In this document: in pieces, positions 1 to 64,000 of the stretch
How the letters are laid out: the number at the start of each line of letters is the position of its first letter
Position numbering within the stretch: the first letter of the stretch is position 1
Assembly: GCF_018069625.1 (NCBI RefSeq)
Contig: NZ_CP072941.1
Location: forward strand, 1,736,001-1,800,000
Direction: 5' to 3'
From: Streptomyces yatensis
GTDB taxonomy: Bacteria > Actinomycetota > Actinomycetes > Streptomycetales > Streptomycetaceae
DNA length: 64,000 nt
Notes under the pieces: model-generated
What the model saw: the letters and a program-made list of their open reading frames with translations, nothing else
Database searches by the model: none
What the model was told of the DNA's origin: nothing
Made by a program: the position numbers and the translations under genes

Positions 1-345
1 CCATCCCCACATCTCCAGCGGACCGCCCGCCTCGGTGCCGACGAGCAGGGAGGTGTAGCTGCCCGCCTCGGTGGACCACATCCGTACCGCCTGCTCGGGC
101 GGGACGAAGGTCACCCGCGGCCCGTGCTCGTAGTCGAGCAGGGTGGTGATGCTCACGCCGAGCGCGTCCGCGAGCTTGACCGTGGTGCCCACGCTCGGAT
201 TCGTACGGGCCTGCTCGATCTGGATGATCATGCCCCGGCTGACCCCGGCGCGGGCCGCGAGGGCGTCGAGGGTGAAGCCGCGTTCGTTGCGCCACCGCTT
301 GAGGTTGCGGGCGAGCGACTGCGTGAGCTGATCGAGGTCCGTCAC
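1..345 (-). CDS. XRE-family regulator with cupin domain, 3' part outside window
   Basis: The visible 115 codons give a helix-turn-helix of the XRE type at about residues 12-68: the recognition region reads VSRGMIIQIEQARTNPSV, and is followed by a segment that looks like the start of a cupin sensor domain. Proteins of this layout repress or activate a neighbouring metabolic or transport gene in response to a small ligand. I chose the GTG at 345 because the ATG nearer the spacer (358) is out of frame. The gene is divergent from the DMT exporter, with about 100 bp between the two starts, so that exporter is the likely target (inference). The C-terminus runs off the left edge. Confidence 0.85.
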   Translation of the reverse strand, partial: MTDLDQLTQSLARNLKRWRNERGFTLDALAARAGVSRGMIIQIEQARTNPSVGTTVKLADALGVSITTLLDYEHGPRVTFVPPEQAVRMWSTEAGSYTSLLVGTEAGGPLEMWGW

Positions 346-444
346 GGTCCGGTCCGTCCATAATAGTGAATGGCGTAGTCGAGTGCAGTGAACTACTGTG
401 GGCTGTACTCCCACGTCCACCACACTGTACGGCGAGGTTTCACC

Positions 445-1311
445 ATGTCCGCACTCTTCGCGCTTGCCACCAGCCTGCTCTGGGGGCTGGCCGACTTCGG
501 CGGAGGGTTGCTCACCCGGCGCACACCCGCGCTCACCGTGGTCGTCGCCTCCCAGATCATCGCGGTGACCGTCCTCGGGGCCATCGTGGTGGCCACCGGC
601 GGATGGTCCGAGGCGGGGCCGCAGTTGTGGTTCGCGGCGGCGGCCGGTGTGGTCGGCCCGGCCGCGATGCTGTGCTTCTACCGGGCCCTCGCGCTCGGCC
701 CGATGGGCGTCGTCTCCCCGCTCGGCGCGCTCGGCGGGGTCATCGTGCCGCTCGGCGTCGCGCTGGTGCTCGGCGAGCGGCCCGGGCTGCTGCAGGTCTC
801 CGGGGTCGTGGTGGCGGTCGCGGGCGTGGTCCTGGCGAGCGGTCCGCAGACCGGCGGTGCGCCCGTCCAGCGGCAGACGCTCCTGCTCACCCTGGTCGCC
901 GCGCTGGGCTTCGGCTCGGTGATGGCGCTGATCGCCGAGGCGTCGACCACGCTGACCGGGCTCTTCCTCGCGCTGTTCGTCCAGCGGGTGTGCAATGTGG
1001 CGGTCGGCGGCACCGCGCTCCTCTTCTCCGTACGGCGGGGAAACCCCGGACTGCCCGAGGGCGGGATGGGCGTGGTGTGGGCGTCGCTGCCCGCGCTCGC
1101 CTTCGTGGGCCTCGCCGACGTGGCCGCGAACGGCACGTACAACCTCGCCGCCCACCACGGCCCGGTCACCGTCGCCGCGGTGCTCGCCTCCCTGTACCCC
1201 GTGGTGACCGCCCTCGCCGCCCGCGGACTGCTCGGCGAGCGGCTGCGGGTGGTGCAGGCCACGGGCGCCGGACTCGCCCTGGTCGGGACGCTGCTGCTGG
1301 CCACGGGCTGA
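445..1311 (+). CDS. EamA/DMT-superfamily transporter
   Basis: This 289-residue protein is almost wholly hydrophobic, with about ten membrane segments and two related halves, as in EamA drug/metabolite transporters. Typical features are the N-terminal LLWGLADFGGG helix and the repeated 'LGER' turn after the fourth helix of each half (VLGERPG near residue 110, LLGERLR near 265). It should export or import a small metabolite across the cytoplasmic membrane; the substrate cannot be read from sequence. An upstream in-frame ATG at 388 exists, but the hydrophobic family start fits ATG 445. It lies opposite the XRE-cupin gene, its probable regulator. Confidence 0.85.
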   Translation: MSALFALATSLLWGLADFGGGLLTRRTPALTVVVASQIIAVTVLGAIVVATGGWSEAGPQLWFAAAAGVVGPAAMLCFYRALALGPMGVVSPLGALGGVIVPLGVALVLGERPGLLQVSGVVVAVAGVVLASGPQTGGAPVQRQTLLLTLVAALGFGSVMALIAEASTTLTGLFLALFVQRVCNVAVGGTALLFSVRRGNPGLPEGGMGVVWASLPALAFVGLADVAANGTYNLAAHHGPVTVAAVLASLYPVVTALAARGLLGERLRVVQATGAGLALVGTLLLATG

Positions 1312-1332
1312 GCGGACCGCGGCCCGGCCCAT

Positions 1333-1452
1333 CCCGCGTAAGCGGCCCGGTCCCGTCCCGCGTAAGCGGCCCGGTCCCGTCCCGCGTAAGCGGCCCGGTC
1401 CCGTCCCGCGTAAGCGGCCCGGTCCCGTCCCGCGTAAGCGGCCCGGTCCCGT
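1333..1452. repeat. Five perfect 24-bp tandem repeats
   Basis: The spacer between the EamA gene and the FUSC gene contains five identical, head-to-tail copies of a 24-bp unit whose core is CCCGCGTAAGCGGCCCGG. A degenerate partial copy flanks each end. Because 24 is a multiple of three, every frame on both strands stays open or closed uniformly, which makes long spurious ORFs on the minus strand. Confidence 0.95.
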
Positions 1453-1495
1453 CCCACCATGCATAAGCCGACGCGTCCCAGGAACCCCCTACTCC

Positions 1496-2683
1496 ATGGC
1501 GCACATGATCGAGAACCTGTATGGGGTGCGGGCCGGAGCCCGAGGAGTCGCACAGGCCGCGGTCCGGGCGTGCCGCGGGCCGGGGCGGGAGCGGGACCTG
1601 GTCGTGCAGTCGCTGAAGGCCGCCGGGGCGGCCACCCTCGCCTGGGCGGTGTCGGGGTGGTGGCTGCGGGATCCGGTGGCGCTGATGGCGCCGTGGGTGG
1701 CGGTGGTCCTGGTGCAAGCCACCGTCTTCCGTTCGCTGTTCAAGGGGTTGCAGCAGCTGGTGGCCATCGCCGTCGGCACGCTCCTGGCGGCGGGGGCCGA
1801 AGCCCTGACGGGGAACACCCTGGCCTCGGTGGCCCTGGTCCTGCCGGTCGTGATGCTGCTCAGCAACTGGCCCCGCCTCGGCGACCAGGGCATCTACGGG
1901 CCCACCACCGCGCTGTTCACCCTCACCTCCGGCCCCGTGTCCAGCCTCACGGTCTCCCACCGGCTGCTGCAGGCGGTGCTGGGCGCCGCGATCGGCATCG
2001 CGGTCAACGCGCTGATCTTCCCTCCGGTCCATCTGCGGGACATACGGGAGAACCTCAGCGGTCTGGCCCGTGGCGCGGAGGACGCCCTCGCGTGCATGGC
2101 CGAGCGGCTGAGCGAGGAGGACTGGTCCGAGGAGACGGCCGCCGACTGGCGGCGGCTGTCGAATCGCCTCCAACAGCGGCAGGAGAGCCTGCGATCGGCA
2201 CGGCTGTGGAGCCATGAGAGCCTCCGGCTGAACCCCAGGCTGCCGTGGAGGGGGCGCCGGAAGCTGCCGCCGGTCCCCGACGAGAGCGAGGACCAGCGAT
2301 GGGGGTCGATCGTCGCGCAGATCGGCGGGATCACCAACACCATGATCGATATCGCCGACGAGAACCGCACCATCCCCTCCCCCGACCACCAGGCGCTCGG
2401 CGACTACGGCCGCCTCCTCTGTGCCCTGGCGGCCGCGTGCCGGGCCCGCGCGGATCTGATCTGCCTGCCCTCCGCCCCCGACGACGAGGAGACGCACACC
2501 CGACTCGACGAGGCCCTGGACTCGGTCGAACGGCGCCACGACGCCCTCCACAAGCACCTCTGCGACCAGCGCAGCGTCTCCGCCGCCACCACCGCCGTGC
2601 TGGGCACCCTGTTGATCCAGGCCCAGAACATCTGGCATGACATCGCCCCGGAGACCTGGCCCCGCGCCACCGCCGGGGCATAG
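1496..2683 (+). CDS. FUSC / aromatic acid exporter family protein
   Basis: A 395-residue protein. An N-terminal membrane block of about five to six helices lies at roughly residues 40-180 (including MAPWVAVVLVQATVF and LASVALVLPVVMLL). It is followed by a long, charged, helical cytoplasmic region to the C-terminus. This is the layout of single-unit FUSC/ArAE (DUF939-like) proteins, which are thought to efflux aromatic acids or similar compounds; the substrate is unknown here. ATG 1496 is preceded only by a weak AGGA, and the ATG at 1505 is an alternative. The 24-bp repeat array lies directly upstream and may separate it from EamA transcription. Confidence 0.8.
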   Translation: MAHMIENLYGVRAGARGVAQAAVRACRGPGRERDLVVQSLKAAGAATLAWAVSGWWLRDPVALMAPWVAVVLVQATVFRSLFKGLQQLVAIAVGTLLAAGAEALTGNTLASVALVLPVVMLLSNWPRLGDQGIYGPTTALFTLTSGPVSSLTVSHRLLQAVLGAAIGIAVNALIFPPVHLRDIRENLSGLARGAEDALACMAERLSEEDWSEETAADWRRLSNRLQQRQESLRSARLWSHESLRLNPRLPWRGRRKLPPVPDESEDQRWGSIVAQIGGITNTMIDIADENRTIPSPDHQALGDYGRLLCALAAACRARADLICLPSAPDDEETHTRLDEALDSVERRHDALHKHLCDQRSVSAATTAVLGTLLIQAQNIWHDIAPETWPRATAGA

Positions 2684-2754
2684 CACCCGGCCGTCGGGGT
2701 ACACCGGTGCAGTCCCCGCGGTGGTGTCGGGGCGGAGTGTGAGGAGTGGTGCCC

Positions 2755-3528
2755 ATGAAGCCGATCGGCCACGCACGGCCGGGATTCCCCTGCTGGGTGA
2801 GTCTCGCCGCCCCCAGCATCCAGGCGGCGCAGGAGTTCTACACCGCGGTGCTCGGGTGGACCTGGCGCCCCACCGGGATGGGTGAGGAGTTCCGTACGGC
2901 GCTGTTCGGCGGCGCGCCGGTGGCCGGGGTCGGAGCACTCGCGAACAGCCTTCGGAGCGCGGCCGCCTGGACACCGTTCTTCGCCGTGGAGGACGCGGAC
3001 GCCACCGCGGCACGGATCCATGAGCGGGGCGGCACCGTCGGCGTCGGCCCGCTCCCCTTCGGCCCGGGCCGCCGCGCCGCGCTGGCCGCCGACCGCGACG
3101 GCGCCGTCTTCGGCTTCTGGGCGGGGGAGGCGCTGCCCGGCTGGCCGTCGGGTCCGGACGGCGCCCCGGCCTGGCTGGAGCTGCGCACGCGCGACGCGTT
3201 CGCGGTCGCCCTCTTCTACGGCGAGGTCTTCGGCTGGGCGTCCCCGGAGGGCAGCTGCTCGGTGGAGTACGAGAACGACGAGGTGATCGTGCGCGAGGCG
3301 GGGCGCAAGCTGGCGGTGGTCCACGGCGGCGCCGTCGAGCAGGCCCCCGACCCGGAGGTCCGGCCGCGCTGGTACGTCCACTTCCGCGTCCCGGATGTGA
3401 CGGCCGCGGTGACGGCGGCCCGTGCCGCCGGAGGCACGGTCGCCCTCGCGCCGACCGCCTCCCCCGCCGGCCGTCAGGCGATCCTGCGCGACCCGGACGG
3501 CGGGCTGTTCACCGTCACCGCCGCCTGA
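2755..3528 (+). CDS. Tandem VOC (glyoxalase-fold) domain protein
   Basis: A 257-residue protein made of two VOC/glyoxalase units, at about residues 8-125 and 135-255. Each has the diagnostic pattern of an aromatic helix (AQEFYTAVLGW; VALFYGEVFGW) and a C-terminal 'DPDG' strand (LRDPDGGLFTV). Such two-domain proteins bind a metal and small hydrophobic molecules; some give antibiotic resistance, but most are uncharacterised. The start is ATG 2755, with GGAG eight bases upstream; two GTG codons precede it in frame. It is probably monocistronic. Confidence 0.85.
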   Translation: MKPIGHARPGFPCWVSLAAPSIQAAQEFYTAVLGWTWRPTGMGEEFRTALFGGAPVAGVGALANSLRSAAAWTPFFAVEDADATAARIHERGGTVGVGPLPFGPGRRAALAADRDGAVFGFWAGEALPGWPSGPDGAPAWLELRTRDAFAVALFYGEVFGWASPEGSCSVEYENDEVIVREAGRKLAVVHGGAVEQAPDPEVRPRWYVHFRVPDVTAAVTAARAAGGTVALAPTASPAGRQAILRDPDGGLFTVTAA

Positions 3529-3724
3529 CGGACGGCCCGAAGCGGCCCGCTCCGGCTCACCTCGCCCCGGCCCGGCTGAGTCCACGCCACCCCGCCCCGG
3601 CTCGGCGTATGGCGGAAAGACGGCGCGGACCGGTGACGAAGCCGGTCCGGCCGGGAAGCCGTGGTGGCGACGGGCGCGCGGGAACACCCTGCCGTCCGCA
3701 CTGTCGGCAGGACGGAGAGCGGTG

Positions 3725-4279
3725 ATGGCCACCACGGCGGACGAAACCCGGGCCGGTCTGCCCACGCCGCACACCATCCGGCTCCCGGGGATCGTGCTGG
3801 GCGTGGGGCTGGGCGGCTTCCTCGACGGGATCCTGCTGCACCAGCTCCTGCAGTGGCACCACATGCTCAGCGGCACCGACCACGACCACATCGGGGTCAG
3901 GTACTACAACCCGCACACCGTCCCCGGGCTGGAGATGAACACCGTGTGGGACGGGATCTTCCACGCCGTGTGCTGGATCGCGGTCCTGCTGGGGCTGGCG
4001 ATCCTCTACGCCCGGGTCACCCACGACCGCCGCCGGGTGTGGGGCTCGCGCGTGCTGTGGGGCTGGATCCTGGTCGGCTGGGGCCTGTTCAACCTGGTCG
4101 AGGGGGTGCTGGACCACCAGATCCTCGGCATCCACCATGTCCGCGGCGGCCCGGAGCAGGCGTGGTGGGACGCCGGTTTCCTGATCCTGGGCGCCCTTCT
4201 GGTGGCCGGCGGCTATCTGCTGCAGCGCGGCGGGGCGCCCTCCGGCCCCGAGGCACCCCACGCCACCGGGCCCAGGTGA
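3725..4279 (+). CDS. DUF2243 family membrane protein
   Basis: A 184-residue protein with four predicted membrane helices. It has the conserved N-terminal GFLDGILLHQLLQWHHM segment and a later NLVEGVLDHQILGIHHV block, both rich in histidine, as in DUF2243 proteins. The histidines suggest metal or haem handling in the membrane, and the family is often next to CtaG, as it is here. The SD GGAGAG stands just upstream of ATG 3725. Its TGA overlaps the ATG of the CtaG gene by one base, so the two are surely co-translated. Confidence 0.85.
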   Translation: MATTADETRAGLPTPHTIRLPGIVLGVGLGGFLDGILLHQLLQWHHMLSGTDHDHIGVRYYNPHTVPGLEMNTVWDGIFHAVCWIAVLLGLAILYARVTHDRRRVWGSRVLWGWILVGWGLFNLVEGVLDHQILGIHHVRGGPEQAWWDAGFLILGALLVAGGYLLQRGGAPSGPEAPHATGPR

Positions 4280-5154
4280 TGGGTGGCGGCGCGGCGCATC
4301 CCGGCCATGGACACGGCGGGGGCGGCGGCCCCCTGGACGTATGGCTGCCGGGCCTCGCCCTGCTGGTGTGCGCCGCCGCCTACGCGCTGGCGGTCCGCCG
4401 CGCCCGTCGCCGCAACCCCGCCCAGGGCTGGCCGGCCGCCCGATCGGTGAGCTTCGCGGCCGGGCTCGCCCTCCTGGCCCTCGCGCTGCTTCCGCCCCTC
4501 GCGCCGTTCGCCCATCGGGACTTCCGCGGCCATATGGTCCAGCATCTGCTGCTCGGGATGTATGCACCCCTGGCGCTGGTGCTCGCGGCCCCGGTCACCC
4601 TGCTGCTGCGCGCCCTGCCCCCGCACCGCGGCCGATGGCTGACCGCGGTGCTGCGCACCCGCCCCGCGCGGCTGCTCGCCCACCCCGTCGCCGCCCTGCT
4701 GCTGACCACCGGTGGGCTGGTGCTGCTGTACTTCACCCCCCTCTACGACACCGTCATGGGCCGACCGGGGTGGCACTGGCTGACACACGCCCATTTCCTG
4801 CTCTCGGGCTGGCTGTTCGCCTATGTCATCGCCGGTCCCGACCCGGCGCCCGCCCGGCCGGGTGTGCCGGCCCGACTGGTGGTCCTCGGCCTCGCCATCG
4901 CGGCCCACGCCACCATCGCCCAGTTGATGTACGGGGGCTTCTGGGTCGAGGTCCACGCGCCGATCGCCGAGGTCCAGGGCGGCGCGGAGATCATGTACTA
5001 CGGCGGCGACGTCGCCGAGCTCCTGCTGGCCGCGGCCCTCGTCGCCACCTGGCGTCCCGTACGGACCCCTCGGAGTGCGTACGGGACACGGCTACGCTCG
5101 GTGCGGCGCCCGACCGGGCGGCTCGAGGAGGGGATGCGTGATGGCGGAGCATGA
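4279..5154 (+). CDS. CtaG/Caa3-type cytochrome c oxidase assembly protein
   Basis: A 291-residue membrane protein with about seven helices and a short His/Gly-rich N-terminus (HPGHGHGGGGG). The HRDFRGHMVQHLLLGMYAPLALVL segment and the later HWLTHAHFLLSGWLFAY region are the histidine-bearing helices of the CtaG_Caa3 family, linked to copper delivery or assembly of caa3-type oxidases. It overlaps the preceding DUF2243 stop by one base, and the following mycoredoxin-like start lies inside its 3' end. The three genes therefore form one operon, plausibly for a copper-protein or redox role. Confidence 0.85.
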   Translation: MGGGAAHPGHGHGGGGGPLDVWLPGLALLVCAAAYALAVRRARRRNPAQGWPAARSVSFAAGLALLALALLPPLAPFAHRDFRGHMVQHLLLGMYAPLALVLAAPVTLLLRALPPHRGRWLTAVLRTRPARLLAHPVAALLLTTGGLVLLYFTPLYDTVMGRPGWHWLTHAHFLLSGWLFAYVIAGPDPAPARPGVPARLVVLGLAIAAHATIAQLMYGGFWVEVHAPIAEVQGGAEIMYYGGDVAELLLAAALVATWRPVRTPRSAYGTRLRSVRRPTGRLEEGMRDGGA

Positions 5155-5422
5155 GGACCGAGACGGAGTGGTGGTGTACTGGCGGCCGCTGTGCCCGTTC
5201 TGTATGCACCTGCGCACGCGGCTGCGCCTCGCCCGGCTGCGGCACACCGAGGTGAACATCTGGCGGGATCCGGAGGCGGCCGCGTTCGTCCGCTTGGTCG
5301 CGGACGGGAACGAGACGGTGCCGACCGTGACGGTGGCCGGCCGGCCCATGGTGAACCCGTCGATGGGTGAGCTGATGGAGGCGGTCAGGACCCACGCCCC
5401 GCACGTCCTGTCCAAGGACTGA
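5141..5422 (+). CDS. Mycoredoxin/glutaredoxin-like thiol oxidoreductase
   Basis: A 93-residue thioredoxin-fold protein with an active-site CPFC at residues 18-21 and a cis-proline TVPTV near residue 65. These match actinobacterial mycoredoxin-type glutaredoxins that reduce mixed disulfides with mycothiol, though the four-residue motif is CPFC rather than the commoner CGYC/CPYC. Start ATG 5141 has GAGGAGGGG eight bases upstream and lies inside the end of the CtaG gene. That coupling suggests it keeps thiols of the oxidase assembly system reduced (inference). Confidence 0.85.
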   Translation: MAEHEDRDGVVVYWRPLCPFCMHLRTRLRLARLRHTEVNIWRDPEAAAFVRLVADGNETVPTVTVAGRPMVNPSMGELMEAVRTHAPHVLSKD

Positions 5423-5606
5423 TGAGGGGTGTCGTACCGGGCGGGCCGGGGTACCCGCCTCGCAAGCCGTCGGCGTACCCCCGGGGGAACACGGTGGCCA
5501 GGCCCTTCCGGTCCAGACCACGGGCCGGAAGAGCCGCCCGGCTGATGCGTCGGCCCCAGCCGATGCGTCAGCCGCCAATATCGCCCGTCAGCCGTCACTA
5601 CCGGCC

Positions 5607-6308
5607 TCAGCCGTCGATACCGCCGCTCTCGCAGATCTGCCGGGCGAGATCCCGCAGCTTGACGTTACGCTCCTGGGAGACCCGCCGCATCAGCGCGAAG
5701 GCGTCATCCTCGGTGATCTTCAGCCGTTCCATGAGGATGCCCATGGCCTCGCCGATGGTGTGCCGGGTCTCGATCGCCTGCTGGAGCTGGTCGGCGGTGC
5801 GGGCGCTGGAGAAGGCGACCGCGCCGTGCGAGGCGAGCAGCCAGCCGGCCGTCTCGCTGGCCTTGGTGAAGGCGGCGGGGCGCGCCGAGTAGAGGTTCAG
5901 GGCGCCGAGGTTCTCCTTCTCGGTGTAGAGCAGGAATCCCATCATGCTGCCGATGCCGAGGTCGCGGGCCTGGCTGACGAAGGCCGGCCAGCGCTCCTCG
6001 GGCTGGGTGAAGTCCTTGATCCGGAACACCCGCTCACCGCCCAGCCGCCGGGCCGCGTCGAAGCACGGCCCCTCGCCGAGCCGTTCCTGCAGCCGGTCGG
6101 AGCGGACCACCAGGCTGTCGGTGGGGGCGAGCGACTCCACCCGCTTGCCGCGGAGCATCAGAATGCCGGCCGCGTCGCAGCCGTCCACGATGTCCACCGC
6201 GCACTCGGAGATCCGCTCGAGAGTGGCCTCCACGGATTCCTGCGCCAGCAGGTCCCGCGCCATGGTGGCCATGCGTTCGGCGAAGACTTCCCAGTCCATG
6301 ACCACCAT
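5607..6308 (-). CDS. GAF and ANTAR domain protein
   Basis: A 233-residue soluble protein. Residues 10-165 form a GAF sensor domain (GEGPCFDAARR, then MGFLLYTEKENLGALNLYS). Residues 175-228 form an ANTAR RNA-binding helix bundle (RHTIGEAMGILMERLKITEDDAFALMRRVS). ANTAR proteins bind two-hairpin leader RNAs and prevent termination, so this one should act as a signal-dependent antiterminator. ATG 6308 and ATG 6299 are both possible; neither has a strong SD. No dual-hairpin target was identified nearby. It is 14 bp downstream of the carbonic anhydrase gene and probably shares its transcript. Confidence 0.88.
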   Translation of the reverse strand: MVVMDWEVFAERMATMARDLLAQESVEATLERISECAVDIVDGCDAAGILMLRGKRVESLAPTDSLVVRSDRLQERLGEGPCFDAARRLGGERVFRIKDFTQPEERWPAFVSQARDLGIGSMMGFLLYTEKENLGALNLYSARPAAFTKASETAGWLLASHGAVAFSSARTADQLQQAIETRHTIGEAMGILMERLKITEDDAFALMRRVSQERNVKLRDLARQICESGGIDG

Positions 6309-6322
6309 CCGATCACATCGAG

Positions 6323-6868
6323 TTACTCGCCGCCTCTGAGCGCTTCCCGGTACTGCTCGGCCCGGTCCGCGTACACCTGGGCGTTGAGCTTGATGCCTTC
6401 CCGTTCCTCGTCGGTGAGGGCGCGCTTCACCTTCGCCGGCACCCCGGCCACCAGTGAGCCGGGCGGTATCTCCATGCCCTGCGGCACCAGGGCCTGGGCG
6501 GCGACCAGCGATCCGGCACCGACCCGGGCGCCGTTGAGGACCGTGGCCCCCATGCCGATGAGCACATCGTCCTCGACCGTGCAGCCGTGCACGACCGCGT
6601 TGTGCCCGACGGAGACCCGCTCACCGATCGAGACCGGGAATCCGGGGTCGACGTGCACCGTGCAATTGTCCTGGATATTGCTGTCCGCGCCGACGACGAT
6701 GGGGCCGCCGTCGCCCCGTAGCACCGCCTGGTACCAGATGCTCGCTCCCGCGGCCAGCACGACCTCGCCGATCACCACCGACGTGGGAGCCACGAACGCC
6801 TCGGGGGCGATCTGTGGCTCCTTGCCGCCGATACCGAAGATCAAGGCGTCCCGCACCGTTACTCCCAC
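6323..6868 (-). CDS. Gamma-class carbonic anhydrase family protein
   Basis: A 181-residue left-handed beta-helix of hexapeptide repeats. The zinc-ligand pattern of gamma-carbonic anhydrases is present: NCTVHVD (His72) and VGHNAVVHGC (His89, His94). Many such proteins are true CO2 hydratases and others have lost activity, so the enzymatic call is tentative. The start is GTG 6868 with GAGG nine bases upstream. The gene runs in the same direction as DedA upstream and GAF-ANTAR downstream. Confidence 0.85.
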   Translation of the reverse strand: MGVTVRDALIFGIGGKEPQIAPEAFVAPTSVVIGEVVLAAGASIWYQAVLRGDGGPIVVGADSNIQDNCTVHVDPGFPVSIGERVSVGHNAVVHGCTVEDDVLIGMGATVLNGARVGAGSLVAAQALVPQGMEIPPGSLVAGVPAKVKRALTDEEREGIKLNAQVYADRAEQYREALRGGE

Positions 6869-6928
6869 CTGGTTGTCCTCTTCGTGTTCCCCGCCCTGGC
6901 CGGTCCACCGCTTCGGCAGGCGACCGCC

Positions 6929-7600
6929 TCAGTCGCCGGCCCGGACCGGCTCCGGCTCGGCCGTCTCGGAATCGGCCGTCGTGACCGCGGCGGTGGGCTT
7001 GGCCTTCTTGGAGCGCCACTTCATGACGAGCATCGAGCCGAGGCCGAAGAGCAGGGCCAGCACGAGCCCGAGCCAGGAGAAGCGCTTGAGCCAGTCCTCG
7101 GCGACCTTGCCCAGGGAGTAGATGACCGCGGTGGTGCCACCGGCCCAGATGATGCCGCCGAGCACATTGGCGATGAGGAACTTCCAGTACGGCATCTGCA
7201 GCACACCCGCGAGCGGACCCGCGAAGATGCGCAGCAGTGCGATGAAACGGCCGACGAAGACCGCCCACATGCCCCACTTCTGGAAGGAGCGCTCGGCGGT
7301 CGCCACATGTTCGGCGCTGAAGTGCTTGGGGAATTTGCGGCCCAGCCAGGTGAGGAGTGGCTGGCCGCCCTTGCGGCCGATGAGATAGCCGATGGAGTCG
7401 CCGATCACCGCGCCCGCGATGGCGCTGGCGCCGAGGACGTAGGGGTTGATGTGGTCCTGTGAGGCCGCCAGCAGCGTCGCGCTGACGAGGACGATCTCAC
7501 CGGGAAGCGGGATTCCCAGGCTCTCCAGGCCGATGACGAGACCCACCAGCAGATACACGCTGACCGCGGGTACGGTCTCGAGCCATTCCTCGATATGCAA
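6929..7600 (-). CDS. DedA family membrane protein
   Basis: A 223-residue DedA/SNARE-associated protein: ESLGIPLPGEIVLVSATLLAA near the N-terminus, GRKGG and FVGRFIALLRIFAGPLAGVLQMP in the middle, and terminal hydrophobic helices. The tail is lysine-rich and cytoplasmic (WRSKKAKP). DedA proteins are undecaprenyl-phosphate or phospholipid flippase-like transporters needed for envelope homeostasis. The start is TTG 7600, preceded by a strong GGGGAGGAA. Another related-fold protein (TVP38 type, 13.5 kb) and UppP (16 kb) occur in the same window. Confidence 0.88.
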   Translation of the reverse strand: MHIEEWLETVPAVSVYLLVGLVIGLESLGIPLPGEIVLVSATLLAASQDHINPYVLGASAIAGAVIGDSIGYLIGRKGGQPLLTWLGRKFPKHFSAEHVATAERSFQKWGMWAVFVGRFIALLRIFAGPLAGVLQMPYWKFLIANVLGGIIWAGGTTAVIYSLGKVAEDWLKRFSWLGLVLALLFGLGSMLVMKWRSKKAKPTAAVTTADSETAEPEPVRAGD

Positions 7601-7750
7601 CGCCGGTTCCTCCCCATGTGGCGATCGCTTCCCGGCGTGCGCCGGACGGGAGCGCGGCGCACCCCGGGAAGACTACTCAATCGGCACGCGGTCGCCATCA
7701 TCCCCAGGTCGTGCTCCCGCTCGCGTCGAGTCCGGCGAAGGGATGACCGC

Positions 7751-8203
7751 TCAGGACTGGGGACGTAGGGTCCACACGATGGACATCTCGCCGGTGACGG
7801 CGCCGTCCTCCCGGGTGATCGCGACGTTCACCGGGAATTCGGGGCGCTTCCCCGCGTCCAGCTCGGCGACCACCTCGGCGGCGGTCCGGCCGAGGGTGGC
7901 GGTCGCGGTGACCGGACCCTTGGCGAGCTTCTTGTAGCCGATCTCGGCACGCACGGCCAGCGGTACGGCGCGGCCGAGCTGATCGCTGAACGCCGCCAGC
8001 ACGATCGCGCCGCTCGCGGACTCGGCCAGGGTGAACATCGCGCCCGCGTGGGGGCCGCCGACGTGGTTGTGGAAGTCGGACTGGTCGGGCAGGCGCAGCA
8101 CCGCGCGCTCGGGCGACGCCTCGATGAACTCCAGGTTCAGGGTGCGCACCATGGGAACCGTGGCGGCGAGCATCTCACCGACGGAAGGCTGAGTTTCTGA
8201 CAT
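7751..8203 (-). CDS. Hotdog-fold thioesterase-like protein (DUF4442/PaaI type)
   Basis: A 150-residue hotdog protein. HNHVGGPHAGAMFTLAESASG is the conserved helix region of DUF4442/PaaI-like proteins, and a C-terminal beta-sheet ends in MSIVWTLRP. These act on acyl-CoA or acyl-carrier thioesters; the substrate is unknown. I used ATG 8203 as start, because the upstream extension to 8611 is antisense to the Pro/Gln-rich gene and is not coding. It is divergent from that gene, with about 95 bp between starts. Confidence 0.82.
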   Translation of the reverse strand: MSETQPSVGEMLAATVPMVRTLNLEFIEASPERAVLRLPDQSDFHNHVGGPHAGAMFTLAESASGAIVLAAFSDQLGRAVPLAVRAEIGYKKLAKGPVTATATLGRTAAEVVAELDAGKRPEFPVNVAITREDGAVTGEMSIVWTLRPQS

Positions 8204-8298
8204 GCCACGGAAGTTACCACCCAGTAGAAAACGGCGGAAGGGGCGGTTCACGGGGCAGCCGTAGCAGCCGTCGTCGGCCCCCTCTATCGTTACTCGCC

Positions 8299-9453
8299 AT
8301 GTGGCCAGGACAGCAGCCGCCCGGGGGCGAGCAGAACAACCCGCAAGGTCAGAACCCCTATCAGCAGCCGGGGTACCAGCAGCCGGGATACGACCAGTCC
8401 AACCCGTATCAGCAGCCGGGATACCAGCAGCCGAATCCCTATCAGCAGCCTCCTCAGCAGCAGCCGGGACAGCCCGGTCAGCCGGAGCAACCGGGGTACG
8501 GGCAGCAGCCGGGTTACGGCCAGCCGCAGCAGCCCGGGTACGGCCCGCCACAGGGTCCGCCGCAGCCGACCGGCCAGCAGTGGGGCGCTCCGTCCGGCCC
8601 GCCCGGCGCACCGCAGCCGCCGCGCGACAACAAGAAGCGCACGACGACCATCGCCATCGTCGCGGCGATCGCGGTCGTCGCGGCCGCCGCCATCACCGGT
8701 GCGCTGGTCCTGGGCAAGGACGACAGCGACGGCGGTGACGAGTCCAAGGGAAAGGACAAGACGCCCGCCGTCTCCTCGTCCGCCCCGACCTCCGACGAGC
8801 CGACCGAGGACCCGGGCGGCGGCGGTGCGGACAACCCGCGCGCCGGCGGTGACGCCACCGACGTCAAGGCGGTCATACCCGGCTGGAAGCCGGTCGTCAG
8901 CCCCAAGCGGCACAACGCCTTCGACGTCCCCCCGGAGTGGACGGTCGAATCGCCGGGGCTGAGCACCGGTTTCGAGGACGACAAGGGCAAGCCGCTCGTT
9001 GTCATGTCCGCTCCGGCCAGGTACAAGAAGGACTACTGCTCGGTCAAGGACAAGGACGGCTACGTCAACAAGAGCCACGCCGCCGGAGCGGGCTCCAAGG
9101 GTGCGCAGGGCGCGAAGAACGAGGCGTCGGCCGCCAAGGTCGAGGCCGAGAACTGGGTCTTCGCCGCCTTCGACCAGGACCAGACCGGGACCCGCAAGGT
9201 CACCGACGCCAAGAAGTTCACCAGCGCCCACGGCCTCAAGGGCTACACCGCCTCGGCCACCGTCACCGGGGTGAAGAAGACCGACAAGTGCACCACCGAC
9301 GGCAAGTCCGTCACGGTGACCTACACGGACACCAACGGTGACTTCGCGACGTGGGTCCTCTACTCCGTCAAGGGCACCAAGGAAGAGGTCCCGGACGCCA
9401 CGATCAAGAAGATCATGAGTTCGCTGCGGCCGGTGAAGTCGGAGGTCTCCTGA
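8299..9453 (+). CDS. Pro/Gln-rich single-pass membrane protein
   Basis: A 384-residue protein. Residues 1-110 are low-complexity Pro/Gln/Gly/Tyr with repeated QQPGYQQP units. A single membrane helix follows at about 115-138 (IAIVAAIAVVAAAAITGALVLG), then an acidic linker and an extracellular domain (about 190-384). It is a common Streptomyces envelope architecture with a disordered cytoplasmic tail and an exported C-terminal domain, similar in layout to DUF4352- or LppX-like substrate binders. I do not recognise the outer domain, and its function is unknown. Confidence 0.8.
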   Translation: MWPGQQPPGGEQNNPQGQNPYQQPGYQQPGYDQSNPYQQPGYQQPNPYQQPPQQQPGQPGQPEQPGYGQQPGYGQPQQPGYGPPQGPPQPTGQQWGAPSGPPGAPQPPRDNKKRTTTIAIVAAIAVVAAAAITGALVLGKDDSDGGDESKGKDKTPAVSSSAPTSDEPTEDPGGGGADNPRAGGDATDVKAVIPGWKPVVSPKRHNAFDVPPEWTVESPGLSTGFEDDKGKPLVVMSAPARYKKDYCSVKDKDGYVNKSHAAGAGSKGAQGAKNEASAAKVEAENWVFAAFDQDQTGTRKVTDAKKFTSAHGLKGYTASATVTGVKKTDKCTTDGKSVTVTYTDTNGDFATWVLYSVKGTKEEVPDATIKKIMSSLRPVKSEVS

Positions 9454-9528
9454 CCACCGCCTGACCACCGGTGACGGCGGCCGGAATACGGTTGGACGCC
9501 GGGGCCCGCCCCCAGGGATAGTCCCGAT

Positions 9529-10830
9529 GTGACGACTCCTCCGGCCCCGGGCCTCCGATCGCGCCGCCCCGCGTGGGCCGGCCGCAACTACACCCTGCTG
9601 ACCGCCGCCGCCGTGGTGACGGGCCTCGGGAACGCCGGAGCCCTCATCGCGGCGGCGTTCGCGGTGCTGGAGGCCGGTGGGGACGGCGGCGACGTCGGGC
9701 TGGTGGCGGCGGCCCGCACGGTTCCGCTGGTGGTCTTCCTGCTGATCGGCGGCGCGCTGGCGGACCGGCTGCCCCGCCACCGGGTGATGGTCGCCGCCAA
9801 CAGCCTCAACTGCGCCTCGCAGGCGGTCTTCGCCGTGCTCGTCCTGTCCGGCGAGGCGCGGCTGTGGCAGATGGCCGTGCTCTCCGCGCTCGGCGGCACC
9901 GGGCAGGCGTTCTTCTCCCCCGCCGCCGAGGGCATGCTGCTCTCCAGCGTCACCGGCGAACAGGCGGCCCGCGCCTTCGCGCTGTTCCGGATGGGCATGA
10001 ACGGTGCGCAGATCGGCGGGGCCGCGCTCGGCGGCGCGCTGATCGCGGTGGTCGGCCCCGGCTGGATGCTGGCCGTGGACGCCGCCGCGTTCGCGATCGC
10101 CGGTTCCCTGCGCGCCCTGCTCGACGTCAGCGCGGTGGCCGGGCGGAAACCCGGGGGCGGCATGCTGCGGGATCTGCGCGAGGGCTGGCACGAAGTCATC
10201 GGCCGTCCCTGGCTGTGGTCCATCATCGTGCAGTTCGCCGTCGTCAACGCCGTGGTGGGAGCGGCCGAGTCGGTGTTCGGCCCGCTGGTCGCCGAGGACC
10301 ATCTGGGCGGCGCGCGGCCCTGGGGGTTCGCGCTCGCGGCGTTCGGCGCGGGCACCGTCCTGGGCGGTCTGCTGATGATGCGCTGGCGGCCGCGCCGACT
10401 GCTGCTCGCGGGCTCCTTGAGCATCCTGCCGCTCGCCCTGCCGGCGGCCGCGCTGGCCGTCCCGGTGGCGATTCCGGCCCTGGTCGTGGTGATGTTCCTG
10501 GTCGGGGTGTCGGTGGAGGTGTTCGGGGTGTCCTGGATGACCGCGCTGCACCAGGAGATTCCCGAGGACAAGCTGTCGCGGGTCTCGGCGTACGACTGGT
10601 TCGGCTCCGTCGCCATGGTGCCGGTCGCCACGGCGCTCGCGGGCCCGGCCGAGGAGGCGTTCGGCAGGTCGGCCTCGCTGTGGGGCTGTTCGGCGCTGAT
10701 CCTGGCGCTGACGCTGGCGGTGCTGACGGTCCCGGACGTACGGCGGCTGCACCGACGCGAGAGCACGCCCGTCATCGAGGGCGGCCCCGCCGCCACGGAC
10801 GCCGCCCCGGAGCCGGTCAGCCCACGCTGA
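9529..10830 (+). CDS. MFS transporter
   Basis: A 433-residue protein with about twelve membrane helices. It has the loop GGALADRLPRHRVMVAANS between helices 2 and 3, typical of the MFS_3/enterobactin-exporter-like group of actinobacterial drug or siderophore exporters. The start is GTG 9529. It ends 14 bp inside the convergent spermidine-synthase-like gene, so the two are tail-to-tail and overlap. Substrate unknown. Confidence 0.86.
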   Translation: MTTPPAPGLRSRRPAWAGRNYTLLTAAAVVTGLGNAGALIAAAFAVLEAGGDGGDVGLVAAARTVPLVVFLLIGGALADRLPRHRVMVAANSLNCASQAVFAVLVLSGEARLWQMAVLSALGGTGQAFFSPAAEGMLLSSVTGEQAARAFALFRMGMNGAQIGGAALGGALIAVVGPGWMLAVDAAAFAIAGSLRALLDVSAVAGRKPGGGMLRDLREGWHEVIGRPWLWSIIVQFAVVNAVVGAAESVFGPLVAEDHLGGARPWGFALAAFGAGTVLGGLLMMRWRPRRLLLAGSLSILPLALPAAALAVPVAIPALVVVMFLVGVSVEVFGVSWMTALHQEIPEDKLSRVSAYDWFGSVAMVPVATALAGPAEEAFGRSASLWGCSALILALTLAVLTVPDVRRLHRRESTPVIEGGPAATDAAPEPVSPR

Positions 10831-11662
10831 ACGCCCCGTCCGGCGGCTCGGGCGACGGTGTGGCGTCCTCGTCCCGTACCGGCGCCGCGCCGCCCATGAA
10901 ACGCTCCAGCGCCGCCCCGTACTCGACCCTGGCCGGGAAGGCGTCCGCCGCCGCACGGCGGGCCAGCACGGCCACCGGCGGTTCGGACTGGGAGGCGACC
11001 AGTACGGCGTTGCCGAACCGGCGGCCGCGCAGCACGGACGGCTCGGCGATCAGGGCGAGATGCGCGAACGCCGTGCGGTAGGTGGCCAGTTGGGAGCGGA
11101 GGAAGGCGAACGGCGCCCCGTCGGCCAGATTCGCCACGTACCACCCGCCCGGCCGCAGCGCCCTGGCCGCGGCGCGGGCGTATTCGACGGAGGTCAGATG
11201 TGCGGGCACCCGCGAACCGCCGAAGACATCCGCCACGATGACATCGGCGGACCCCTCGGGCGCGGACTCCAGCGCCGTCCGGGCGTCCTGCGGCCGCACC
11301 GTGATACCCGCCCCGGACGGCGCCGGAAGATGCTCGGCGACCAGCTCCAGCAGCCCCCGATCGGCCTCGATCACCACCTGGTGCGAGCCGGGGCGGGTGG
11401 CGGCCAGATAGCGGGGCAGCATCAGCGCCCCGCCGCCCAGGTGCAGAACGTCGAGCGGGTCGCCGGGATCGGCCGCCGCGTCCAGGACATGGGCGATCCG
11501 CCGCGCGTACTCGAATTCGAGATGGACCGGATCGTCCAGGTCGACGTACGACTGCGGGGCGCCGTCCACCGTGAGCAGCCAGGCGTGCGGGCGGTCCAGG
11601 TCCGGCATCAGCTTGGCGGTACCGCCGTCCACGGCGCGGCTTACGGGTATCGGCTCGTTCAC
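10817..11662 (-). CDS. Spermidine-synthase-like methyltransferase-fold protein
   Basis: A 281-residue Rossmann protein. DVLHLGGGALMLPRYLA is the glycine loop, VIEADRGL the acidic end of beta-2, and VRPQDARTAL the next motif. This is the pattern of fused spermidine synthase-like proteins that are widespread in actinobacteria. Residues for polyamine binding are not clearly kept, so the true substrate is open. It converges on the MFS gene and overlaps it by 14 bp. Confidence 0.8.
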   Translation of the reverse strand: MNEPIPVSRAVDGGTAKLMPDLDRPHAWLLTVDGAPQSYVDLDDPVHLEFEYARRIAHVLDAAADPGDPLDVLHLGGGALMLPRYLAATRPGSHQVVIEADRGLLELVAEHLPAPSGAGITVRPQDARTALESAPEGSADVIVADVFGGSRVPAHLTSVEYARAAARALRPGGWYVANLADGAPFAFLRSQLATYRTAFAHLALIAEPSVLRGRRFGNAVLVASQSEPPVAVLARRAAADAFPARVEYGAALERFMGGAAPVRDEDATPSPEPPDGAFSVG

Positions 11663-11694
11663 CGTCTCATTGTGCCGTCACGGGCTCCTTGGCT

Positions 11695-11735
11695 CCCGCT
11701 CGCCCGCTTCCTGCTCGAGGAAGCGGGCGAGCGGG
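11695..11735 (-). terminator. Strong hairpin terminator downstream of EF-Tu3
   Basis: A perfect 18-bp GC-rich stem (11695-11712 pairing with 11718-11735) with a five-base loop lies just after the EF-Tu3 stop and before the spermidine-synthase-like start on the minus strand. No long U-tract follows, as is usual in Streptomyces. Confidence 0.8.
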
Positions 11736-11746
11736 ACCGCTGATCC

Positions 11747-12928
11747 TTACGGCTGGTCGAGCACGGTGGTCACCGTGCCCGCGCCCACCGTGCGGCCGCC
11801 CTCGCGGATCGCGAAGCCGAGGCCCGGCTCCAGCGGTACGGCGCGGCCAAGCTCGACCGTCATGGTGACGGTGTCACCGGGGCGCGCCACCGCCACGGGC
11901 CCGAGGTCCACGGCGCCGACCACATCGGCCGTGCGGAGGTAGAACTGCGGGCGGTAGCCGGTGGACACCGGGGTCCGCCGCCCGCCCTCGGCCGCCGACA
12001 GGACGTACACCCGCGCGGTGAACCGCCGCCTGGGTGCGAGGCTGCCGGGCGCCGCCACCACATCGCCGCGGCGCACCGCGTCCCGCGCCACCCCGCGCAG
12101 CAGCAGCGCGACATTGTCGCCCGCCTCGGCCGCCGCCATGGACTTGCCGAAGGTCTCCACCCCGGTGACCACCGTGGCCACCTCGGTGCCGGGCACCTCG
12201 ACACGGTCGCCGACGCGTACCGTGCCGCGCTCGATGGCGCCGGTGACGACCGTGCCGCGTCCGGTGATGGTCAGCACGTTCTCCACCGGCAGCAGGAACG
12301 GGGCCCGGGTGAGGCGCACGGGCGTCGGCACATAGATGTCCACGGCGTCCAGCAGCGCCTCGATCGCCCCGGTCCACCGCGGGTCGCCGTCCAGCGCCCG
12401 CAGCCCGGAGACCCGTACGACGGGTGTGGTGTCGCCGGGATAGCCGTGTGCGGAGAGCAGCTCGCGCACCTCGAGCTCGACGAGGTCGGTGAGCTCGGGG
12501 TCGCCCGCGTCGGCCTTGTTGAGGGCCACCACGATGTGGTCGACGCCGACCTGACGGGCCAGCAGCACATGCTCGGCGGTCTGCGGCATCACCCCGTCGA
12601 GCGCGGAGACGACGAGGATCGCCCCGTCGATCTGGGCGGCCCCGGTCACCATGTTCTTGATGAAGTCGGCGTGGCCGGGCATGTCGACATGCGCGTAGTG
12701 GCGGGTCTCGGTCTCGTACTCGACATGCGCGATGTTGATGGTGATGCCGCGCGCGGCCTCCTCCGGCGCCCGGTCGATACGGTCCGCCGGTACGTAGGCG
12801 CCGCCGGTGCCGCGCTCGCTCAGCACCTTGGTGATGGCGGCGGTCAGCGTGGTCTTGCCGTGGTCGACATGGCCCATGGTGCCGATGTTCAGATGCGGCT
12901 TGGTGCGCACATAGGTCTGCTTGGACAT
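11747..12928 (-). CDS. tuf3: Elongation factor Tu-like GTPase (EF-Tu3 type)
   Basis: A 393-residue three-domain EF-Tu. G1 is GHVDHGKTT at 19-27, switch I has GITIN near 61-65, G3 is DMPGHADF (canonical DCPGHADY) and G4 is NKAD (canonical NKCD). The many substitutions in otherwise invariant positions identify it as the divergent extra EF-Tu known from some streptomycetes as Tuf3, rather than the housekeeping Tuf1 in the ribosomal operon. It stands alone with its own 0.55-kb upstream spacer and a strong terminator. The Tuf3 form has been linked to starvation or antibiotic conditions; its role here is inferred only from similarity. The longer in-frame ORF upstream is not coding. Confidence 0.88.
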
Positions 12929-13487
12929 GCGACGGTCTCTCCTCGTCAGCGGGGGTGGGAAGCGCGGACCCCAGAACCTCGCCGACCCTCCCCCTGGGGG
13001 ATCCGTCGGAGTTGTCCGAGGAGGGTCAGCTTCGGGCGCCGTGGAGGCAGACGGCGGGAACGGCGGCGGGCGGATCCGTCGTGAGGGCGGCGACCGCGGC
13101 CGGAGCGAGAGAGGGGACGGCAGCCTTCGGCGCGTCCGCGACCGCGGACGTCGGCGTGAGGAAGGCGAGCCGGAACATGCTGTGATCTTCGCGCACTGTA
13201 CGGTCCGCGTCGAATGGTTTTCGGTGCGTACGGGACCGGTGGGGCCGGTGGTCCGGGAGCGAACGCCCGGGGGCACAGGGATGGATGACCGGGCGTCCGG
13301 CCTGCTCGTTTCCGGTGTCCGGCCCGGGCCCGGCGCCTGGTCTTCGACCGTCCGCCGTCTGGTTTCGGACCGCCCGCCGACTGGTTTGAGACGGTCCGCC
13401 GACCCTCTGTCGACGGTCTGCCGACAATCGGACGACAACGCGACGACATCACGGCGCCCGCCCGGCTTGGTCGGTTACGCTCCACCG
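12929..13487. other. 559-bp spacer upstream of EF-Tu3 and the TVP38 gene
   Basis: No convincing gene is present. The right half (about 13330-13440) holds several imperfect copies of a GACCGTCCGCCG-like motif, in both orientations, which could be regulatory for either divergent gene. Long ORFs through this stretch are upstream extensions of the flanking genes. Confidence 0.6.
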
Positions 13488-14246
13488 ATGCTCGATGTCG
13501 CCGCACCGCCCGCGAAACCGGCCACGCGCCGCACCCGCGCCGTGCTCCTCTCGCCGTGGTCGCGGCTGGGGCTGCTCGCCGCGCTGCTCACGGGTTCCGC
13601 GATCGCGGTCTGGCTGTGGCAGCCGCAGCGGCTGCTGACCCACGGCTGGCCGGAGCTGTCGGGCGCGACGGCCGTGGTGCTGTTCACAGCCGCGTACGGA
13701 GTGGGCACCGCCGCCCTGGTGCCCCGGCCGCTGCTGAACCTGGCGGCCGGTGCGCTCTTCGGCATCCAGGCCGGGCTGGTCACGGCCGTCGGCGGCACGG
13801 TGATCGGCGCCGGGATCGCCTTCGGTCTCGGCCGGCTGCTGGGGCAGGACGCGCTGCGGCCGCTGCTGCGGGGCCGCTGGCTCACGGCGGCGGACCGGCA
13901 GCTGAGCCACCACGGGTTCCGGTCCATGCTGGCGATCCGGCTGTTCCCCGGCGTACCGTTCGCCGCCGCCAACTACTGCGCGGCCGTCTCACGGATGGGC
14001 TGGCCGTCGTTCCTGCTGGCCACGGGGCTGGGCAGTGTGCCGAACACCGCCGCGTACGTGGTCGCGGGCAGCCGCGCCACCACCCCCACCTCACCCGCCT
14101 TCCTCCTCGCGCTGGCCTTCATCACGGTGCCCGCCGTCGCGGGGGCGCTGGTGGCCTGGCGCAAACGCGGCCGGCTGCGGCCCGCGGGCCCCGGGGAGCG
14201 CCTCGCCGAGGATCCGGCCGCGGGCGGGACGCCGCCGTCGGCCTGA
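13488..14246 (+). CDS. TVP38/TMEM64 family membrane protein
   Basis: A 252-residue membrane protein of the SNARE-associated/VTT fold. LNLAAGALFGIQAGLVTAVGGTVIGAGIAFGLGR is the first re-entrant region, and RLFPGVPFAAANYCAAVSRM is the family 'R-x-x-P-x-x-P/F-x-x-x-N' block. It shares the fold of DedA, and may act in lipid or polyprenyl carrier movement. ATG 13488 is the first hydrophobic-context start. It is divergent from EF-Tu3 and its C-terminus is a short basic/proline tail. Confidence 0.85.
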   Translation: MLDVAAPPAKPATRRTRAVLLSPWSRLGLLAALLTGSAIAVWLWQPQRLLTHGWPELSGATAVVLFTAAYGVGTAALVPRPLLNLAAGALFGIQAGLVTAVGGTVIGAGIAFGLGRLLGQDALRPLLRGRWLTAADRQLSHHGFRSMLAIRLFPGVPFAAANYCAAVSRMGWPSFLLATGLGSVPNTAAYVVAGSRATTPTSPAFLLALAFITVPAVAGALVAWRKRGRLRPAGPGERLAEDPAAGGTPPSA

Positions 14247-14276
14247 CGAGCGGCGGACCGGAGGCGGGGGACCCGC

Positions 14277-15782
14277 TCAGCCGTCACCCGGTCCATGGGC
14301 GGCGGCGCGGGCGGACAGCGGCTCGGCGATGTCCTCGAGCGAGCGCTGTTCCGCCGGGATGGCGAGGAAGGCGGCGACGAGCCCGGCGGCGACCATGAGC
14401 GACGCCCCGATGGAGAAGGCCAGCGCGGTGTCGGCGACGACTCCGCTCTGCGTCAGATCCGCGAAGATCAGCGGACCGGTGATGCCTCCGGCCGCCGTGC
14501 CGATGGCGTAGAAGAAGGCGATGGCCAGGGCGCGCGTCTCCATCGGGAAGACCTCGCTGACCGTCAGGTACGCGGAGCTCGCACCGGCCGAGGCGAAGAA
14601 GAGGACCACGCACCAGCAGGCGGTCATCGTGGTCGCGCTGAGCCAGCCGTTGCCGAACATCCAGGCGGTGATGAACAGCAGCACACCGGAGAGGATGTAG
14701 GTCCCCGAGATCATCGGGCGACGGCCGACCGTGTCGAAGAGCCTGCTCAGCAGGGCCGGCCCGAGGAAGTTGCCGAAGGCGATGACCGCGAAGTAGTAGC
14801 CGGTGTCGCCGCTGGGCACATCGAAGAACTGCACCAGGATCGAGCCGAAGCCGAAGGTGATGGCGTTGTAGAGGAACGCCTGCCCGATGAAGAGGGCCAG
14901 CCCCAGGACCGCGCGCCGGGGATACGCCCGGAAGAGCGTCCGGGCGATCTCGATGAAGCCGGTGCTCTTCCGCGTCTTGATGGTGATGGCCTTGTCCGGC
15001 TCGGGCAGGCGCCGCCCGGTCTCTTCCTCGATCCGCCGTTCGGCCTCCGCGACCAGTTCCTCCGCGCCCTCCGGCCGGCCGTGGATGAACATCCAGCGCG
15101 GGCTCTCCGGGACGTTCCGGCGCACCAGCAGGATGACCAGGCCGAGAACGACGCCGAGGGCGAAGGTGAGCCGCCAGCCGACGTTGAGCGCGAAGAAATG
15201 CGTGTTGAGCATCAGCACGGAGAGCAGCGAGCCGCCCATCGCGCCGAGCCAGAAGCTCCCGTTGATGACCAGATCGACGCGGCCCCGGTACCTGCTGGGG
15301 ATCAGCTCGTCGATCGCGGAGTTGATGGCCGCGTACTCCCCGCCGATGCCGAAGCCGGTGAGGAAGCGGAAGAGGAAGAACCACCAGGCGGAGAAGGCGA
15401 TGGCGGTGAGCGCGGTGGCGGCCAGATAGACCCCGAGTGTGATGAGGAAGAGCTTCTTGCGGCCGTAGCGGTCGGTGAGCCAGCCGAAGACCAGCGCCCC
15501 GGTGCAGGCCCCGGCCACATAGAGGGCCGCCGCGACGCCGGTGACCTGCGCGTCGGTGATGGGCAGCCCGCTGCCGGGCTCGGAGAGGCGGCTGGCGATA
15601 TTGCCGACGACGGTCACTTCGAGACCGTCCAGGATCCATACGGTGCCGAGGCCGATCACGATCATCCAGTGCCAGCGCGACCAGGGCAGCCGGTCCAGCC
15701 GTGCCGGGACCTTGGTGGTGATCGTCCCGCCGGGCCCGTCCCCTCGGCCTCCCTGTCCTCCGTCGTGCCCGATCGCGGTCAT
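14277..15782 (-). CDS. MFS transporter, sugar-porter-like
   Basis: A 501-residue twelve-helix transporter. The signature loop GWLTDRYGRKKLFLIT lies after helix 2, RFLTGFGIGGEYAAINSAIDELIPSRYRGR after helix 4, and RLFDTVGRRPMI in the second half. The pattern fits the sugar/metabolite-H+ symporter group. A cytoplasmic loop (about 210-265) is long and charged. The first 30 residues are Gly/Asp-rich and disordered. Substrate unknown; monocistronic and divergent from uppP. Confidence 0.87.
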   Translation of the reverse strand: MTAIGHDGGQGGRGDGPGGTITTKVPARLDRLPWSRWHWMIVIGLGTVWILDGLEVTVVGNIASRLSEPGSGLPITDAQVTGVAAALYVAGACTGALVFGWLTDRYGRKKLFLITLGVYLAATALTAIAFSAWWFFLFRFLTGFGIGGEYAAINSAIDELIPSRYRGRVDLVINGSFWLGAMGGSLLSVLMLNTHFFALNVGWRLTFALGVVLGLVILLVRRNVPESPRWMFIHGRPEGAEELVAEAERRIEEETGRRLPEPDKAITIKTRKSTGFIEIARTLFRAYPRRAVLGLALFIGQAFLYNAITFGFGSILVQFFDVPSGDTGYYFAVIAFGNFLGPALLSRLFDTVGRRPMISGTYILSGVLLFITAWMFGNGWLSATTMTACWCVVLFFASAGASSAYLTVSEVFPMETRALAIAFFYAIGTAAGGITGPLIFADLTQSGVVADTALAFSIGASLMVAAGLVAAFLAIPAEQRSLEDIAEPLSARAAAHGPGDG

Positions 15783-16076
15783 ACGGTTCGGCTCCTCGGC
15801 TGTTCAGGCTGTTCACAGCTGTCCACGGCTGATCCTCACCAGGGCGCCCGCGACCGGGCGGCCGAGCGCCGAGTACCCAAGGTCGAAGCGATGAACCGAT
15901 GGTCCGACCGGGCCCTTGATGGGCCACGCACCCGGGGACGCTACGCTGCCCACACCCGGCAGTTGATCCTCGACCGCCGGCTTCCCACCGACCACCCCGC
16001 CTGAATCGGTCACGCCTGGCCATCTCTGGCCAGAAACCGATCAGCGCACGATCAGCCTCTGGATAGCGAAGACTCA

Positions 16077-16949
16077 ATGTCGTGGTTTGAATCATTCATC
16101 CTCGGGCTGGTCCAGGGGTTGACTGAGTTTCTTCCGATCTCCTCCAGCGCCCATCTGCGGCTCACGGCCGCGTTCGCCGGCTGGAACGACCCTGGGCCAG
16201 CGTTCACCGCGATCACCCAGATCGGCACGGAGCTCGCGGTGCTCATCTACTTCCGCAAGGACATCGTCAACATCGTGTCGGCCTGGTTCCGCTCCCTCTT
16301 CAGCAAGGAGTGGCGCGGCAACCACGACGCCCAGATGGGCTGGCTGGTGATCGTCGGCTCACTGCCCATCGGCGTGCTCGGGCTCACCCTGCAGGACGCG
16401 ATCGAGGGTCCGTTCCGCGATCTGCGGCTCATCGCCACGACCCTCGTGGTCATGGGCCTGGTCCTGGGCTTCGCGGACCGGCGCGCGGCGCGCGATGAGT
16501 CCGGCGGCCGGCATCGCGTCGCCAACCAGCGCAAGACGCTGAAGGAGCTGAGCATCCGGGACGGCCTCATATTCGGCGTCTGCCAGGCGATGGCGCTGGT
16601 GCCGGGCGTCTCCCGGTCCGGCGCGACCATCAGCGGCGGACTGCTCATGGGCTACACCCGCGAGGCGGCGGCCCGCTACTCCTTCCTTCTCGCGGTGCCG
16701 GCGGTACTGGCCTCGGGCGTCTTCGAGCTGAAGGACGCGTCCGAGGGGCATACGGCGTGGGGCCCGACGATCTTCGCGACCGTCATCGCCTTCGTCGTCG
16801 GCTATGTCGTCATCGCGTGGTTCATGAAGTTCATTTCCAGCAAGAGCTTCATGCCGTTCGTGATCTACCGGATTCTGCTGGGCATCGCGCTCTTCGCACT
16901 GGTGGGCCTCGGTGTGCTGAGCGCCCACGCGGCCGAGTCGGCGGGCTGA
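16077..16949 (+). CDS. uppP: Undecaprenyl-diphosphate phosphatase (UppP/BacA family)
   Basis: A 290-residue integral membrane enzyme that dephosphorylates undecaprenyl diphosphate to recycle the lipid carrier for peptidoglycan and other envelope polymers; overexpression gives bacitracin resistance. Both family motifs are present: GLVQGLTEFLPISSSAHL at residues 9-26, with the catalytic Glu, and PGVSRSGATISGG near 179-191. The length is normal. ATG 16077 begins directly with the first helix. Its spacer downstream carries GGATCC-containing tandem repeats. Confidence 0.93.
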   Translation: MSWFESFILGLVQGLTEFLPISSSAHLRLTAAFAGWNDPGPAFTAITQIGTELAVLIYFRKDIVNIVSAWFRSLFSKEWRGNHDAQMGWLVIVGSLPIGVLGLTLQDAIEGPFRDLRLIATTLVVMGLVLGFADRRAARDESGGRHRVANQRKTLKELSIRDGLIFGVCQAMALVPGVSRSGATISGGLLMGYTREAAARYSFLLAVPAVLASGVFELKDASEGHTAWGPTIFATVIAFVVGYVVIAWFMKFISSKSFMPFVIYRILLGIALFALVGLGVLSAHAAESAG

Positions 16950-17294
16950 CGCGCTTCTCCGCACGGACAGGGATCCACGGACAGGGATCCATCCACGGAC
17001 AGGGATCCACGGGCAGGGATCCACGGACAGGGATCCACGGACAGGGATCCATCCACGGACAGGGATCCCCACAGACAGGGAGATGGGCCGCCGGCCGAGG
17101 AGGGAGGAGTCCGGCGGCCCCTTCGCTCAGGTCTGGCGCCCCCTGAGCGGCATGGGACGAGTCAATCGCTCTGCAGGGCACCCGGGAAGGGTGTGCGGTA
17201 GATATATGCAAGCACTCGCATCACACCGGGTGTGAATTCCTCACCCAGCGCACGCCCCTGCCCTGAGCCGGCGGGCCGGCCGCCACCAGGGCGG
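16950..17294. other. 345-bp spacer after uppP
   Basis: Apart from the 14-bp tandem repeats (listed separately) no gene or clear hairpin terminator was found. The end (17150-17290) is less GC-biased and carries no recognisable gene. Confidence 0.6.
16963..17068. repeat. Seven 14-bp tandem repeats containing GGATCC
   Basis: Seven copies of ACGGACAGGGATCC lie head to tail just after uppP. One copy has a single substitution (ACGGGC...). An extra ATCC is inserted after copies 2 and 6. A decayed copy follows to about 17080. Confidence 0.93.
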
Positions 17295-17942
17295 TCACAC
17301 CGACGATTCGGTGACGATCTCCACCAGCTGACTCAACGAGTCGATCCGCCAGTCCGCCAGCGCCGCGTCGGCGGTATCGGCCCACAGATACGCCCACGGG
17401 CCCCGGCGGATATGCGCGGCCCGCAGCCCGGCGGCCTTCGCCGGCCGGATGTCGAAGGCCGGATAGTCACCCACGTACAACGTGTCCCCCGGCGCGGCCC
17501 CGCCGAGCTCCAGCACCCGCCGGAAGAACTCCGGATCGGGCTTGGCGACCCCCCACTCGCTGGACGTCGCCACGGCATCGACCGGAAGCCGCAGCTCCCG
17601 CAGCAGCTCACCCGCCCGCAGCGTCTGGTTCCCGGCCAGGACCACCCGCAGCCCCGACTCCCGCAGCGCGCCGAGCGCGGCCCGCACATCGGGGTAGACG
17701 TCGGAGTCGTCCAGCCACTCCCCCCGCCCCGCCGCCTCCCGCGCCCGCCACTCGGCGTCGACGTCCACGCCCGGCCGCACCAGACGGATCGCGTCCTTGT
17801 CGTCCCACCCCTGCGCGACGACGGCCCCCACCAGCGCGGACAGGGTGTGCCGCGGCACCCCGAGCCAGTCGGCCCAGGAACCCCAGTAGCGGTCCTCGCG
17901 GACGAGGGTCGAGCCGACGTCGAACACGACGCTCTCGATCAC
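17295..17942 (-). CDS. HAD-superfamily hydrolase
   Basis: A 215-residue HAD protein. Motif I is FDVGSTLV (DxGxT rather than DxDxT, so the usual acid/base Asp is Gly), motif II LAGNQT, motif III KPDPEFF, and motif IV VGDYPAFD. Such DxG variants occur in putative HAD-IA phosphatases whose activity is uncertain. I placed the start at GTG 17942, preceded by GAGGAAGGGG, rather than at the longer ATG at 17987 which would overlap the upstream stop. It lies 41 bp after the flavin reductase gene in the same direction. Confidence 0.83.
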   Translation of the reverse strand: MIESVVFDVGSTLVREDRYWGSWADWLGVPRHTLSALVGAVVAQGWDDKDAIRLVRPGVDVDAEWRAREAAGRGEWLDDSDVYPDVRAALGALRESGLRVVLAGNQTLRAGELLRELRLPVDAVATSSEWGVAKPDPEFFRRVLELGGAAPGDTLYVGDYPAFDIRPAKAAGLRAAHIRRGPWAYLWADTADAALADWRIDSLSQLVEIVTESSV

Positions 17943-17983
17943 CGCGACCCCTTCCTCCGGCCCCCTCCTCCGGCCCCTGCCCC

Positions 17984-18607
17984 TCACACCTTCTCGGGCC
18001 CCTGGCCCTCCCAGTCCGCGTAACGGATCCGGGCGAGGTCCAGCACGTCACCGACCGTGCCCCACTCGTTCTTCCCCAGCCGGGACAGCGGCCGCAGCCT
18101 GGTGATCTCCGCATGCCCGTCGACCATCACCGCGTCGTCGATCGCGGCATGCACCACCCGCCCGAAGACCACCGTCGAATTGCCGAGCCCCATCGTGCTG
18201 TGCACCACGCACTCCAACGCCACCGGCGACCCCGCCACCCGAGGCGGCTTCACCCGCGCACTCGCCTCCTGCGCCACCCCCACCGCCTCGAACTCGCTCA
18301 CCCCGTGCGGAAAGTCCGTCGCGGTCGCGTTGACCTGCTCGAACAGCCCCTCGGGCGCGAGGTTCACCACGAACTCCCCGGTCTCCTCGACGTTCCGCAG
18401 CGAGTCCTTACGCCCCACGGAGGTGAACTGCACGATGGGCGGAGCCACGGCAGCGACGGTGAAGAACGAGTGCGGGGCGAGGTTCGGAGAACAGTTGTCT
18501 GGGCTGATCGTCGAAACCCAAGCGATCGGTCGAGGCACGACGACCGAGGTCAGCAGCTTGTAGAAGGGGGTGGAGCCCATGGTCTCGGGATCGAAGTCGA
18601 TACGCAT
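17984..18607 (-). CDS. Flavin reductase family protein
   Basis: A 207-residue flavin reductase-like FMN-binding protein. RPIAWVSTISPDNCSPNLAPHSFFT contains the family's FMN-contacting region, and FVVNLAPEGLFEQVNATATDFPHGVSEFE the second half. It supplies reduced flavin to a monooxygenase or reduces flavin itself, but no partner oxygenase is next door. ATG 18607 is followed by the normal family start MRIDFDPETM. The 5' end abuts the serine recombinase region, so the site of integration is probably in the 125-bp spacer at 18608-18732. Confidence 0.85.
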   Translation of the reverse strand: MRIDFDPETMGSTPFYKLLTSVVVPRPIAWVSTISPDNCSPNLAPHSFFTVAAVAPPIVQFTSVGRKDSLRNVEETGEFVVNLAPEGLFEQVNATATDFPHGVSEFEAVGVAQEASARVKPPRVAGSPVALECVVHSTMGLGNSTVVFGRVVHAAIDDAVMVDGHAEITRLRPLSRLGKNEWGTVGDVLDLARIRYADWEGQGPEKV

Positions 18608-18732
18608 GCGCCCCAGTATCCGCTGGCCGCGGCGACGCATCCTAGCGACGGCCCACGGTCTCACCCAGCCCCTGAGTTCCACGGAAGGTGCCCGGTGTCG
18701 GAAGACACGACCATCCGGAGCTGAGCACCACC

Positions 18733-20391
18733 ATGTCCGTCCTGTCCCTGTGGGACGACCTCCAGATCCCACCCCAGGCCCACCGCAGCCGCGTCACCCT
18801 CAACCTGTACGACCAGCTCTCCGCGTACATTCCCAAGCGACCCGGCGCCTACCTGCGGATCTCTTCCGACCGCTTCGGGCTCGAGGCAGGCGTCGACCGC
18901 CAGCAAGAAGACGCCGAGGACACCCGCCAGCGCCTGGGTTGGGGCCCCTTCGCCAAGATCTACAAGGAGAACGACACCTCCGCCTTCAAGAAGCGCAAGG
19001 TGATCCGGGACGACGGCTCGATCGACTGGGTGGTCATCCGTCCGAAGTTCCGCGAACTCCTGGCTGATCTGGCCAGCGGTGTCATCGACGGAGTGGTCTT
19101 CTACGACCTGGACCGCCTGGTCCGCCAGCCCAGGGACCTCGAAGACCTGATCGACATCGTCGAGTACGTCCAGCGACCGGCCGTAGGCGCAACCGGCGGC
19201 CGGATGAACCTGATCAACGACAGCGACCGGCACATGGCCCGAATGATGTGCGTGATGGCGCTGAAGTCCTCCGAGGACACCTCACGCCGCGTCGCCCGCC
19301 TCCACCTCGCCTGTGCCCAGGCCGGCAGGGTCCAGGGCCGCATCGCCTACGGCTGGGTCCGCAAGGGACCGGACAAGGGCACGCGCATTCCCGACGAGGC
19401 ACGAGTCGTCGTCGACATCTTCGACGACTGCCTCACCGGCGAGACCTCATACAGCATCGCCACCAAACTCAACCGGAACGGCGTCAAGCCACCCGCGGCG
19501 AAGCTCTGGTCCTCCAACATGATCAATAAGATGCTGCGGAACCCCCGGTACGCAGGCATGGTCTCCTACGCCGGTAAGCACCGGATCGACCCGGCACTGG
19601 CCTGGGACGGATGGTCCCGAGTGCTCTTCGATGAGGACGGCCACCCACTGCTCGGCACCTGGGAACGCATCGTCGAACCCAAGGTCTGGTCACAGGTCCA
19701 GTTCGAACTCCAACTGCGCCGCCAGAACAGCGGCATCACCAAGGGCACAAGTCGCCCCTCGATCACCTGCCGATATCTTCTCTCCGGCATCCTCACGTGC
19801 GGACATTGCGGGAAGGGGCTTGTAGGGCACAGGTCGCGGGCGGAAGGGCGCCGCACCTATCGGTGTCCCCCGCTTGCCCATGGAGGGTGCGGCGGCACAA
19901 GCATCGCGGCAGACGCCGCTGAGGAGGCCGTCGAGCGCGCCATGATCGCCTTCCTGGAGAAGGCCATGAATACCGCGCTGGAAGACGAGCTGGGCACACC
20001 AGAGCAGCTCACCACCTTGCGCGCCACGCTCGAACACGAATCAACCCGCAAGCAGAATCTTCTGCGCCGCTGGACGGAAGGCGCCCTGAACGACACAGAG
20101 CTGACGGAGGAGGACTTCTTCGCCATGCTGTCCGGTCTCAACAAGAAGATCTCACGGCTCCGGGACGCGGTCACCGCCGCAGAGGGAACACCCACCCGCG
20201 AGGCCCCGAAGGCGGAACTGCTGAACGGTTGGCGCACTGGATCACTCCACCAGCGCCGAGCCCTGCTGAGGAGGTACCTGCACGGGATAGCCGTGCGGCC
20301 ACCGATCAAGGCGAAGGCGTTCAACCGCAGCCACCTCGTCCAGGAACGGCTGCGTCCCCACTGGAAGTCCAGTGAGGAGATCGCAGCATAA
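18733..20391 (+). CDS. Large serine recombinase (integrase)
   Basis: A 552-residue serine integrase. The catalytic Ser is in YLRISSD (Ser44 likely). DGVVFYDLDRLVRQPRDLEDLI is the conserved resolvase block with Asp and Arg. A recombinase domain with LKSSEDTSRRVAR follows. The zinc ribbon is the CGHCGKGL and YRCPPLAHGGCGG cysteines near 355-395. A coiled-coil (about 405-480) follows. Such enzymes perform attP x attB recombination with no host factor. Start ATG 18733 is preferred over the upstream ATG 18688. It is followed at once by a hairpin terminator. Confidence 0.92.
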   Translation: MSVLSLWDDLQIPPQAHRSRVTLNLYDQLSAYIPKRPGAYLRISSDRFGLEAGVDRQQEDAEDTRQRLGWGPFAKIYKENDTSAFKKRKVIRDDGSIDWVVIRPKFRELLADLASGVIDGVVFYDLDRLVRQPRDLEDLIDIVEYVQRPAVGATGGRMNLINDSDRHMARMMCVMALKSSEDTSRRVARLHLACAQAGRVQGRIAYGWVRKGPDKGTRIPDEARVVVDIFDDCLTGETSYSIATKLNRNGVKPPAAKLWSSNMINKMLRNPRYAGMVSYAGKHRIDPALAWDGWSRVLFDEDGHPLLGTWERIVEPKVWSQVQFELQLRRQNSGITKGTSRPSITCRYLLSGILTCGHCGKGLVGHRSRAEGRRTYRCPPLAHGGCGGTSIAADAAEEAVERAMIAFLEKAMNTALEDELGTPEQLTTLRATLEHESTRKQNLLRRWTEGALNDTELTEEDFFAMLSGLNKKISRLRDAVTAAEGTPTREAPKAELLNGWRTGSLHQRRALLRRYLHGIAVRPPIKAKAFNRSHLVQERLRPHWKSSEEIAA

Positions 20392-20396
20392 GCGCT

Positions 20397-20424
20397 TTGC
20401 CCCCGGCTGACGACCCGGGGGCAA
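20397..20424 (+). terminator. Hairpin terminator after the serine recombinase
   Basis: TTGCCCCCGG (20397-20406) pairs perfectly with CCGGGGGCAA (20415-20424) over an eight-base loop, immediately after the recombinase stop. It can serve the convergent gene at 20431 as well. Confidence 0.8.
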
Positions 20425-20430
20425 GGAGTT

Positions 20431-20673
20431 TCACACGCACATACGCTTGAGGAGGCTGCGCAGCCTGCGCGTTTCTCCAGCGTTCATCGAGGGGGCTTCC
20501 TCGAGAAATCGTCGAATCCATGCTTCCTGCCCAGGAGCCCCGAGCCTCCGAGCGGCCCCCAGCGGTTCATCAGGATCTGTCGCATTCACACAGGAGGTGA
20601 CGAAACGAGGGACGTGGGAAGGCTCATCAGAAGTTTGCCCATCTCCACCACGCTCAACGTGTTCACAATTCAT
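20431..20673 (-). CDS. Small protein of unknown function next to the integrase
   Basis: An 80-residue protein converging on the recombinase, from ATG 20673. The C-terminal half is helical and basic (TRRLRSLLKRM) and the middle contains a hydrophobic FVTSCVNATDPDEPLGAARRLGAPGQEAWIRRF segment. No SD is obvious. It is not a recognised excisionase; its place beside a serine integrase makes a recombination directionality factor a speculative option. Base use at third positions is coding-like but weaker than neighbours. Confidence 0.5.
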   Translation of the reverse strand: MNCEHVERGGDGQTSDEPSHVPRFVTSCVNATDPDEPLGAARRLGAPGQEAWIRRFLEEAPSMNAGETRRLRSLLKRMCV

Positions 20674-20929
20674 GGGGATCCGTTCTGTTAACGGCGGGGA
20701 GTGGTGCGTCGATGATGGCGGTGGTGTCCCGTTTTGGGTTGGCCGGTTCTTCCTGATAGTGGAGGCACACGTCTGAACGCGTACCAAACCGCCCAGTCCA
20801 GCCTGCCACTTCGACAGGGACCCCCTCGACGCGGTGCGACGAGATGACACCTTGGAGACCGCGGGCAGTTCAGGCCGACGGTTGGAATCTCCAAGCGTGA
20901 CAATCACCGAGGCGTGTAGAAAAGCCGCC

Positions 20930-21848
20930 ATGGATCCCGTCACCCCCGCCGCCGTCCGGGCCTCCGGGCCTCCGGGCCTCCGGGCCTCCGGGCCTCCGGG
21001 CCTCCGGGCCTCCGGGCCTCCGGGCCTCCGGGCCTCCGGGCCTCCGGGCCTCCGGGCCTCCGGGCCTCCGGGCCTCCGGGCCTCCGGGCCTCCGGGCCTC
21101 CGGGCCTCCGGGCCTCCGGGCCTCCGGGCCTCCGGGCCTCCGGGCCTCCGGGCCTCCGGGCCTCCGGGCCTCCGGGCCTCCGGGCCTCCGGGCCTCCGGG
21201 CCTCCGGGCCTCCGGGCCTCCGGGAGCATCGCCAGTGCCGTCCTCGGCCGCAACCGCTCCATAGGTATAGCCCGCATCGGCAGCGCCGAAGACCGTGCCC
21301 AGGCTTACCACCGCTTCATGGAAGCCGCGCAGCGGTGCACATTCACCATATTCGAGTACTTCTTGCGCCGGAGAGAGGCCACCCGTCCATCCCTGCTTCG
21401 GCAGCCTATCTGGCGCCTGTACCGTCATCGGTCTGCTGAGGGCGCCCGCACAAGGATGATGCAGGCCCAAGTTGAACTCCACGCTGTCCTGATGAGGGTG
21501 TATTTGTGCGCGCCAGCCCCGGTACGAGAAGCAGCGCAGAACGTGATGGGCGCACTTCACCGCTTCGAGGACCGCCCGGACGACTACATCAGCGTGTTCA
21601 CAGATCACACCGAGGCGCAGGTGGACTTTTTGTTTGCCGCTCGACACGACCTGGCTTACAACCCCAAGCCCTGGCAGTTCCTACGGAAGCTGCGCGAACG
21701 CCGCTACCGGAAGCAGGCCGAGCAGCGATACGCCGACATCATCGACGGTTCCGCGCCGGTCTCGGACTTCGTACGCGACGAACTGCGTCGGCGCGATAGA
21801 AAGAGGCCCGGGAGACAGGCCACCGACGCCCCACACCGCACGGCCTGA
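20930..21848 (+). pseudogene. Gene split out of frame by an 8-bp repeat array; C-terminal ORF 21318-21848
   Basis: The coding signal starts at ATG 20930 (MDPVTPAAV), passes into 33.75 copies of an 8-bp repeat, and resumes at the 3' edge of the array in another frame (GSIASAVLGRNRSIGIARIGSAEDRAQAYHRF, then the 176-residue ORF from ATG 21318). Third-position GC is high in that resumed frame from its first codon, so the coding region spans the array. One unit more, or two fewer, would restore the frame. The C-terminal part is soluble, helical and basic at the end. Its start fits a membrane-anchored hypothetical family common in Streptomyces, but I cannot give a function. Whether ATG 21318 is used alone is unknown. 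Confidence 0.6.
20955..21224. repeat. 33.75 perfect copies of an 8-bp tandem repeat
   Basis: Unit TCCGGGCC repeated perfectly over 270 bp, ending in TCCGGG. Reading gives an eight-residue repeat (ASGPPGLR) on the plus strand and (RPGGPEAR) on the minus strand. Since eight is not a multiple of three, gain or loss of a unit changes the downstream reading frame. Confidence 0.96.
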
Positions 21849-21882
21849 TCACAGCCTGCTGACGCGAGTGGAGGGTGGCGGG

Positions 21883-22266
21883 GTGAGAGACCAGGAGCAC
21901 GGCGGACGGCGCGGTCAGGGCGAGCTGGAGTCGCAGGTGCTGGCGACTCTGCACGAGGCGCCGGGGCCGGCGAGCACGACATGGGTCCAGGAGCGACTCG
22001 GCGGTACTCTCGCCTACACCACCGTGATCACCATTCTCACGCGGCTACTGGCCAAGGGGGCAGTGACTCGGAAGAAGTCGGGCCGGTCGTTCGTCTGGAC
22101 CCCGACCGCCGACGAAGCGGGCTTGGCGGCTTTGAGGATGCGGCGGTTGCTGGACGGGGAGAGTGACCGCGAGGCTGTGCTCGCCAGCTTCGTGACCGGC
22201 CTGCCGCCGCAGGATGAGCAGGTATTGCGGGGCCTGTTGGAGCAGGCCCGGGAAGCCGAGGAGTAG
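21883..22266 (+). CDS. BlaI/MecI/CopY-family transcriptional regulator
   Basis: A 127-residue winged-helix repressor. LESQVLATLHEAPGPASTTWVQERL, LAYTTVITILTRLLAKGAVTR and a C-terminal dimer helix (QDEQVLRGLLEQAREAEE) match the BlaI/MecI fold. The start is GTG 21883, with GGAGG eight bases upstream. It is eight bases from the M56 peptidase gene, the usual signal partner. In BlaR1/BlaI pairs the peptidase inactivates the repressor on beta-lactam or envelope stress; here no target gene was seen. Confidence 0.88.
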   Translation: MRDQEHGGRRGQGELESQVLATLHEAPGPASTTWVQERLGGTLAYTTVITILTRLLAKGAVTRKKSGRSFVWTPTADEAGLAALRMRRLLDGESDREAVLASFVTGLPPQDEQVLRGLLEQAREAEE

Positions 22267-22274
22267 AGGAGCTC

Positions 22275-23204
22275 ATGGGGGTCTTCGTCTTCCTGCCGCT
22301 GGTGCTGCCTCTAACGGCGTGGCCTATCGCCCGCCTGGCGGAGCAGCATCTGCACCCACGTGCGGCGACCTGGCTGCTGTCGGCGGTCGCGGGGGTGTTC
22401 GCGGTGTGCAGCACGCTGTGTCTGGCGCTGTTGATGGTGGTCGGCACCGCGCAATTGCCCGGCAACCCGCTGCCGGACGGCTGGTCGGACAAGGAGGTGC
22501 GCGAGGCCGTCCCGTACGACGAGGTGGCGGGCAAGGCCGCCATCCCCGCTCTGCTCTCCGTACTCGCCGCGTGCGCACGGACGGTGTGGCGTCATCAGCG
22601 CGTACGGCGCCGCGCCGAGCGTGCGCTTGCGGGTCTACCCGCCACGCCGGTGGCGGTGCTGCGCGACGAACTGCCGTATGCCTACGCGCTGCCGGGCAGA
22701 CGTGACCGGGTCGTGGTGAGTACCGGGATGCTCACCGGGCTGGATTCGGCCGAGCGCCGGGCACTGTTCGCTCACGAGCGCGCGCATCTGGCCCGCCGCC
22801 ACCATCGGTTCCTGCTCACCGTGCAACTCGCGGCGCGGGCCAACCCGTTCCTGCGCCCGCTGCGGACCGCGGTCGCCTACACGGCCGAGCGGTGGGCGGA
22901 CGAGGAGGCGGCCCAAGCGGTCGGCAGCCGGCGCACCGTAGCGCTGGCGGTGGGCAGGTCCGCGCTGATCTCCCGCGGGGCGCCGGTCGCCACGCTGGCG
23001 GGTTTCGCAGTCATGGGACCGGTGCCGCGCCGGGTGGCCGCTCTGCTGGGTCCGGCCCCCGCCGGGCGCGTCTGGCCCCCCGTTTTCACGGCGGTGGGTC
23101 TGGCCGCATGGGGGGCCGCTATGGGTACCACGGCGTCGGCGCTCTCCTCGGCGAACTCGGCGGTCACGCTGTTCGTCATCCTGCACGCGGCCACCCCGGT
23201 CTAG
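22275..23204 (+). CDS. M56-family membrane metallopeptidase (BlaR1-like)
   Basis: A 309-residue protein. About four membrane helices surround a cytoplasmic zinc peptidase site HERAH (HExxH) at FAHERAHLARRHH near residue 165, with the downstream ERWADEEA glutamate. It matches the BlaR1/M56 peptidase domain but lacks a C-terminal penicillin-binding sensor, as in many actinobacterial members. An SD (GAGGAG) overlaps the preceding BlaI stop region. The pair is likely one operon. Confidence 0.85.
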   Translation: MGVFVFLPLVLPLTAWPIARLAEQHLHPRAATWLLSAVAGVFAVCSTLCLALLMVVGTAQLPGNPLPDGWSDKEVREAVPYDEVAGKAAIPALLSVLAACARTVWRHQRVRRRAERALAGLPATPVAVLRDELPYAYALPGRRDRVVVSTGMLTGLDSAERRALFAHERAHLARRHHRFLLTVQLAARANPFLRPLRTAVAYTAERWADEEAAQAVGSRRTVALAVGRSALISRGAPVATLAGFAVMGPVPRRVAALLGPAPAGRVWPPVFTAVGLAAWGAAMGTTASALSSANSAVTLFVILHAATPV

Positions 23205-23290
23205 CCAGGCAGGCATGCGCCGCACCGCTGGATCTGCCCGCTGTGTGCAGCAATCGTGGGCAGGTCGGGAGGCCGACCGCTCGTCATGCG

Positions 23291-23654
23291 CTAGCCCTGG
23301 GTAACAGGGGTGTCCTGCGGTTCGGAGGGGGCGAGGAGATAGGAATGGAGCTGGCCGAGCATTTCGGCGATGCCTTCCCGGTCGGCGCGGTAGCGGACCA
23401 ATTTGCCGCTGCGCGTCGACTGGAGCAGGCCGCCGCGCCGGAGGACCGCGAGGTGCTCGGAGGTGGTCGACGGGCCGAGCCCGGCGCGCTCGGCAACCTC
23501 ACCGACGGTCAGTTCCTCCCCGTCGCGAAGTGTGCGAAGAGCCTCTGGCGGTTCCGCTGGCCAGCACCTTGAGGAAGACCTGGAGGTCATCGCCGGGTAC
23601 GGCGGCCTCGGGCCGTATCGCCCGCCCCGTACCGAAGTCCGCCCGCCCGGACAC
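23291..23654 (-). pseudogene. ArsR-family regulator, frameshifted
   Basis: The helix-turn-helix half is clear in frame: EALRTLRDGEELTVGEVAERAGLGPSTTSEHLAVLRRGGLLQSTRSGKLVRYR, with a short hydrophilic C-terminus. The N-terminal part (GTG 23654, then SGRADFGTG and DDLQVFLKVLASGT) is in another frame. The junction is near 23545-23555, between ...LASGTA and EALRTL. Repair by one base would give a complete winged-helix regulator. A real frameshift or a sequencing error are both possible; the adjacent genes are damaged too, which favours real decay. Confidence 0.7.
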
Positions 23655-23669
23655 CCGCTCGCCGGCCGC

Positions 23670-24183
23670 CTATGGGAGCTCGTCCGGGGCCCGGTACGGG
23701 CGGGGGACGCGGAGCGGCCGGTACAGATCGAACTCGGCCGGGGGGGATGTCCAGGGCTGAGCAAGCCTCGCGGACGACGTCCCGTTCGCTCTCGTCGAAG
23801 TAGCCGTCGGCGCAACTGATGACGTTGCCGATCTAGACGACGGCCCGCGCCTCGGCGGGCCTCCGCTTCGCCTTGCCGATCTCCCGCATGGCGCTCGCCG
23901 TCCCGAGGGCGAAGTCCGTGGTGAGCTCGTCGAGGTGGTCCTCGAAGCGGCGGTGCAGATCATCCGGTGGGAAGTTCTGGAGCACGTCGTTGGTGGCGAT
24001 GAGCTGGGCGACGCACTGCCGCTCGGACGGGTCGATCGTGCCGTCCGCCGCCGCCACCAAGGCGCACATGGCCATGCTCGCGTCCCGGAACGCCGCGCTC
24101 TGCAACTCATGCTTTTTCGCCGTGAGCTGAGCCTGCATCGTCTGAACCGAGTCTTTGAGGCGGTCCCACAGCGTCATCTGCAT
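23670..24183 (-). pseudogene. TerB-family tellurite resistance protein, broken
   Basis: The first 116 residues are a normal TerB N-terminus (TLWDRLKDSVQTMQAQL, AAADGTIDPSERQCVAQL). They end in an in-frame TAG after PAEARAVV, near 23833-23835. Past it the same frame continues with the typical second calcium-binding-like repeat (SCADGYFDESERDVVREACSALDIP), and then a seven-C run (about 23741-23747) shifts the last part (AEFDLYRPLRVPRP). So two lesions are seen. TerB belongs to the Ter group, which couples tellurite/phage/membrane stress responses. An operator-like palindrome lies 42 bp upstream. Confidence 0.75.
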
Positions 24184-24224
24184 CTCCTTCTCAGTAGTAC
24201 CTCCATTGTGGGGAGAAAACAGAA

Positions 24225-24240
24225 TCTACAGATTTGTAGA
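24225..24240. promoter_or_regulatory. TCTACA-N4-TGTAGA palindrome upstream of terB remnant
   Basis: TCTACA, spacer GATT, TGTAGA. It lies 42 bp upstream of the TerB start on the minus strand. Same sequence class as the sites at 24312, 27059 and 30422. Confidence 0.75.
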
Positions 24241-24311
24241 GCCCCTCGCGGGCCGCAGCGGCACCCTCGCTTCCCCTGGCTTCAAATGATCGGTTGCGGC
24301 GCACCCACGCT

Positions 24312-24327
24312 TCTACAGTGCTGTAGA
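24312..24327. promoter_or_regulatory. TCTACA-N4-TGTAGA palindrome upstream of terD remnant
   Basis: Perfect TCTACA, spacer GTGC, TGTAGA, about 106 bp upstream of the TerD GTG start. The spacer between TerB and TerD thus carries two copies, 87 bp apart. Confidence 0.78.
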
Positions 24328-24432
24328 TTTACGGCCGGATCCGGCAGTGGCGACAGCAGAAACCTACTTCTGCGAGCGTTCACGCCTGCCCACCCCGTGT
24401 GTTGGTCACCTGAACCCCAGGAGCTGTGCCCT

Positions 24433-24727
24433 GTGACTGTGAGCCTGTCCAAAGGCGGCAATCTCTCCCTCACCCGCTCCCAGCCCGGCATCGCCAGCGT
24501 CGTCGCGGGCCTCGGCTGGAAGGTGAACACCGGCCCCGGGGACGTGGACCTCGATGCGAGCGCCCTCGTACTGGGGGCAGACGGCCGGGTCCTGTCGGAC
24601 CAGCACTTCGTCTTCTTCAACAACCGGGCAACTCCCGAAAACGCCGTTCGGCACACCGGTGACAACAGGACCGGCGAGGGTGAGGGAGATGGTGGGCATC
24701 GCCAAGGACTACGGCGTCAATGTGTGA
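24433..24727 (+). pseudogene. TerD-family protein with internal deletion
   Basis: From GTG 24433 the first ~80 residues are a normal TerD start (LSKGGNLSLT, WKVNTGPGDVDLDASALVL, FVFFNN, HTGDNRTGEGEGD). The family then needs another ~100 residues. Instead, 24 bases on, an out-of-frame stretch gives the family's exact C-terminus (VGIAKDYGVNV followed by TGA at 24725). About 0.3 kb has been deleted and the frame lost. The product would be about 100 residues of a calcium-binding beta-sandwich and is almost surely inactive. Confidence 0.8.
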
Positions 24728-24864
24728 GAGCCTCCAGCCGCTGACGTGACACTGCGGTGCGGTCACACCGCGACCACCTGGCGAATCGCCGGTTGGTCAT
24801 ACCTACGGGTTGCCCAACCGTTCACACAACGCTGCGGTCACTGACCGCGGAATAAGAGGCATCC

Positions 24865-25551
24865 GTGAGCACGGTCGACGAGGTGGGCACAACGGCACCA
24901 CGGAGCCGTTGGCCAGGCAGATGTCTTCGGCCGCAGGGCATGGTCGACCTGCGCGGGAGGGAGGACGCCCCCGCCGTCCTGGTCTACCCGGCCAACGCCG
25001 TGGTGGTCGTCTCCGGCCTGCCCGGAAGCGGGAAGAGCACGTTGATGGAACGCTGGTCCAATGCGGCGCCCGCCATCGATCCGAGGGCGGTCCGCCTCGC
25101 ATGCGAGGCGGCCATGCCCGATTGGCTGCCGTACGGCGTATACCGACCCTGGGCTCGACTCAGGCATTTCCAATGGCTGCGTCGGCGGATTCGCCGCATG
25201 TCCCCGCTGCTGGTGCACGACTGCGGCAGCCGACCCTGGCTCCGTCGGTGGCTGGCCCGGCACAGCCGGCGGGAGCAACGGGAGCTGCACGTGGTGCTCT
25301 TGGACGTGGGGGTGGACGAGGCGCTGACGGGGCAGAAGGCGCGGGGCCGGTGGGCTCCACCATGCGTCTTCGCCCGGCACCAGCGGGGTCTTGACCGCCT
25401 GCTGCGCGCGGTGTCCGGGCCTGACACGGCATACCCGGACGACGCCGTGAGGCCGGTCCCCGAACCGGTGGCGGAAGCGGCTTCCATGGTTCTGCTCGAC
25501 CGGATATCGCGAAAGCACGTGGGAGCAGCGGTGTTCGGCCTGTTGCCATAG
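24865..25551 (+). CDS. P-loop kinase-like AAA protein
   Basis: A 228-residue soluble protein. GLPGSGKST at residues 51-59 is a clear Walker A, and the 'VVVSGLPGSGKST' strand-loop is typical of zeta-toxin/chloramphenicol-phosphotransferase-like small kinases. MSPLLVHDCGSRP and RELHVVLLDV follow as later beta-strands, and a C-terminal region ends in DRISRKHVGAAVFGLLP. Substrate unknown. GTG 24865 has GAGG upstream. It stands ahead of the ion channel but with a 115-bp gap. Confidence 0.75.
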   Translation: MSTVDEVGTTAPRSRWPGRCLRPQGMVDLRGREDAPAVLVYPANAVVVVSGLPGSGKSTLMERWSNAAPAIDPRAVRLACEAAMPDWLPYGVYRPWARLRHFQWLRRRIRRMSPLLVHDCGSRPWLRRWLARHSRREQRELHVVLLDVGVDEALTGQKARGRWAPPCVFARHQRGLDRLLRAVSGPDTAYPDDAVRPVPEPVAEAASMVLLDRISRKHVGAAVFGLLP

Positions 25552-25666
25552 GTGGTTACGGGGCAGCCTCGGGCGCGGGAGGTCGCGGCCGCGGACCAGG
25601 AATCTCCCTGCGCCATGCCCCGTCACCGCGGCTTCGGGTGGCAGCTCAGAATGTAGTGGAAGCGAG

Positions 25667-26590
25667 ATGGTGGACGGTACTGTCGCGCCCAAGGTGCACG
25701 CCCTCGTGGAGGGTTCCCGCCGGGTCGTCGACTCGGGCTGGTTCGGTGTGGTGGTCTTCAGCGTCATCATGGCCAATGCCGCGGTCCTCGGCGTCGAGAC
25801 GTACAGCGGCGTGGTGGAGGACTGGCACACTGAACTGAAGGCGCTGGAACACGGGTTCTTGGCGATCTTCACAGCCGAGATCCTTTTGCGGATAGTGGCC
25901 CACGGGGACCGGCCTGGGGACTTCTTCCGCGATCCCTGGAACCTGTTCGACGTGGCGGTCGTGGCGCTGGCCTTCCTGCCCGTCACACGCGAGAACGCGA
26001 CGGTTCTGCGGCTGCTGCGCCTGGCACGGGTGCTGCGGGCCGCGCGGTTCCTGCCACAGATACGGGTGGTGATCACGGCCATCGGCAAGAGCCTGCCCGG
26101 CACCCTGAGTTTCCTGCTGGTCGGCACTCTGCTGCTGTATGTGTACGCCATGGTCGGCTGGGTGTTCTTCGCCGATGACGACCCGGAGCACTACGGCTCG
26201 ATCGGTCGGGCTGTCCTGACGCTCTTCTTGCTCATCACCCTGGACGGGCTGGGGGACGCGGTACGGGCGGGACTGGAGATCTCCCGCTGGACCATCGTCT
26301 ACTTCGCCTCGTTCGTGCTGCTGGGTTCGTTCGTCCTGGTGAACCTGCTCATCGGCGTTGTCATCAACTCCCTCGAGGAAGCCCGCGCCATGGAGGAAGC
26401 AGAGAAGGCCGAACCGCCGGGCCCCGCACCCATCGGACCCACTCCGGAGCCGCTGCGTGCAAGGATCGCGGCCGCCCGGCAGGCCCTGGACGACCTCGAA
26501 GCGGACTTGGGCACCACGCGCGGTGCCTGCCAATGTCTGGCGCCGGCCGACGAGGATGAGGGGCGACGGGCTCGCGTCCCGGGCGGATAG
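25667..26590 (+). CDS. Voltage-gated ion channel-like protein
   Basis: A 307-residue, six-helix ion transporter of the NaChBac type. S1-S3 lie at about residues 20-110. S4 reads LLRLARVLRAARFLPQIRVV, with Arg at every third position. The pore region is LFLLITLDGLGDAVRAG, where well-studied bacterial sodium channels have TLESW; here TLDGLGD replaces it. A soluble C-terminal helix (about 245-285) could be a tetramer coiled coil. Ion selectivity cannot be called. ATG 25667 has a GGAAG just upstream. Confidence 0.82.
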   Translation: MVDGTVAPKVHALVEGSRRVVDSGWFGVVVFSVIMANAAVLGVETYSGVVEDWHTELKALEHGFLAIFTAEILLRIVAHGDRPGDFFRDPWNLFDVAVVALAFLPVTRENATVLRLLRLARVLRAARFLPQIRVVITAIGKSLPGTLSFLLVGTLLLYVYAMVGWVFFADDDPEHYGSIGRAVLTLFLLITLDGLGDAVRAGLEISRWTIVYFASFVLLGSFVLVNLLIGVVINSLEEARAMEEAEKAEPPGPAPIGPTPEPLRARIAAARQALDDLEADLGTTRGACQCLAPADEDEGRRARVPGG

Positions 26591-26684
26591 GCGCGGCGTA
26601 AGCCCCATGATGAGAACAGGCCGCACGATGACGTGCCGACCAGGCCACACCAGCGCCGTACCCGACCCGCCCCTCCTGGCGGAA

Positions 26685-26948
26685 TCAGCGCGGTCCGGCG
26701 CCGCCGCTCCCGCTGCCCGGCTCGGTGTCCGTTGTCCGGGAGCTGATCACGTCGCCGGGCTGAGCCTGGATCACCCTCGGACCGGAGCGGTCCCGCTGAC
26801 TGTCGTCATCGGATGCCATCGCCTTGGCTTCGCTCTTGAAGATACGGGCCGACTTGCCCATGGAACGGACCAGTTCGGGGAGCTTCTTGGCACCGATAAC
26901 GACAATGACGACGATGAGGAGGAGGGCCAGCTCGCTTATCCCTAGCAC
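26685..26948 (-). CDS. tatA: Sec-independent translocase subunit TatA/E-like
   Basis: An 87-residue protein of TatA layout. One N-terminal helix (SELALLLIVVIVVIGAKKLPELVRSMGK) is followed by an amphipathic helix (SARIFKSEAKAM), then a polar tail. It begins at GTG 26948, since the usual TatA hydrophobic start follows within four residues. TatA forms the pore for twin-arginine exported folded proteins. This second copy in an accessory region has no TatB/TatC beside it. It is divergent from the TetR gene, with a shared spacer holding one operator-like palindrome. Confidence 0.83.
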   Translation of the reverse strand: MLGISELALLLIVVIVVIGAKKLPELVRSMGKSARIFKSEAKAMASDDDSQRDRSGPRVIQAQPGDVISSRTTDTEPGSGSGGAGPR

Positions 26949-27058
26949 GGGGGCCTGCTTTCTCCATGGATGGTGGGGTGGTGGCGTCGCAGCACGCCGA
27001 GACATCGCGGCGGGCCCTTTTGAACGCGGCTCTGGTGCTCGATGAACCGCGATAAAAA

Positions 27059-27074
27059 TCTACAGCACTGTAGA
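27059..27074. promoter_or_regulatory. TCTACA-N4-TGTAGA palindrome between tatA and tetR-like gene
   Basis: Perfect TCTACA, spacer GCAC, TGTAGA, with further matching A:T flanks. It is 70 bp upstream of the TetR start and 111 bp upstream of the divergent TatA start. This is where an autoregulated TetR repressor would bind. Confidence 0.82.
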
Positions 27075-27143
27075 TGTCCGTGGGTGGGGCGCGGACAGGG
27101 ACAGTGGAAGTGCCGCTGGTGGGCGGGTGATTACGCTGCGGGC

Positions 27144-27758
27144 ATGACGGCGGTTGACAAGAGTGATCTGACGGGGCGGGCACGGTTGCGGGACGCGGCG
27201 CTGGAACTGTTCGCCGAGCACGGTTTCGAGGCGACGTCGACGCGAGCGGTGGCAGCGGCCGCGGGGCTGTCGCCGGCGCTGGTGACCCGGCACTTCGGCT
27301 CAAAGGAGGGGCTGCGAGCGGCCGTTGACGAGCACGTGCTGGACCGGATCGGCAAGGGGCTGGCCGAGTTGGATCCGGATGTCGGGCTGATGGAGTCACT
27401 CGGCAAGGCGTCGGCCCAGCTCTTCGGGGCGGACCCGGTGCTGCGCGGCTACCTGCGGCACATCCTGCTGGAGGACAGCGCGGCCAGTGCTCAGCTGTTC
27501 GGTCGGCTGCTGAGCGGAGCCCGAGCGGAGGTGCGGCGGCTGTCAGCGGAGTACGGCAAGCAGGCACCGGTCGCCGAGTGGGCCCCGTTCCAGGTGCTGT
27601 GCCTGGTTCTCGGACCCCTGCTGCTGGAGCGGGTGATGCAGCCCCATCACCAAGAGCCGATGTTCGATCCGCAGGTACTGGCCCAGCGCAGTGCGGCCAA
27701 TCAGCGCGTGCTCCTACAGGGGTTCTACGGCTCACTGGAGGACGGAGCGGGGGGATAA
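27144..27758 (+). CDS. TetR-family transcriptional regulator
   Basis: A 204-residue protein. The N-terminal helix-turn-helix ([43 protein letters not shown]) is typical of TetR/AcrR proteins, and the C-terminal ligand domain has about seven helices. The start is ATG 27144. A perfect palindrome lies at 27059-27074 in its promoter spacer, and three more copies of the same palindrome occur within 6 kb; it is the only regulator near all of them, so it is the likely binder (inference). Confidence 0.87.
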
Positions 27759-27774
27759 CCCCAGTGCGTTGGTG

Positions 27775-27803
27775 TACACATGTTGAGCATTCTCTACACA
27801 TGT
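27775..27803. promoter_or_regulatory. Two TACACATGT direct repeats, 20 bp apart, overlapping acyltransferase start
   Basis: TACACATGT occurs at 27775-27783 and 27795-27803. The second copy contains the start codon ATG 27800. Two helical turns separate the copies, the spacing expected for one protein binding one face of DNA. A short GGGG/CCCC hairpin (about 27750-27763) lies just before. Confidence 0.55.
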
Positions 27804-29008
27804 ACACAACCGACGCCGGTACGTATCCCTCTGCGGTACCTCCCGTTCATCGCCTGAACTGGCTGGACAACTTACGGATCGCGCTGACGGTGCTGGTCGT
27901 GGTGCACCATGCTGCCCAGCCCTATGGCCCCGCCGACTGGTGGTACGTCGAAGGACAGCCGCACACACCTGCCCTGACCACCTTGTCCGCGGTCGACGGC
28001 TCGTTCTTCATGAGCCTGTTCTTCTTCGTCTCCGCCGTCTTCCAGCCCGGCTCCTATCGGCGCAGCGGCGCCCGACGGTTCCTGAGAAGCCGACTGATCC
28101 GGCTCGGTATCCCTGTGGTGGTCGGCGCGCTGACGATCGTGCCCGGTCTGATGTACGCGTACTACGTCCACTACCGCGGCTACCCGCCCCTCTCCTTCCC
28201 GCGCTACTTCACCGACATCTACCTCGGCTTGGGGGAAAAGCCTGCGGACTGGACGGGGCCGTCCTGGCCGGACCTGCAGTTCGGGCATCTGTGGTTCATC
28301 CAGAACCTGTTGGCCTACACCGTGCTGTACGTCGTCTGCAGCCGGGCCGGCCGTGCGCTGCGGCGCCTCCGACGCGACACCCGGATTCGCGAACAGCGCC
28401 CAGCACCCGGACATGGGACGCTGCTGTGGCTGACCGCCGCGATAGCAGCCGCCACCTTCCTCATTCGACTGAGGTACCCGCTGGACACATGGATTCCCCT
28501 GCTCGACTTCCTACAGATCGAGCCCGCCCGGGTGCCTCAGTACGCGGCCTTCTTCATCCTCGGTGTGCTCGCCCATCGATATGACTGGCTGGAGAGGTTC
28601 AACGCCTGCGTCGGATGGACATGGCTGGGCAGCGGCTTGGCCGGAGTCGCCGTGCTGTTCCTGATCGGCGCGGACGCCGACTGCTTCGGTCCTGGCGGCT
28701 TCAACGGGCCCGCCCTGGCGTGGGCGGCGTACGACAGCGCGCTGTGCGTGACCCTGTGCGTCGGGCTGCTCACCCTCTTCCGGGAAGTGGTCACCGGCAG
28801 CAGCCGCCTGTCGGCGGAACTGGCGGCGGACTCCTACGCCGTGTACATCGCTCATGTGCCGTTGGTCGTCATCGTGCAGTATTACCTGGCGGACCGCGAG
28901 CTGCCCGCGGTCGGTGCCTGGGCGACGACCAGCGTGCTCACCACCGTGGTGACCTTCATGCTGGCAGGCGGACTGCGCCGACTTCCCGCGTTCCGCAAGG
29001 TGCTGTGA
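27800..29008 (+). CDS. Acyltransferase-3 family membrane protein
   Basis: A 402-residue protein. NWLDNLRIALTVLVVVHHAAQPYG carries the family's N-terminal helix and catalytic His, FFFVSAVFQPGSYRR the second block, and about ten membrane helices follow in all. Family members O-acetylate or O-acylate sugars, lipids or antibiotics at the membrane. The start ATG 27800 is 42 bp after the TetR stop, with no SD, and lies in a direct repeat, so translation may be leaderless. Another acyltransferase of different sequence follows at 33258. Confidence 0.83.
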   Translation: MYTTDAGTYPSAVPPVHRLNWLDNLRIALTVLVVVHHAAQPYGPADWWYVEGQPHTPALTTLSAVDGSFFMSLFFFVSAVFQPGSYRRSGARRFLRSRLIRLGIPVVVGALTIVPGLMYAYYVHYRGYPPLSFPRYFTDIYLGLGEKPADWTGPSWPDLQFGHLWFIQNLLAYTVLYVVCSRAGRALRRLRRDTRIREQRPAPGHGTLLWLTAAIAAATFLIRLRYPLDTWIPLLDFLQIEPARVPQYAAFFILGVLAHRYDWLERFNACVGWTWLGSGLAGVAVLFLIGADADCFGPGGFNGPALAWAAYDSALCVTLCVGLLTLFREVVTGSSRLSAELAADSYAVYIAHVPLVVIVQYYLADRELPAVGAWATTSVLTTVVTFMLAGGLRRLPAFRKVL

Positions 29009-29137
29009 CGTACATCGGCTGGTGAGCCCGCGTGCTTCGGGTCCCGCAGACTGCCCCCACTGTCACCGGCCGAGCGGGACGTGCCAGGGTGCGGCACACC
29101 CCGCTCGACCACTGACCACACACCGAGCGGCGGCGGC

Positions 29138-30145
29138 TCAGTCCTCCTCTTCCTCGAAGGCGTCACCGATCTCGTCGACGACCTCCGCCGCGACCATGCC
29201 GCCGACAACGCCGACCGCGACACCCGCCGCGACGCCTGCGACGACTGCTCCTGTGCTGGGGCCGGAGCGGTGGTGGCCGTCGTGATGATGGTCGCTGTGA
29301 CCGTGGCCGTAGCCGTGCGGGTAGGACTCGCCGTGTCCGTAAGAGCCACCGTGCTCATAGGGGCCGTGGGATGCACGGTGGTCGACGAGCTGCCGGATCC
29401 AGGCGTCGACCTCCGTGTTCCAGTCGCGGTGCTCGACGCCCTCGTGGCTGACGGTGAAGAGCGTGAGAGCGTCATGCCCGCCGGAGAAGAGCCCGCCGCG
29501 CTTGTCGGCTTCCAGGACGACCTCCATGCCACCGGGGTTCGCGAGGAAGGTCACCTCGAGCTCGTTGATGGCGTGGGCGTACTGCGGGGCGGGGGTGAGC
29601 TCGATCTCCTGGTAGAACGGCAGCCTCTGCGCCGTCCCGCCGATGTGCCCCAGTTCCAGGTCGGCGGATTTGAAGCCGAAACCGAGCTGCCCCAGGGCCT
29701 CCAGGACGGCCCCCTGGGCCGGCAGCGGAGTCACGGTCAGCTGATCCAGGTCCCCTTTGTCCTTCGCGCCTGCGACCTCCAGACCGGTGCGGACCCCGAG
29801 GATGATGCCCAGTGGCTGCCCGTACAGCTCGGTGATCGGCGTCTCCCAGGGGAGGTGGACCGTGAAGGGCAGGCTGCGATGCTCACCCTCGGCGAGCCGG
29901 AATCCGCCACCGACGGTGAAGTGGTCGAAGAGGACCACGCCTTCGTGTTCCCCGTCCTCGTGCTCGGCCTCCGCCCGGGCCACCAGCTCCAGGTTGATCT
30001 GCTCAATGTAGTAGTCCGAGTTTCCACCCTGGAGGTGGATCTGCCCGGTCAGCGGCCCTCCGGGGCGTACGGGGACGGTGTCCAGCACCGTATCCACGGA
30101 GGGCGCGCCGACACCGAGCGAGCCGAGCAGTCGTTTGAACACCAT
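29138..30145 (-). CDS. Spo0M-family arrestin-like protein with His-rich tail
   Basis: A 335-residue protein. Residues 1-240 are a Spo0M-type beta-sandwich (FKRLLGSLGVGAPSVDTVLD, GGPLTGQIHLQGG, IEQINLELVAR, LPFTVHLPWETPITELYGQPLG). It is followed by a His/Gly/Tyr-rich segment (SYGHGESYPHGYGHGHSDHHHDGHH, about 272-296), a Gly/Val hydrophobic stretch and an acidic end. Spo0M controls sporulation timing in Bacillus and is widespread in Streptomyces. The His tail suggests metal binding. Start ATG 30145 has AAGGAG eleven bases upstream; GTG 30157 is an alternative. Confidence 0.85.
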   Translation of the reverse strand: MVFKRLLGSLGVGAPSVDTVLDTVPVRPGGPLTGQIHLQGGNSDYYIEQINLELVARAEAEHEDGEHEGVVLFDHFTVGGGFRLAEGEHRSLPFTVHLPWETPITELYGQPLGIILGVRTGLEVAGAKDKGDLDQLTVTPLPAQGAVLEALGQLGFGFKSADLELGHIGGTAQRLPFYQEIELTPAPQYAHAINELEVTFLANPGGMEVVLEADKRGGLFSGGHDALTLFTVSHEGVEHRDWNTEVDAWIRQLVDHRASHGPYEHGGSYGHGESYPHGYGHGHSDHHHDGHHRSGPSTGAVVAGVAAGVAVGVVGGMVAAEVVDEIGDAFEEEED

Positions 30146-30680
30146 CGCGGCGTTCACTCCTTCGTTTGCGTTCTGTTCTGTGAGCCCCCGGCAGTGGACC
30201 GGTCCCGAAACGGCACGTCAGTGGATAAGTGAGAGTGCGTGCCAGGTGCCGGGCCCGTGACCGCGGCAGGTCGCGCCAGACGGAAGTTTCTCTGGCGCTG
30301 GCACGTTGACAGATGGCTCTCCGAGTCGGTGGACTGGGTCACCGCTCACCGTTGTGCGCCCTCCTCATGGGATCTTCCGCCCTCAAAGTCGGCCCAGGTA
30401 CAGCTGGGCGCCCCCCACTCTTCTACAGGCGCGTAGAAGTATATGGTGTAGCGCACCCCTGGGAGTGCTGATCTCGGCGACTCGGCGGGGGAAGTCCGAA
30501 AGGGCCCCCGCGGAGCCGTTCGGGCGCGAGCTGCACTTCACCACTCCTGCACCGTGAGTCAGGGGAACACTCCCGGCCCCTCCGAGCGACGAAGGACACT
30601 AGCACCGCAATGGGTGACCCTCCCAGTACCGGCCGCGCCATATCCCTCCGCCTGCCGAGCAACGAAGCGGGGGCGGCACG
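30146..30680. other. 535-bp spacer between Spo0M and the CorC-type genes
   Basis: No gene recognised. It holds the fourth palindrome (30422-30437), some AT-rich stretches (for example 30438-30450) and short out-of-frame ORFs without SD. Confidence 0.6.
30422..30437. promoter_or_regulatory. TCTACA-N4-CGTAGA palindrome upstream of CorC-type pair
   Basis: TCTACA, spacer GGCG, CGTAGA: one base off the other three copies. Flanking bases extend symmetry to CTTCTAC...GTAGAAG. It lies 244 bp before the 30681 start and 277 bp before the Spo0M start. Confidence 0.65.
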
Positions 30681-32072
30681 GTGACCGAGATCCTTCTGAT
30701 CCTCCTGGCTCTGGCGCTGACCCTGGCCTGTGCGGTCTTCGTGGCCGCGGAGTTCTCGCTGACCACGGTCGAGCGCGGAGAGCTGGAACGCGCCGCCGCC
30801 GAGGGGGAGCGAGGCGCCGACGGCGCACTGAAGGCCGCCCGAAAGCTGACGTTCCAGCTCTCCGGCGCCCAGTTGGGCATCACCGTGACCTCGCTGGTGA
30901 TCGGCATGCTGGCCGAACCTTCGCTGGCCGACCTGCTGAGCGGCCCCTTGCGGGCCATTGGTCTGGGTCCGGCTGCCTCCTCGGTGGCGTCCGTGCTGGG
31001 CGTGGCGGTGTCCACCATCATCCTGATGGTGGTCGGGGAGTTGGTGCCGAAGAACTGGGCGATCTCCCGGCCGCTGGCCGTGGCCAAGGTCGTCGCAGGC
31101 CCCCAGCGCGTCTTCACCGCTGCCTTCGCCCCGCTGATCCACCACCTCAACAACACGGCCAACTGCCTGGTGCGCCGCCTGGGCCTGGAGCCCGCCGAGG
31201 AGCTGGCCTCCGCGCGCACGCCAGACGAACTGGTCGCGCTGGCCCGCCACTCGGCCTCCGCGGGCGCGCTGGAGCAGGAGGCGGCCGAGCTGTTCGTCCG
31301 CACGCTCCACCTGGGCGAACTGACCGCCGAGAACGTGATGATCCCGCGCGTGGACGTCCAGGCGCTGGAGGCCCACGCCACCGCCGCCGATGCCGCCACC
31401 CTCACGCTGGCCACTGGTCTTTCCCGGTTCCCCGTCTACCGCGACAGCCTGGACGAGGTGGTCGGCACCGTGCACATCCGCGACGTTCTCGCGCTGGAGG
31501 CCGCCCGCCGGGCCACTACCCCGGTCACCGAGCTGGCCTCCGCCCCGCTGCTGGTCCCGGACAGCCTCCCGGTGGACCGGCTGCTGGACCGGCTGCGCAG
31601 GGCGCACACGATGGCCGTCGTCATCGACGAGTACGGGGGTACGGCGGGGGTCGCCACCCTGGAGGACATCGTCGAGGAGATCGTCGGCGATGTCCGCGAC
31701 GAACACGACCCCGACCGGACTCCTGCCCTGGTGCCCGTCGGCCCCGGCGCCTGGGAGGCAGACGGCGGCGTACGGCTGGATGAGCTGACCGCCATCGGGC
31801 TCACAGTCCCCGAGGGCCCGTACGAAACCGTCGCGGGCCTGCTGGCCACCGCCTTGGAGCGGATACCTGTGACCGGGGACAGTGCCGAAGCCGACGGCTG
31901 GCAGATCACCGTGCTCCGGGTGGACCATCACCGCGCCGACCGCGTAAGGCTCACCGCTCCCACGCCCACGAATGAGAGCCGGACGAACGAGAGCCAGAGG
32001 GGCGACAGCCTGAGCGTCGACGACACCGAGAAGAACGCTGAGGAAGCCACGAAGGAGCAGGACGCCCGATGA
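30681..32072 (+). CDS. Hemolysin/CNNM-CorC family protein with DUF21, CBS and CorC domains
   Basis: A 463-residue protein. The DUF21 membrane domain covers residues 1-185 (VFVAAEFSLTTVERGELE, GELVPKNWAISRP). Two CBS domains lie at about 205-330 (TAENVMIPRVDVQALEA, DEYGGTAGVATLEDIVEEIVGD). A CorC_HlyC C-terminal domain follows. This layout belongs to magnesium/cobalt-efflux related proteins. A long Asn/Glu-rich, charged tail (about 430-463) is unusual. The start is GTG 30681. It overlaps the next gene by 4 bp. Confidence 0.87.
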   Translation: MTEILLILLALALTLACAVFVAAEFSLTTVERGELERAAAEGERGADGALKAARKLTFQLSGAQLGITVTSLVIGMLAEPSLADLLSGPLRAIGLGPAASSVASVLGVAVSTIILMVVGELVPKNWAISRPLAVAKVVAGPQRVFTAAFAPLIHHLNNTANCLVRRLGLEPAEELASARTPDELVALARHSASAGALEQEAAELFVRTLHLGELTAENVMIPRVDVQALEAHATAADAATLTLATGLSRFPVYRDSLDEVVGTVHIRDVLALEAARRATTPVTELASAPLLVPDSLPVDRLLDRLRRAHTMAVVIDEYGGTAGVATLEDIVEEIVGDVRDEHDPDRTPALVPVGPGAWEADGGVRLDELTAIGLTVPEGPYETVAGLLATALERIPVTGDSAEADGWQITVLRVDHHRADRVRLTAPTPTNESRTNESQRGDSLSVDDTEKNAEEATKEQDAR

Positions 32073-33106
32073 CCCTTCTGCAATTGGCCATCGGGGCCTT
32101 CACACTGCTCACCAATGCCTTCTTCGTCGGCGCCGAGTTCGCCCTGATCACAGTCCGCCGCAGCCAGATCGAACCCCACGCCCAGAACGGCGGGAAACGT
32201 GCCCGAACCGTGCTGTGGGCGCTGGAGAACCTCTCGGTCCTGCTGGCCACCGCCCAGCTCGGCATCACCATCTCCTCGCTCGTCCTCGGCGCGGTCGCCG
32301 AACCGGCCATCGCGCACCTTCTGGAGCCGGTGTTCGCGACGGTCCACGTCCCCGAAGCCCTGGTGCATCCGATCGCCTTCGTCCTCGCACTGACGGCTGC
32401 CACGTATCTCCACATGCTCGTCGGCGAGATGGTCCCGAAGAACATCGCCCTCGCCGCACCGGAGCGCACCGCCCTGTTGCTCGGCCCGCCCTTGGCGGCC
32501 GTCACCCGCGCCCTGCGCCCTGTCGTCTTCGGTATCAACGCCTTCGCCAACGGCCTGCTGCGGCTGTTGAAGGTCGAGCCCAAGGACGAGGTCGAATCAG
32601 TCTTCACCGACGCCGAACTCATCCGCCTGGTACGGGACTCCAGCGATGCCGGCCTCCTCGACGCCTCCGGCGGCGAGCGGCTGCGCGACGCCCTGGAGCT
32701 GGGCTCCCGGCGGGTCGGTGACATCCTCGTCCCGCTCGGCGAGATGGTCACGGTCGACCACCGGGTCACCCCCGACGAGCTGGAGCGCGCCGCGGCCGCC
32801 TCCGGCTACTCCCGGCTTCCGGTCACCGGCCCGGGCCGCACCGTCCTGGGCTACCTCCACATCAAGGACACCCTCGGCGTGACCGACCGCGACCGTCCCT
32901 TCCCCCGCACCGCCTTGCACACCATCACCCGCGTCCGCGCCAACACCCCGCTGGACGACACCTTGACGGTGATGCGCGGCGCCGGCAGCCACCTCTCAGC
33001 GGTCACCGGAGACGGCGGTACCGTCCTCGGCTTCGTCACCATGGCCGACCTCCTGGACGAACTCGTAGGACCCATGACCCCGTCAGGACACTCTGGTGAT
33101 CAATGA
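32069..33106 (+). CDS. Second DUF21-CBS hemolysin-family protein
   Basis: A 345-residue protein paralogous to its neighbour. DUF21 (VGAEFALITVRRSQIEP, GEMVPKNIALAAP) and a CBS pair (SRRVGDILVPLGEMVTVDHRV, GYLHIKDTLGVTDRDRP) are present, but the CorC_HlyC domain is absent. It overlaps the preceding gene by four bases (ATGA) and the two probably form a heterodimer. The 5' gene supplies the regulatory C-domain (inference). The spacer after it (33107-33257) holds no gene. Confidence 0.85.
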   Translation: MTLLQLAIGAFTLLTNAFFVGAEFALITVRRSQIEPHAQNGGKRARTVLWALENLSVLLATAQLGITISSLVLGAVAEPAIAHLLEPVFATVHVPEALVHPIAFVLALTAATYLHMLVGEMVPKNIALAAPERTALLLGPPLAAVTRALRPVVFGINAFANGLLRLLKVEPKDEVESVFTDAELIRLVRDSSDAGLLDASGGERLRDALELGSRRVGDILVPLGEMVTVDHRVTPDELERAAAASGYSRLPVTGPGRTVLGYLHIKDTLGVTDRDRPFPRTALHTITRVRANTPLDDTLTVMRGAGSHLSAVTGDGGTVLGFVTMADLLDELVGPMTPSGHSGDQ

Positions 33107-33257
33107 TCCTTCTCATAATCGTGAGGAACGCGGGTATCCGGAGGTACACGACGGTCGCTAAAGGGACTATGGTGCGGGGAATGTTGCGCGGTGCCTGGGC
33201 CTCCAGAGGCCACATGCGATTCATGGTCCCCTTCCCGATGTACTGGGGGAATGGACT

Positions 33258-34418
33258 GTGACGGACACACTGCATTCTCCCGAGAACCATCACACGTCGC
33301 CCCCTCCCGGCTCGGCCGAGGATTCGAGGGCGAACGGGACAACGGAAAGCGGACCTCGGCCAGGGCCCGGTGCCGAGAAGAAGTCGAAGCGTGACCCCTT
33401 CTTCGACAACGCCAAATACTTGGCGATCGTGCTGGTGGCGATGGGGCATTCATGGGAGCCGCTGCGCGGGGACAGCCGGGCTGCAGCCGCCCTCTATATG
33501 ACCGTCTACACCTTCCACATGCCGGCCTTCATCATTATCTCCGGCTACTTCTCCCGCAGTTTCCGGGCAAAACCGGCCCAGATCAAACGACTCGTGACCG
33601 GCGTCGCTGTTCCATATGTCATCTTCGAGATCGCGTTCACCCTCTTCAAACGCTGGGCGGACGACGATCCGAACTATCCGATCAGCCTGCTCGACCCCTG
33701 GTACCTGACCTGGTTCCTGATCGCGCTGTTCATCTGGCGGCTCACCGCACCTATCTGGGACATCGTCCGCTGGCCGCTGTCGCTTGCGCTGGGTATCGCC
33801 GTGCTGGCCTCGATGACGCCGAGCATCGGCGACGATCTGGACCTACAGCGCGTGTTGCAGTTCCTCCCCTTCTTCGTGTTCGGGCTGAGTTTGGAGCCCA
33901 AGCATTTCCAGTGGGTCCGACGGCGACAGGCACGGATCCTGGCGGCACCGGTGTTCGTCGGGGCGTTGGCCGTCGCCTACTGGGCTGCTCCACGGATGAA
34001 TGCCGCGTGGTTCTATCGGCGTGACAGCGCTCAGGAACTCGCGGCCCCCGGCTGGGCGGGTGGCGTGATGACCCTCGCCATGTTCGGCTGCTCGGTGATC
34101 CTGGTCGCGTGCTTCCTCGCCTGGGTGCCGCGGCGCACCATGTGGTTCACGGCACTGGGCGCGGGAACGTTGTACGGCTACTTGCTGCACGGCTTCGTGG
34201 CCAAGGGCTCCCGCTTCTGGGGATGGTACGACCACGACTGGCTCCATCAGCCGCTCGGGGAGGTCGGTGTCACACTCATCGCCGCATCCCTCATCACGGT
34301 GCTGTGCACTCCCCCGGTGCAGCGAATCCTTCGGATCGCAATGGAACCCAAGATGGAGTGGGCCTTCCGCCCCGAGGTGCCCGAGCCGATTGCCGCTCGC
34401 AACACGGTACGCCGCTGA
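33258..34418 (+). CDS. Acyltransferase-family (fucose O-acetylase-like) membrane protein
   Basis: A 386-residue protein. A hydrophilic N-terminal 45 residues is followed by FFDNAKYLAIVLVAMGHSWEPL with the catalytic His, TFHMPAFIIISGYFSRSF, and ten membrane helices to the C-terminus. The pattern fits the acyltransferase-3 subgroup similar to fucose 4-O-acetylase. GTG 33258 is the first codon with a fitting context. It is monocistronic. It shares only the family fold with the 27800 gene. Confidence 0.82.
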   Translation: MTDTLHSPENHHTSPPPGSAEDSRANGTTESGPRPGPGAEKKSKRDPFFDNAKYLAIVLVAMGHSWEPLRGDSRAAAALYMTVYTFHMPAFIIISGYFSRSFRAKPAQIKRLVTGVAVPYVIFEIAFTLFKRWADDDPNYPISLLDPWYLTWFLIALFIWRLTAPIWDIVRWPLSLALGIAVLASMTPSIGDDLDLQRVLQFLPFFVFGLSLEPKHFQWVRRRQARILAAPVFVGALAVAYWAAPRMNAAWFYRRDSAQELAAPGWAGGVMTLAMFGCSVILVACFLAWVPRRTMWFTALGAGTLYGYLLHGFVAKGSRFWGWYDHDWLHQPLGEVGVTLIAASLITVLCTPPVQRILRIAMEPKMEWAFRPEVPEPIAARNTVRR

Positions 34419-34543
34419 TTCGGATCCGTCTCGACCGCAGCCACGAACGCAGCGAACGATCGACTGACGCTCACCAACCAGGAATAAACTCGTGTCCAAT
34501 CCGATTCCCGCTTAGCAGTGATTGTGCAGGAGTGGGGAGGAGC

Positions 34544-35470
34544 ATGAGCGACCTGAAGGCCTTCCGGGTCAGAGGCAGCCGGGCCACGGAGATTCCTGGT
34601 GGGCCGGTGGCGGTGGAGCGGGAGCTGCAGTCGCTGGTCGAGGCCAACATGGAAACCATGCTCGGTATCCGCTTCCTGGCGACGGAGCACGCGACGGGGC
34701 AGCACGGAGGCCGGGTCGATTCACTCGGCCTGGACGAGGCCGGAACCCCTGTGATCGTGGAGTACAAGCGCTCGCGAGACCGGAACGTCACCAACCAGGC
34801 GCTCTCCTACCTGTACTGGCTCCAGGGCCATCGGCACGAGTTCGAGAACCTGGTCAAGGGGAAGCTGGGAACCGAAGCAGCCGAGTCGGTGGACTGGAGC
34901 AACCCGCGCCTGGTGTGCGTGGCGGGTGAGTTCTCGCACCACGACAAGCGGGCAGTCCAGATGATCGGCCACCGGATCGATCTGCTGACCTACCGGGCCT
35001 TTGACGATGTGCTCACGTTGCAGATGGTCGCCTCGGTCCCCGGTCGCGCCTCCGCACCGCGCGGGTCCGCGCCGACCCACGCCCGTTCATCGGGCCCTAC
35101 GCGCTCGCCAGGAGTGAAGTCGGTGCAGCAGCACCTCGACGGGGCACCGCGGTCCCTCCGGGATCTGTACGCGGCACTCGACGAGATCCTGCTCGGGCAC
35201 GACGGCGTGCGCAAGGAGACGCAACTGCACTACATCGCGTACCGGCGGATCAAGAACCTGGCCACCGTGCGCTTGCAGCCTCGTTACCAGGAGTTGGTCG
35301 TCAACCTACGGCTCGACCCGGATATGGTCGAGTTGGAGGAGGGCTTCACACGCGACCTCCGCGGCAAGGGCTGTGTGGGCGTGCGCGACGGTGTCGAGGT
35401 GCGCCTCAGCACCCGTGCTGACCTGGACCGGGCCGCTGGCCTGCTGCAGCGCAGCGTCGAGGTGGCCTGA
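34544..35470 (+). CDS. NucS-like nuclease domain fused to DUF5655
   Basis: A 308-residue protein. Residues 20-165 have the DUF91/NucS pattern, with a PD-(D/E)xK site: RVDSLGLDEAGTPVIVEYK, that is Asp59 and Glu73-Tyr-Lys75. Residues 215-308 match DUF5655 (RDLYAALDEILL, AYRRIKNLATVRL, LEEGFTRDLR). A flexible Ser/Pro linker joins them. It should cut DNA, perhaps in mismatch repair or defence; standalone copies occur in accessory DNA. The start ATG 34544 has GGGGAGGAG right upstream. Confidence 0.85.
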   Translation: MSDLKAFRVRGSRATEIPGGPVAVERELQSLVEANMETMLGIRFLATEHATGQHGGRVDSLGLDEAGTPVIVEYKRSRDRNVTNQALSYLYWLQGHRHEFENLVKGKLGTEAAESVDWSNPRLVCVAGEFSHHDKRAVQMIGHRIDLLTYRAFDDVLTLQMVASVPGRASAPRGSAPTHARSSGPTRSPGVKSVQQHLDGAPRSLRDLYAALDEILLGHDGVRKETQLHYIAYRRIKNLATVRLQPRYQELVVNLRLDPDMVELEEGFTRDLRGKGCVGVRDGVEVRLSTRADLDRAAGLLQRSVEVA

Positions 35471-35577
35471 GCCTCCCACTCCGAAGCGTGGTGTCGCTGG
35501 TTCGACGCCTGCCGGATCACGATGAGTAAGCGAAGCATGCGGCTCGTCCTGTCGGTGGGTGTGAGTAGGCTGACCGC

Positions 35578-35795
35578 ATGGTTGAGCGGTTGAACAACCC
35601 TGCCGGTCGGTTGCGTGTACTTCTTTTGGACCTGTACGGCGCCTACCCCGATAGCACTACCCGGCAGCGTCCAGCCTTGGAATGCCGTCGCTCAGTTTCT
35701 GGTGCCCGACAAGGCGGTGGACTCTCCACAGGTTCTTTCGGCTATCGCGCAGGTACTGGCACTTCCGAGCGAGGTTCGATCCGCAGTGACACCGC
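35578..35795 (+). pseudogene. Truncated, frameshifted hypothetical gene
   Basis: ATG 35578 opens a family-like start (MVERLNNPAGRLRVLLLDLYG) that shifts near 35650-35662 into a second frame reading LPGSVQPWNAVAQFLVPDKAVDSPQVLSAIAQVLALPSEV. That frame then breaks off at about 35795, where the reverse-strand arsN fragment begins. Two lesions and a lost 3' end mark it as a remnant. The family is unknown. Confidence 0.6.
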
Positions 35796-35797
35796 GA

Positions 35798-35954
35798 CGT
35801 GTCGGTGGTCCGCGAGTTTGGCGATGTCGAAGGCTTTCCAGCGGGGCGCGGTGGTCTCGAAGGTGGCGTTCCGTTCGTCGATGCCGAGTTGGTAGATCGC
35901 CAGGACCTCATCGGCGTGCTCGGCCGTCAGGCCGGTGATGCGGACCGTCTCCGG
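35798..35954 (-). pseudogene. N-terminal fragment of ArsN-like GNAT acetyltransferase
   Basis: Directly after arsC on the minus strand the reading frame gives VRITGLTAEHADEVLAIYQLGIDERNATFETTAPRW. This is a GNAT N-terminus of the phosphinothricin/arsinothricin acetyltransferase (ArsN) type. No start codon fits between the arsC stop and it (the codon position is ACG). The frame ends after about 50 residues by truncation at the 35798 junction. The enzyme domain (acetyl-CoA loop) is missing. Confidence 0.6.
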
Positions 35955-35963
35955 CGTGAAGGG

Positions 35964-36392
35964 TCACCCGTGGCCTCCAGCCGTGAGTTCACCGACGAGG
36001 CCCTGAATGCGGGCCCGGATCTCGTCGCGGATGGGCCGTACCGCCGCAACACCCTGCCCGGCCGGATCATCGAGCTTCCAGTCCAGGTAGGTCTTGCCGG
36101 GGAAGTAGGGGCAGGCGTCGCCGCAGCCCATGGTGATGACCACGTCCGAGGCTTGCACGGCTTCGGCGGTCAGCACCTTCGGGATCTCTGCGGCGATGTC
36201 GATGCCGACTTCCGCCATGGCCTCCACCACGGCGGGGTTGACGTGCTCGGCGGGTGCCGAACCGGCGGAGCGGACTGCGACGCGGTCGCCCGCGAGGTGG
36301 GTGAGGAAGGCGGCGGCCATCTGGGAGCGGCCCGCGTTGTGGACGCAGACGAACAGCACGGACGGCATCTCGGCGGTCTGGGGGTCAGACAC
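35964..36392 (-). CDS. arsC: Arsenate reductase, low-molecular-weight phosphatase type
   Basis: A 142-residue protein with an intact P-loop C-x5-R at VCVHNAGRS (Cys16, Arg22) and the redox cysteine pair MGCGDACP (Cys90, Cys94) with the later DWKLDDP Asp. This is the thioredoxin-coupled ArsC type known from Streptomyces and Staphylococcus, which reduces arsenate to arsenite for export. The stop of the Acr3 fragment overlaps its start. With no complete efflux gene beside it, it may no longer give useful resistance. Confidence 0.88.
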
Positions 36393-36718
36393 GGGCGGAA
36401 CCTTCCTGGGCGGGAGCCTGTTCGGCGGCCATGGGGGTGGGCTGGGGGAAGTAGCGGCGGGCGGCGAGGGCCACGTAGACGAGGCCGATCAGTACGGGAA
36501 CCTCGATGAGCGGGCCGACGACTCCGGCCAGGGCCTGTCCGGAGGAGGCGCCGAAGGTCGCGATGGCGACGGCGATGGCGAGTTCGAAGTTGTTGCCCGC
36601 AGCGGTGAACGCCAGCGTCGTGGAGCGCGGATAGTCCAGGCCCACCGCCTTGCCCAGTGCCATGGACCCGGTCCACATCACGGCGAAGTAGACCAGCAGC
36701 GGCAGCGCGATTCCGGGT
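36385..36718 (-). pseudogene. C-terminal fragment of Acr3/ArsB arsenite permease
   Basis: About 110 residues of an Acr3 C-terminus: [78 protein letters not shown], about one third of the usual length. It ends next to the arsC start in the normal operon order. Upstream its frame joins at about 36719 to unrelated sequence. Confidence 0.82.
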
Positions 36719-36803
36719 CCAACGGCACGACACCGTCCACCAACACGAGCAGCGCCGAGCCCGGAGCCTCGATCACGCCCACCACCCACTCCGGATGATG
36801 CAT
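36719..36803 (-). pseudogene. N-terminal fragment of an unidentified gene fused to acr3
   Basis: ATG 36803 opens about 27 coding-like residues ([20 protein letters not shown]). Third-position GC is very high, then the Acr3 fragment begins in another frame. A GCAAC-GTT-GTTGC element lies just upstream. It looks like the start of a gene that lost its body by deletion; family not recognised. Confidence 0.45.
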
Positions 36804-36858
36804 ACAACGCAACGTTGTTGCACTCCGGTGCGTGAGCGGTAAGTCCCCTGACCGAATG

Positions 36859-36866
36859 CTCCGGAC
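36859..36866. repeat. Left 8-bp target duplication of the IS256 element
   Basis: CTCCGGAC precedes the left inverted repeat and is repeated exactly at 38246-38253. Confidence 0.9.
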
Positions 36867-38245
36867 GGGACTGTCAAACGAGTGGTGTAACTGGGTAGTT
36901 GGGATTACTGACGGGCCGCTGAGAGGCGGCCGTCGAAGGTGATGTCGAAGGCGTTCAGGGCGGTCTTCCAGCGCATGGTCCAGCGGGCCTGACCTTTGCC
37001 GGTGGGGTCGAGGGACATGATCGCCATGTAGACGCACTTCAACGCGGACTGCTCGTTGGGGAAGTGCCCGCGGGCTTTCACTGCCCGACGGATCCGCGCG
37101 TTCACCGACTCGATCGCATTCGTGGTGCAGACGATGCGGCGGATCTCGGTGTCGAATCGCAGGAATGGGGCGAACTCCTCCCAGGCGTTCTCCCAGAGTT
37201 TCACGATGGCCGGATACTTCCGGCCCCAGGCATCGGCGAACTCGGCGAACCGGTCCAGGGCGGCCTCCTCGGTCGGGGCGGTGTAGACCGGCTTGAGCAG
37301 TTTGGCGATCTTGTCCCAGTCCTGGCGTGCCGCGTAGCGGAAGGAGTTCCGCAGCAGGTGGACCACGCAGGTCTGCACGATCGTCTTCGGCCAGACGGTC
37401 TCCACCGCTTCGGGCAGGCCCTTCAGCCCGTCGCAGACCAGCATGAGCACGTCGGTGACGCCGCGATTCTTGATCTCGGTGAGGATGTGCAGCCAGTGCT
37501 TGGCGCCCTCGCCGCCGTCGCCGGCCCACAGCCCCAGGATCTCGCGCCGGCCCTCGGTGGTGACGGCCAGAGCCACATAGATAGGCCGATTGGCCACCGC
37601 GCCGTCACGGATCTTCACGTGGATGGCGTCGATGAAGACGACCGGATAGACGGCGTCGAGGGGACGGCTCTGCCATTCGGCCATGCCCTCCAGCACCTTG
37701 TCGGTGATGGTGGAGATGGTCTGGCGGGAGACGTCGGCGCCATAGACCTCCGCCAGGTGAGCCTGGACCTCGCCGGTGGTCAGGCCTTTCGCGGCCAGCG
37801 AGATGACCATCTCGTCGACGCCGGTCAGGCGCTTCTGCCGCTTCTTGACGATCTTCGGTTCGAAGGAGCCGTCACGGTCGCGGGGCACGGTTATCTCCAC
37901 CGGGCCGACGTCGGTCAAGACGGTCTTGGAGCGTTTGCCGTTGCGGGAGTTGCCGCCGTTCTTCCCGGCCGCATCGTGCTTGTCGTAGCCGAGATGGTCG
38001 GTGATCTCGCCTTCCAGGGCGGACTCCAGCAGCCGCTTGGTCAGCTGCTGCAACAGCCCGCCCTCGCCGGTCAGTTGCAGGCCCTCGGCCTGAGCCCGAC
38101 CCACCAGCTCCTCGATCAGCTGGTCGTCCACGGCCTTCGCCGACGCAGCTTTCGTTGGCTCGACAGCCTCGGACTCGGACACGTTCTCACTGGTCATCGA
38201 TGCATCTTCCATGATCGGGAGTTACACCGAACGTCTTACAGTCCC
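36867..38245. mobile_element. Complete IS256-family insertion sequence (1379 bp)
   Basis: The ends are imperfect inverted repeats. Left reads GGGACTGTCAAACGAGTGGTGTAACT and right, on the other strand, GGGACTGTAAGACGTTCGGTGTAACT. They bracket a single transposase gene. An exact 8-bp target duplication (CTCCGGAC) flanks both ends, the length expected for IS256/mutator elements. Perfect duplications mean the insertion is recent. Confidence 0.93.
36905..38212 (-). CDS. IS256-family (mutator-type) transposase
   Basis: A 435-residue DDE transposase. The N-terminal domain binds the repeat ends. SRNGKRSKTVLTDVGPVEITVPRDRDGSFEPKIV is family-typical. The DDE triad is visible as FIDAIHVKIRDG (Asp), VCDGLKGLPEAV (Asp) and TTNAIESVNARIRR (Glu). 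The length is full and no break was seen, so the element should be active. A start at ATG 38212 or the next Met five codons in (MTSENVSE) are both possible. Confidence 0.93.
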   Translation of the reverse strand: MEDASMTSENVSESEAVEPTKAASAKAVDDQLIEELVGRAQAEGLQLTGEGGLLQQLTKRLLESALEGEITDHLGYDKHDAAGKNGGNSRNGKRSKTVLTDVGPVEITVPRDRDGSFEPKIVKKRQKRLTGVDEMVISLAAKGLTTGEVQAHLAEVYGADVSRQTISTITDKVLEGMAEWQSRPLDAVYPVVFIDAIHVKIRDGAVANRPIYVALAVTTEGRREILGLWAGDGGEGAKHWLHILTEIKNRGVTDVLMLVCDGLKGLPEAVETVWPKTIVQTCVVHLLRNSFRYAARQDWDKIAKLLKPVYTAPTEEAALDRFAEFADAWGRKYPAIVKLWENAWEEFAPFLRFDTEIRRIVCTTNAIESVNARIRRAVKARGHFPNEQSALKCVYMAIMSLDPTGKGQARWTMRWKTALNAFDITFDGRLSAARQ

Positions 38246-38253
38246 CTCCGGAC
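38246..38253. repeat. Right 8-bp target duplication of the IS256 element
   Basis: CTCCGGAC follows the right inverted repeat end CAGTCCC and matches 36859-36866 exactly. Confidence 0.9.
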
Positions 38254-38273
38254 TCGCCTCGCTCAGGACGTCA

Positions 38274-39035
38274 CTATTCCTCGGGACCAGCAAGAATGAA
38301 GTCCTCGCGCCGTGCAGTCTGTTGCATCGTTTCCAAAAGCCGAGCTTCGGCGATGTCGGCGTAATGGTCGGACAGCTCAACGCCGATGAACTGCCGTCCC
38401 TCCCGCAGCGCGGCCACACCGGTGCTGCCGGACCCGGCGAATGGGTCGAGGACGGTGCCCGCTGGCGGGCAGATCTTTACCAGCTCCTGCATCACCTCAA
38501 CGGGCTTCTGGGTGATGTGCACCCGGTCCTTCCTCGGCTGACTCGCCGTATAGAGACCGGGGAGGTAGACGGGGTTGCGGTTGGCGTCGACCGGGCCCTT
38601 GGTACCCCACACGATGTACTCGCAGGATTGCTTGAGGCGGCCCTTCTGCGGTCGGGAGACCGGCTTGTGCCAGGAGGCGATGCCACGCCAGGTCCACCCG
38701 GCGGCCTGCAAGGCGTCAGTGGTGGTGGGAAGTTGCCGCCAGTCGGTGAAGACGAGGGCGGTGCCGGACTCGACGGTGGCCCGGTAGGACTCGGTCAGCA
38801 ACAGGGTGAGCCAGAACCCGTAGGAATGCTGGTCGCGGTTCTCTCCGGGAAAGTTGGCGAGATTGTGCTCAGCCGACGCAGCGGTGTACTTCGCTCGTGC
38901 GGTCCGTCCGGTCCGCTCCGAGCTGGTGCGCCCGCCGGAGTTGTAGGGCGGGTCGGTAATCAAGGCGTCGACGCTGGCGTCCGGGAGTTCGGACAGCACG
39001 GTAAGTGCATCGCCTCGGTGCAGGGTGTAGGGCAT
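38274..39035 (-). CDS. Orphan beta-type DNA methyltransferase (DPPY)
   Basis: A 253-residue protein. The catalytic motif DPPYNSGG is at residues 28-35 and the cofactor loop LDPFAGSGSTG at 196-206; motif IV precedes motif I, so it is a beta-class N6-adenine or N4-cytosine methyltransferase. ITQKPVEVMQELV is also conserved. I start it at ATG 39035, where the family begins (MPYTLHRGDAL). A longer in-frame ORF to 39200 has no support. No restriction gene or recognition subunit lies next to it, so it is an orphan, perhaps for element self-protection. Confidence 0.84.
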   Translation of the reverse strand: MPYTLHRGDALTVLSELPDASVDALITDPPYNSGGRTSSERTGRTARAKYTAASAEHNLANFPGENRDQHSYGFWLTLLLTESYRATVESGTALVFTDWRQLPTTTDALQAAGWTWRGIASWHKPVSRPQKGRLKQSCEYIVWGTKGPVDANRNPVYLPGLYTASQPRKDRVHITQKPVEVMQELVKICPPAGTVLDPFAGSGSTGVAALREGRQFIGVELSDHYADIAEARLLETMQQTARREDFILAGPEE

Positions 39036-39588
39036 GTCAGCAAGCTCTCTCTCAGCAAGCGGGCGCTCACATTTTTCGATCCACAAAAGGTATGCGCGCG
39101 CCAGGGGAAGCTCAGCCCTCTTGACCGGATTCGACGAGATCGAGGGCTGTTGATTCGCTGGAGAGTAATGAGTGATTCCGGCCGCACCAAGCCATGACAA
39201 GGCGTCCTATGGCGGCCGCGTCCGCTCGTTTGGTGCGGCCGGATTTCGTGCCTACAGTCTCGGTGTGCTCGACAGGCAGGACACATCTCTGACCCATCTG
39301 GGCTGTGTCGATGCGTGCTGCCTTATTTTTCAAGCTGCCATCCGAATCAGCGTGTTGTGGGACTCCTCCGGGCTGGAGAAAGAGATTGCTCATATGTGGC
39401 GTGTGAGATTACCTGAGCGGCTTGCTGCCGCTCTTGGCTGAGCGGTCCGGTGCTCGAGGCTTATCGGTCCCGGGCACCGGTTCCGCCACCCCCCTGTCCC
39501 GGGGTATTCGATCCTCGACCAGTGTGGTGCGGGTGACCTTTTCGACGAGAGTGCCCCGCGCCCACCGCCTACTCGTAAGGAGTTGCCA
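39036..39588. other. 553-bp spacer before the lysozyme/NlpC gene
   Basis: No convincing gene. The left part (39100-39400) is lower in GC than neighbours. Overlapping short ORFs exist on both strands but none has an SD or a strong coding pattern. It may hold the promoters of the divergent methyltransferase and conjugation genes. Confidence 0.55.
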
Positions 39589-39669
39589 ATGCGGCATTCT
39601 CTCTCACACCCATCTCCGTGGCCGGGCACGCGACGTGCTCACCGTCCTGCGACCGATCCGCGTTCGTGA
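39589..39669 (+). CDS. Possible 26-residue leader ORF coupled to the lysozyme gene
   Basis: ATG 39589 is preceded by a good SD (AAGGAG, seven bases upstream) and opens 26 codons rich in Ser, Pro, His and Arg, ending in TGA at 39667. That TGA overlaps the GTG 39666 start of the next gene (GTGA). Such an arrangement may couple the translation of the two. No function is known for the peptide and it may be only a leader. Confidence 0.35.
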   Translation: MRHSLSHPSPWPGTRRAHRPATDPRS

Positions 39670-40794
39670 ACAAGTCCTTGTTGGTCGTCGGCACGGTGGT
39701 GACCACGCCGATGCTGCTGATCGCTCCACTGGCAATGACGGTGGCCGGTGCGCACGATTCCCAGACGGCCTGCAAAAGACTCCGCCGCAGGTGACGTTGC
39801 AGTTGCGGCGGTCGCGAAGCAGGTGCGATCAATCCTCAAAGGCAGCAAGAGTAGCTCTGTCCATGTGGCCGGACTCGATGCTCCGGAGGAGCAGGTCCCG
39901 AACGCCAAGAAGATCCAGGCCACTGGCATCACAATGAAGATCCCGCCCCGGGGACAGGTGGTCGCCTTGGCCACCGCCTTGCAGGAGTCGGGTCTGCGGA
40001 ACCTCAACTACGGCGATCGTGACTCGTTCGGGTTGTTCCAGCAGCGGCCGAGCCAGGGCTGGGGCACGAACCAGCAGGTGCGGGACCCGGTGCACGCCTC
40101 GACCTCGTTCTACGAACACCTACAGGAGGTCTCGGGGTGGCAGTCGATGACCGCCGCCCAGGCCGCCCAGGCCGTTCAGGTGAGCGCCTATCCCGACGCG
40201 TATGCGAAGTGGGAGCCGCTGGCCAACACCCTGCAGAAGGCCCTCGCCAAGTCCCTCAAGAACGGCGGAGGTTCTGGCAATGGCACCGACAAGGGCGGCA
40301 AAGACGGCGCTTCCGCTGTCGGCGAGTGTGGGAACGAGGGATCGTTGTTCGGTCCGAACCCGAAAGGGGCCGTTCCGAAGGGCTACACGATCCCGGCCTC
40401 GGTGCCCGAGCCGGTGCGCAAGTCCATTCGGTGGGGCCTGGGCCAGCTCGGAACGCCGTACCAGTGGGGCGGGTCGTGCGCGCACGCGCACGGCAAGGAC
40501 CCGATGGGCCGGTGTGACTGCTCCGGCTTGGTGCAGGCGTCTTACAAGGCCGGCGGCATCCGCCTCTCGCGGACCACGTACACCCAGGTCAAGGAAGGCA
40601 AGGCAGTCAGTCTGGACCGGCTGAGGGCCGGAGATCTGCTGTTCACCCGCGGGACGGCCGCCCGGCCGGAGCACGTCGGCATGTACATCGGCCGTGACCT
40701 GATTCTGCAGGCACCGCGCACCGGTGACGTTGTGAAGATCACCCGGCTCGCCGACTGGCGCCCTTCCATCCTCGCCGCGCGCCGCATCGTCTGA
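39666..40794 (+). CDS. Secreted lytic transglycosylase/NlpC-P60 peptidase of conjugation module, with frameshift
   Basis: A two-domain wall hydrolase: a lysozyme-like region (QVVALATALQESGLRNLNYG, DSFGLFQQRPSQGWG) then NlpC/P60 (GTPYQWGG, DCSGLVQASYKAG with catalytic Cys, PEHVGMYIG with His). It opens a cell-wall path for the conjugation pore. The signal peptide (NKSLLVVGTVVTTPMLLIAPLAM) from GTG 39666 is in one frame; the domains are in the next. A run of four As at 39774-39777 where three would keep frame explains it. The open frame from ATG 39748 lacks a signal peptide. Either a sequencing slip or a real loss; both readings are given here. Confidence 0.85.
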
Positions 40795-40878
40795 GGCGCG
40801 TTCCGCTCTCTCCCCTTCCTTCCCCTCCCTCGCACGACCTCCGGGCTCTCGCATGCCCGAACCCGAACAGGAGTTTCC

Positions 40879-41187
40879 TTGAAGCTCGCACGTCACATGC
40901 AGAACCTGGCCTACAACCCAGGTGTCCACCCCAAGGGGGGTGGTCTGCCCGGCCTCGACGTACTGAAGAACGTCATGGGCTCGATCAATCTCTTCGGCAT
41001 CATCGCCACCGTCGGCGCCCTTGCCCTCTCGGCCCTGATCTGGGCCTGGGGTCACCACAGCGGGGGCCACCAGGCCGAGCAGAACGGCAAGAAGGGCACG
41101 GTCGTCGCGGCGGGATGCGCCCTGCTGCTGGGGGCGGCAAACGGGATCGTGACGTTCTTCTCGGCAATGGGGACGCAGGTCCACTGA
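40879..41187 (+). CDS. Small two-helix membrane protein, DUF6112-like
   Basis: A 102-residue protein with two membrane helices (about residues 37-58 and 73-95) and an N-terminal LAYNPGVHPKGGGLPGLDVLKNV motif. Actinobacterial ICEs have such proteins (DUF6112) at this place in the T4SS gene order. It resembles the small pore subunits of other type IV systems (VirB2/pilin-like topology). TTG 40879 follows an AGGAG by five bases. Its stop overlaps the next gene's ATG by one base. Confidence 0.75.
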   Translation: MKLARHMQNLAYNPGVHPKGGGLPGLDVLKNVMGSINLFGIIATVGALALSALIWAWGHHSGGHQAEQNGKKGTVVAAGCALLLGAANGIVTFFSAMGTQVH

Positions 41188-41870
41188 TGTCGACGAAACG
41201 ACTCTCCTCTCAGCCGAAGCAGTCCGTCGGCGAGTCCCCGTCGACGCTGCTACGTACGGCGATGGTCGGCATCGTCCTGGCCGTGCTGGCGGCCGTCGCC
41301 GGCCTGGTCGGCTACCTCACCCGGCCCGGGGCCCCGGAGCAGCCCGCCCCATCCGGCTCGAAACCCGTGTCCTCGATGCCGCGCGCGACACCGCATCCCG
41401 GTGCGAAGGACGCTGTCGCGAGGCCGCCGCACACCAGCGACCCGGTCACCTTCGCGAAGGCCGCGACTACCGCGCTGTGGGCGTACGACACCCGAGACTT
41501 CTCCCGCACCGAGCATCTGACCGGGCTCCAGGAGTGGATGACCGGCGAGAAGCGATACCGCGACTGGAAGTCAGTGAGCGACCAGGTACCGAGCAAGCAG
41601 CTGTGGTCACGGATGCACGACAACCAGCAGCATGCGGCGGCATCGGTGGACGAGGGACATCTGCCGGAAGCGTTCAAGAGCGCCATGTCCCAGGACCCTG
41701 GCGCGATCACTCAGGCGTATGTCTACGCCGTCACCGTCACCGGCAAGCAGTCCATTGCCTGGAAGGGCTCCGGAGCCGGGGCCGAGCCGCGGTCGACCAC
41801 GCTCGCCGTCCAGTGCCGACCCGACCACGACTGCGCTCTCTCCGGCGTGCTGCCGGAGGTCGCCCCATGA
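41187..41870 (+). CDS. Single-pass T4SS protein, VirB8-like layout
   Basis: A 227-residue protein. A cytoplasmic N-terminus is followed by one membrane helix at about residues 23-45 (MVGIVLAVLAAVAGLVGYL), a Pro/Ser linker, then a soluble domain (TFAKAATTALWAYDTRDFSRTEHLTGLQEWM to the end). The layout matches VirB8/TcpC-type assembly proteins with an NTF2-like domain; the fold is inferred, not proven. Its ATG overlaps the DUF6112-like stop, so the two are co-translated. Confidence 0.65.
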   Translation: MSTKRLSSQPKQSVGESPSTLLRTAMVGIVLAVLAAVAGLVGYLTRPGAPEQPAPSGSKPVSSMPRATPHPGAKDAVARPPHTSDPVTFAKAATTALWAYDTRDFSRTEHLTGLQEWMTGEKRYRDWKSVSDQVPSKQLWSRMHDNQQHAAASVDEGHLPEAFKSAMSQDPGAITQAYVYAVTVTGKQSIAWKGSGAGAEPRSTTLAVQCRPDHDCALSGVLPEVAP

Positions 41871-41900
41871 CCTATGCCACAACCACAAAGGAGGTGCCCA

Positions 41901-43286
41901 GTGGGGGCCTGTGACCTTCCCCTGATGAACCACGTCTGCGGGGCTGTCAGCGGCGTGGTCGGCAAGACCGGCGAGGCCATCACCGACGGCATCGGCGCCT
42001 GGATCGCCAAGTCAATGGGCGAGGTCGCCCAGTCCGCCGCCGACCTGGCCACCAGGGCTGTGGACAAGACCACCGCCGTCGACTTGAACGCCGAGTGGTT
42101 TCGGCACAACTACGAGCTGATCCTCCCGATCGGGCTGGTGCTCACGGTGGGTACGTTCTGCCTCCAGCTCACCCGCGCCGCCTGGCGGCGGGACGAACGA
42201 GCCCTCGTGCAAGCGGCCTTCGGGACGATGACCGGCGTCTTCTTCGCCTTCGCCGCCATTGCCTGCACGACCGTCGCCCTCACCGTCACCGACGCGTTGA
42301 GCGCGGGCCTGTTCAAGGCCGCGAACTCCTCGGTCGACGACGCGATCCGCCGCGTGATCAAGGTCAACGATCTGGGGACGATGTACGGCCTGGGCTGGGG
42401 TATCCCCGCGATCGTCGCGCTGGGCTGCGCGGTCGGCGCGTTCTTGTACTGGGCGGTCATGGTCGCCCGCAAGGTCGGGATCCTGGTCTTGGTGACCTTG
42501 GCCGTGTTCGCCGGTGCCGGCGGGGGCTGGGAGGCCGCCAGGCGCTGGCGGCGCGGATGGATCGAGGCCACTGCCTCGCTGATCGTTAGCAAGCTGCTCA
42601 TGACGATTGTCTTCCTCCTCGGTGTTTCCGCCATGGGCAAGTCCGACTCCCACGGCGGCATCGGCGCCCTCTCGGACGCGATGGCGGGCATCGTCGTGAT
42701 GGTCCTGGTTCTGCTCTGCCCCTACGCCACCTACCGGTTCGTGCACTGGGCCTCCGACGGAGGCGGACACGACGACCTGCACCGCACCGGCGTGGCCGGC
42801 GTCGGCACGGCGGCTGGTGCGGCGAGGAGCGCAGGCCAGCTGGCGATGCAGGCCAGGATGGGTGGGATTGCACCGCAGGGGCCGTCGAAGGTGCCGGGCC
42901 AGGGTGCCGGGGGCATGGCCTCGGGGATCGATCCGACCGGCGGCGGCTCCGGCAGCGGCGGTGAGGAGTCGAAGCCGACTCACTTTCGCTTCGGTGAGGA
43001 TCCGAACGCCCGAGGCGACAAGGGCCAGGCGCTGATCCGCCGTCCGCCGACCGGAGGTGGCCGAGGCCAATCCCTCATCCGCCGCCCCGGCCAGGAATCC
43101 GGCAGCAGCCCCGATGCGGCACCGCTCTCCTCCGGACCGACACCCGAAGGAGCCACCGGCGGTGCGGCGCAGCGCTACTCGGCCAGTCGCAGCAGTTCAC
43201 CTACGGGGAGCGGCTCTTCGCCGCAGGGCGGCGCCACACCACAGCGGTGGGTCTACCCCGACGAGTCCAAAGGGCCGGGTCCCTGA
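41901..43286 (+). CDS. VirB6/TrbL-like conjugal membrane channel protein
   Basis: A 461-residue protein. Six or so membrane helices lie between about residues 65 and 275 (including IGLVLTVGTFCLQLTR, GVFFAFAAIACTTVALTV and VGILVLVTLAVFAGAGGGWEAARRW). A long Gly/Ser/Pro/Gln-rich cytoplasmic tail follows (about 300-461), with repeated LIRRP motifs. This is the VirB6/TrbL pattern of the inner-membrane channel. GTG 41901 has AAGGAGGTG five bases upstream, the strongest SD in the region. Confidence 0.78.
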   Translation: MGACDLPLMNHVCGAVSGVVGKTGEAITDGIGAWIAKSMGEVAQSAADLATRAVDKTTAVDLNAEWFRHNYELILPIGLVLTVGTFCLQLTRAAWRRDERALVQAAFGTMTGVFFAFAAIACTTVALTVTDALSAGLFKAANSSVDDAIRRVIKVNDLGTMYGLGWGIPAIVALGCAVGAFLYWAVMVARKVGILVLVTLAVFAGAGGGWEAARRWRRGWIEATASLIVSKLLMTIVFLLGVSAMGKSDSHGGIGALSDAMAGIVVMVLVLLCPYATYRFVHWASDGGGHDDLHRTGVAGVGTAAGAARSAGQLAMQARMGGIAPQGPSKVPGQGAGGMASGIDPTGGGSGSGGEESKPTHFRFGEDPNARGDKGQALIRRPPTGGGRGQSLIRRPGQESGSSPDAAPLSSGPTPEGATGGAAQRYSASRSSSPTGSGSSPQGGATPQRWVYPDESKGPGP

Positions 43287-43373
43287 CCCAGCATCCCCTG
43301 GGGGCCGGACTCCGGCCCGTCCTCAGGTCCTTCTTTTCTAGCCCCTCTTTCACGTCCATAGGACAGCTTCGCC

Positions 43374-44843
43374 ATGACTTCCGAACCCTCCACTCCCATC
43401 GACCCGGCCACCGTGAGGTTCCCCCACCGCACACGCCGTGGCCTCTTGATGGGCCTGTCAGCTCCGCAGTTGATCGCTGTGTCGGCGACCGGACTGCTGC
43501 TGTTCGCGGTGCTGCTGATGTCCGGCGTCGTCGGAGTGCTGAAGCTGATACCGGTCTGGGCCGTGCTGCTGATAATGGCCTTCCTCCAGCACCGGGGACG
43601 CTCCCTCGCCGACTGGACGCCCATCGCACTGCGCTATGCCCTGCGCCGCACGGCAGGCCAGCTGCTGTGGCTCACCCGCCCATCGACCCGCCCACGCCGG
43701 GAGGGTCTGCTGCACCTGCCGGGAACAGCGGCGTCACTGCGGATAGTCTCCTTCCCCGATGGACACCTCGGTGCGGTCCACGACCCGCATCGGGCCACTC
43801 TCACCGCAGTCGTGCGTGTCTCCGCACGCGCATTCGCACTGCTGGACCCGGCGGCTCAGTCGGCGAACGTGGCCAGCTGGGGCCGCACCCTGGCCGCGCT
43901 CGCCCGTACCGGGCACATCGCTCGGATTCAGGTGCTGGAGCGGACCGTCCCCGATTCCGGTGATGCGCTCAACCGGTACTGGAGGGAACACGGCAACGTC
44001 GAAGCGTCGCTGTCCGGTCAGGTGTACCGGGATCTGATCGACGCCGCCGGTCCGGCTGCCGCTCCGCACGAGGCGTACGTCGCCCTCGCCCTCGATATGA
44101 AAACAGCACGCCGGCTGATCAACCAGGCCGGAGGCGGGCTGACCGGTGCCTTCGCTGTCCTTGCACAGCTGACCTCCGCCTTCGACGAGGCCGCACGGAA
44201 CTTCGGCCTTGCCCCGGGATCGTGGCTGGCGGGGGATGAGATCGCCGCAGTGATCCGCGCGGCCTATGACCCGGGCTCCTCGGCCGCGCTCGATCAGTGG
44301 TCGGACACCGGCCGCCCCCAGGCCGACCCGGCTGCCGCGGGGCCGGTGGTGCTGGTGGAAAGGAGCGATCGCATCGCGACCGACTCCGCGCACCACGCTA
44401 CGTACTGGATCGAGAACTGGCCCCGGGTCGAGACCAGCCCCGGCTTCCTGCACCGGCTGCTGTTCGTCTCCGGCGTGCGCCGCTCGCTTTCCCTCATCTA
44501 CACCCCCAAGGGCCTGGATGCCGCGCTCAAGGACGTACGGCGCAAGAAGGCCAGCGTCATCGCGGACGCCGCCGAACGCGCCCGCAAGGGCCAGGTCCAC
44601 TCCGAAGCGGACTCAGTGGAGTACACCGACATCACGGACCGCGAACGCCAACTGATCACCGGCCACGCCGACGTCGCCCTCACCGGCCTGCTGACCGTCT
44701 CCGCCGAAACGGACCAGGAGCTGAACTCCGCCTGCGCGTCGATCGAGGCCGCCGCCGTCTCCGCCATGACCGATCTACGGCGCCTGACCTGGCAGCAGGC
44801 CGAAGCCTTCACCACGGCCGCCCTCCCCCTCGCCCGCATCTGA
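43374..44843 (+). CDS. SCO6880-family (PrgI-like) conjugation protein
   Basis: A 489-residue protein. Two N-terminal helices (about residues 28-67) are followed by a large soluble region with VRFPHRTRRGLLMGLSAPQL at the start, WPRVETSPGFLHRLLF and SLSLIYTPKGLDAALKDVRRKKASVIADAAERARKGQ. The N-terminal pair resembles PrgI/TcpE-type membrane parts fused to a VirB4-like N-domain. SCO6880-type proteins occur before the VirB4 ATPase in actinobacterial ICEs, as here. No P-loop is present, so it may be a scaffold for the ATPase. Confidence 0.78.
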   Translation: MTSEPSTPIDPATVRFPHRTRRGLLMGLSAPQLIAVSATGLLLFAVLLMSGVVGVLKLIPVWAVLLIMAFLQHRGRSLADWTPIALRYALRRTAGQLLWLTRPSTRPRREGLLHLPGTAASLRIVSFPDGHLGAVHDPHRATLTAVVRVSARAFALLDPAAQSANVASWGRTLAALARTGHIARIQVLERTVPDSGDALNRYWREHGNVEASLSGQVYRDLIDAAGPAAAPHEAYVALALDMKTARRLINQAGGGLTGAFAVLAQLTSAFDEAARNFGLAPGSWLAGDEIAAVIRAAYDPGSSAALDQWSDTGRPQADPAAAGPVVLVERSDRIATDSAHHATYWIENWPRVETSPGFLHRLLFVSGVRRSLSLIYTPKGLDAALKDVRRKKASVIADAAERARKGQVHSEADSVEYTDITDRERQLITGHADVALTGLLTVSAETDQELNSACASIEAAAVSAMTDLRRLTWQQAEAFTTAALPLARI

Positions 44844-44864
44844 CCCACCCGATCGAAGGCAACC

Positions 44865-45326
44865 ATGCCGACCGACCTTCCGCCCGAACCCGACCAGCTG
44901 GACTCGGGCTTCGTGCCGTTCGCAACCGCCGCGCTCGACTTCCACCGCTCCCTCAACCTGCCCGCCGCCCAGGCCGCGGCGAGCCGTGTGGAGATCGACG
45001 CCCTGCATGCCCACGTGATCGCTCTGTACCGGCTGCTCGACTCCCACACCGGCCGCACCGGGCCGGTAGCCCAGGCTGAAGGTGACCACCTGCAAGCTGG
45101 GAGGGTCCGGCTGTGGCAAGCGGCCGAGCACCTGCACGACGCCTTCCACGCCGCCCCGCGCCCCGATGCCCGCCACCCGGGCCGAGAGCCATGGCGAGAA
45201 CCGCTGCCCGAGGGCGCACCCGAACTCACCATCTGCCAACGCCACCTGGTCATCGCAGTCCGGGTGCGCCGCGGCCACACGCCGACCGACCTCCACGACC
45301 CCGTAACCGGCGTTGTCCGCCACTGA
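44865..45326 (+). CDS. DUF6238-like protein of conjugation module
   Basis: A 153-residue soluble protein with FVPFATAALDFHRSLNL, EIDALHAHVIALYRLLDSHTGRTGPVAQAEGDHLQAGRVRLWQAAEHLHDAF and LTICQRHLVIAVRVRR. It matches the helical DUF6238 family found in Streptomyces ICEs. Function unknown. It sits between the PrgI-like and VirB4 genes, 21 bp after the former. Confidence 0.7.
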   Translation: MPTDLPPEPDQLDSGFVPFATAALDFHRSLNLPAAQAAASRVEIDALHAHVIALYRLLDSHTGRTGPVAQAEGDHLQAGRVRLWQAAEHLHDAFHAAPRPDARHPGREPWREPLPEGAPELTICQRHLVIAVRVRRGHTPTDLHDPVTGVVRH

Positions 45327-45352
45327 CCGATTCACCAGGAGCACCACCGAGC

Positions 45353-46861
45353 ATGGCTCGCACCACTCGCACCCGCGCCACCGCCAGCCCGCTGTACACG
45401 CCGAGCAGGATCGACCGCCGCTCGCGCCGCGCGGCCCGCGAGCAGTTCACGACCGCACGCAAGCAAGCCAGGGACGCCTCCCCTACTCCCATGCGGCTTA
45501 CTGGCTCCAGCATGGACCTGGGCCTGCGGGCCACCTACCCCTCGAGCGGGCGCCCCGGCCCGACCTCCGCCCGCGGCGGCAGCCTCAAGCTCCCGCCGCA
45601 CCGCATGACAACGGCTGTCGCGGCCGGCGCATACCCCTTCCTCGCCGAAGGCGGACTCGGTGCCCAGGGAATCTACGTCGGACACGACGTCCACGCAGAA
45701 GGCGCCTTCACCTACGACCCGTTCGCTCTCTACGGGCGCCTCGACGGCTTCACCAACCCCAACATCCTGCTCGCGGGGATCATCGGCATGGGCAAGTCAG
45801 CCCTGGCCAAGTCCCTCGGGGTGCGTGCCGTCGCCTTCGGCTACCGCATCTACGTGCCCTGCGACCCCAAGGGCGAGTGGTCCATCGTCGCCAGCGCACT
45901 GGGCGGCCAAACCATCGCCCTCGGGCCCGGCCTTACCGGCAGGCTGAATCCTCTCGATGCGCCGGCCCGGCCGCGTGGCGTCGACGAGGGAGACTGGCGT
46001 ACCGAGGTCCGCAAGCGACGCCTGCTCCTGCTCGGCTCGCTGGCGAAGACGGTGCTGCGGCGCGAGCTGCACCCCATGGAGCACACCGCGCTCGACGTCG
46101 CCCTGGACCAAGTCGTCGCCCGTGCCGAGGCCAGCGGAACCACGCCCCTGCTCGGCGAAATCGCTCAAGTCCTCGGCTTCCCCGAGCAACTCGACTCTGC
46201 GGTGGGTGAGATGCCCGGGCGCCTGGTGCATGCCGCCGGAGACCTCGCGCACGCCCTGCGGCGCCTGGTTCACGGCGACTTGGCAGGCTTGTTCGACGCT
46301 CCGAGCACCGTCGCCTTCGACCCGGCCGCGCCGATGCTCTCGATCGATCTGTCCCGCCTGGGCGGTGCCGGAGACGACACCGCCCTCGTCCTGGCCATGA
46401 CCTGCGCGAGCGCGTGGATGGAGTCCGCCCTCGCCGATCCGGATGCGGGACAGCGCTGGGTGATCTATGACGAAGCCTGGCGCGTGATGCGGCACGCCGC
46501 GCTGCTGGAGCGCATGCAATCCCAGTGGAAGCTCAGCCGGGGGCTGGGCATCGCCAACGTGATGATCATCCACCGCCTCTCCGACCTGCTGACCGCCGGA
46601 GACGCGGGATCGCGCGGACGAGCTCTGGCCGAAGGACTGCTGACCGACTGCTCCACGCGGATCATCTACCGACAGGAGGCGGACCAACTCGGCGCCGCCG
46701 CAACCCTGCTCGGCCTGACCGGCGTCGAGACGCGAGCGGTCTCCGCCCTTACCAAGGGGCGCGGTCTGTGGAAGGTCGCCGGCCGGTCCTTCGTCACACA
46801 GCACCTGCTGCATCCACGGGAGCGCGAGCTGTTCGACACAGACAGCCGGATGCACGCCTGA
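45353..46861 (+). CDS. VirB4-like T4SS ATPase
   Basis: A 502-residue cytoplasmic motor. Walker A GIIGMGKS is at residues 142-149 and Walker B-like WVIYDEAWRVMR near 365. IIHRLSDLLTAGD and ADQLGAAATLLGL lie in the VirB4/TraC helicase core. The N-terminal 60 residues are basic and disordered, and the standard VirB4 N-domain is replaced by the separate SCO6880-type protein upstream, so the function may be split. It should power pore assembly and substrate transfer. Start ATG 45353; AGGAG lies about 13 bases upstream. Confidence 0.88.
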   Translation: MARTTRTRATASPLYTPSRIDRRSRRAAREQFTTARKQARDASPTPMRLTGSSMDLGLRATYPSSGRPGPTSARGGSLKLPPHRMTTAVAAGAYPFLAEGGLGAQGIYVGHDVHAEGAFTYDPFALYGRLDGFTNPNILLAGIIGMGKSALAKSLGVRAVAFGYRIYVPCDPKGEWSIVASALGGQTIALGPGLTGRLNPLDAPARPRGVDEGDWRTEVRKRRLLLLGSLAKTVLRRELHPMEHTALDVALDQVVARAEASGTTPLLGEIAQVLGFPEQLDSAVGEMPGRLVHAAGDLAHALRRLVHGDLAGLFDAPSTVAFDPAAPMLSIDLSRLGGAGDDTALVLAMTCASAWMESALADPDAGQRWVIYDEAWRVMRHAALLERMQSQWKLSRGLGIANVMIIHRLSDLLTAGDAGSRGRALAEGLLTDCSTRIIYRQEADQLGAAATLLGLTGVETRAVSALTKGRGLWKVAGRSFVTQHLLHPRERELFDTDSRMHA

Positions 46862-47136
46862 CCGGGCACGACGTCGGCCTGTTCGGCTCGCGCGAGTGCC
46901 CTGATGGAAGTCCAATAGGCCGAGCGGGACCTGCGCGCGGGCCAGAGGGTGCGGGCTGCCGAGGCCAGCCGCGCCTCCCTTTGCCCTTCTCCGCCCCACC
47001 CGGCCAGTCAGCAATCCCACAGCGCGGCCCCGGCAAGGCGCCACTCTTCCGTTAGCACCCATCTCCGGCACCGCCAAGTCCCGCTTTGCCACCCATCCTC
47101 GTCGTCCCGCATGTCACCGACTCCAGCGAGGTTCTC
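46862..47136. other. 275-bp spacer between VirB4 and the next T4SS gene
   Basis: No gene recognised; a TTG-start extension of the next ORF (from 47086) is possible. No clear terminator was seen. Confidence 0.5.
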
Positions 47137-47586
47137 GTGGCGGACACCCCGCACATCACCATCGGTCACCGCCCCCTTGTCGGCGTCGTGGCTGCCCCTT
47201 CCCACGATCACCATGTCACTGATCACCTGCTGCGCAGGGTCGGCTTCGAGCCGGTCCCCGACAGCCGCCTGTACACCCTGACCGAGCGGGACCGGGATCC
47301 GGTACGACGCACGCAGTTGGCCGTCCAGTCGTTGCGCGCCGCGCGCCAGAGCGTCACCGCGGACGCCGCTTACGACCTTCACCCCGGCGAGCGCCTCCCG
47401 CCTCCGCTCGCCCCGGAGGCGGAGTTCGTCCGCCAGACCACTGCCGCGGCACAGCGACGGGCACAGGCCGCGCTCACCGCTTCTCCCGCCCGTATCCAGA
47501 CCGTTTCCGCCCTGCCGCCTTCCGCCGTCGAGCACGCCTTCCGCCCTGCACCGGCTCGTGCATTGCAGGCTGCCCACACCCGATAA
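47137..47586 (+). CDS. Unknown protein of conjugation module
   Basis: A 149-residue soluble protein with HITIGHRPLVGVVAAPSHDHHVTDHLLRRVGFEPVPDSRLYTL near the start. The rest is Ala/Pro-rich. The family is not recognised. The start GTG 47137 has GAGG five bases upstream; TTG 47086 would give 17 more residues. It is 20 bp before the next gene and transcribed with it. Confidence 0.6.
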   Translation: MADTPHITIGHRPLVGVVAAPSHDHHVTDHLLRRVGFEPVPDSRLYTLTERDRDPVRRTQLAVQSLRAARQSVTADAAYDLHPGERLPPPLAPEAEFVRQTTAAAQRRAQAALTASPARIQTVSALPPSAVEHAFRPAPARALQAAHTR

Positions 47587-47605
47587 CCCCCGGAGGGACT
47601 CTCCC

Positions 47606-48355
47606 GTGGCTCTGTCCAATCAACCGCCCCAGCCCGATGTCGCGTTCGGTGCCATCCCCGGCGTGGGCGTGGCCGCCGCCGTGGCAAACGACAGTTCCTT
47701 TCTCGACGAAGTGCTGCGCCAGCACGGTTTCGCCTACAACGCCCGGCGGGACGTCTACCTGCTGCCGCAAGACACCGACCACCGCACAGTCGTCCGGGCA
47801 GTGGCCACCGCCACTCGAAAGCTTCAGATGGCGGGCCTGTCAGTCTCAGCCGATCCCCGCGTCGTGGCCAGCGCTCCTTCTGCAGCGACATTCGAGCCGG
47901 AGCCCCTCCCGCGTGAGTCTCTGGCTGACCTGTCCGCCGCACTGCCCACGCTGGAGGAGCCTTCGGACGTCGCCGAGTGGCTGCTGTATCCCGTGGACGG
48001 CCGTACTGGCGTCATCCCGGAGCTGCGGCAGTTCATCGACACGGCGGCCGCTTGGTGCGACCGGCTCGACCACCCCGATGGCTCCAAACTGGCCCACCAC
48101 CTGCGCGAGATCGCTGAGCAGGTCGAGCTTCTGGGAGAGCGGATCACGCACATCGCTCGGTCCCTGGACGAACTGTCCCCGGTCAAGCCGGACAAGGGAC
48201 CGTTCTGGGGCCGGGAGCTGGAGGCGGATCACGCAGCGCGTTCCCGTGCCGCGACGGGCCCTTCCCCCCACCGTCCGACCACACCGGCGAGGCCGAGCAC
48301 GGAGCAGGCCGCTCGGCACTCAGCATCCACACCCGCCACCCGCCGTACTCGCTGA
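47606..48355 (+). CDS. Unknown protein of conjugation module
   Basis: A 249-residue soluble protein. A compact N-domain (about 10-95: GFAYNARRDVYLLPQDTDHRTVVRAVATATRKL) is followed by a helical middle (HHLREIAEQVELLGERITHIARSLDEL) and a Pro/Ser/Thr/Arg-rich disordered tail. No catalytic motif was seen. The start is GTG 47606 with GGAGGG at good spacing. It sits between VirB4 and VirD4-type genes. Confidence 0.6.
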   Translation: MALSNQPPQPDVAFGAIPGVGVAAAVANDSSFLDEVLRQHGFAYNARRDVYLLPQDTDHRTVVRAVATATRKLQMAGLSVSADPRVVASAPSAATFEPEPLPRESLADLSAALPTLEEPSDVAEWLLYPVDGRTGVIPELRQFIDTAAAWCDRLDHPDGSKLAHHLREIAEQVELLGERITHIARSLDELSPVKPDKGPFWGRELEADHAARSRAATGPSPHRPTTPARPSTEQAARHSASTPATRRTR

Positions 48356-48393
48356 TCGCCTCATGTCTGCCTGGCACCGGAAGAGAGCTTGCG

Positions 48394-48566
48394 ATGCCCG
48401 TGCAGAAGACCTGGGCCATCAACCATGTCTGCGACCACAGCGCCGGCGTCGACCTCTCCAGCCGCGCCGCCGACCAACGTGCCAACCACACCCGCTGGCT
48501 CGGCGGCCCGAGCTTCTTGATGCTCCCCACGAGACCGACCGCACCAGTGAGAACCCTCACTTCTAG
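48394..48566 (+). pseudogene. Short fragment with a frameshift, start of a small Cys/His-type protein
   Basis: ATG 48394 begins MPVQKTWAINHVCDHSAGVDLSSRAADQRANHTRWLGG, like a small family seen near conjugation genes that goes on to a Cys-rich segment. Past 48505 the frame continues in two competing ways and no Cys-rich segment follows; the third frame ends at 48566. It is probably a remnant. Confidence 0.4.
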
Positions 48567-48740
48567 CGCCGGAGCCCCTGTCACGCCACCCGCCACAGGC
48601 GCAACGCCGCCTGTCAGGCACCTCCCACGCCCTACGCCCCACGCTCACCGCACTCGCCAGGAGCCGCCCGTGACCACCCGCAGAGCTCCGCTCCTTCACC
48701 ACGCTTTCTCGCTCACCCTCGCACGTTCCCGGAATCCGTC

Positions 48741-50537
48741 TTGCCTGACACACGCACCAGGACGCCCTCGACCACCACCGGCACTGACGTCCTGCTCTCT
48801 CTCCTGCTCGGCCTCGCCTCCCTCGGCATCAGCGGCGGCTCACTGGCCTGGCTCTTCGGCAACCTCGCCAATGCCGCTTTCGGCTCCGGTCCATGGGCTG
48901 CGTTCAAGCCGACGCAGTCCCTCTCCCACCCCCACCAGCTCTGGCCGCATCTCCCCCATGCTGCTCTGCTCGTCGGCTGCTACGGCATCCCGGCGCTGCT
49001 CCTGGTCACAGCAACCGCCCTCGGCACGAAGCTGTGGCTGCGCTTGCGCCCGAAGCCGGGCTCACTTGCCAACCAGCGGGACCTGGGCGATCTGCTGCCG
49101 AAGAAGGCAGCGGCGAAGGCCACCGGCCTGCGCTCCAGCCTCAACGAGGCCCACCCCAACGACGTCCCGCCGGACGACCGCGGCGTGCTCCTCGGCACCC
49201 TCAAACCCGGCACGACGGAGGTCCGGTCCTCCTGGGAGGACGTCCTGCTGGCGATCATGGCACCGCGCTCGGGCAAGACCAGCGGACTCGCGATCCCGGC
49301 GATCCTGCGCGCACCGGGGCCGGTGCTGCTGACCTCCAACAAAGCAGCGAACGACGCCTACACCGCGACCCTCGACGAACGAGCGAAGGCCGGGAGGGTG
49401 TGGACGCTGGATCCACAACAGATTGCGCACGCCGAGCAGACCATATGGTGGGACATCCTCGCCGATGCCCGCGACCTTGCCGGGGCCCGACGCCTGGCTC
49501 AGCACTTCGTCGCCGCCTCTGTCGACGAGTCCAGCGCCGGGGACTTCTGGTCCACCGCCGCCGCCAACACACTCACGGCACTCTTTCTGGCCGCCGCGCA
49601 GGGCGCATGCCCCGTGACCGAGGTGACGGCCTGGCTCGCCTCTCCGGCCGACCGCACACCGATCGATCTTCTGACCGATGCCGGCCTCGATGCCGTCGCC
49701 GCCCAGTTGCACGGCACCGTCGCCGGAGCCGTCGAAACACGGGACGGGATCTTCGAGACGGCGAGGCAATACGCGAGCTGTCTGCTGGACCCACGTATCG
49801 CCGACTGGGTCACCCCGCCCCCGCCCGACTCGCCGCTGCGAGAGTTCCGGCCAGAGACGTTCGCCACCTCCCGCGACACGCTCTTCCTGCTCTCCAAGGA
49901 CGGCGGCGGCTCTGCCTCGGCGATCATCGCCGCCGCCGCCGACGCGGTGATGCGCGCGGCCGTCCTCCAGGCCGAGCGCGACGGCGGACGCCTCGACCCG
50001 CCCATGCTGGCGATCCTGGATGAGGCCGCCAACGTGTGCAAGATCCAGGACCTGCCGGACCTGTACTCCCACCTGGGCTCGCGCGGGGTCATCCCGATCA
50101 CGATCCTGCAGTCCTACCGACAGGGCCAGCGGGTGTGGGGCGAGACCGGTATGGACGCCCTGTGGAGCGCAGCGACGATCAAACTCATCGGCAGCGGCAT
50201 CGACGACGCCGACTTCGCCGACAAGCTCTCCCGCCTCGCCGGAGACCACGAGGTGCAGACTCTCTCGGTCTCTACCAGCGCGTCCGGCAAGTCCTCCTCC
50301 GTCTCCATGCGGCAGGAGCGGGTGTTGCCCGCCGATGCGATCCGGGCCCTGCCCAAGGGGTCGGCGTTGCTATTGGCCACCGGGATCCGGCCCGCGCTAC
50401 TCAACTTGAAGCCCTGGTACCGCGAGCCAGATGCCGACCGGCTCGGCGCGGCCTCCAAGAAAGCGACTGCCGCCATCACCGAGCGGGCCCTCGCCAAGGC
50501 CCCGTCCGGCCGCGACCAGTATGGACCGGCCGCATGA
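48741..50537 (+). CDS. VirD4/TraG-type coupling protein
   Basis: A 598-residue T4SS coupling ATPase. Two N-terminal membrane helices lie at about 17-48 and 72-97. Walker A is PRSGKTSG (about residues 175-182), and Walker B-like MLAILDEAANVCK is near 420. The TraM-recognition/TraG region follows with GVIPITILQSYRQGQRVWGE and ALLLATGIRPALLNLKPWY. It brings the relaxosome to the pore. Start TTG 48741 (MPDTRT); no strong SD was seen. It is the signature gene of a conjugation module and differs from the FtsK-like TraB of usual Streptomyces plasmids. Confidence 0.88.
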   Translation: MPDTRTRTPSTTTGTDVLLSLLLGLASLGISGGSLAWLFGNLANAAFGSGPWAAFKPTQSLSHPHQLWPHLPHAALLVGCYGIPALLLVTATALGTKLWLRLRPKPGSLANQRDLGDLLPKKAAAKATGLRSSLNEAHPNDVPPDDRGVLLGTLKPGTTEVRSSWEDVLLAIMAPRSGKTSGLAIPAILRAPGPVLLTSNKAANDAYTATLDERAKAGRVWTLDPQQIAHAEQTIWWDILADARDLAGARRLAQHFVAASVDESSAGDFWSTAAANTLTALFLAAAQGACPVTEVTAWLASPADRTPIDLLTDAGLDAVAAQLHGTVAGAVETRDGIFETARQYASCLLDPRIADWVTPPPPDSPLREFRPETFATSRDTLFLLSKDGGGSASAIIAAAADAVMRAAVLQAERDGGRLDPPMLAILDEAANVCKIQDLPDLYSHLGSRGVIPITILQSYRQGQRVWGETGMDALWSAATIKLIGSGIDDADFADKLSRLAGDHEVQTLSVSTSASGKSSSVSMRQERVLPADAIRALPKGSALLLATGIRPALLNLKPWYREPDADRLGAASKKATAAITERALAKAPSGRDQYGPAA

Positions 50538-50622
50538 TCTTCCGCTCCCTGCTCCACATCCGAGCGAGACACATCGTCAGCTCTCACGCCGGCCCGCCAC
50601 TTTCATCACTCCGAGGCGTCTC

Positions 50623-50835
50623 GTGTCCCCATCTGCCCCGTCCTTGTTCCCCCTGCGGGCCGCTGGCCGGTTTGCCGACTCCCCCGCCGTCCGCAGTGCA
50701 GATCGCTGGTGGCTCGTCGCCCACAGCGGTGCCGTCCCTGCGGATCCCGCGCTCGCCCGCCATCTGGACCGCCACGCCGCCGACCTGGCGGCGGCGCACC
50801 GCGCCGTCGCTGGAATGGTCCGAGAGCTGCGGTGA
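50623..50835 (+). CDS. Small protein ahead of the DnaB-N gene
   Basis: A 70-residue protein from GTG 50623, with GAGG seven bases before it. The segment FADSPAVRSADRWWLVAHSG and a helical end (ARHLDRHAADLAAAHRAVAGMVREL) are soluble. It overlaps the following start by four bases (GTGA). Family unknown. Confidence 0.6.
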   Translation: MSPSAPSLFPLRAAGRFADSPAVRSADRWWLVAHSGAVPADPALARHLDRHAADLAAAHRAVAGMVRELR

Positions 50836-51995
50836 CACCGCTGCTACAGGCCGAGCAGGCCGTCCTGGGCGCGGTGCTGCTGGAGCCGCGCCAGCTCGGC
50901 CACCTGGCCGGGTGGCTCCGGCCCGAGCACTTCTACCGTCCCGCGCACGCCGCCCTGTACGGGGCGATGCTCGACCTACACGCCAGCGGCCACCCCGCGA
51001 CGACCGCGCCGGCGGACGTGCCGGTCCCGCTGACCTGGGTCAACGACACAAGGGACAAAGCAAGTGAGCACACGCGCGGCGTGACCGCCGCGTACGTGCA
51101 CTCGCTGCCCTCCGCCTGCCCGCGCCCGGCGCACGCGCCGGTCTACGGGCGGATGGTGCTGGAAGGCGCCATCCACCGCAGCGTCACCCAGCACGCCGTC
51201 CGCCTGCACCACGCCGCCCGCGGCGCGGGCGTCGAAGAGACCCTCCATCACGCCCAGGTCTTGGCCGACGTGCTCACCGAGCTCGCCCGACGCTGGGGCA
51301 CCGAACCCCGCCCCGCTCCACCCGGAACGCCCTCCCCTGCGTCCGCCCCTGCGCCGGGCCGGGCAAAAGAACAGGTACTTGCCGAGGAGGAGTTTCTCCT
51401 CGGAATGCTCACCACACAGCCGCAGCAGCTGGGAGAAGTAGTCCACTGGCTGCGCCCCGAGGACTTCGCCGATCCCGGGCACCGCCAGATCTACGGCGCG
51501 CTGGGCGCACTGCACCACCGGGGCGAGCCGGTCGACCAGCTCACCGTGCTGTGGGAGTGCCAGCGCCGAGGCGTGTTCGCCGATGGCACGCTGGAGCCCG
51601 ACCGCGTCCGCCGCCTGTGCGACACAACTGCCGGGGGATCAGCCGGCCACTTCGGCGAACAGGTCCTCGACGCCTCCCTCCTGCGCACCGCCGCCGCCTC
51701 TGCCCGGCAGATCCGCGATCTGGCCGAGAACGACGCGCTCGCTGCCGGCCAACTCATCAGCCAGGCTTTCTCCGCTCTCACTCCACTCGATCAAGCCCGC
51801 CGACGCCGTGCCACCGCGATTGGCGGCCCAGAACCGGACAAGGCCCCGAAATCCTCGCCCGCGCCGCCTCCGACCCATGCTGCCGCCGCCCGGGCCCGCA
51901 GTCCCGCACTCCGCACGGAAACCAAAACACCGCCAAGCACGACTACGCCACCATCCACCTCACCCCTCCAGCTCCTTCGGAGGGGCCCTTCGTGA
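50832..51995 (+). CDS. Protein with two DnaB-helicase N-terminal domains
   Basis: A 387-residue protein. Residues 1-160 and 170-330 are each DnaB N-domain-like: LQAEQAVLGAVLLEPRQLGHLAGWLRPEHFYRPAHAALYGAML, and EEEFLLGMLTTQPQQLGEVVHWLRPEDFADPGHRQIYGAL. No RecA-like helicase core follows; instead the end is a Pro/Thr/Ser-rich tail. It could bind DnaB or primase to load the host replisome on the element, or it could regulate it. The start is GTG 50832. It is the last gene of the plus-strand block before the minus-strand cluster. Confidence 0.75.
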   Translation: MTPLLQAEQAVLGAVLLEPRQLGHLAGWLRPEHFYRPAHAALYGAMLDLHASGHPATTAPADVPVPLTWVNDTRDKASEHTRGVTAAYVHSLPSACPRPAHAPVYGRMVLEGAIHRSVTQHAVRLHHAARGAGVEETLHHAQVLADVLTELARRWGTEPRPAPPGTPSPASAPAPGRAKEQVLAEEEFLLGMLTTQPQQLGEVVHWLRPEDFADPGHRQIYGALGALHHRGEPVDQLTVLWECQRRGVFADGTLEPDRVRRLCDTTAGGSAGHFGEQVLDASLLRTAAASARQIRDLAENDALAAGQLISQAFSALTPLDQARRRRATAIGGPEPDKAPKSSPAPPPTHAAAARARSPALRTETKTPPSTTTPPSTSPLQLLRRGPS

Positions 51996-52137
51996 CCCTC
52001 TGCCGATCTGTGGGGGGGCGCTGTGCCGCCTCCACTTTTCACGCCTCACCGTGGCCGCCACTACTGAGGCTTTCGGTTCAGGGTGACGGCGAGGTCACGA
52101 ACGCCGGGGACTGACGTACCACGAAGCGTGGCAGGCC

Positions 52138-52347
52138 TCATCTCCGCCACTCTGCGACGTCGTCGACCCCGCTGTCCCCTGGGATGTGTCCGTGCTGCTG
52201 ATAGGGCATCTCATCGGGGTGGCGCTCCAACCGGGTACGCCGCCAGGCCGTGTCGAACGAGAGATTGCCCCCGCTGGCCCGCGCGAGACGCCACGCCCGC
52301 CAGCTGGTCAAAGGCGACAGCAGACATCGCAGCATGGACGTGTTCAC
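52138..52347 (-). CDS. Possible small protein at the end of the NTPase cluster
   Basis: GTG 52347 opens 69 codons with 80% or more G/C in third position (LTSWRAWRLARASGGNLSFDTAWRRTRLERH and a polar end). It follows the 52394 gene by 46 bp in the same direction. The protein is basic and helical, and its family is unknown. It could be a fourth member of the set or a remnant. Confidence 0.45.
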   Translation of the reverse strand: MNTSMLRCLLSPLTSWRAWRLARASGGNLSFDTAWRRTRLERHPDEMPYQQHGHIPGDSGVDDVAEWRR

Positions 52348-52393
52348 TGGCGCACCGTGCTCTCTCGTACGGGACTGGTGCCCGCCGAGCTCC

Positions 52394-53161
52394 TCATGAC
52401 TCACCCGCCGGATCCGCCACGGGATGCCCGTCGAGCAGCGCCTGTGCTTTTGCGGCATGTTGCGGTCGCTGTGCACCGTCCATGCCCGCAGCCAGGAGGG
52501 TGTACAGCATGCGTTTCTGGGCGGGGTCCGGGAAGCTGCCAAGGAACTCGCGCAGCACTTCGACGGCCTCGTGCTCGACGGTCCGTTCGTCGTCGGGACG
52601 GTACTGGGCAAACACCTCCGCGACGTTCCCCGCGTGCTCGACGAGGGTGGAGAGCTTGGCCAAGTCGGCACCGTCGTGTTCGACCCACCGCACCAGCAGG
52701 GCTGCGGGGTGGGCCAGTTCCGCTGCGAGCGCTTCGGTCTTCTGCCGGCGCAGGACATCTGTCACGGCCTGTCGGCGCTGGGCGGTGAGCAGGGCGGCTA
52801 CGGCGGCCCGGTCGTCTGGCAGCAGATCGAGCGTGAGCTTGGCGTGGAACTCGAGGGGCGGGTCGGTCGGCAGCCGGCGCAGTCGGCCGAGATGCTGACC
52901 GCAGACGTCTCGTGCTGAGGCCAGGTCGGCTGGGTCGCACGTCGTGGATGCCTCGGCGGCCGCTCGTCTCAAAGCGGTGCGCACGGCGGTCACGATCTCC
53001 TCGTCGGTACCCGGGTAAGGCGGCTCGGTGAGGACCCTGGCGGTGATCCGGGCGGTGAAGCCGATCCCGGGGGAGGCGCTGCGCAGCCGGACTTCGAAAC
53101 GGGACAGGCCGCGCCGTACAGCTCTGCGTGTGCGGCGGCGCGACCACCATGTGGCGGCCAT
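52394..53161 (-). CDS. Unknown protein of the NTPase cluster
   Basis: A 255-residue protein. A basic start (MAATWWSRRRTRRAVRRGL) is followed by a beta-rich region (about 20-60: FEVRLRSASPGIGFTARITARVL) and helices to the end. The middle (PPLEFHAKLTLDLLPDDRAAVAALLTAQRRQAVTDVLRRQKTEALAAELAHP) has the feel of an SPFH/band-7-like segment; this is a weak resemblance. ATG 53161 lies three bases after the NTPase stop, so it is co-translated with it. No catalytic motif was seen. Confidence 0.7.
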   Translation of the reverse strand: MAATWWSRRRTRRAVRRGLSRFEVRLRSASPGIGFTARITARVLTEPPYPGTDEEIVTAVRTALRRAAAEASTTCDPADLASARDVCGQHLGRLRRLPTDPPLEFHAKLTLDLLPDDRAAVAALLTAQRRQAVTDVLRRQKTEALAAELAHPAALLVRWVEHDGADLAKLSTLVEHAGNVAEVFAQYRPDDERTVEHEAVEVLREFLGSFPDPAQKRMLYTLLAAGMDGAQRPQHAAKAQALLDGHPVADPAGES

Positions 53162-53164
53162 GGA

Positions 53165-55285
53165 TCACGACTCCGCGGTAGTGCGTTCGTGATCGAACCG
53201 CACGGACGACAATGCAGCAGGCAACCTGAGGTCCTTACGCAGTTCGATGACGGCTTCGTCGTTGGCGACGCCGGGTTCGCCGAAGATGAGTGCCGAGATC
53301 GGAGTGGAGTACAGGTGTTCCACAACGACCTGGTTGAGGATCTCCGTCACCAGGTCGTGCGGTACCTGATTCTCCTGTCGTGCCTGGGCCCAGGCAGCCA
53401 GTAGTTCCCGGCACTCAGCGTCGACACGGGTGTCCGTCAGTGCGACGCTCCAACCCTGCACGAGTGCGTTCTTGACGTCCTGCTTCTGCTCGGCCGCGGC
53501 GAGCATGACCTGCAGGACGTAAGGGTCGACGCGGGGATCCAGTAGGGAAACGAACGCCCGGTGTCCTGCTAAGTGCTTTTTTTCGGTGGCCCATTTGATG
53601 ACCGTGCTCCACACCCGCGGCAGTTGGCCTTCGCGGGCGGCGATGTCCCTCAGCGCCGCCCGCGCCGTCCGGACGGCCTCGTCGGGCTCCGGCCGGTCGA
53701 GGATGTGGCGCAGCCGGACGAGTGCCTGGCGCGGATAGTGCTCGGCGAAGTCGCCCTGACAGACCAGGGCGACCACTGTCGCGACCGCCTCCGATGTGTC
53801 CTGCGCCGAGTCCAGCAGCAGCGATCGGACCTCCGCGCCCAACGGGTCCGCCTCGGCGGCGACCGTGAGGACCCGGGCGATCAGTCTGCGGTGTTCGGCG
53901 CTGTTGTCTCCGTTGTCGATCCAGGCGTGGATCTGCTTGATGACCCGGATGTCGTTCTCCGCGACGGCCAGTTCGACCAGGAGATCGCTGATGGCGGCCA
54001 GGCGGTCCGCGCCCGGTTCCTTGGGCGCGGTGATGGTGTCGAGCCACTTCAGCAGGTGCGGGTGGATGTCGGCGCGCTGCTGCCACAGGCGGAGTAGCAC
54101 TGAGCCGGTGTATCCAGGCTTGTGATCGAGGGTGACGGTTCGCCCGGTCACCTTGGCACCCATATTCTCGAGTCGGGTGGTCAGGTCGGGACCGGTCAGG
54201 ATCTTCCGTACGCTCGTCTCCTGCGGCTCGCCCAATAGGGCCCGAGAGCCGTCCTGGATGGTCAGCGCGTCCTTGTTGTTGAGGAACAGAGCCGAGATGA
54301 GCAGGGCTCGGTCATCCGGATTGTCCTCGGTCTTGTTGAAGACCTTCAGCACATCTGAATGCCACTGCTGGAACGTGCCGAGCGCGGTCTTGAGGCTCTC
54401 CGGCGAGTCGTCTGCGTCGGCGAGCACAGCGGCCAGCCGCGCCGCGTCGGCGGGATGACTGCCGTCGGTCAGCAGATGGGAAGCGACACCGATCCCTTCC
54501 GATTCCGAAGGGACTGTGGAGAGCCACCGGACCCGGTCCGGCTGGCCGTGCACGTATTCCAGGTGCCTCTTGGCCACGAGATGCGGGGACGGGCGTGTCG
54601 TCGCGCGGGCGACGACACGGGCCAGGGTTCCGGAGACTGCCTCAGGCCAGCCGTACTCGTCTGCGATCACGACGAGGAATGAGCCCAGATGACGCAGGTC
54701 TTCGGCGTAACGCACCAGCTGCTCGGCGACCTTCGCCGGGCTCTGCCACGAGCCGATCTCTGCGGCCACGTCCAACAGATAGCCGGTGTGCGGATCATCG
54801 GGCAGCTCCGAGGTGTCCGGGGAACGGGGGTCACCCCAGTCCGGCCGGATCTCCTGAAGCCTCAGTTGATCACCGGCGTGCTCCTCCGGTCTGGAAACTT
54901 CCCACAGCGCCCTGATCCCTGCTGTGCGCTTCCCGTACCCGGCCGGACCGGCGACGACCGCGAGCGCAGGCCCGTCCCCGGTGAGACGGTCGATGGCCTT
55001 GCCGGCTGTCCGTACTCTCTCGTTACGTCGGTCCAGGTCTACCCATGCCAGGCGTACAACGCCGAGCTCCGCCTTGGGGATGTCGGCGACGGGCAGCTGC
55101 GGCTTGCTCGTCATAGTGACAGGGCCCGCGGCCATGATGATCTTCGAATTCTGGTTGCCGCTCGCGTTCATCCAGGGGCCGGGCGGCGCAGTCGGGACGA
55201 GTGGGAAAGTCGGCGGCGCGGGCGGGACGGTGGGAGGAACGGATGGCGCGGGCGGAACGGCGCCGGGAGCAGTCTCTTCGCTCAC
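53165..55285 (-). CDS. Large P-loop NTPase with altered Walker A, STAND-like
   Basis: A 706-residue protein. A Pro-rich start (1-38) leads to a short beta motif NASGNQNSKIIMAAGPVTM (40-58). The P-loop GPAGYGKRT at 113-121 has Arg where Ser/Thr is normal, and a Walker B-like LVVIADE is near 210. Long helical repeats run to the C-terminus (LLVELAVAENDIRVIKQIHAWIDNGD, ALVRLRHILDRPEPDEAVRT). It resembles STAND-type signalling ATPases of immune systems in layout, with a C-terminal repeat sensor. Start GTG 55285 overlaps the partner's stop by four bases (GTGA). Confidence 0.75.
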   Translation of the reverse strand: MSEETAPGAVPPAPSVPPTVPPAPPTFPLVPTAPPGPWMNASGNQNSKIIMAAGPVTMTSKPQLPVADIPKAELGVVRLAWVDLDRRNERVRTAGKAIDRLTGDGPALAVVAGPAGYGKRTAGIRALWEVSRPEEHAGDQLRLQEIRPDWGDPRSPDTSELPDDPHTGYLLDVAAEIGSWQSPAKVAEQLVRYAEDLRHLGSFLVVIADEYGWPEAVSGTLARVVARATTRPSPHLVAKRHLEYVHGQPDRVRWLSTVPSESEGIGVASHLLTDGSHPADAARLAAVLADADDSPESLKTALGTFQQWHSDVLKVFNKTEDNPDDRALLISALFLNNKDALTIQDGSRALLGEPQETSVRKILTGPDLTTRLENMGAKVTGRTVTLDHKPGYTGSVLLRLWQQRADIHPHLLKWLDTITAPKEPGADRLAAISDLLVELAVAENDIRVIKQIHAWIDNGDNSAEHRRLIARVLTVAAEADPLGAEVRSLLLDSAQDTSEAVATVVALVCQGDFAEHYPRQALVRLRHILDRPEPDEAVRTARAALRDIAAREGQLPRVWSTVIKWATEKKHLAGHRAFVSLLDPRVDPYVLQVMLAAAEQKQDVKNALVQGWSVALTDTRVDAECRELLAAWAQARQENQVPHDLVTEILNQVVVEHLYSTPISALIFGEPGVANDEAVIELRKDLRLPAALSSVRFDHERTTAES

Positions 55286-55731
55286 CGACCTGCCTCCGGG
55301 GTCCGGTAGTGGAAGCCACCGGAGGCGCTGATAGCGCCGCCCGCGATGACGACCTGACTGTTGGTGTTGTTGTGCGCGCTCATGCGTACGTCGGAGGCGC
55401 CGTCCGCCCGCTGGACCCGGTCCGCCAGCTCTTGCAGCTCCGCGGCCGCATCCGGATGCTTCTGCAGGAATGCCGCCAGCTGGATCATGAGGTCGTTGCG
55501 CAGCCGCTCTTCGACCGGACCGCGCTCGCTCTCCGTGCTCTCCACCAGCCGCTGACGCGCCGCGTCGATCAGACGCAGCTCCTGCTCGGCGGTTCCCTCG
55601 CCACCCCTTCTGAAGAACTGGGCCACAGCGTCGCGCACAGAATCCCAGGTGTTTTTGGCCATTTCAGTGACGAGAGCGGCGGCTCCCACGCTGGCCAGCT
55701 GCGTGATTTCCAATGCATCCCCCACGATCAT
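55282..55731 (-). CDS. Small helical partner of the NTPase with shared beta motif
   Basis: A 149-residue protein. Residues 1-110 are helical (ALVTEMAKNTWDSVRDAVAQFFRRGGEGTAEQELRLIDAARQRLVES), with an N-terminal hydrophobic part. The end carries NNTNSQVVIAGGAISASGG at 121-139, clearly similar to the NTPase motif at 43-58 of its partner. I chose ATG 55731 because AGGAG stands three to four bases upstream; ATG 55752 gives seven more residues. It is the first gene of the cluster, with an AT-rich upstream spacer. Function unknown. Confidence 0.72.
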   Translation of the reverse strand: MIVGDALEITQLASVGAAALVTEMAKNTWDSVRDAVAQFFRRGGEGTAEQELRLIDAARQRLVESTESERGPVEERLRNDLMIQLAAFLQKHPDAAAELQELADRVQRADGASDVRMSAHNNTNSQVVIAGGAISASGGFHYRTPEAGR

Positions 55732-56467
55732 TTCTCCTGCGACGTAGCGCATGCAGGAGTCAGCGGCATAGTCGACATATCAAGGTCTAGGTCAGCGAAG
55801 AACACCGCAATCGAAAGTATTTGCTACATACAGGAATGAGTAGTTACCAAGCACGCGGAACAGGTCAGTCCAACCCCAGATCGCGTGACTCCGAGCCCGG
55901 CGGGCAGGCAGAAGCCGCAGGGCAATGCCGGTGGAGCGAACCCTCCTTCCGTAACGAATTAGCCATAGCGGGACTTTGGGCGGTTGTCCTGAAGTGACTA
56001 TTGGCCGGGAAGTGCTGCCGTCGGAGATCGGCTATTTGACAGATGACGACGGGAGGGGCGGAGAAACAGTGCTGACGCTCGTGCGAATGGTTGTGTTTCT
56101 CATTTCAGGCCGGGAACTCGCGCTGTCGCACCTCCCGCCCGTATGCGATCACAGCCCGGAGCACAACCGACGGCTCGATGCCGACCGAGGCTCGCCGGAG
56201 ATTGGGGACGGTACGGCGAGGCGATCATCCAATGGAAGAGGCTCACCCCTCGGCACTGCTGGCGACCGACGAGGCCGGCACCCTCTCAACCCACGGTGCG
56301 TGGAGGGGAGCCCTAACCTCGCTGTTTCGGTTGGGGTGGTGGGACGTCGCTGATCGTGTCTGCTGTTGGGTGGGCGAGTGTTTTCGCTGCTCGGGCATGA
56401 CGGAGTCCCAGCGCGGTGGCCGGGTTCTCCAAGGTCTTTCGGGTCGTGGGCGGGCAGGGGCTGCCGA
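55732..56467. other. 736-bp spacer between NTPase cluster and IS1380 remnant
   Basis: The first 120 bp are AT-rich for this genome and could hold the promoter of the minus-strand NTPase cluster. The rest shows only short frames without support. The last 130 bp (from about 56310) probably hold the downstream end of the IS1380-type element. Confidence 0.55.
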
Positions 56468-57689
56468 TCAGCCGACGGGACGGGGCAGTGCGGCGAGGCG
56501 ATGGAATGCTGTGGCGAGTTCGTGTCTCCAGGGCCAGGTCGCCGATATCCGCAAGCGCAGACGCCGACCGCCGCGGGTAAGGCGTGCGGCGACGTGCAGC
56601 AGCCGGTAGCGGAGCTTCTTCGGCTCGGAAGAGGCGAGTTCACCGTCCAGCAGCAGGACACGCATCCAGGCCAGCAGGTCGATCGCTGCAAGGCTGAGTT
56701 CGAGCCAGGCGGCGTTGATATTGAAGTCGCGGGAGGGGAAGTGGCCGAAGCCGGTGGTCTTACCGCACCGGATGTGGTCCTCGACGCGTGCATGGCCGCG
56801 GTGACGAACCTCCCTGGTCAAACAGGGACAACTGGGCTCCTGGGTGCGGCCTCTCCCGGCGCACGATGACGCGGGTGCCGACCGGATAGCCGTCCAGGTC
56901 GACTATGCCAGTCAGTTCGGCGACCTCGGCCCCGGCGCGCACTGTCCCGTCCTGGTCCAGGGCAGGATGCCAGAGTCGGTCCGGCATGGCTCGGACAGCG
57001 CGTCGGACCGGCTCGGTGATGGCGTATCCGACCGAGAAGAAGGTACGGATTCCTCGTTTGCGCAGGTCGCGGACGTGAGCGAGGAAGGCTTTTGCCGAAC
57101 CGGCGCCGTCGGTGCGGATGAGGATGTCGGTGCCGTGCCGGTGGGCGTCGGGGATCTGCCCGAGCGCCTGGTCGAGCACCGTGATGTGGTCGCTCGCGGT
57201 GTTGGCACCGGCATTCCCGGGCCGCAGCCGGCCGGACAGTGCCTCGCCGGTGTTAGCGAGGAAGCACAGCAGCGGGTGGAACCCGAATCCGCCCTTGTAG
57301 GTGGGTGCGGCCTGCGCTTTCTCTGAGTGGCAGGCGATCAGCGTGGCATCGAGGTCCAGGACCAGACCGGGCAGCAAGCGCCCCGCGGTGCGGACTGCGG
57401 GTATGCCCTCACCATGTTCGGCGGCCTGCAGCCAGGCGACTTCCCGGGCCTGGGCGCGAGCAGAGGACAGCCAGGCGAGGGCGGTCTCGTCGACGTCGGC
57501 GAGCAGCCGCCAGGCCGTCGGTGCCGAGGCGACAGGGCCGAAGACTGCTGCCTGGTCCCGTAGCACGGCCAGGTCCGCAATGGCCTCACCGCCGTCGGCG
57601 AGCATCACCCCCAGGTCGGTGGCGACCCGGCCGGGGTGATGTCCGGTCCCGCGCGGCCGAAGTGGTCTGAGAACGTGTTTCTGAACCAA
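56468..57689 (-). pseudogene. IS1380-family transposase, 5' truncated with internal deletion
   Basis: The frame from 57689 carries FGPVASAPTAWRLLADVD, DLDATLIACHSEKAQAAPTYKGGFGFHPLL, RTDGAGSAKAFLAH and TRVIVRRERPHPGAQLSLFDQ: the main catalytic part of an IS1380 transposase. At about 56840-56850 it breaks, and another frame resumes with VRHRGHARVEDHIRCGKTTGFGHFPSRDFNINAAWLELSLAAIDLLAW. The linking segment (about 20-25 residues) is missing and the frame is lost. The N-terminal DNA-binding part is also absent. The element cannot move on its own. Confidence 0.85.
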
Positions 57690-57834
57690 ACCCAGGTCAA
57701 GCGCTTAGCGCCGCGATGACGATCGAACACACCGACGCCCTAGGCGGGTACGCAGCCGGTAGCCGCATTAGTCATCAGGGCAAAGATGCAGACGAGCTTG
57801 CCGTAGCCAGTTTTCTTCCTCCAAGGTGGGCGCT

Positions 57835-59187
57835 ATGCAGTCGCCTACCGGGGACAACGCCCAATCCACCGCGAGAAGCGGCTTACAGGCCGGCTCCGGC
57901 CTGCCGTTCGACCGTCGCGTGGTGATCCTCCTCGAGATCGCCGACGACCCTAACGAGATAGCTCTAGCCGAGGAGCTGTTCGACCACCGCGGGTGGCCGG
58001 CGCGTCCTGCGGAGGAACCCGAACGGGTCGGCTGCCCGCCCGAGCGTGTCGCTCGCGTGGTGGAGGTCCGGCTGACCGGGGCGCGGGAGGGTGCTGTCGA
58101 GCGGGCACTCGGCCTGGTCGACCGGCTCGCGGTGGCGGCCTCGCTGAACATGTGGGCTCGGGATGCCGTTCTCCTGGAGCACGAACCGGAGCGGTACACG
58201 GCTTGGCGGGTGAGCCCCGCTGTCGGTGTCCCACAGCCCGGTCGGGTAGTCCGGACGGTCGAGCCCCGTGGCCGGGCAGGCGCGCTCGCCGACCTGCGCG
58301 CCCGGGAGTTGGCCGGCCATGTGCACGCCTCCGACGTTGACCTCCATCCCGCCGACGAGCCGTCCATCGCAGTTAGGGGCAACGTCCTTTCGGTCAACAT
58401 CGGAAACGCGGTGGCCTTTTTGGCCGTTGTCTTGGCAGCCATCGCGCACACCGGCTGGCAGCTCACTGGATGGTTCATCACCATGCTGTTCGGTCTGCCC
58501 TGGTTGATCTGGGGTCTCCGCTACGCGCTGCGAGATTCCCCTGCGCGGCGGACCACCCTGTGGGCCCTGCCTTTGGCTTCGCCTCTCCTGCTGCCGCTCG
58601 TGACCTGGGGCGGCGGGCTGGTTCAGGACCGCTACATAGGCTCGTTCGGCATACCGTCCGATTCGGTGCACGCGGGCACGCTCGACCGCCTGTGGGCAGG
58701 AGCCTTGCTGGTGGGCGCGATGCTCTACTGCGTGGCGCTCAGGGTCGCGGCGTATGGCTGGAACCGGCGGTTCCATGCGAATCCCGATGCCTGGGATCTG
58801 GCGAAGGCCGCCGGCGCAGTGGGTGAGGGACTCATCGTCGGCATAGCCCTCACCGTGATGCTGTCTTACCTTCACGAAGGCGCCTTCGTGGAGGCCCGGA
58901 ACGCCGCAGTGCACCTCCATGAGCCTCCGCCCTACTACGGCCTGCGCCCTGTCCTGGTCTGTGTCCAGCCCGTCACACACGTGGCCCACCCCGAACGCGG
59001 CTTTCCCGGTGCCTCCTACGGGGGCACCGTGCCCCTCACCTACCCAGTGCTCACGTTCGGTCCCGACGCCGACCGCATCTGGCTCTGGGACCCCCGGTCC
59101 GGAAGCACCTTCAACATGAGTCTCGATGACGCCACGTTCGAGCCCTTCGACCCTGACTTCGCGGGCAAGGACCGCCCATGCGGCTGA
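57835..59187 (+). CDS. Unknown four-helix membrane protein
   Basis: A 450-residue protein. A soluble N-terminal 185 residues (DRRVVILLEIADDPNEIALAEELFDHRGWP; VARVVEVRLTGAREGAVERALGLVDRLAVAA, ferredoxin-like in pattern) leads to membrane helices at about 193-230, 250-265, 280-310 and 328-350. A soluble C-terminus follows, ending in GSTFNMSLDDATFEPFDPDFAG. Not recognised. ATG 57835 follows AAGG by about 9 bp; GTG 57826 is an alternative. The gene has no close neighbours in its direction. Confidence 0.65.
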   Translation: MQSPTGDNAQSTARSGLQAGSGLPFDRRVVILLEIADDPNEIALAEELFDHRGWPARPAEEPERVGCPPERVARVVEVRLTGAREGAVERALGLVDRLAVAASLNMWARDAVLLEHEPERYTAWRVSPAVGVPQPGRVVRTVEPRGRAGALADLRARELAGHVHASDVDLHPADEPSIAVRGNVLSVNIGNAVAFLAVVLAAIAHTGWQLTGWFITMLFGLPWLIWGLRYALRDSPARRTTLWALPLASPLLLPLVTWGGGLVQDRYIGSFGIPSDSVHAGTLDRLWAGALLVGAMLYCVALRVAAYGWNRRFHANPDAWDLAKAAGAVGEGLIVGIALTVMLSYLHEGAFVEARNAAVHLHEPPPYYGLRPVLVCVQPVTHVAHPERGFPGASYGGTVPLTYPVLTFGPDADRIWLWDPRSGSTFNMSLDDATFEPFDPDFAGKDRPCG

Positions 59188-59250
59188 CGCCACGGTAAAG
59201 TATGAGCGCTTATTCATAAGCCCTGGTGCGTGATCAGCCCTGACGGGAAT

Positions 59251-59412
59251 ATGAGTTCAACGCCGATGGACAGGGAAGCTGCGGAGCGGATCGACGCTGC
59301 CGCAGAGCGGGATCCGGAGAGCGCGACAGCGCTGTCCGGGCTGTCCGGGTTCGATGAGCGAGCCGCAGACGCGGCTGCGCGTAACGAACCGGATTGCGAT
59401 GAGGACTACTGA
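59251..59412 (+). CDS. Small acidic protein, seed-maturation-like
   Basis: A 53-residue acidic protein (PMDREAAERIDAAAERDPESA, then FDERAADAAARNEP). The repeated 'A-x-R-I-x-x-A-A-x-R-x-P/N' pattern resembles small SMP-like proteins common in Streptomyces. Start ATG 59251 has GGGAA upstream; the ATG-like alternative at 59230 adds seven residues. Function unknown. Confidence 0.5.
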   Translation: MSSTPMDREAAERIDAAAERDPESATALSGLSGFDERAADAAARNEPDCDEDY

Positions 59413-59586
59413 GCCCGCTGTGCTGGTAACTCGGGCGCCGGGGGCTCAGATGTCGATCAGCGCAGGTTTCCTCGGCCAGCTCGGGGTGGCCCCTTTCCGG
59501 CCGGATCTACCGCACGAAGGCTCCTGCCCCCGGCATGCAGAGGTGGGGGCCTCTTTGTCTCCCCCATCCCTGTTTGTCCCGTGTTC

Positions 59587-59614
59587 GAAAGCCCCGGCAG
59601 CCGCCGGGGCTTTC
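59587..59614 (+). terminator. Hairpin between the two small ORFs
   Basis: GAAAGCCCCGGC (59587-59598) pairs fully with GCCGGGGCTTTC (59603-59614) over a four-base loop. It would end transcripts from upstream, just before the small membrane-protein gene at 59637. Confidence 0.8.
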
Positions 59615-59636
59615 CGTATCTGTGGAGGTCTCCGTG

Positions 59637-59903
59637 ATGGATCTTGCTTCTGCCATGCCCGCCTACGTTCTGCTCGCCGCGCTCGCGGTCATCGTCGTGC
59701 TGCTCACCGTGGTCGCCATCGTCGCGCGGGCGGTGGTGGCGAAGGCGCGGCCCGAGGACTTACAGCACATCCTTCCCGGCCTGGGCCAAGTCCTGGCCGC
59801 GCTGACCCTCTTCCTCCCCTGGGGACGCGGGAGGCGGGGCCCGACCGGCGCGCCGCCGGTGCCCGCGCGGTCCGAGCGCAGAGGAGGGCCGCGCCGAGGG
59901 TGA
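59637..59903 (+). CDS. Small single-pass membrane protein
   Basis: An 88-residue protein with one N-terminal membrane helix (AYVLLAALAVIVVLLTVVAIVARAVV) and a Pro/Arg/Gly-rich cytoplasmic tail. GGAGG lies eight bases before ATG 59637 (or five before GTG 59634). Similar small proteins occur in phages and ICEs. Function unknown. Confidence 0.55.
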   Translation: MDLASAMPAYVLLAALAVIVVLLTVVAIVARAVVAKARPEDLQHILPGLGQVLAALTLFLPWGRGRRGPTGAPPVPARSERRGGPRRG

Positions 59904-59931
59904 GGCCGGGGTCAGGCCGTCGGCGGCTGAC

Positions 59932-60031
59932 TGGAGGGCGTGGCCTGGTCGGCGGGCTGGTCCAGCTGCTGCTGGCGGCGCCGCTGCTCGTTGCGGTGCT
60001 GTTCGACGCGCTGGGTGAACACCTTCAGTGC
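59932..60031 (-). pseudogene. C-terminal fragment of an unidentified gene
   Basis: On the minus strand the frame reads KVFTQRVEQHRNEQRRRQQQLDQPADQATPSSQPPTA then TGA. Third-position GC is very high only from about 60031 down, so coding sequence begins where the inverted repeat ends. It looks like the basic Gln-rich end of a DNA-processing protein (possibly a relaxase), its body lost at the repeat. Identity uncertain. Confidence 0.45.
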
Positions 60032-60052
60032 CTGACGCTGTCGGGGATCTTG
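60025..60052 (+). repeat. 28-bp inverted repeat, left copy
   Basis: TCAGTGCCTGACGCTGTCGG and on to 60052 matches 62148-62175 in the opposite strand with a single mismatch (C/G at one place). The 20-bp inner core is perfect. Together they bracket the IS1182 transposase. Confidence 0.85.
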
Positions 60053-60187
60053 GTCGAGCGCCTTTTTGGTAGATCATCGAGCTGACGGGACGGTCCCCGC
60101 GGGGTGCTGTGCCAGGGTTGGACTCGGAGGTCGGTTTCCGGACCGGTCTCGGGCAAGGTGGTGGTCGCCACCTTGAAGACGTTCACC

Positions 60188-61870
60188 TCAGCCTGCGGGG
60201 TGGGTGGCGACGCGCCAGGACCGGGGCCGGGGGATGTGCTGCCAGTCGAGGAAGCCCTGGAGAGCGGTTGGGTTCCGGGGCTGCCGGGCGGATGTCGGCA
60301 GCAGGTGGACGGCGATGCGTTCGAGGTTGACCGCGATGGCGGTCAGAACGTGCTGGACGTGGGCCTTCTCTTCGCTGCGGTAGCGGCACTGGCGCATGCC
60401 GTGGCCGTTGACGAACTCGCTGATCGTGCTCTCGATGGCGGCCCGCAGTGAGTAGCGCGAGAGCCATTCCTGGGTCTGCTGCTCGGTCCGGGACTCGGAC
60501 TGGATGTCGTAGAGCTCGCGCGGCAGGAAGGTGACCTTCCGGGCGTCGGTGCGCGTGCAGGCGGCCTTCACCGGGCACTGGCGGCAGTCGTCCGGGGAGA
60601 ACTCGACATTGATGTAGGGCGCGAGGGACGGCGGTGTCGACCACCGGCGGCTCACCTTGTCCTGCGGACAGCTCACCTCTTTGGCATCCCAGTCGATGGC
60701 GAAGGCGTCGCGGTGGAACACGGTGCCCTTGCGGGACTGCCGGGTGCTCTTGGCCCGGACCGGTCCGACCAGGCCGACACCGTGCTCGCGGGCAACCCGC
60801 TGCTTGAGCGCGACGGAGAGGTAGCCGCCATCGACGAAGTGCTCCTTCGACAGCAGGTTCCTTTGATCGAGGCTGGCCATGATGCCGGGAAGGGCCTTGG
60901 TGTCGTGGACGGCGGCCTTGGTGGTGGTCACGTCGGTGATCACGCTCGGAGCATCGGGGTCACAGGTCTCGGTGACGTGCGCCAGGAAGCCCTTCCAGCG
61001 GGTCTCGCCGCGGCGCGCGTAGCGGGCACTCACGTCGTAGGGCGAGACGATGGCGACGGCCGAGGGTGGCAGGCCGGCGCCCTCTGCCTCCCGCCACTTC
61101 GGGCGGTCCTGGGCGTCGATGAAGTAGTTCTGCACGAAGATCTGGCGAAGAGCCTGGACCTGCTCACCGTCGCGGAGGGCGGGCAGGTAGCGGTGGACGT
61201 AGCGCAGGAGCAGACGGACGTCCTCGCCGGTGTCCTTGATCCGGGTCTTGGGCTTGGAGGGGTTCTTCCCCAGTCGGGCCGCGCGGCCGTAGCGCTTGCC
61301 CCAGTCCTCTGTCACCAGACCGACCAGCTCGTGCGGCGCCCGGCGGGCGAGTTCCTCCAGGGTGGCGCGCATCGCCTCGGTGACCAGTTCCAGGCGGGTC
61401 AGGTCCCGCACCGCGGCCAGGACGTGGGTGGAGTCGGTGCGCTGTAGGCCGCGTTCCCGGACCAGCCCGACGGCCCTGATCTTCTCCAGCGCGAGGTCCA
61501 GCAGCTTGTCGGCCCGGCCCTCCTCGGCCAGGCGCTCACGGAAGTCCGCGAGAACGCTGTGGTGGAAGCCGGGGTCCTCCAGCTCCATGCCCATCGCATA
61601 TTTGAAGTCGATGCGGTTCCGCACCGACTCGGCGGCCTGCCGGTCGGACAGCTCCAGCAGGAACTGCAGGACCGACACAGTCGCCAACTGGGCAGGTGAC
61701 AGGCCCGGCTTGCCGTCCCGCGGATACCACTCCTCGAAGTCCTCGTCGCTCCACAGGCCGTTGAGATGGTCACGGATGGCCATAGCCGTGGTGCCCCTGG
61801 GGTTGCTCGCACGAGCGACTCGCACCGTCAGCTCGGGAATCACGCAGCCGGTACGGGGGCGAACACACAT
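60188..61870 (-). CDS. IS1182-family transposase
   Basis: A 560-residue transposase. The N-terminal region (LWSDEDFEEWYPRDGKPGLSPAQLATVSVLQFLLELSDRQAAESVRNRIDFKYAMGMEL) is the family's DUF772-like domain. The core is an RNase-H fold with LQRTDSTHVLAAV, EHFVDGGYLSVALKQR, and a zinc-type CRQCPVKAACTRTDARKVTF. RYSLRAAIESTISEF has the catalytic Glu. The start ATG 61870 (GGAGG seven bases upstream) is chosen over the longer frame from 62011. No break was seen, so it should be functional. Confidence 0.88.
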   Translation of the reverse strand: MCVRPRTGCVIPELTVRVARASNPRGTTAMAIRDHLNGLWSDEDFEEWYPRDGKPGLSPAQLATVSVLQFLLELSDRQAAESVRNRIDFKYAMGMELEDPGFHHSVLADFRERLAEEGRADKLLDLALEKIRAVGLVRERGLQRTDSTHVLAAVRDLTRLELVTEAMRATLEELARRAPHELVGLVTEDWGKRYGRAARLGKNPSKPKTRIKDTGEDVRLLLRYVHRYLPALRDGEQVQALRQIFVQNYFIDAQDRPKWREAEGAGLPPSAVAIVSPYDVSARYARRGETRWKGFLAHVTETCDPDAPSVITDVTTTKAAVHDTKALPGIMASLDQRNLLSKEHFVDGGYLSVALKQRVAREHGVGLVGPVRAKSTRQSRKGTVFHRDAFAIDWDAKEVSCPQDKVSRRWSTPPSLAPYINVEFSPDDCRQCPVKAACTRTDARKVTFLPRELYDIQSESRTEQQTQEWLSRYSLRAAIESTISEFVNGHGMRQCRYRSEEKAHVQHVLTAIAVNLERIAVHLLPTSARQPRNPTALQGFLDWQHIPRPRSWRVATHPAG

Positions 61871-62673
61871 CTCGGGTCCTCCGGAATCGCGGGACGCCAA
61901 CCGTCCCACCCGCACACATCTCCGAACCCGAGATTCCCGGCACGGCCACCACGAACGAGTGCACGCCATCGACACGTCAGCCACTCCAGTCACGTGGACA
62001 ACGGCCGACACGAACGAAGCGTTCGCCTAACGGTCACCAATGCATCGCTGCGGCCCTCAGGGGCTCGCCAGCCTAATTGCGAAGCTCTGATCAGGGGAAA
62101 CGCATCGCGTCACCAGCACGTTGACCACGCTGAACGACTCCGATTTTCAAGATCCCCGACAGCGTCACGCACTGAGCGCGGCGGAGTATGCGGCGGTCAA
62201 CCCGGTGGCATCGGCGAGATCCGCCAGCAGCCGTGCCCCGACATGACCGACCACCCCCGAACCATCGGCGCTGACATGGATCTTGGGACGCAACCCGATA
62301 CCCTGCACGTAGAAAGTGCCCTCCGCCTGGACCGACAGAACCCCTCAGCAAGGTTCATCGTCCCAGGTCAGGAAGGCACTTTCGCGTTTCCGCCGCAACA
62401 GCTGCCGCACCCAAGCGAAACAGCGAGGCTAAGCGATGGTGGGGGTGACCGGCCGCCAGACAGGGGCTCGACCGCCCGCCCAGCTGACAGCGCTGGGCAA
62501 CGGCGTCGTCCCGCAACAGGCCACCCAGACATTACGCATCCTCGCCCCGCCCGAGCCGTCCCCACCGCCTATACCGGGGACGGCTCCTTCTATACCTTGC
62601 TTCCCGGCCGGACCAAACCGCTGTTTCTCCGGATCGTCGACGCCCCCAACTACCCGAATAAGGAGGGGCATCG
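61871..62673. other. 803-bp spacer between IS1182 transposase and DUF4913 gene
   Basis: Contains the right 28-bp inverted repeat at 62148-62175 and a coding-like stretch after it without start. The last 200 bp before 62674 look like a promoter region. No gene is supported. Confidence 0.5.
62148..62175 (-). repeat. 28-bp inverted repeat, right copy
   Basis: CAAGATCCCCGACAGCGTCA and on to 62175, the reverse complement of 60025-60052 with one mismatch. No target duplication was seen next to it. Confidence 0.85.
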
Positions 62674-63267
62674 ATGTCGGAGTCCGCTGACGAGAGCGAG
62701 CCGGTGCGGATACCGGACCACAACCTGGACGACGTGGTCGCCACGGTCGGCGCGCTCGTAGCCCAGAGCCGGAGGCAAGCCGAGACCCTCGACCGGCTCA
62801 CCGACGAGCAGCCCGCCCAGAAGGGCGGGGAGGAGAACGGGGTCGGCCCAGAAGCCACCTCAGCGCCAAGCACTGCGGACGACTCCGAGGGGCTGTCCTC
62901 ACCGTTCATTCTTGCGCTCGAAGGCCGCACGTACGCCCAGGAGTTGTCCGCGCTCGCCACCTGGGTGCACGACCTGTTGCTGCCCGTGTACGGGCGTGAG
63001 ATCACCTCCAGCCGCCCCTGGTGTCAGCGATGGATCGAGCACCCTGAGGCCGTGGCCCGCCTGCACGGACTGTGGCTGGCCTGGCAGCAGTACACGGACG
63101 CCGAGGCCGGCCTCGGTGGTCCTTCGATGTGGCACCGCGACCACCTCGACCCCGCCCTGCTCCAGCTACGCGCGCCTGATGGCCCGTTTGGTGCCTGCAC
63201 GACCAGTTCCACGCGGCCGAACCACCGTCTCCTGTCCGCCCCCGAGCCTGCCGACGACGAAGGCTGA
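62674..63267 (+). CDS. DUF4913 domain protein
   Basis: A 197-residue protein. An acidic disordered start (about 1-85) leads to the DUF4913 core: ALATWVHDLLLPVYGRE, RPWCQRWIEHPEAVARLHGLWLAWQQYTD and SMWHRDHLDPAL. This family is found only in actinobacterial conjugative elements, next to the relaxase or the T4SS genes. Function unknown. ATG 62674 has a strong AAGGAGG upstream. It abuts the next gene by one base gap. Confidence 0.84.
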   Translation: MSESADESEPVRIPDHNLDDVVATVGALVAQSRRQAETLDRLTDEQPAQKGGEENGVGPEATSAPSTADDSEGLSSPFILALEGRTYAQELSALATWVHDLLLPVYGREITSSRPWCQRWIEHPEAVARLHGLWLAWQQYTDAEAGLGGPSMWHRDHLDPALLQLRAPDGPFGACTTSSTRPNHRLLSAPEPADDEG

Positions 63268-63268
63268 C

Positions 63269-64000
63269 GTGGCTGCTCCTGACTACCGCATCGACGGCTT
63301 CGAGGCAGCCTCCGACCGTGTCCAGGACGATTTCGAAACCGTGACACTGTGCGACGACATGTACGCGGGCCTGGCCGCGCACCATACCGTCAATGGGCGG
63401 GAGAGCTTCCTGCTGTTTTACGACGGCGCTGCCGTGTGGGACGTTCCTGGCACCGCCGAGTACATCGGCATGCACATCGAGCGCGACCTGGACGAGCGAA
63501 CTTTCACCTTCGAGGTCAGCCGCCAGCCCACCGTCCCGCTCGCACAGAACTGGCTCATCACCCGCGGGTGTCCGCCCGAGGGAATTGAGCCGGATCGCTC
63601 TGTGGGTCCGCGTCCGGCCGACGCGTTGACCGCCCGGCTAGAGGACCAGCTGCGCTACAACGCAGAGGGCAGGTACACGCTGCTGGACCAGTACACCCAC
63701 AACCCCGGCACCTTCCAGGGGGGTGTAGCGGTCAGCATCCTTCTGTACGACGCCCATCCCGACGCGATGGAAAAGCCCTACCGGCTGTTCCTCGAAGAGA
63801 CCGGCCCGTCGTTCGAGACCTACACCGTGCGCGAAGGTGCCTTCCCCACTGCTGAAGCCGCTGACGAGTGGCTCAACACGCGAGATACGCCGCTGCCGCT
63901 CGCCCCCGAGCTGCCAGGAGCGCTCGGGCGCCTGGCCGCTGCTGCGCGGGGTCGGAGCATCACCGCTGTCACGCCCAGCCCGAGTCCGGACGCGCCGGAG
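63269..64000 (+). CDS. Unknown element-encoded protein, 3' end outside window
   Basis: From GTG 63269 the frame stays open for 244 codons to the window edge. The visible part is soluble and has two related-looking blocks (TLCDDMYAGLAAHHTVNGRESFLLFYDGAAVWDVPGT and ARLEDQLRYNAEGRYTLLDQYTHNPGTFQGGVAVSILLYDAHP). No catalytic motif was seen. It follows the DUF4913 gene by one base, so it is translated with it. Identity cannot be given. Confidence 0.72.
   Translation, partial: MAAPDYRIDGFEAASDRVQDDFETVTLCDDMYAGLAAHHTVNGRESFLLFYDGAAVWDVPGTAEYIGMHIERDLDERTFTFEVSRQPTVPLAQNWLITRGCPPEGIEPDRSVGPRPADALTARLEDQLRYNAEGRYTLLDQYTHNPGTFQGGVAVSILLYDAHPDAMEKPYRLFLEETGPSFETYTVREGAFPTAEAADEWLNTRDTPLPLAPELPGALGRLAAAARGRSITAVTPSPSPDAPE

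Follow-up and report, generated by a model that had tools for sequence, protein, structure and literature searches.

Organization and conservation of the operon

A set of four adjacent minus-strand genes in Streptomyces yatensis raises the question of what such a module does, and whether its products act together:

55282..55731, minus strand: p1, 149 aa, open reading frame with homologues upstream of p2 homologues in loci L007-L024
53165..55285, minus strand: p2, 706 aa, GTG start, 110 homologues
52394..53161, minus strand: p3, 255 aa, of a family found downstream of p2 in most relatives
52138..52347, minus strand: p4, 69 aa, GTG start, last gene of the module in 16/18 p1-type loci

The stop codon of p1 (TGA, 55282-55284) and the start codon of p2 (GTG, 55283-55285) overlap by 4 bp as GTGA, and 3 bp lie between the end of p2 (53165) and the start of p3 (53161); the coordinates thus bear out the tight packing noted in the initial annotation. 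Between the p3 stop and the p4 start there is a gap of 46 bp, and a listed 206-aa ATG reading frame (52138-52758) is the p4 frame extended upstream. The fourth gene, at first only suspected, is real, because 16 of the 18 loci with p1-p2-p3 have a p4 homologue after p3, and the dN/dS of p4 is 0.16-0.20 against five relatives. Purifying selection acts on all four genes (dN/dS 0.15-0.26 for p1 and 0.21-0.30 for p3). The genes do occur together in other genomes, the order p1-p2-p3 being kept in 18 of the 19 genome loci retrieved (L007-L024); the p1 homologue is partial at L011 (contig edge) and interrupted by an in-frame stop at L014.

In the window, i.e. the whole stretch of 64,000 nucleotides analysed, Pfam agrees with the conjugation and transposase neighbours recognized earlier, namely a conjugation coupling protein gene near the operon (48741-50537, TraG-D_C, 6.6e-32) and transposase genes at 56760-57605 and 60188-61783. 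None of p1-p4 reached the cut-off of any family, housekeeping or other, in Pfam, NCBIfam or PADLOC, in line with the expectation that p2 belongs to no well-described housekeeping family; PADLOC-DB gave 0 families for each of them at E<=1.

Neighbours were scanned in 119 records (the window, L007-L024, L065-L144 and L155-L174), which were picked for containing relatives of p2, near-copies among them (L016/L017, L019/L082). Genes were called by a simple codon-usage method, which overlooked p2 in six or more records (L021, L065, L066, L068, L093, L159) and p4 frequently; the table of 113 rows holds only p2 proteins of at least 500 aa.

p2 is a STAND-like protein with a degenerate P-loop

54923..54949, minus strand: degenerate Walker A GPAGYGKRT, residues 113-121 of p2, from alignments
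54770..54781, minus strand: probable Walker B YLLD, residues 169-172 of p2, from position and context

The intact Walker A motif GxxxxGK[ST] is absent from p2, which carries GPAGYGKRT instead. K119 and R120 are nearly invariant (at least 90% in a 38-sequence alignment), and the D172 column holds Asp in 92/113 family members. The initial reading as an NTPase with an altered P-loop was right as to the Arg at the Ser/Thr position, which recurs in 64 of the 113 members, but NTPase activity is doubtful because the Lys is also replaced, by Arg, in most relatives (74/113). An alternative ATG at 55171 would give a protein of 668 aa, near the length of many homologues.

The proposed STAND character holds for the family, but not for an nSTAND3 match in p2 itself. 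Against Pfam, p2 gave only below-cut-off matches to nSTAND5 (0.047) and AAA_16 (0.24), and none to NB-ARC, NACHT or nSTAND3 (PF20720) at E<=1. Weak nSTAND3, nSTAND5 and AAA_16 matches run throughout the family, nSTAND3 being matched by 8/53 members (best 3.5e-6), and a TIR-type p2 paralogue in the same genome lies above the nSTAND3 cut-off (28.3 bits vs 27.2). The repeat-like C-terminus noted earlier finds an echo in HEAT-like matches, but these are weak (ERAP1_C in 2/53 members, best 0.0025). Sequence searches of the PDB turned up nothing informative for either p2 or p3, the best p2-family match being 6c2u, a designed phosphate-loop protein (0.0059). A match of p2 to MlrA (0.0011; 18.4 bits vs a cut-off of 417) was taken as chance.

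Matched motifs at the termini of p1 and p2

55327..55383, minus strand: p1 C-terminal motif, residues 117-135, MSAHNNTNSQVVIAGGAIS, aligning with the p2 motif
55115..55171, minus strand: p2 N-terminal motif, residues 39-57, MNASGNQNSKIIMAAGPVT, aligning with the p1 motif

That the C-terminus of p1 and the N-terminus of p2 have a motif in common was confirmed: their alignment has a local score of 45, which was never reached when the p1 C-terminus was shuffled 5000 times (0/5000). Judged by nucleotide identity, the pair is no recent DNA duplication, since only 34 of 57 nucleotides are identical. The last 45 residues of p1 matched, in its own genome, p1, two p1 paralogues and one chance-level sequence, and therefore no extra partner for the window motif is seen.

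Such matching recurs across the wider family. Pair tests used the 111 rows in which a same-strand gene lies no more than 600 bp upstream of p2; short p2 pieces make up two of these rows. The C-terminus of the partner matched the N-terminus of its own p2 in 64 operons (shuffle p<=0.01) and in 62 on repetition, leaving 47-49/111 without a significant match; of the p1-class operons, 14/24 had a match at p<=0.01. Four controls gave 0/106, 4/111, 0/106 and 5/111, compared with 62/111 for the real pairs; one of them paired the p3 C-terminus with the p2 N-terminus (0/106). A permutation test of the pairing yielded p of about 1e-4, and among 54 cluster representatives the own partner came out on top in 30% (1.9% expected). 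The motif sequences themselves differ from operon to operon. The initial annotation had proposed that p1 and p2 bind the same ligand or each other; because matched motifs recur while their sequences differ between operons, mutual binding is favoured and a shared ligand less so.

Distant p1/p2 pairs in the corresponding operon position show a RHIM-like core in each of the two proteins (VIQIG/NIQVG at L037; VIQVG/VVQVG at L068/L039, which are one locus), and at L036 VQIG is paired with AQIG, a looser version, in p2. The core (I/V)Q(I/V)G, which the accessible part of PMC7885112 gives for RHIM and PP motifs, linking BASS3 to these motifs, is absent from the motif pair in the window.

On balance, these features suggest a motif-templated, NLR-type signalling operon like BASS/BELL, with p1 as its output and a probable function in defence or regulated cell death, and we hold this reading with modest confidence. 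The genes p1-p4 would represent one version of a modular signalling operon of actinomycetes, with p2 at its centre as STAND/NLR-like receptor. p2 would sense an invader or stress via its C-terminal half, and at its degenerate P-loop nucleotide binding, not turnover, may hold or release the state. Activated p2 would then cluster, and its exposed N-terminal motif would impose its own strand fold on the motif at the p1 C-terminus by templating, on the pattern of BASS/RHIM-type amyloid signalling. The N-terminal domain of p1, oligomerised in this way, would affect the cell, with the membrane as the likeliest site, and stop the spread of phages or plasmids by arresting growth or causing death. p3 and p4 might be scaffold or regulatory subunits; the templating model leaves them unexplained.

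Alternatively, the matched termini could serve as conventional docking strands or as interfaces of a hetero-oligomer and not form amyloid, with a stable p1-p2 complex formed via a shared beta-strand or beta-helix and signalling allosterically. Co-variation of the termini shows pairing, not polymerisation, and several motifs are long and rich in Gly/Asn (e.g. L173, L171), unlike the short ones of BASS. However, the two sides of a pair are alike (homotypic), as templating predicts, and not merely complementary, and distant pairs have the RHIM-like core on both sides, so that we consider docking unlikely.

Partner classes and distribution of the p2 family

Upstream of p2 in the 113 loci stands a TIR protein in 39, a class III cyclase-like protein in 32, p1 in 24, another gene in 14 and no called gene in 4; the profiles defining these classes were made from the same loci that they sort, and the group of other genes includes neighbours of a different sort (e.g. 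L125, L133). Two of the 39 TIR partners were run against Pfam, with L076 matching TIR_2 above (2.4e-9) and L081 just below the cut-off (1.4e-5), and the remainder were assigned by clustering with these two. A profile of 24 cyclase-like sequences matches solved cyclases (3mr7, 2.5e-8; Ma1120), and two Asp positions are invariant in these partners; none of five such proteins scanned singly matched a Pfam cyclase family. The regulator upstream is CRP-like in 27/32 cyclase-type loci, as labelled from a Pfam match of the L069 gene and similarity to that gene, and XRE-like in 33/39 TIR-type loci, a label given by eye to the L076 gene.

Relatives of p2 were present in 83/295 Streptomyces genomes (A1 profile, E<=1e-3; the weakest matches are counted without single inspection), and close, window-type p2 above 900 bits in 5/295, host included. 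With a wider profile (A4), long matches appeared in other actinomycete families. The p2 family is large, modular and actinomycete. Several close copies reside on chromosome-size contigs (L015, L016/L017, L030, L033). No p2 match was found in a phage collection, nor among viral contigs in a search reaching close relatives only, and in a plasmid collection the matches were distant, confined to six records and in each case short of 80% coverage.

An unrooted tree, made quickly and with long branches and a root for drawing only, puts the type of the window among the cyclase-type operons. Because of this position and of L072, where a cyclase-like domain is fused to p1, the p1-only operons may be cyclase-free descendants of cyclase-type operons, a direction that we infer.

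p1 as candidate output and the role of p3 and p4

p1 looks helical by eye and has an amphipathic stretch at residues 24-41. Its hydrophobic stretch is N-terminal, and the top 19-residue Kyte-Doolittle window averages 1.32; the usual transmembrane level is about 1.6. From its layout, which is BELL-like, p1 is a candidate output or adaptor protein.

The most constant partner of p2 is p3, whose family occurs downstream in 92/113 loci. Its three groups are linked by HHalign (core-mid 99.3%, mid-TM 99.0%, core-TM 92.4%), and the N-terminus of p3 is strongly hydrophobic in 37 of 39 TIR-type operons, where it is probably membrane-inserted. It is thus conceivable, if distinctly unlikely, that p1 is an inhibitor or adaptor and that the real effector is p3 or p4. 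In addition to the constancy of p3, this would fit the p1-like gene found as an extra downstream gene in 5/39 TIR-type loci and the fusion at L072, in which p1 connects the cyclase-like domain to the motif; the matched motif, however, is on p1 and not on p3.

An SPFH/band-7 reading of p3, made by eye, was rejected: the HHalign probability of the three p3 groups was below 1% against a Band_7 profile of four sequences, a small yardstick, and Pfam Band_7 had no match among 19 members (A2). A DUF3459 match of one of these 19 (0.0028, below cut-off) was taken as chance. The p4 gene also adjoins distant p2 homologues (L036-L041, L057).

Defence context

The case for a defence role of the operon is circumstantial, as it draws on TIR and cyclase-like partners in relatives and on defence genes beside some copies. 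Near some p1-type copies we found IetA/IetS (L077), an OLD/GajA-like gene (L078), GmrSD/HEC-05 (L010) and type IIG plus TmtA genes (L020). Ten of 30 listed neighbours, chosen by eye, were tested; six match defence models, one only TPR models and three none. That the set is instead a regulatory or maintenance module of a conjugative element or of hyphal development would suit the adjoining coupling protein and transposase genes and the CRP-like or XRE-like regulators in front of cyclase- and TIR-type operons, but is quite improbable given the TIR coupling in relatives, the IetAS, OLD/GajA-like, GmrSD and type IIG genes near some p1-type copies, the close copies on chromosome-size contigs and the scarcity of matches in the phage and plasmid collections (none and six distant ones, respectively).

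Relation to known systems

In its layout, the p1/p2 pair is reminiscent of the prion-like immune switches known in fungi and bacteria. In filamentous bacteria, NLR amyloid signalosomes (BASS/BELL) were reportedly described by Dyrka et al. 2020. The theme of neighbouring NLR and effector genes with matching terminal motifs is already published, and BELL is presented as a small helical domain with a hydrophobic transmembrane helix (accessible passages of PMC7889193, PMC8086366, PMC12261475, PMC9815663). Set against these passages, our operon shares adjacent or overlapping genes (the 4-bp p1/p2 overlap, with the order kept in L007-L024), an NLR-like protein with an N-terminal motif, a small, putatively helical partner with a matching C-terminal motif, TIR sometimes in the place of BELL, and actinobacterial hosts. 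It differs in its conserved extra genes p3 and p4, the degenerate P-loop of the p2 family, a large group of partners made up of class III cyclase-like proteins, and a window motif lacking the RHIM core. Speaking against a BELL-type p1, its hydropathy maximum lies below the usual transmembrane level, whereas a transmembrane helix is described for BELL. Calling the system new, as was done initially, therefore needs care: the matched-motif theme is published, but the openly licensed literature gave no description of p1-p2-p3-p4, cyclase-STAND or TIR-STAND operons, a statement about that literature and not about print as a whole.

As far as the available sections of PMC7159879 and PMC8195603 go, the iSTAND/iSTAND2 MoxR-vWA ternary conflict systems are similar in their STAND domain with eroded NTP-binding motifs, cyclase/TIR signalling partners, adaptor-like domains and multicellular hosts; their link is a globular EAD, whereas here it is a short terminal motif. 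No MoxR-vWA pair occurs among the recurrent operon neighbours (TIR, cyclase-like, p1, p3, p4, CRP-like, XRE-like), part of which are annotated. The two-gene EACC1 system, in the portion of PMC7159879 consulted, likewise combines a small constant protein with a variable partner in actinobacteria; unlike there, no caspase partner is found among the recurrent genes here, and p1, p3 and p4 reach no Pfam cut-off.

Knowledge of bacterial amyloid signalling, as covered in the accessible parts of PMC7889193, PMC8086366, PMC12261475, PMC9815663 and PMC7885112, comes mainly from motif prediction and a few tested motifs. The p2 family offers a wealth of natural pairs whose STAND scaffolds are related but appear wired to different outputs through matched motifs, so that specificity and exchangeability, and whether the P-loop has to be active, become directly testable. 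It also joins three kinds of output (TIR, cyclase-like and p1) to a single receptor family and brings in p3 and p4 as two further conserved components with no known domain. As a tentative proposal, plausible if short of probable, we suggest an undescribed, widespread actinomycete class of conflict systems with a constant core (degenerate-P-loop STAND and p3, often p4), self-matching operon-specific motifs and interchangeable outputs (TIR, class III cyclase, p1). Regulator (XRE-like, CRP-like, none) and p3 membrane anchoring would switch with the output, and the p1 type of the window would be a cyclase-free, prion-like death switch from cyclase-type operons.

Thoeris uses the TIR protein ThsB and Pycsar a cyclase. 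Related operons share with them a TIR or cyclase as signal-making enzyme, whereas the copy in the window has neither and its core is the STAND protein. The TIR of L076 showed a weak match to ThsB (1.1e-5).

The p1-p4 gene set and its conservation

The four genes are closely packed on the minus strand, p1 and p2 overlapping by 4 bp, with gaps of 3 bp between p2 and p3 and 46 bp between p3 and p4:

55282-55731, minus strand: p1, 149 aa
53165-55285, minus strand: p2, STAND-like protein of 706 aa
52394-53161, minus strand: p3, 255 aa
52138-52347, minus strand: p4, 69 aa

One flank carries genes for a conjugation coupling protein and a protein with a DnaB-N domain, the opposite flank transposase genes. 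The genes ahead of the coupling protein (41901-46861), with weak EccE-like Pfam matches or none, are probably parts of the conjugation apparatus. A predicted 450-aa protein (57835-59187) lies between two of the transposase genes and matched no Pfam family at E<=0.001.

A protein search yielded 110 relatives of p2 among the 7992 best candidates scored; those with a named organism belong to Streptomyces or Kitasatospora. The genome collection yielded 19 loci, of which 18 contain p1, p2 and p3 in that order, including identical copies on one chromosome (L016 and L017); the remaining locus, L025, is a fragment. Of these 18, 16 also contain p4, which was not found in L013 and L022. In L024, whose p1-type operon is otherwise complete, p2 was called as two ORFs about 600 bp apart. 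Comparison of the window with five relatives gave dN/dS values of 0.15-0.26 for p1, 0.16-0.24 for p2, 0.21-0.30 for p3 and 0.16-0.20 for p4, so all four proteins are under selection. A profile from 38 p2 relatives matched in 83 of 295 Streptomyces genomes. A wider profile gave long matches in further actinomycete families, too, many of its short matches being P-loops only.

The host chromosome carries a second p1-p2-p3-p4 copy near its left end (L079, G000:C1:69000-86000), in which p3 is split over two frames and the p2 paralogue has a canonical GKT. A NACHT-domain gene lies about 4 kb from this copy. A decayed copy is located near the right end (L080, G000:C1:10345000-10360357). At 8.26 Mb we detected a relative with a TIR gene (L081, G000:C1:8251600-8264400) in the order XRE-like, TIR, STAND, p3 with hydrophobic N-terminus and p1-like.

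p2 is a STAND-like protein with a degenerate P-loop

The window p2 stays below every Pfam cut-off, including that of nSTAND3. This model was matched by 8 of 53 family members (best 3.5e-6), and the TIR-type relative in the host genome exceeds its curated cut-off (28.3 vs 27.2 bits). The family Walker A approximates GxxGxG[K/R]R[T/A]. Of 113 members, 74 have Arg at position 119 and 23 have Lys, which is mainly a trait of the window's own branch, where p1 precedes p2 (21/24). Arg occupies position 120 in 64 members, and 92 retain the Walker B Asp.

Exchange of the upstream partner

At the 113 loci where a p2 of at least 500 aa was called, the adjacent upstream gene encodes a TIR protein (39), a class III cyclase-like protein (32, including a fusion with p1), p1 by itself (24) or another protein (14); none was called in 4. 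Nine of the 'other' loci, from one cluster, encode small proteins in a p1-like layout as judged by eye, three of them having been read. Of two TIR proteins run against Pfam, that of L076 exceeded the TIR_2 cut-off and that of L081 fell just under it. Five cyclase-like proteins scanned singly matched no Pfam cyclase family, but a profile built from 24 such proteins does match cyclases of solved structure (3mr7, 2.5e-8). In the second upstream position, 27/32 cyclase-type loci carry a CRP-like gene and 33/39 TIR-type loci an XRE-like one. Neither kind occurs there in p1-type loci, of which six had a second upstream gene within reach.

In a quick tree the TIR loci group together on a weak branch (SH-aLRT 21). 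All 24 p1 loci fall within one 29-row group (98), along with 3 cyclase loci, and L072, which encodes the cyclase-p1 fusion, is the sister of L070 with p1 alone.

Downstream of p2, 92 of 113 loci carry a gene of a profile-linked family including p3 (HHalign, 92-99%); the others have an 'alt' family (10), an 'spf' family (3), something else (3) or no called gene (5). All 39 TIR-type loci have a long form of p3, and its N-terminus is strongly hydrophobic in 37 of them, vs 2/32 cyclase-type and 0/22 p1-type loci. Neither p3 nor p4 has a known domain.

The partner and p2 share a motif

The C-terminus of p1 (residues 117-135) resembles the N-terminus of p2 (residues 39-57) with a score of 45, reached in 0 of 5000 shuffles. 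Pairs of p2 and its upstream partner gave a shuffle p<=0.01 in 64 of 111 operons (14/24 p1-type, 17/32 cyclase-type, 30/39 TIR-type, 3/14 other, 0/2 short rows) and in 62 in a repeat run. Controls in that run gave 0/106 for the p2 C-terminus against the p3 N-terminus, 0/106 for the p3 C-terminus against the p2 N-terminus, 4/111 for the upstream N-terminus against the p2 N-terminus and 5/111 for partners from operons of a different type. When each p2 cluster is reduced to a single representative, the mean score is 47 for partners from the same operon and 28 for partners from different operons (permutation p about 1e-4).

The motif sequences vary widely among operons yet agree inside each operon, e.g. 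GPVNTGRGHQY/GPVNNGEGHQY in a TIR-type and SHTGEHGIQAYN/SHSGEHGIQAYN in a cyclase-type pair. Distant p1/p2 pairs (L037, L068/L039) have an (I/V)Q(I/V)G core on both sides; in L036 it is looser on the p2 side, and three of 111 rows (L067, L069, L071) show it on both sides if T is allowed at the first or A at the third or last position. The RHIM-like form is therefore rare, and the window has a different one.

In L125, L127, L128 and L133, two STAND genes of the p2 family lie near each other. In L127 and L128 they enclose a 75-aa gene, the motif of which matches the N-terminus of the second STAND protein.

A possible signalosome

In the bacterial amyloid signalosomes described in PMC7889193, adjacent genes encode an NLR with the motif at its N-terminus and a small helical effector, sometimes a TIR protein, that carries the motif C-terminally. 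p1-p2, known here from sequence, has the same layout. Therefore, p1 and p2 are likely coupled through the motif, and amyloid templating between them is plausible. Several points argue against the signalosome: the hydrophobicity of p1 is only moderate (1.32), the motif of the window has no RHIM core, and no motif match was detected in about 44% of the 111 operons. We also count against it that p2 stays below every Pfam cut-off and that the single cyclase-like proteins miss Pfam, and it leaves p3 and p4 without a firm task.

Defence or regulated cell death is the likeliest role, on purely circumstantial grounds. In raw counts, of 10 neighbours chosen by eye out of 30 listed, six matched defence models, one TPR models only and three nothing. 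The neighbours include IetA (1.7e-69) and IetS (2.4e-33) in L077, an OLD/GajA-like protein in L078, GmrSD/HEC-05 in L010 and type IIG and TmtA in L020.
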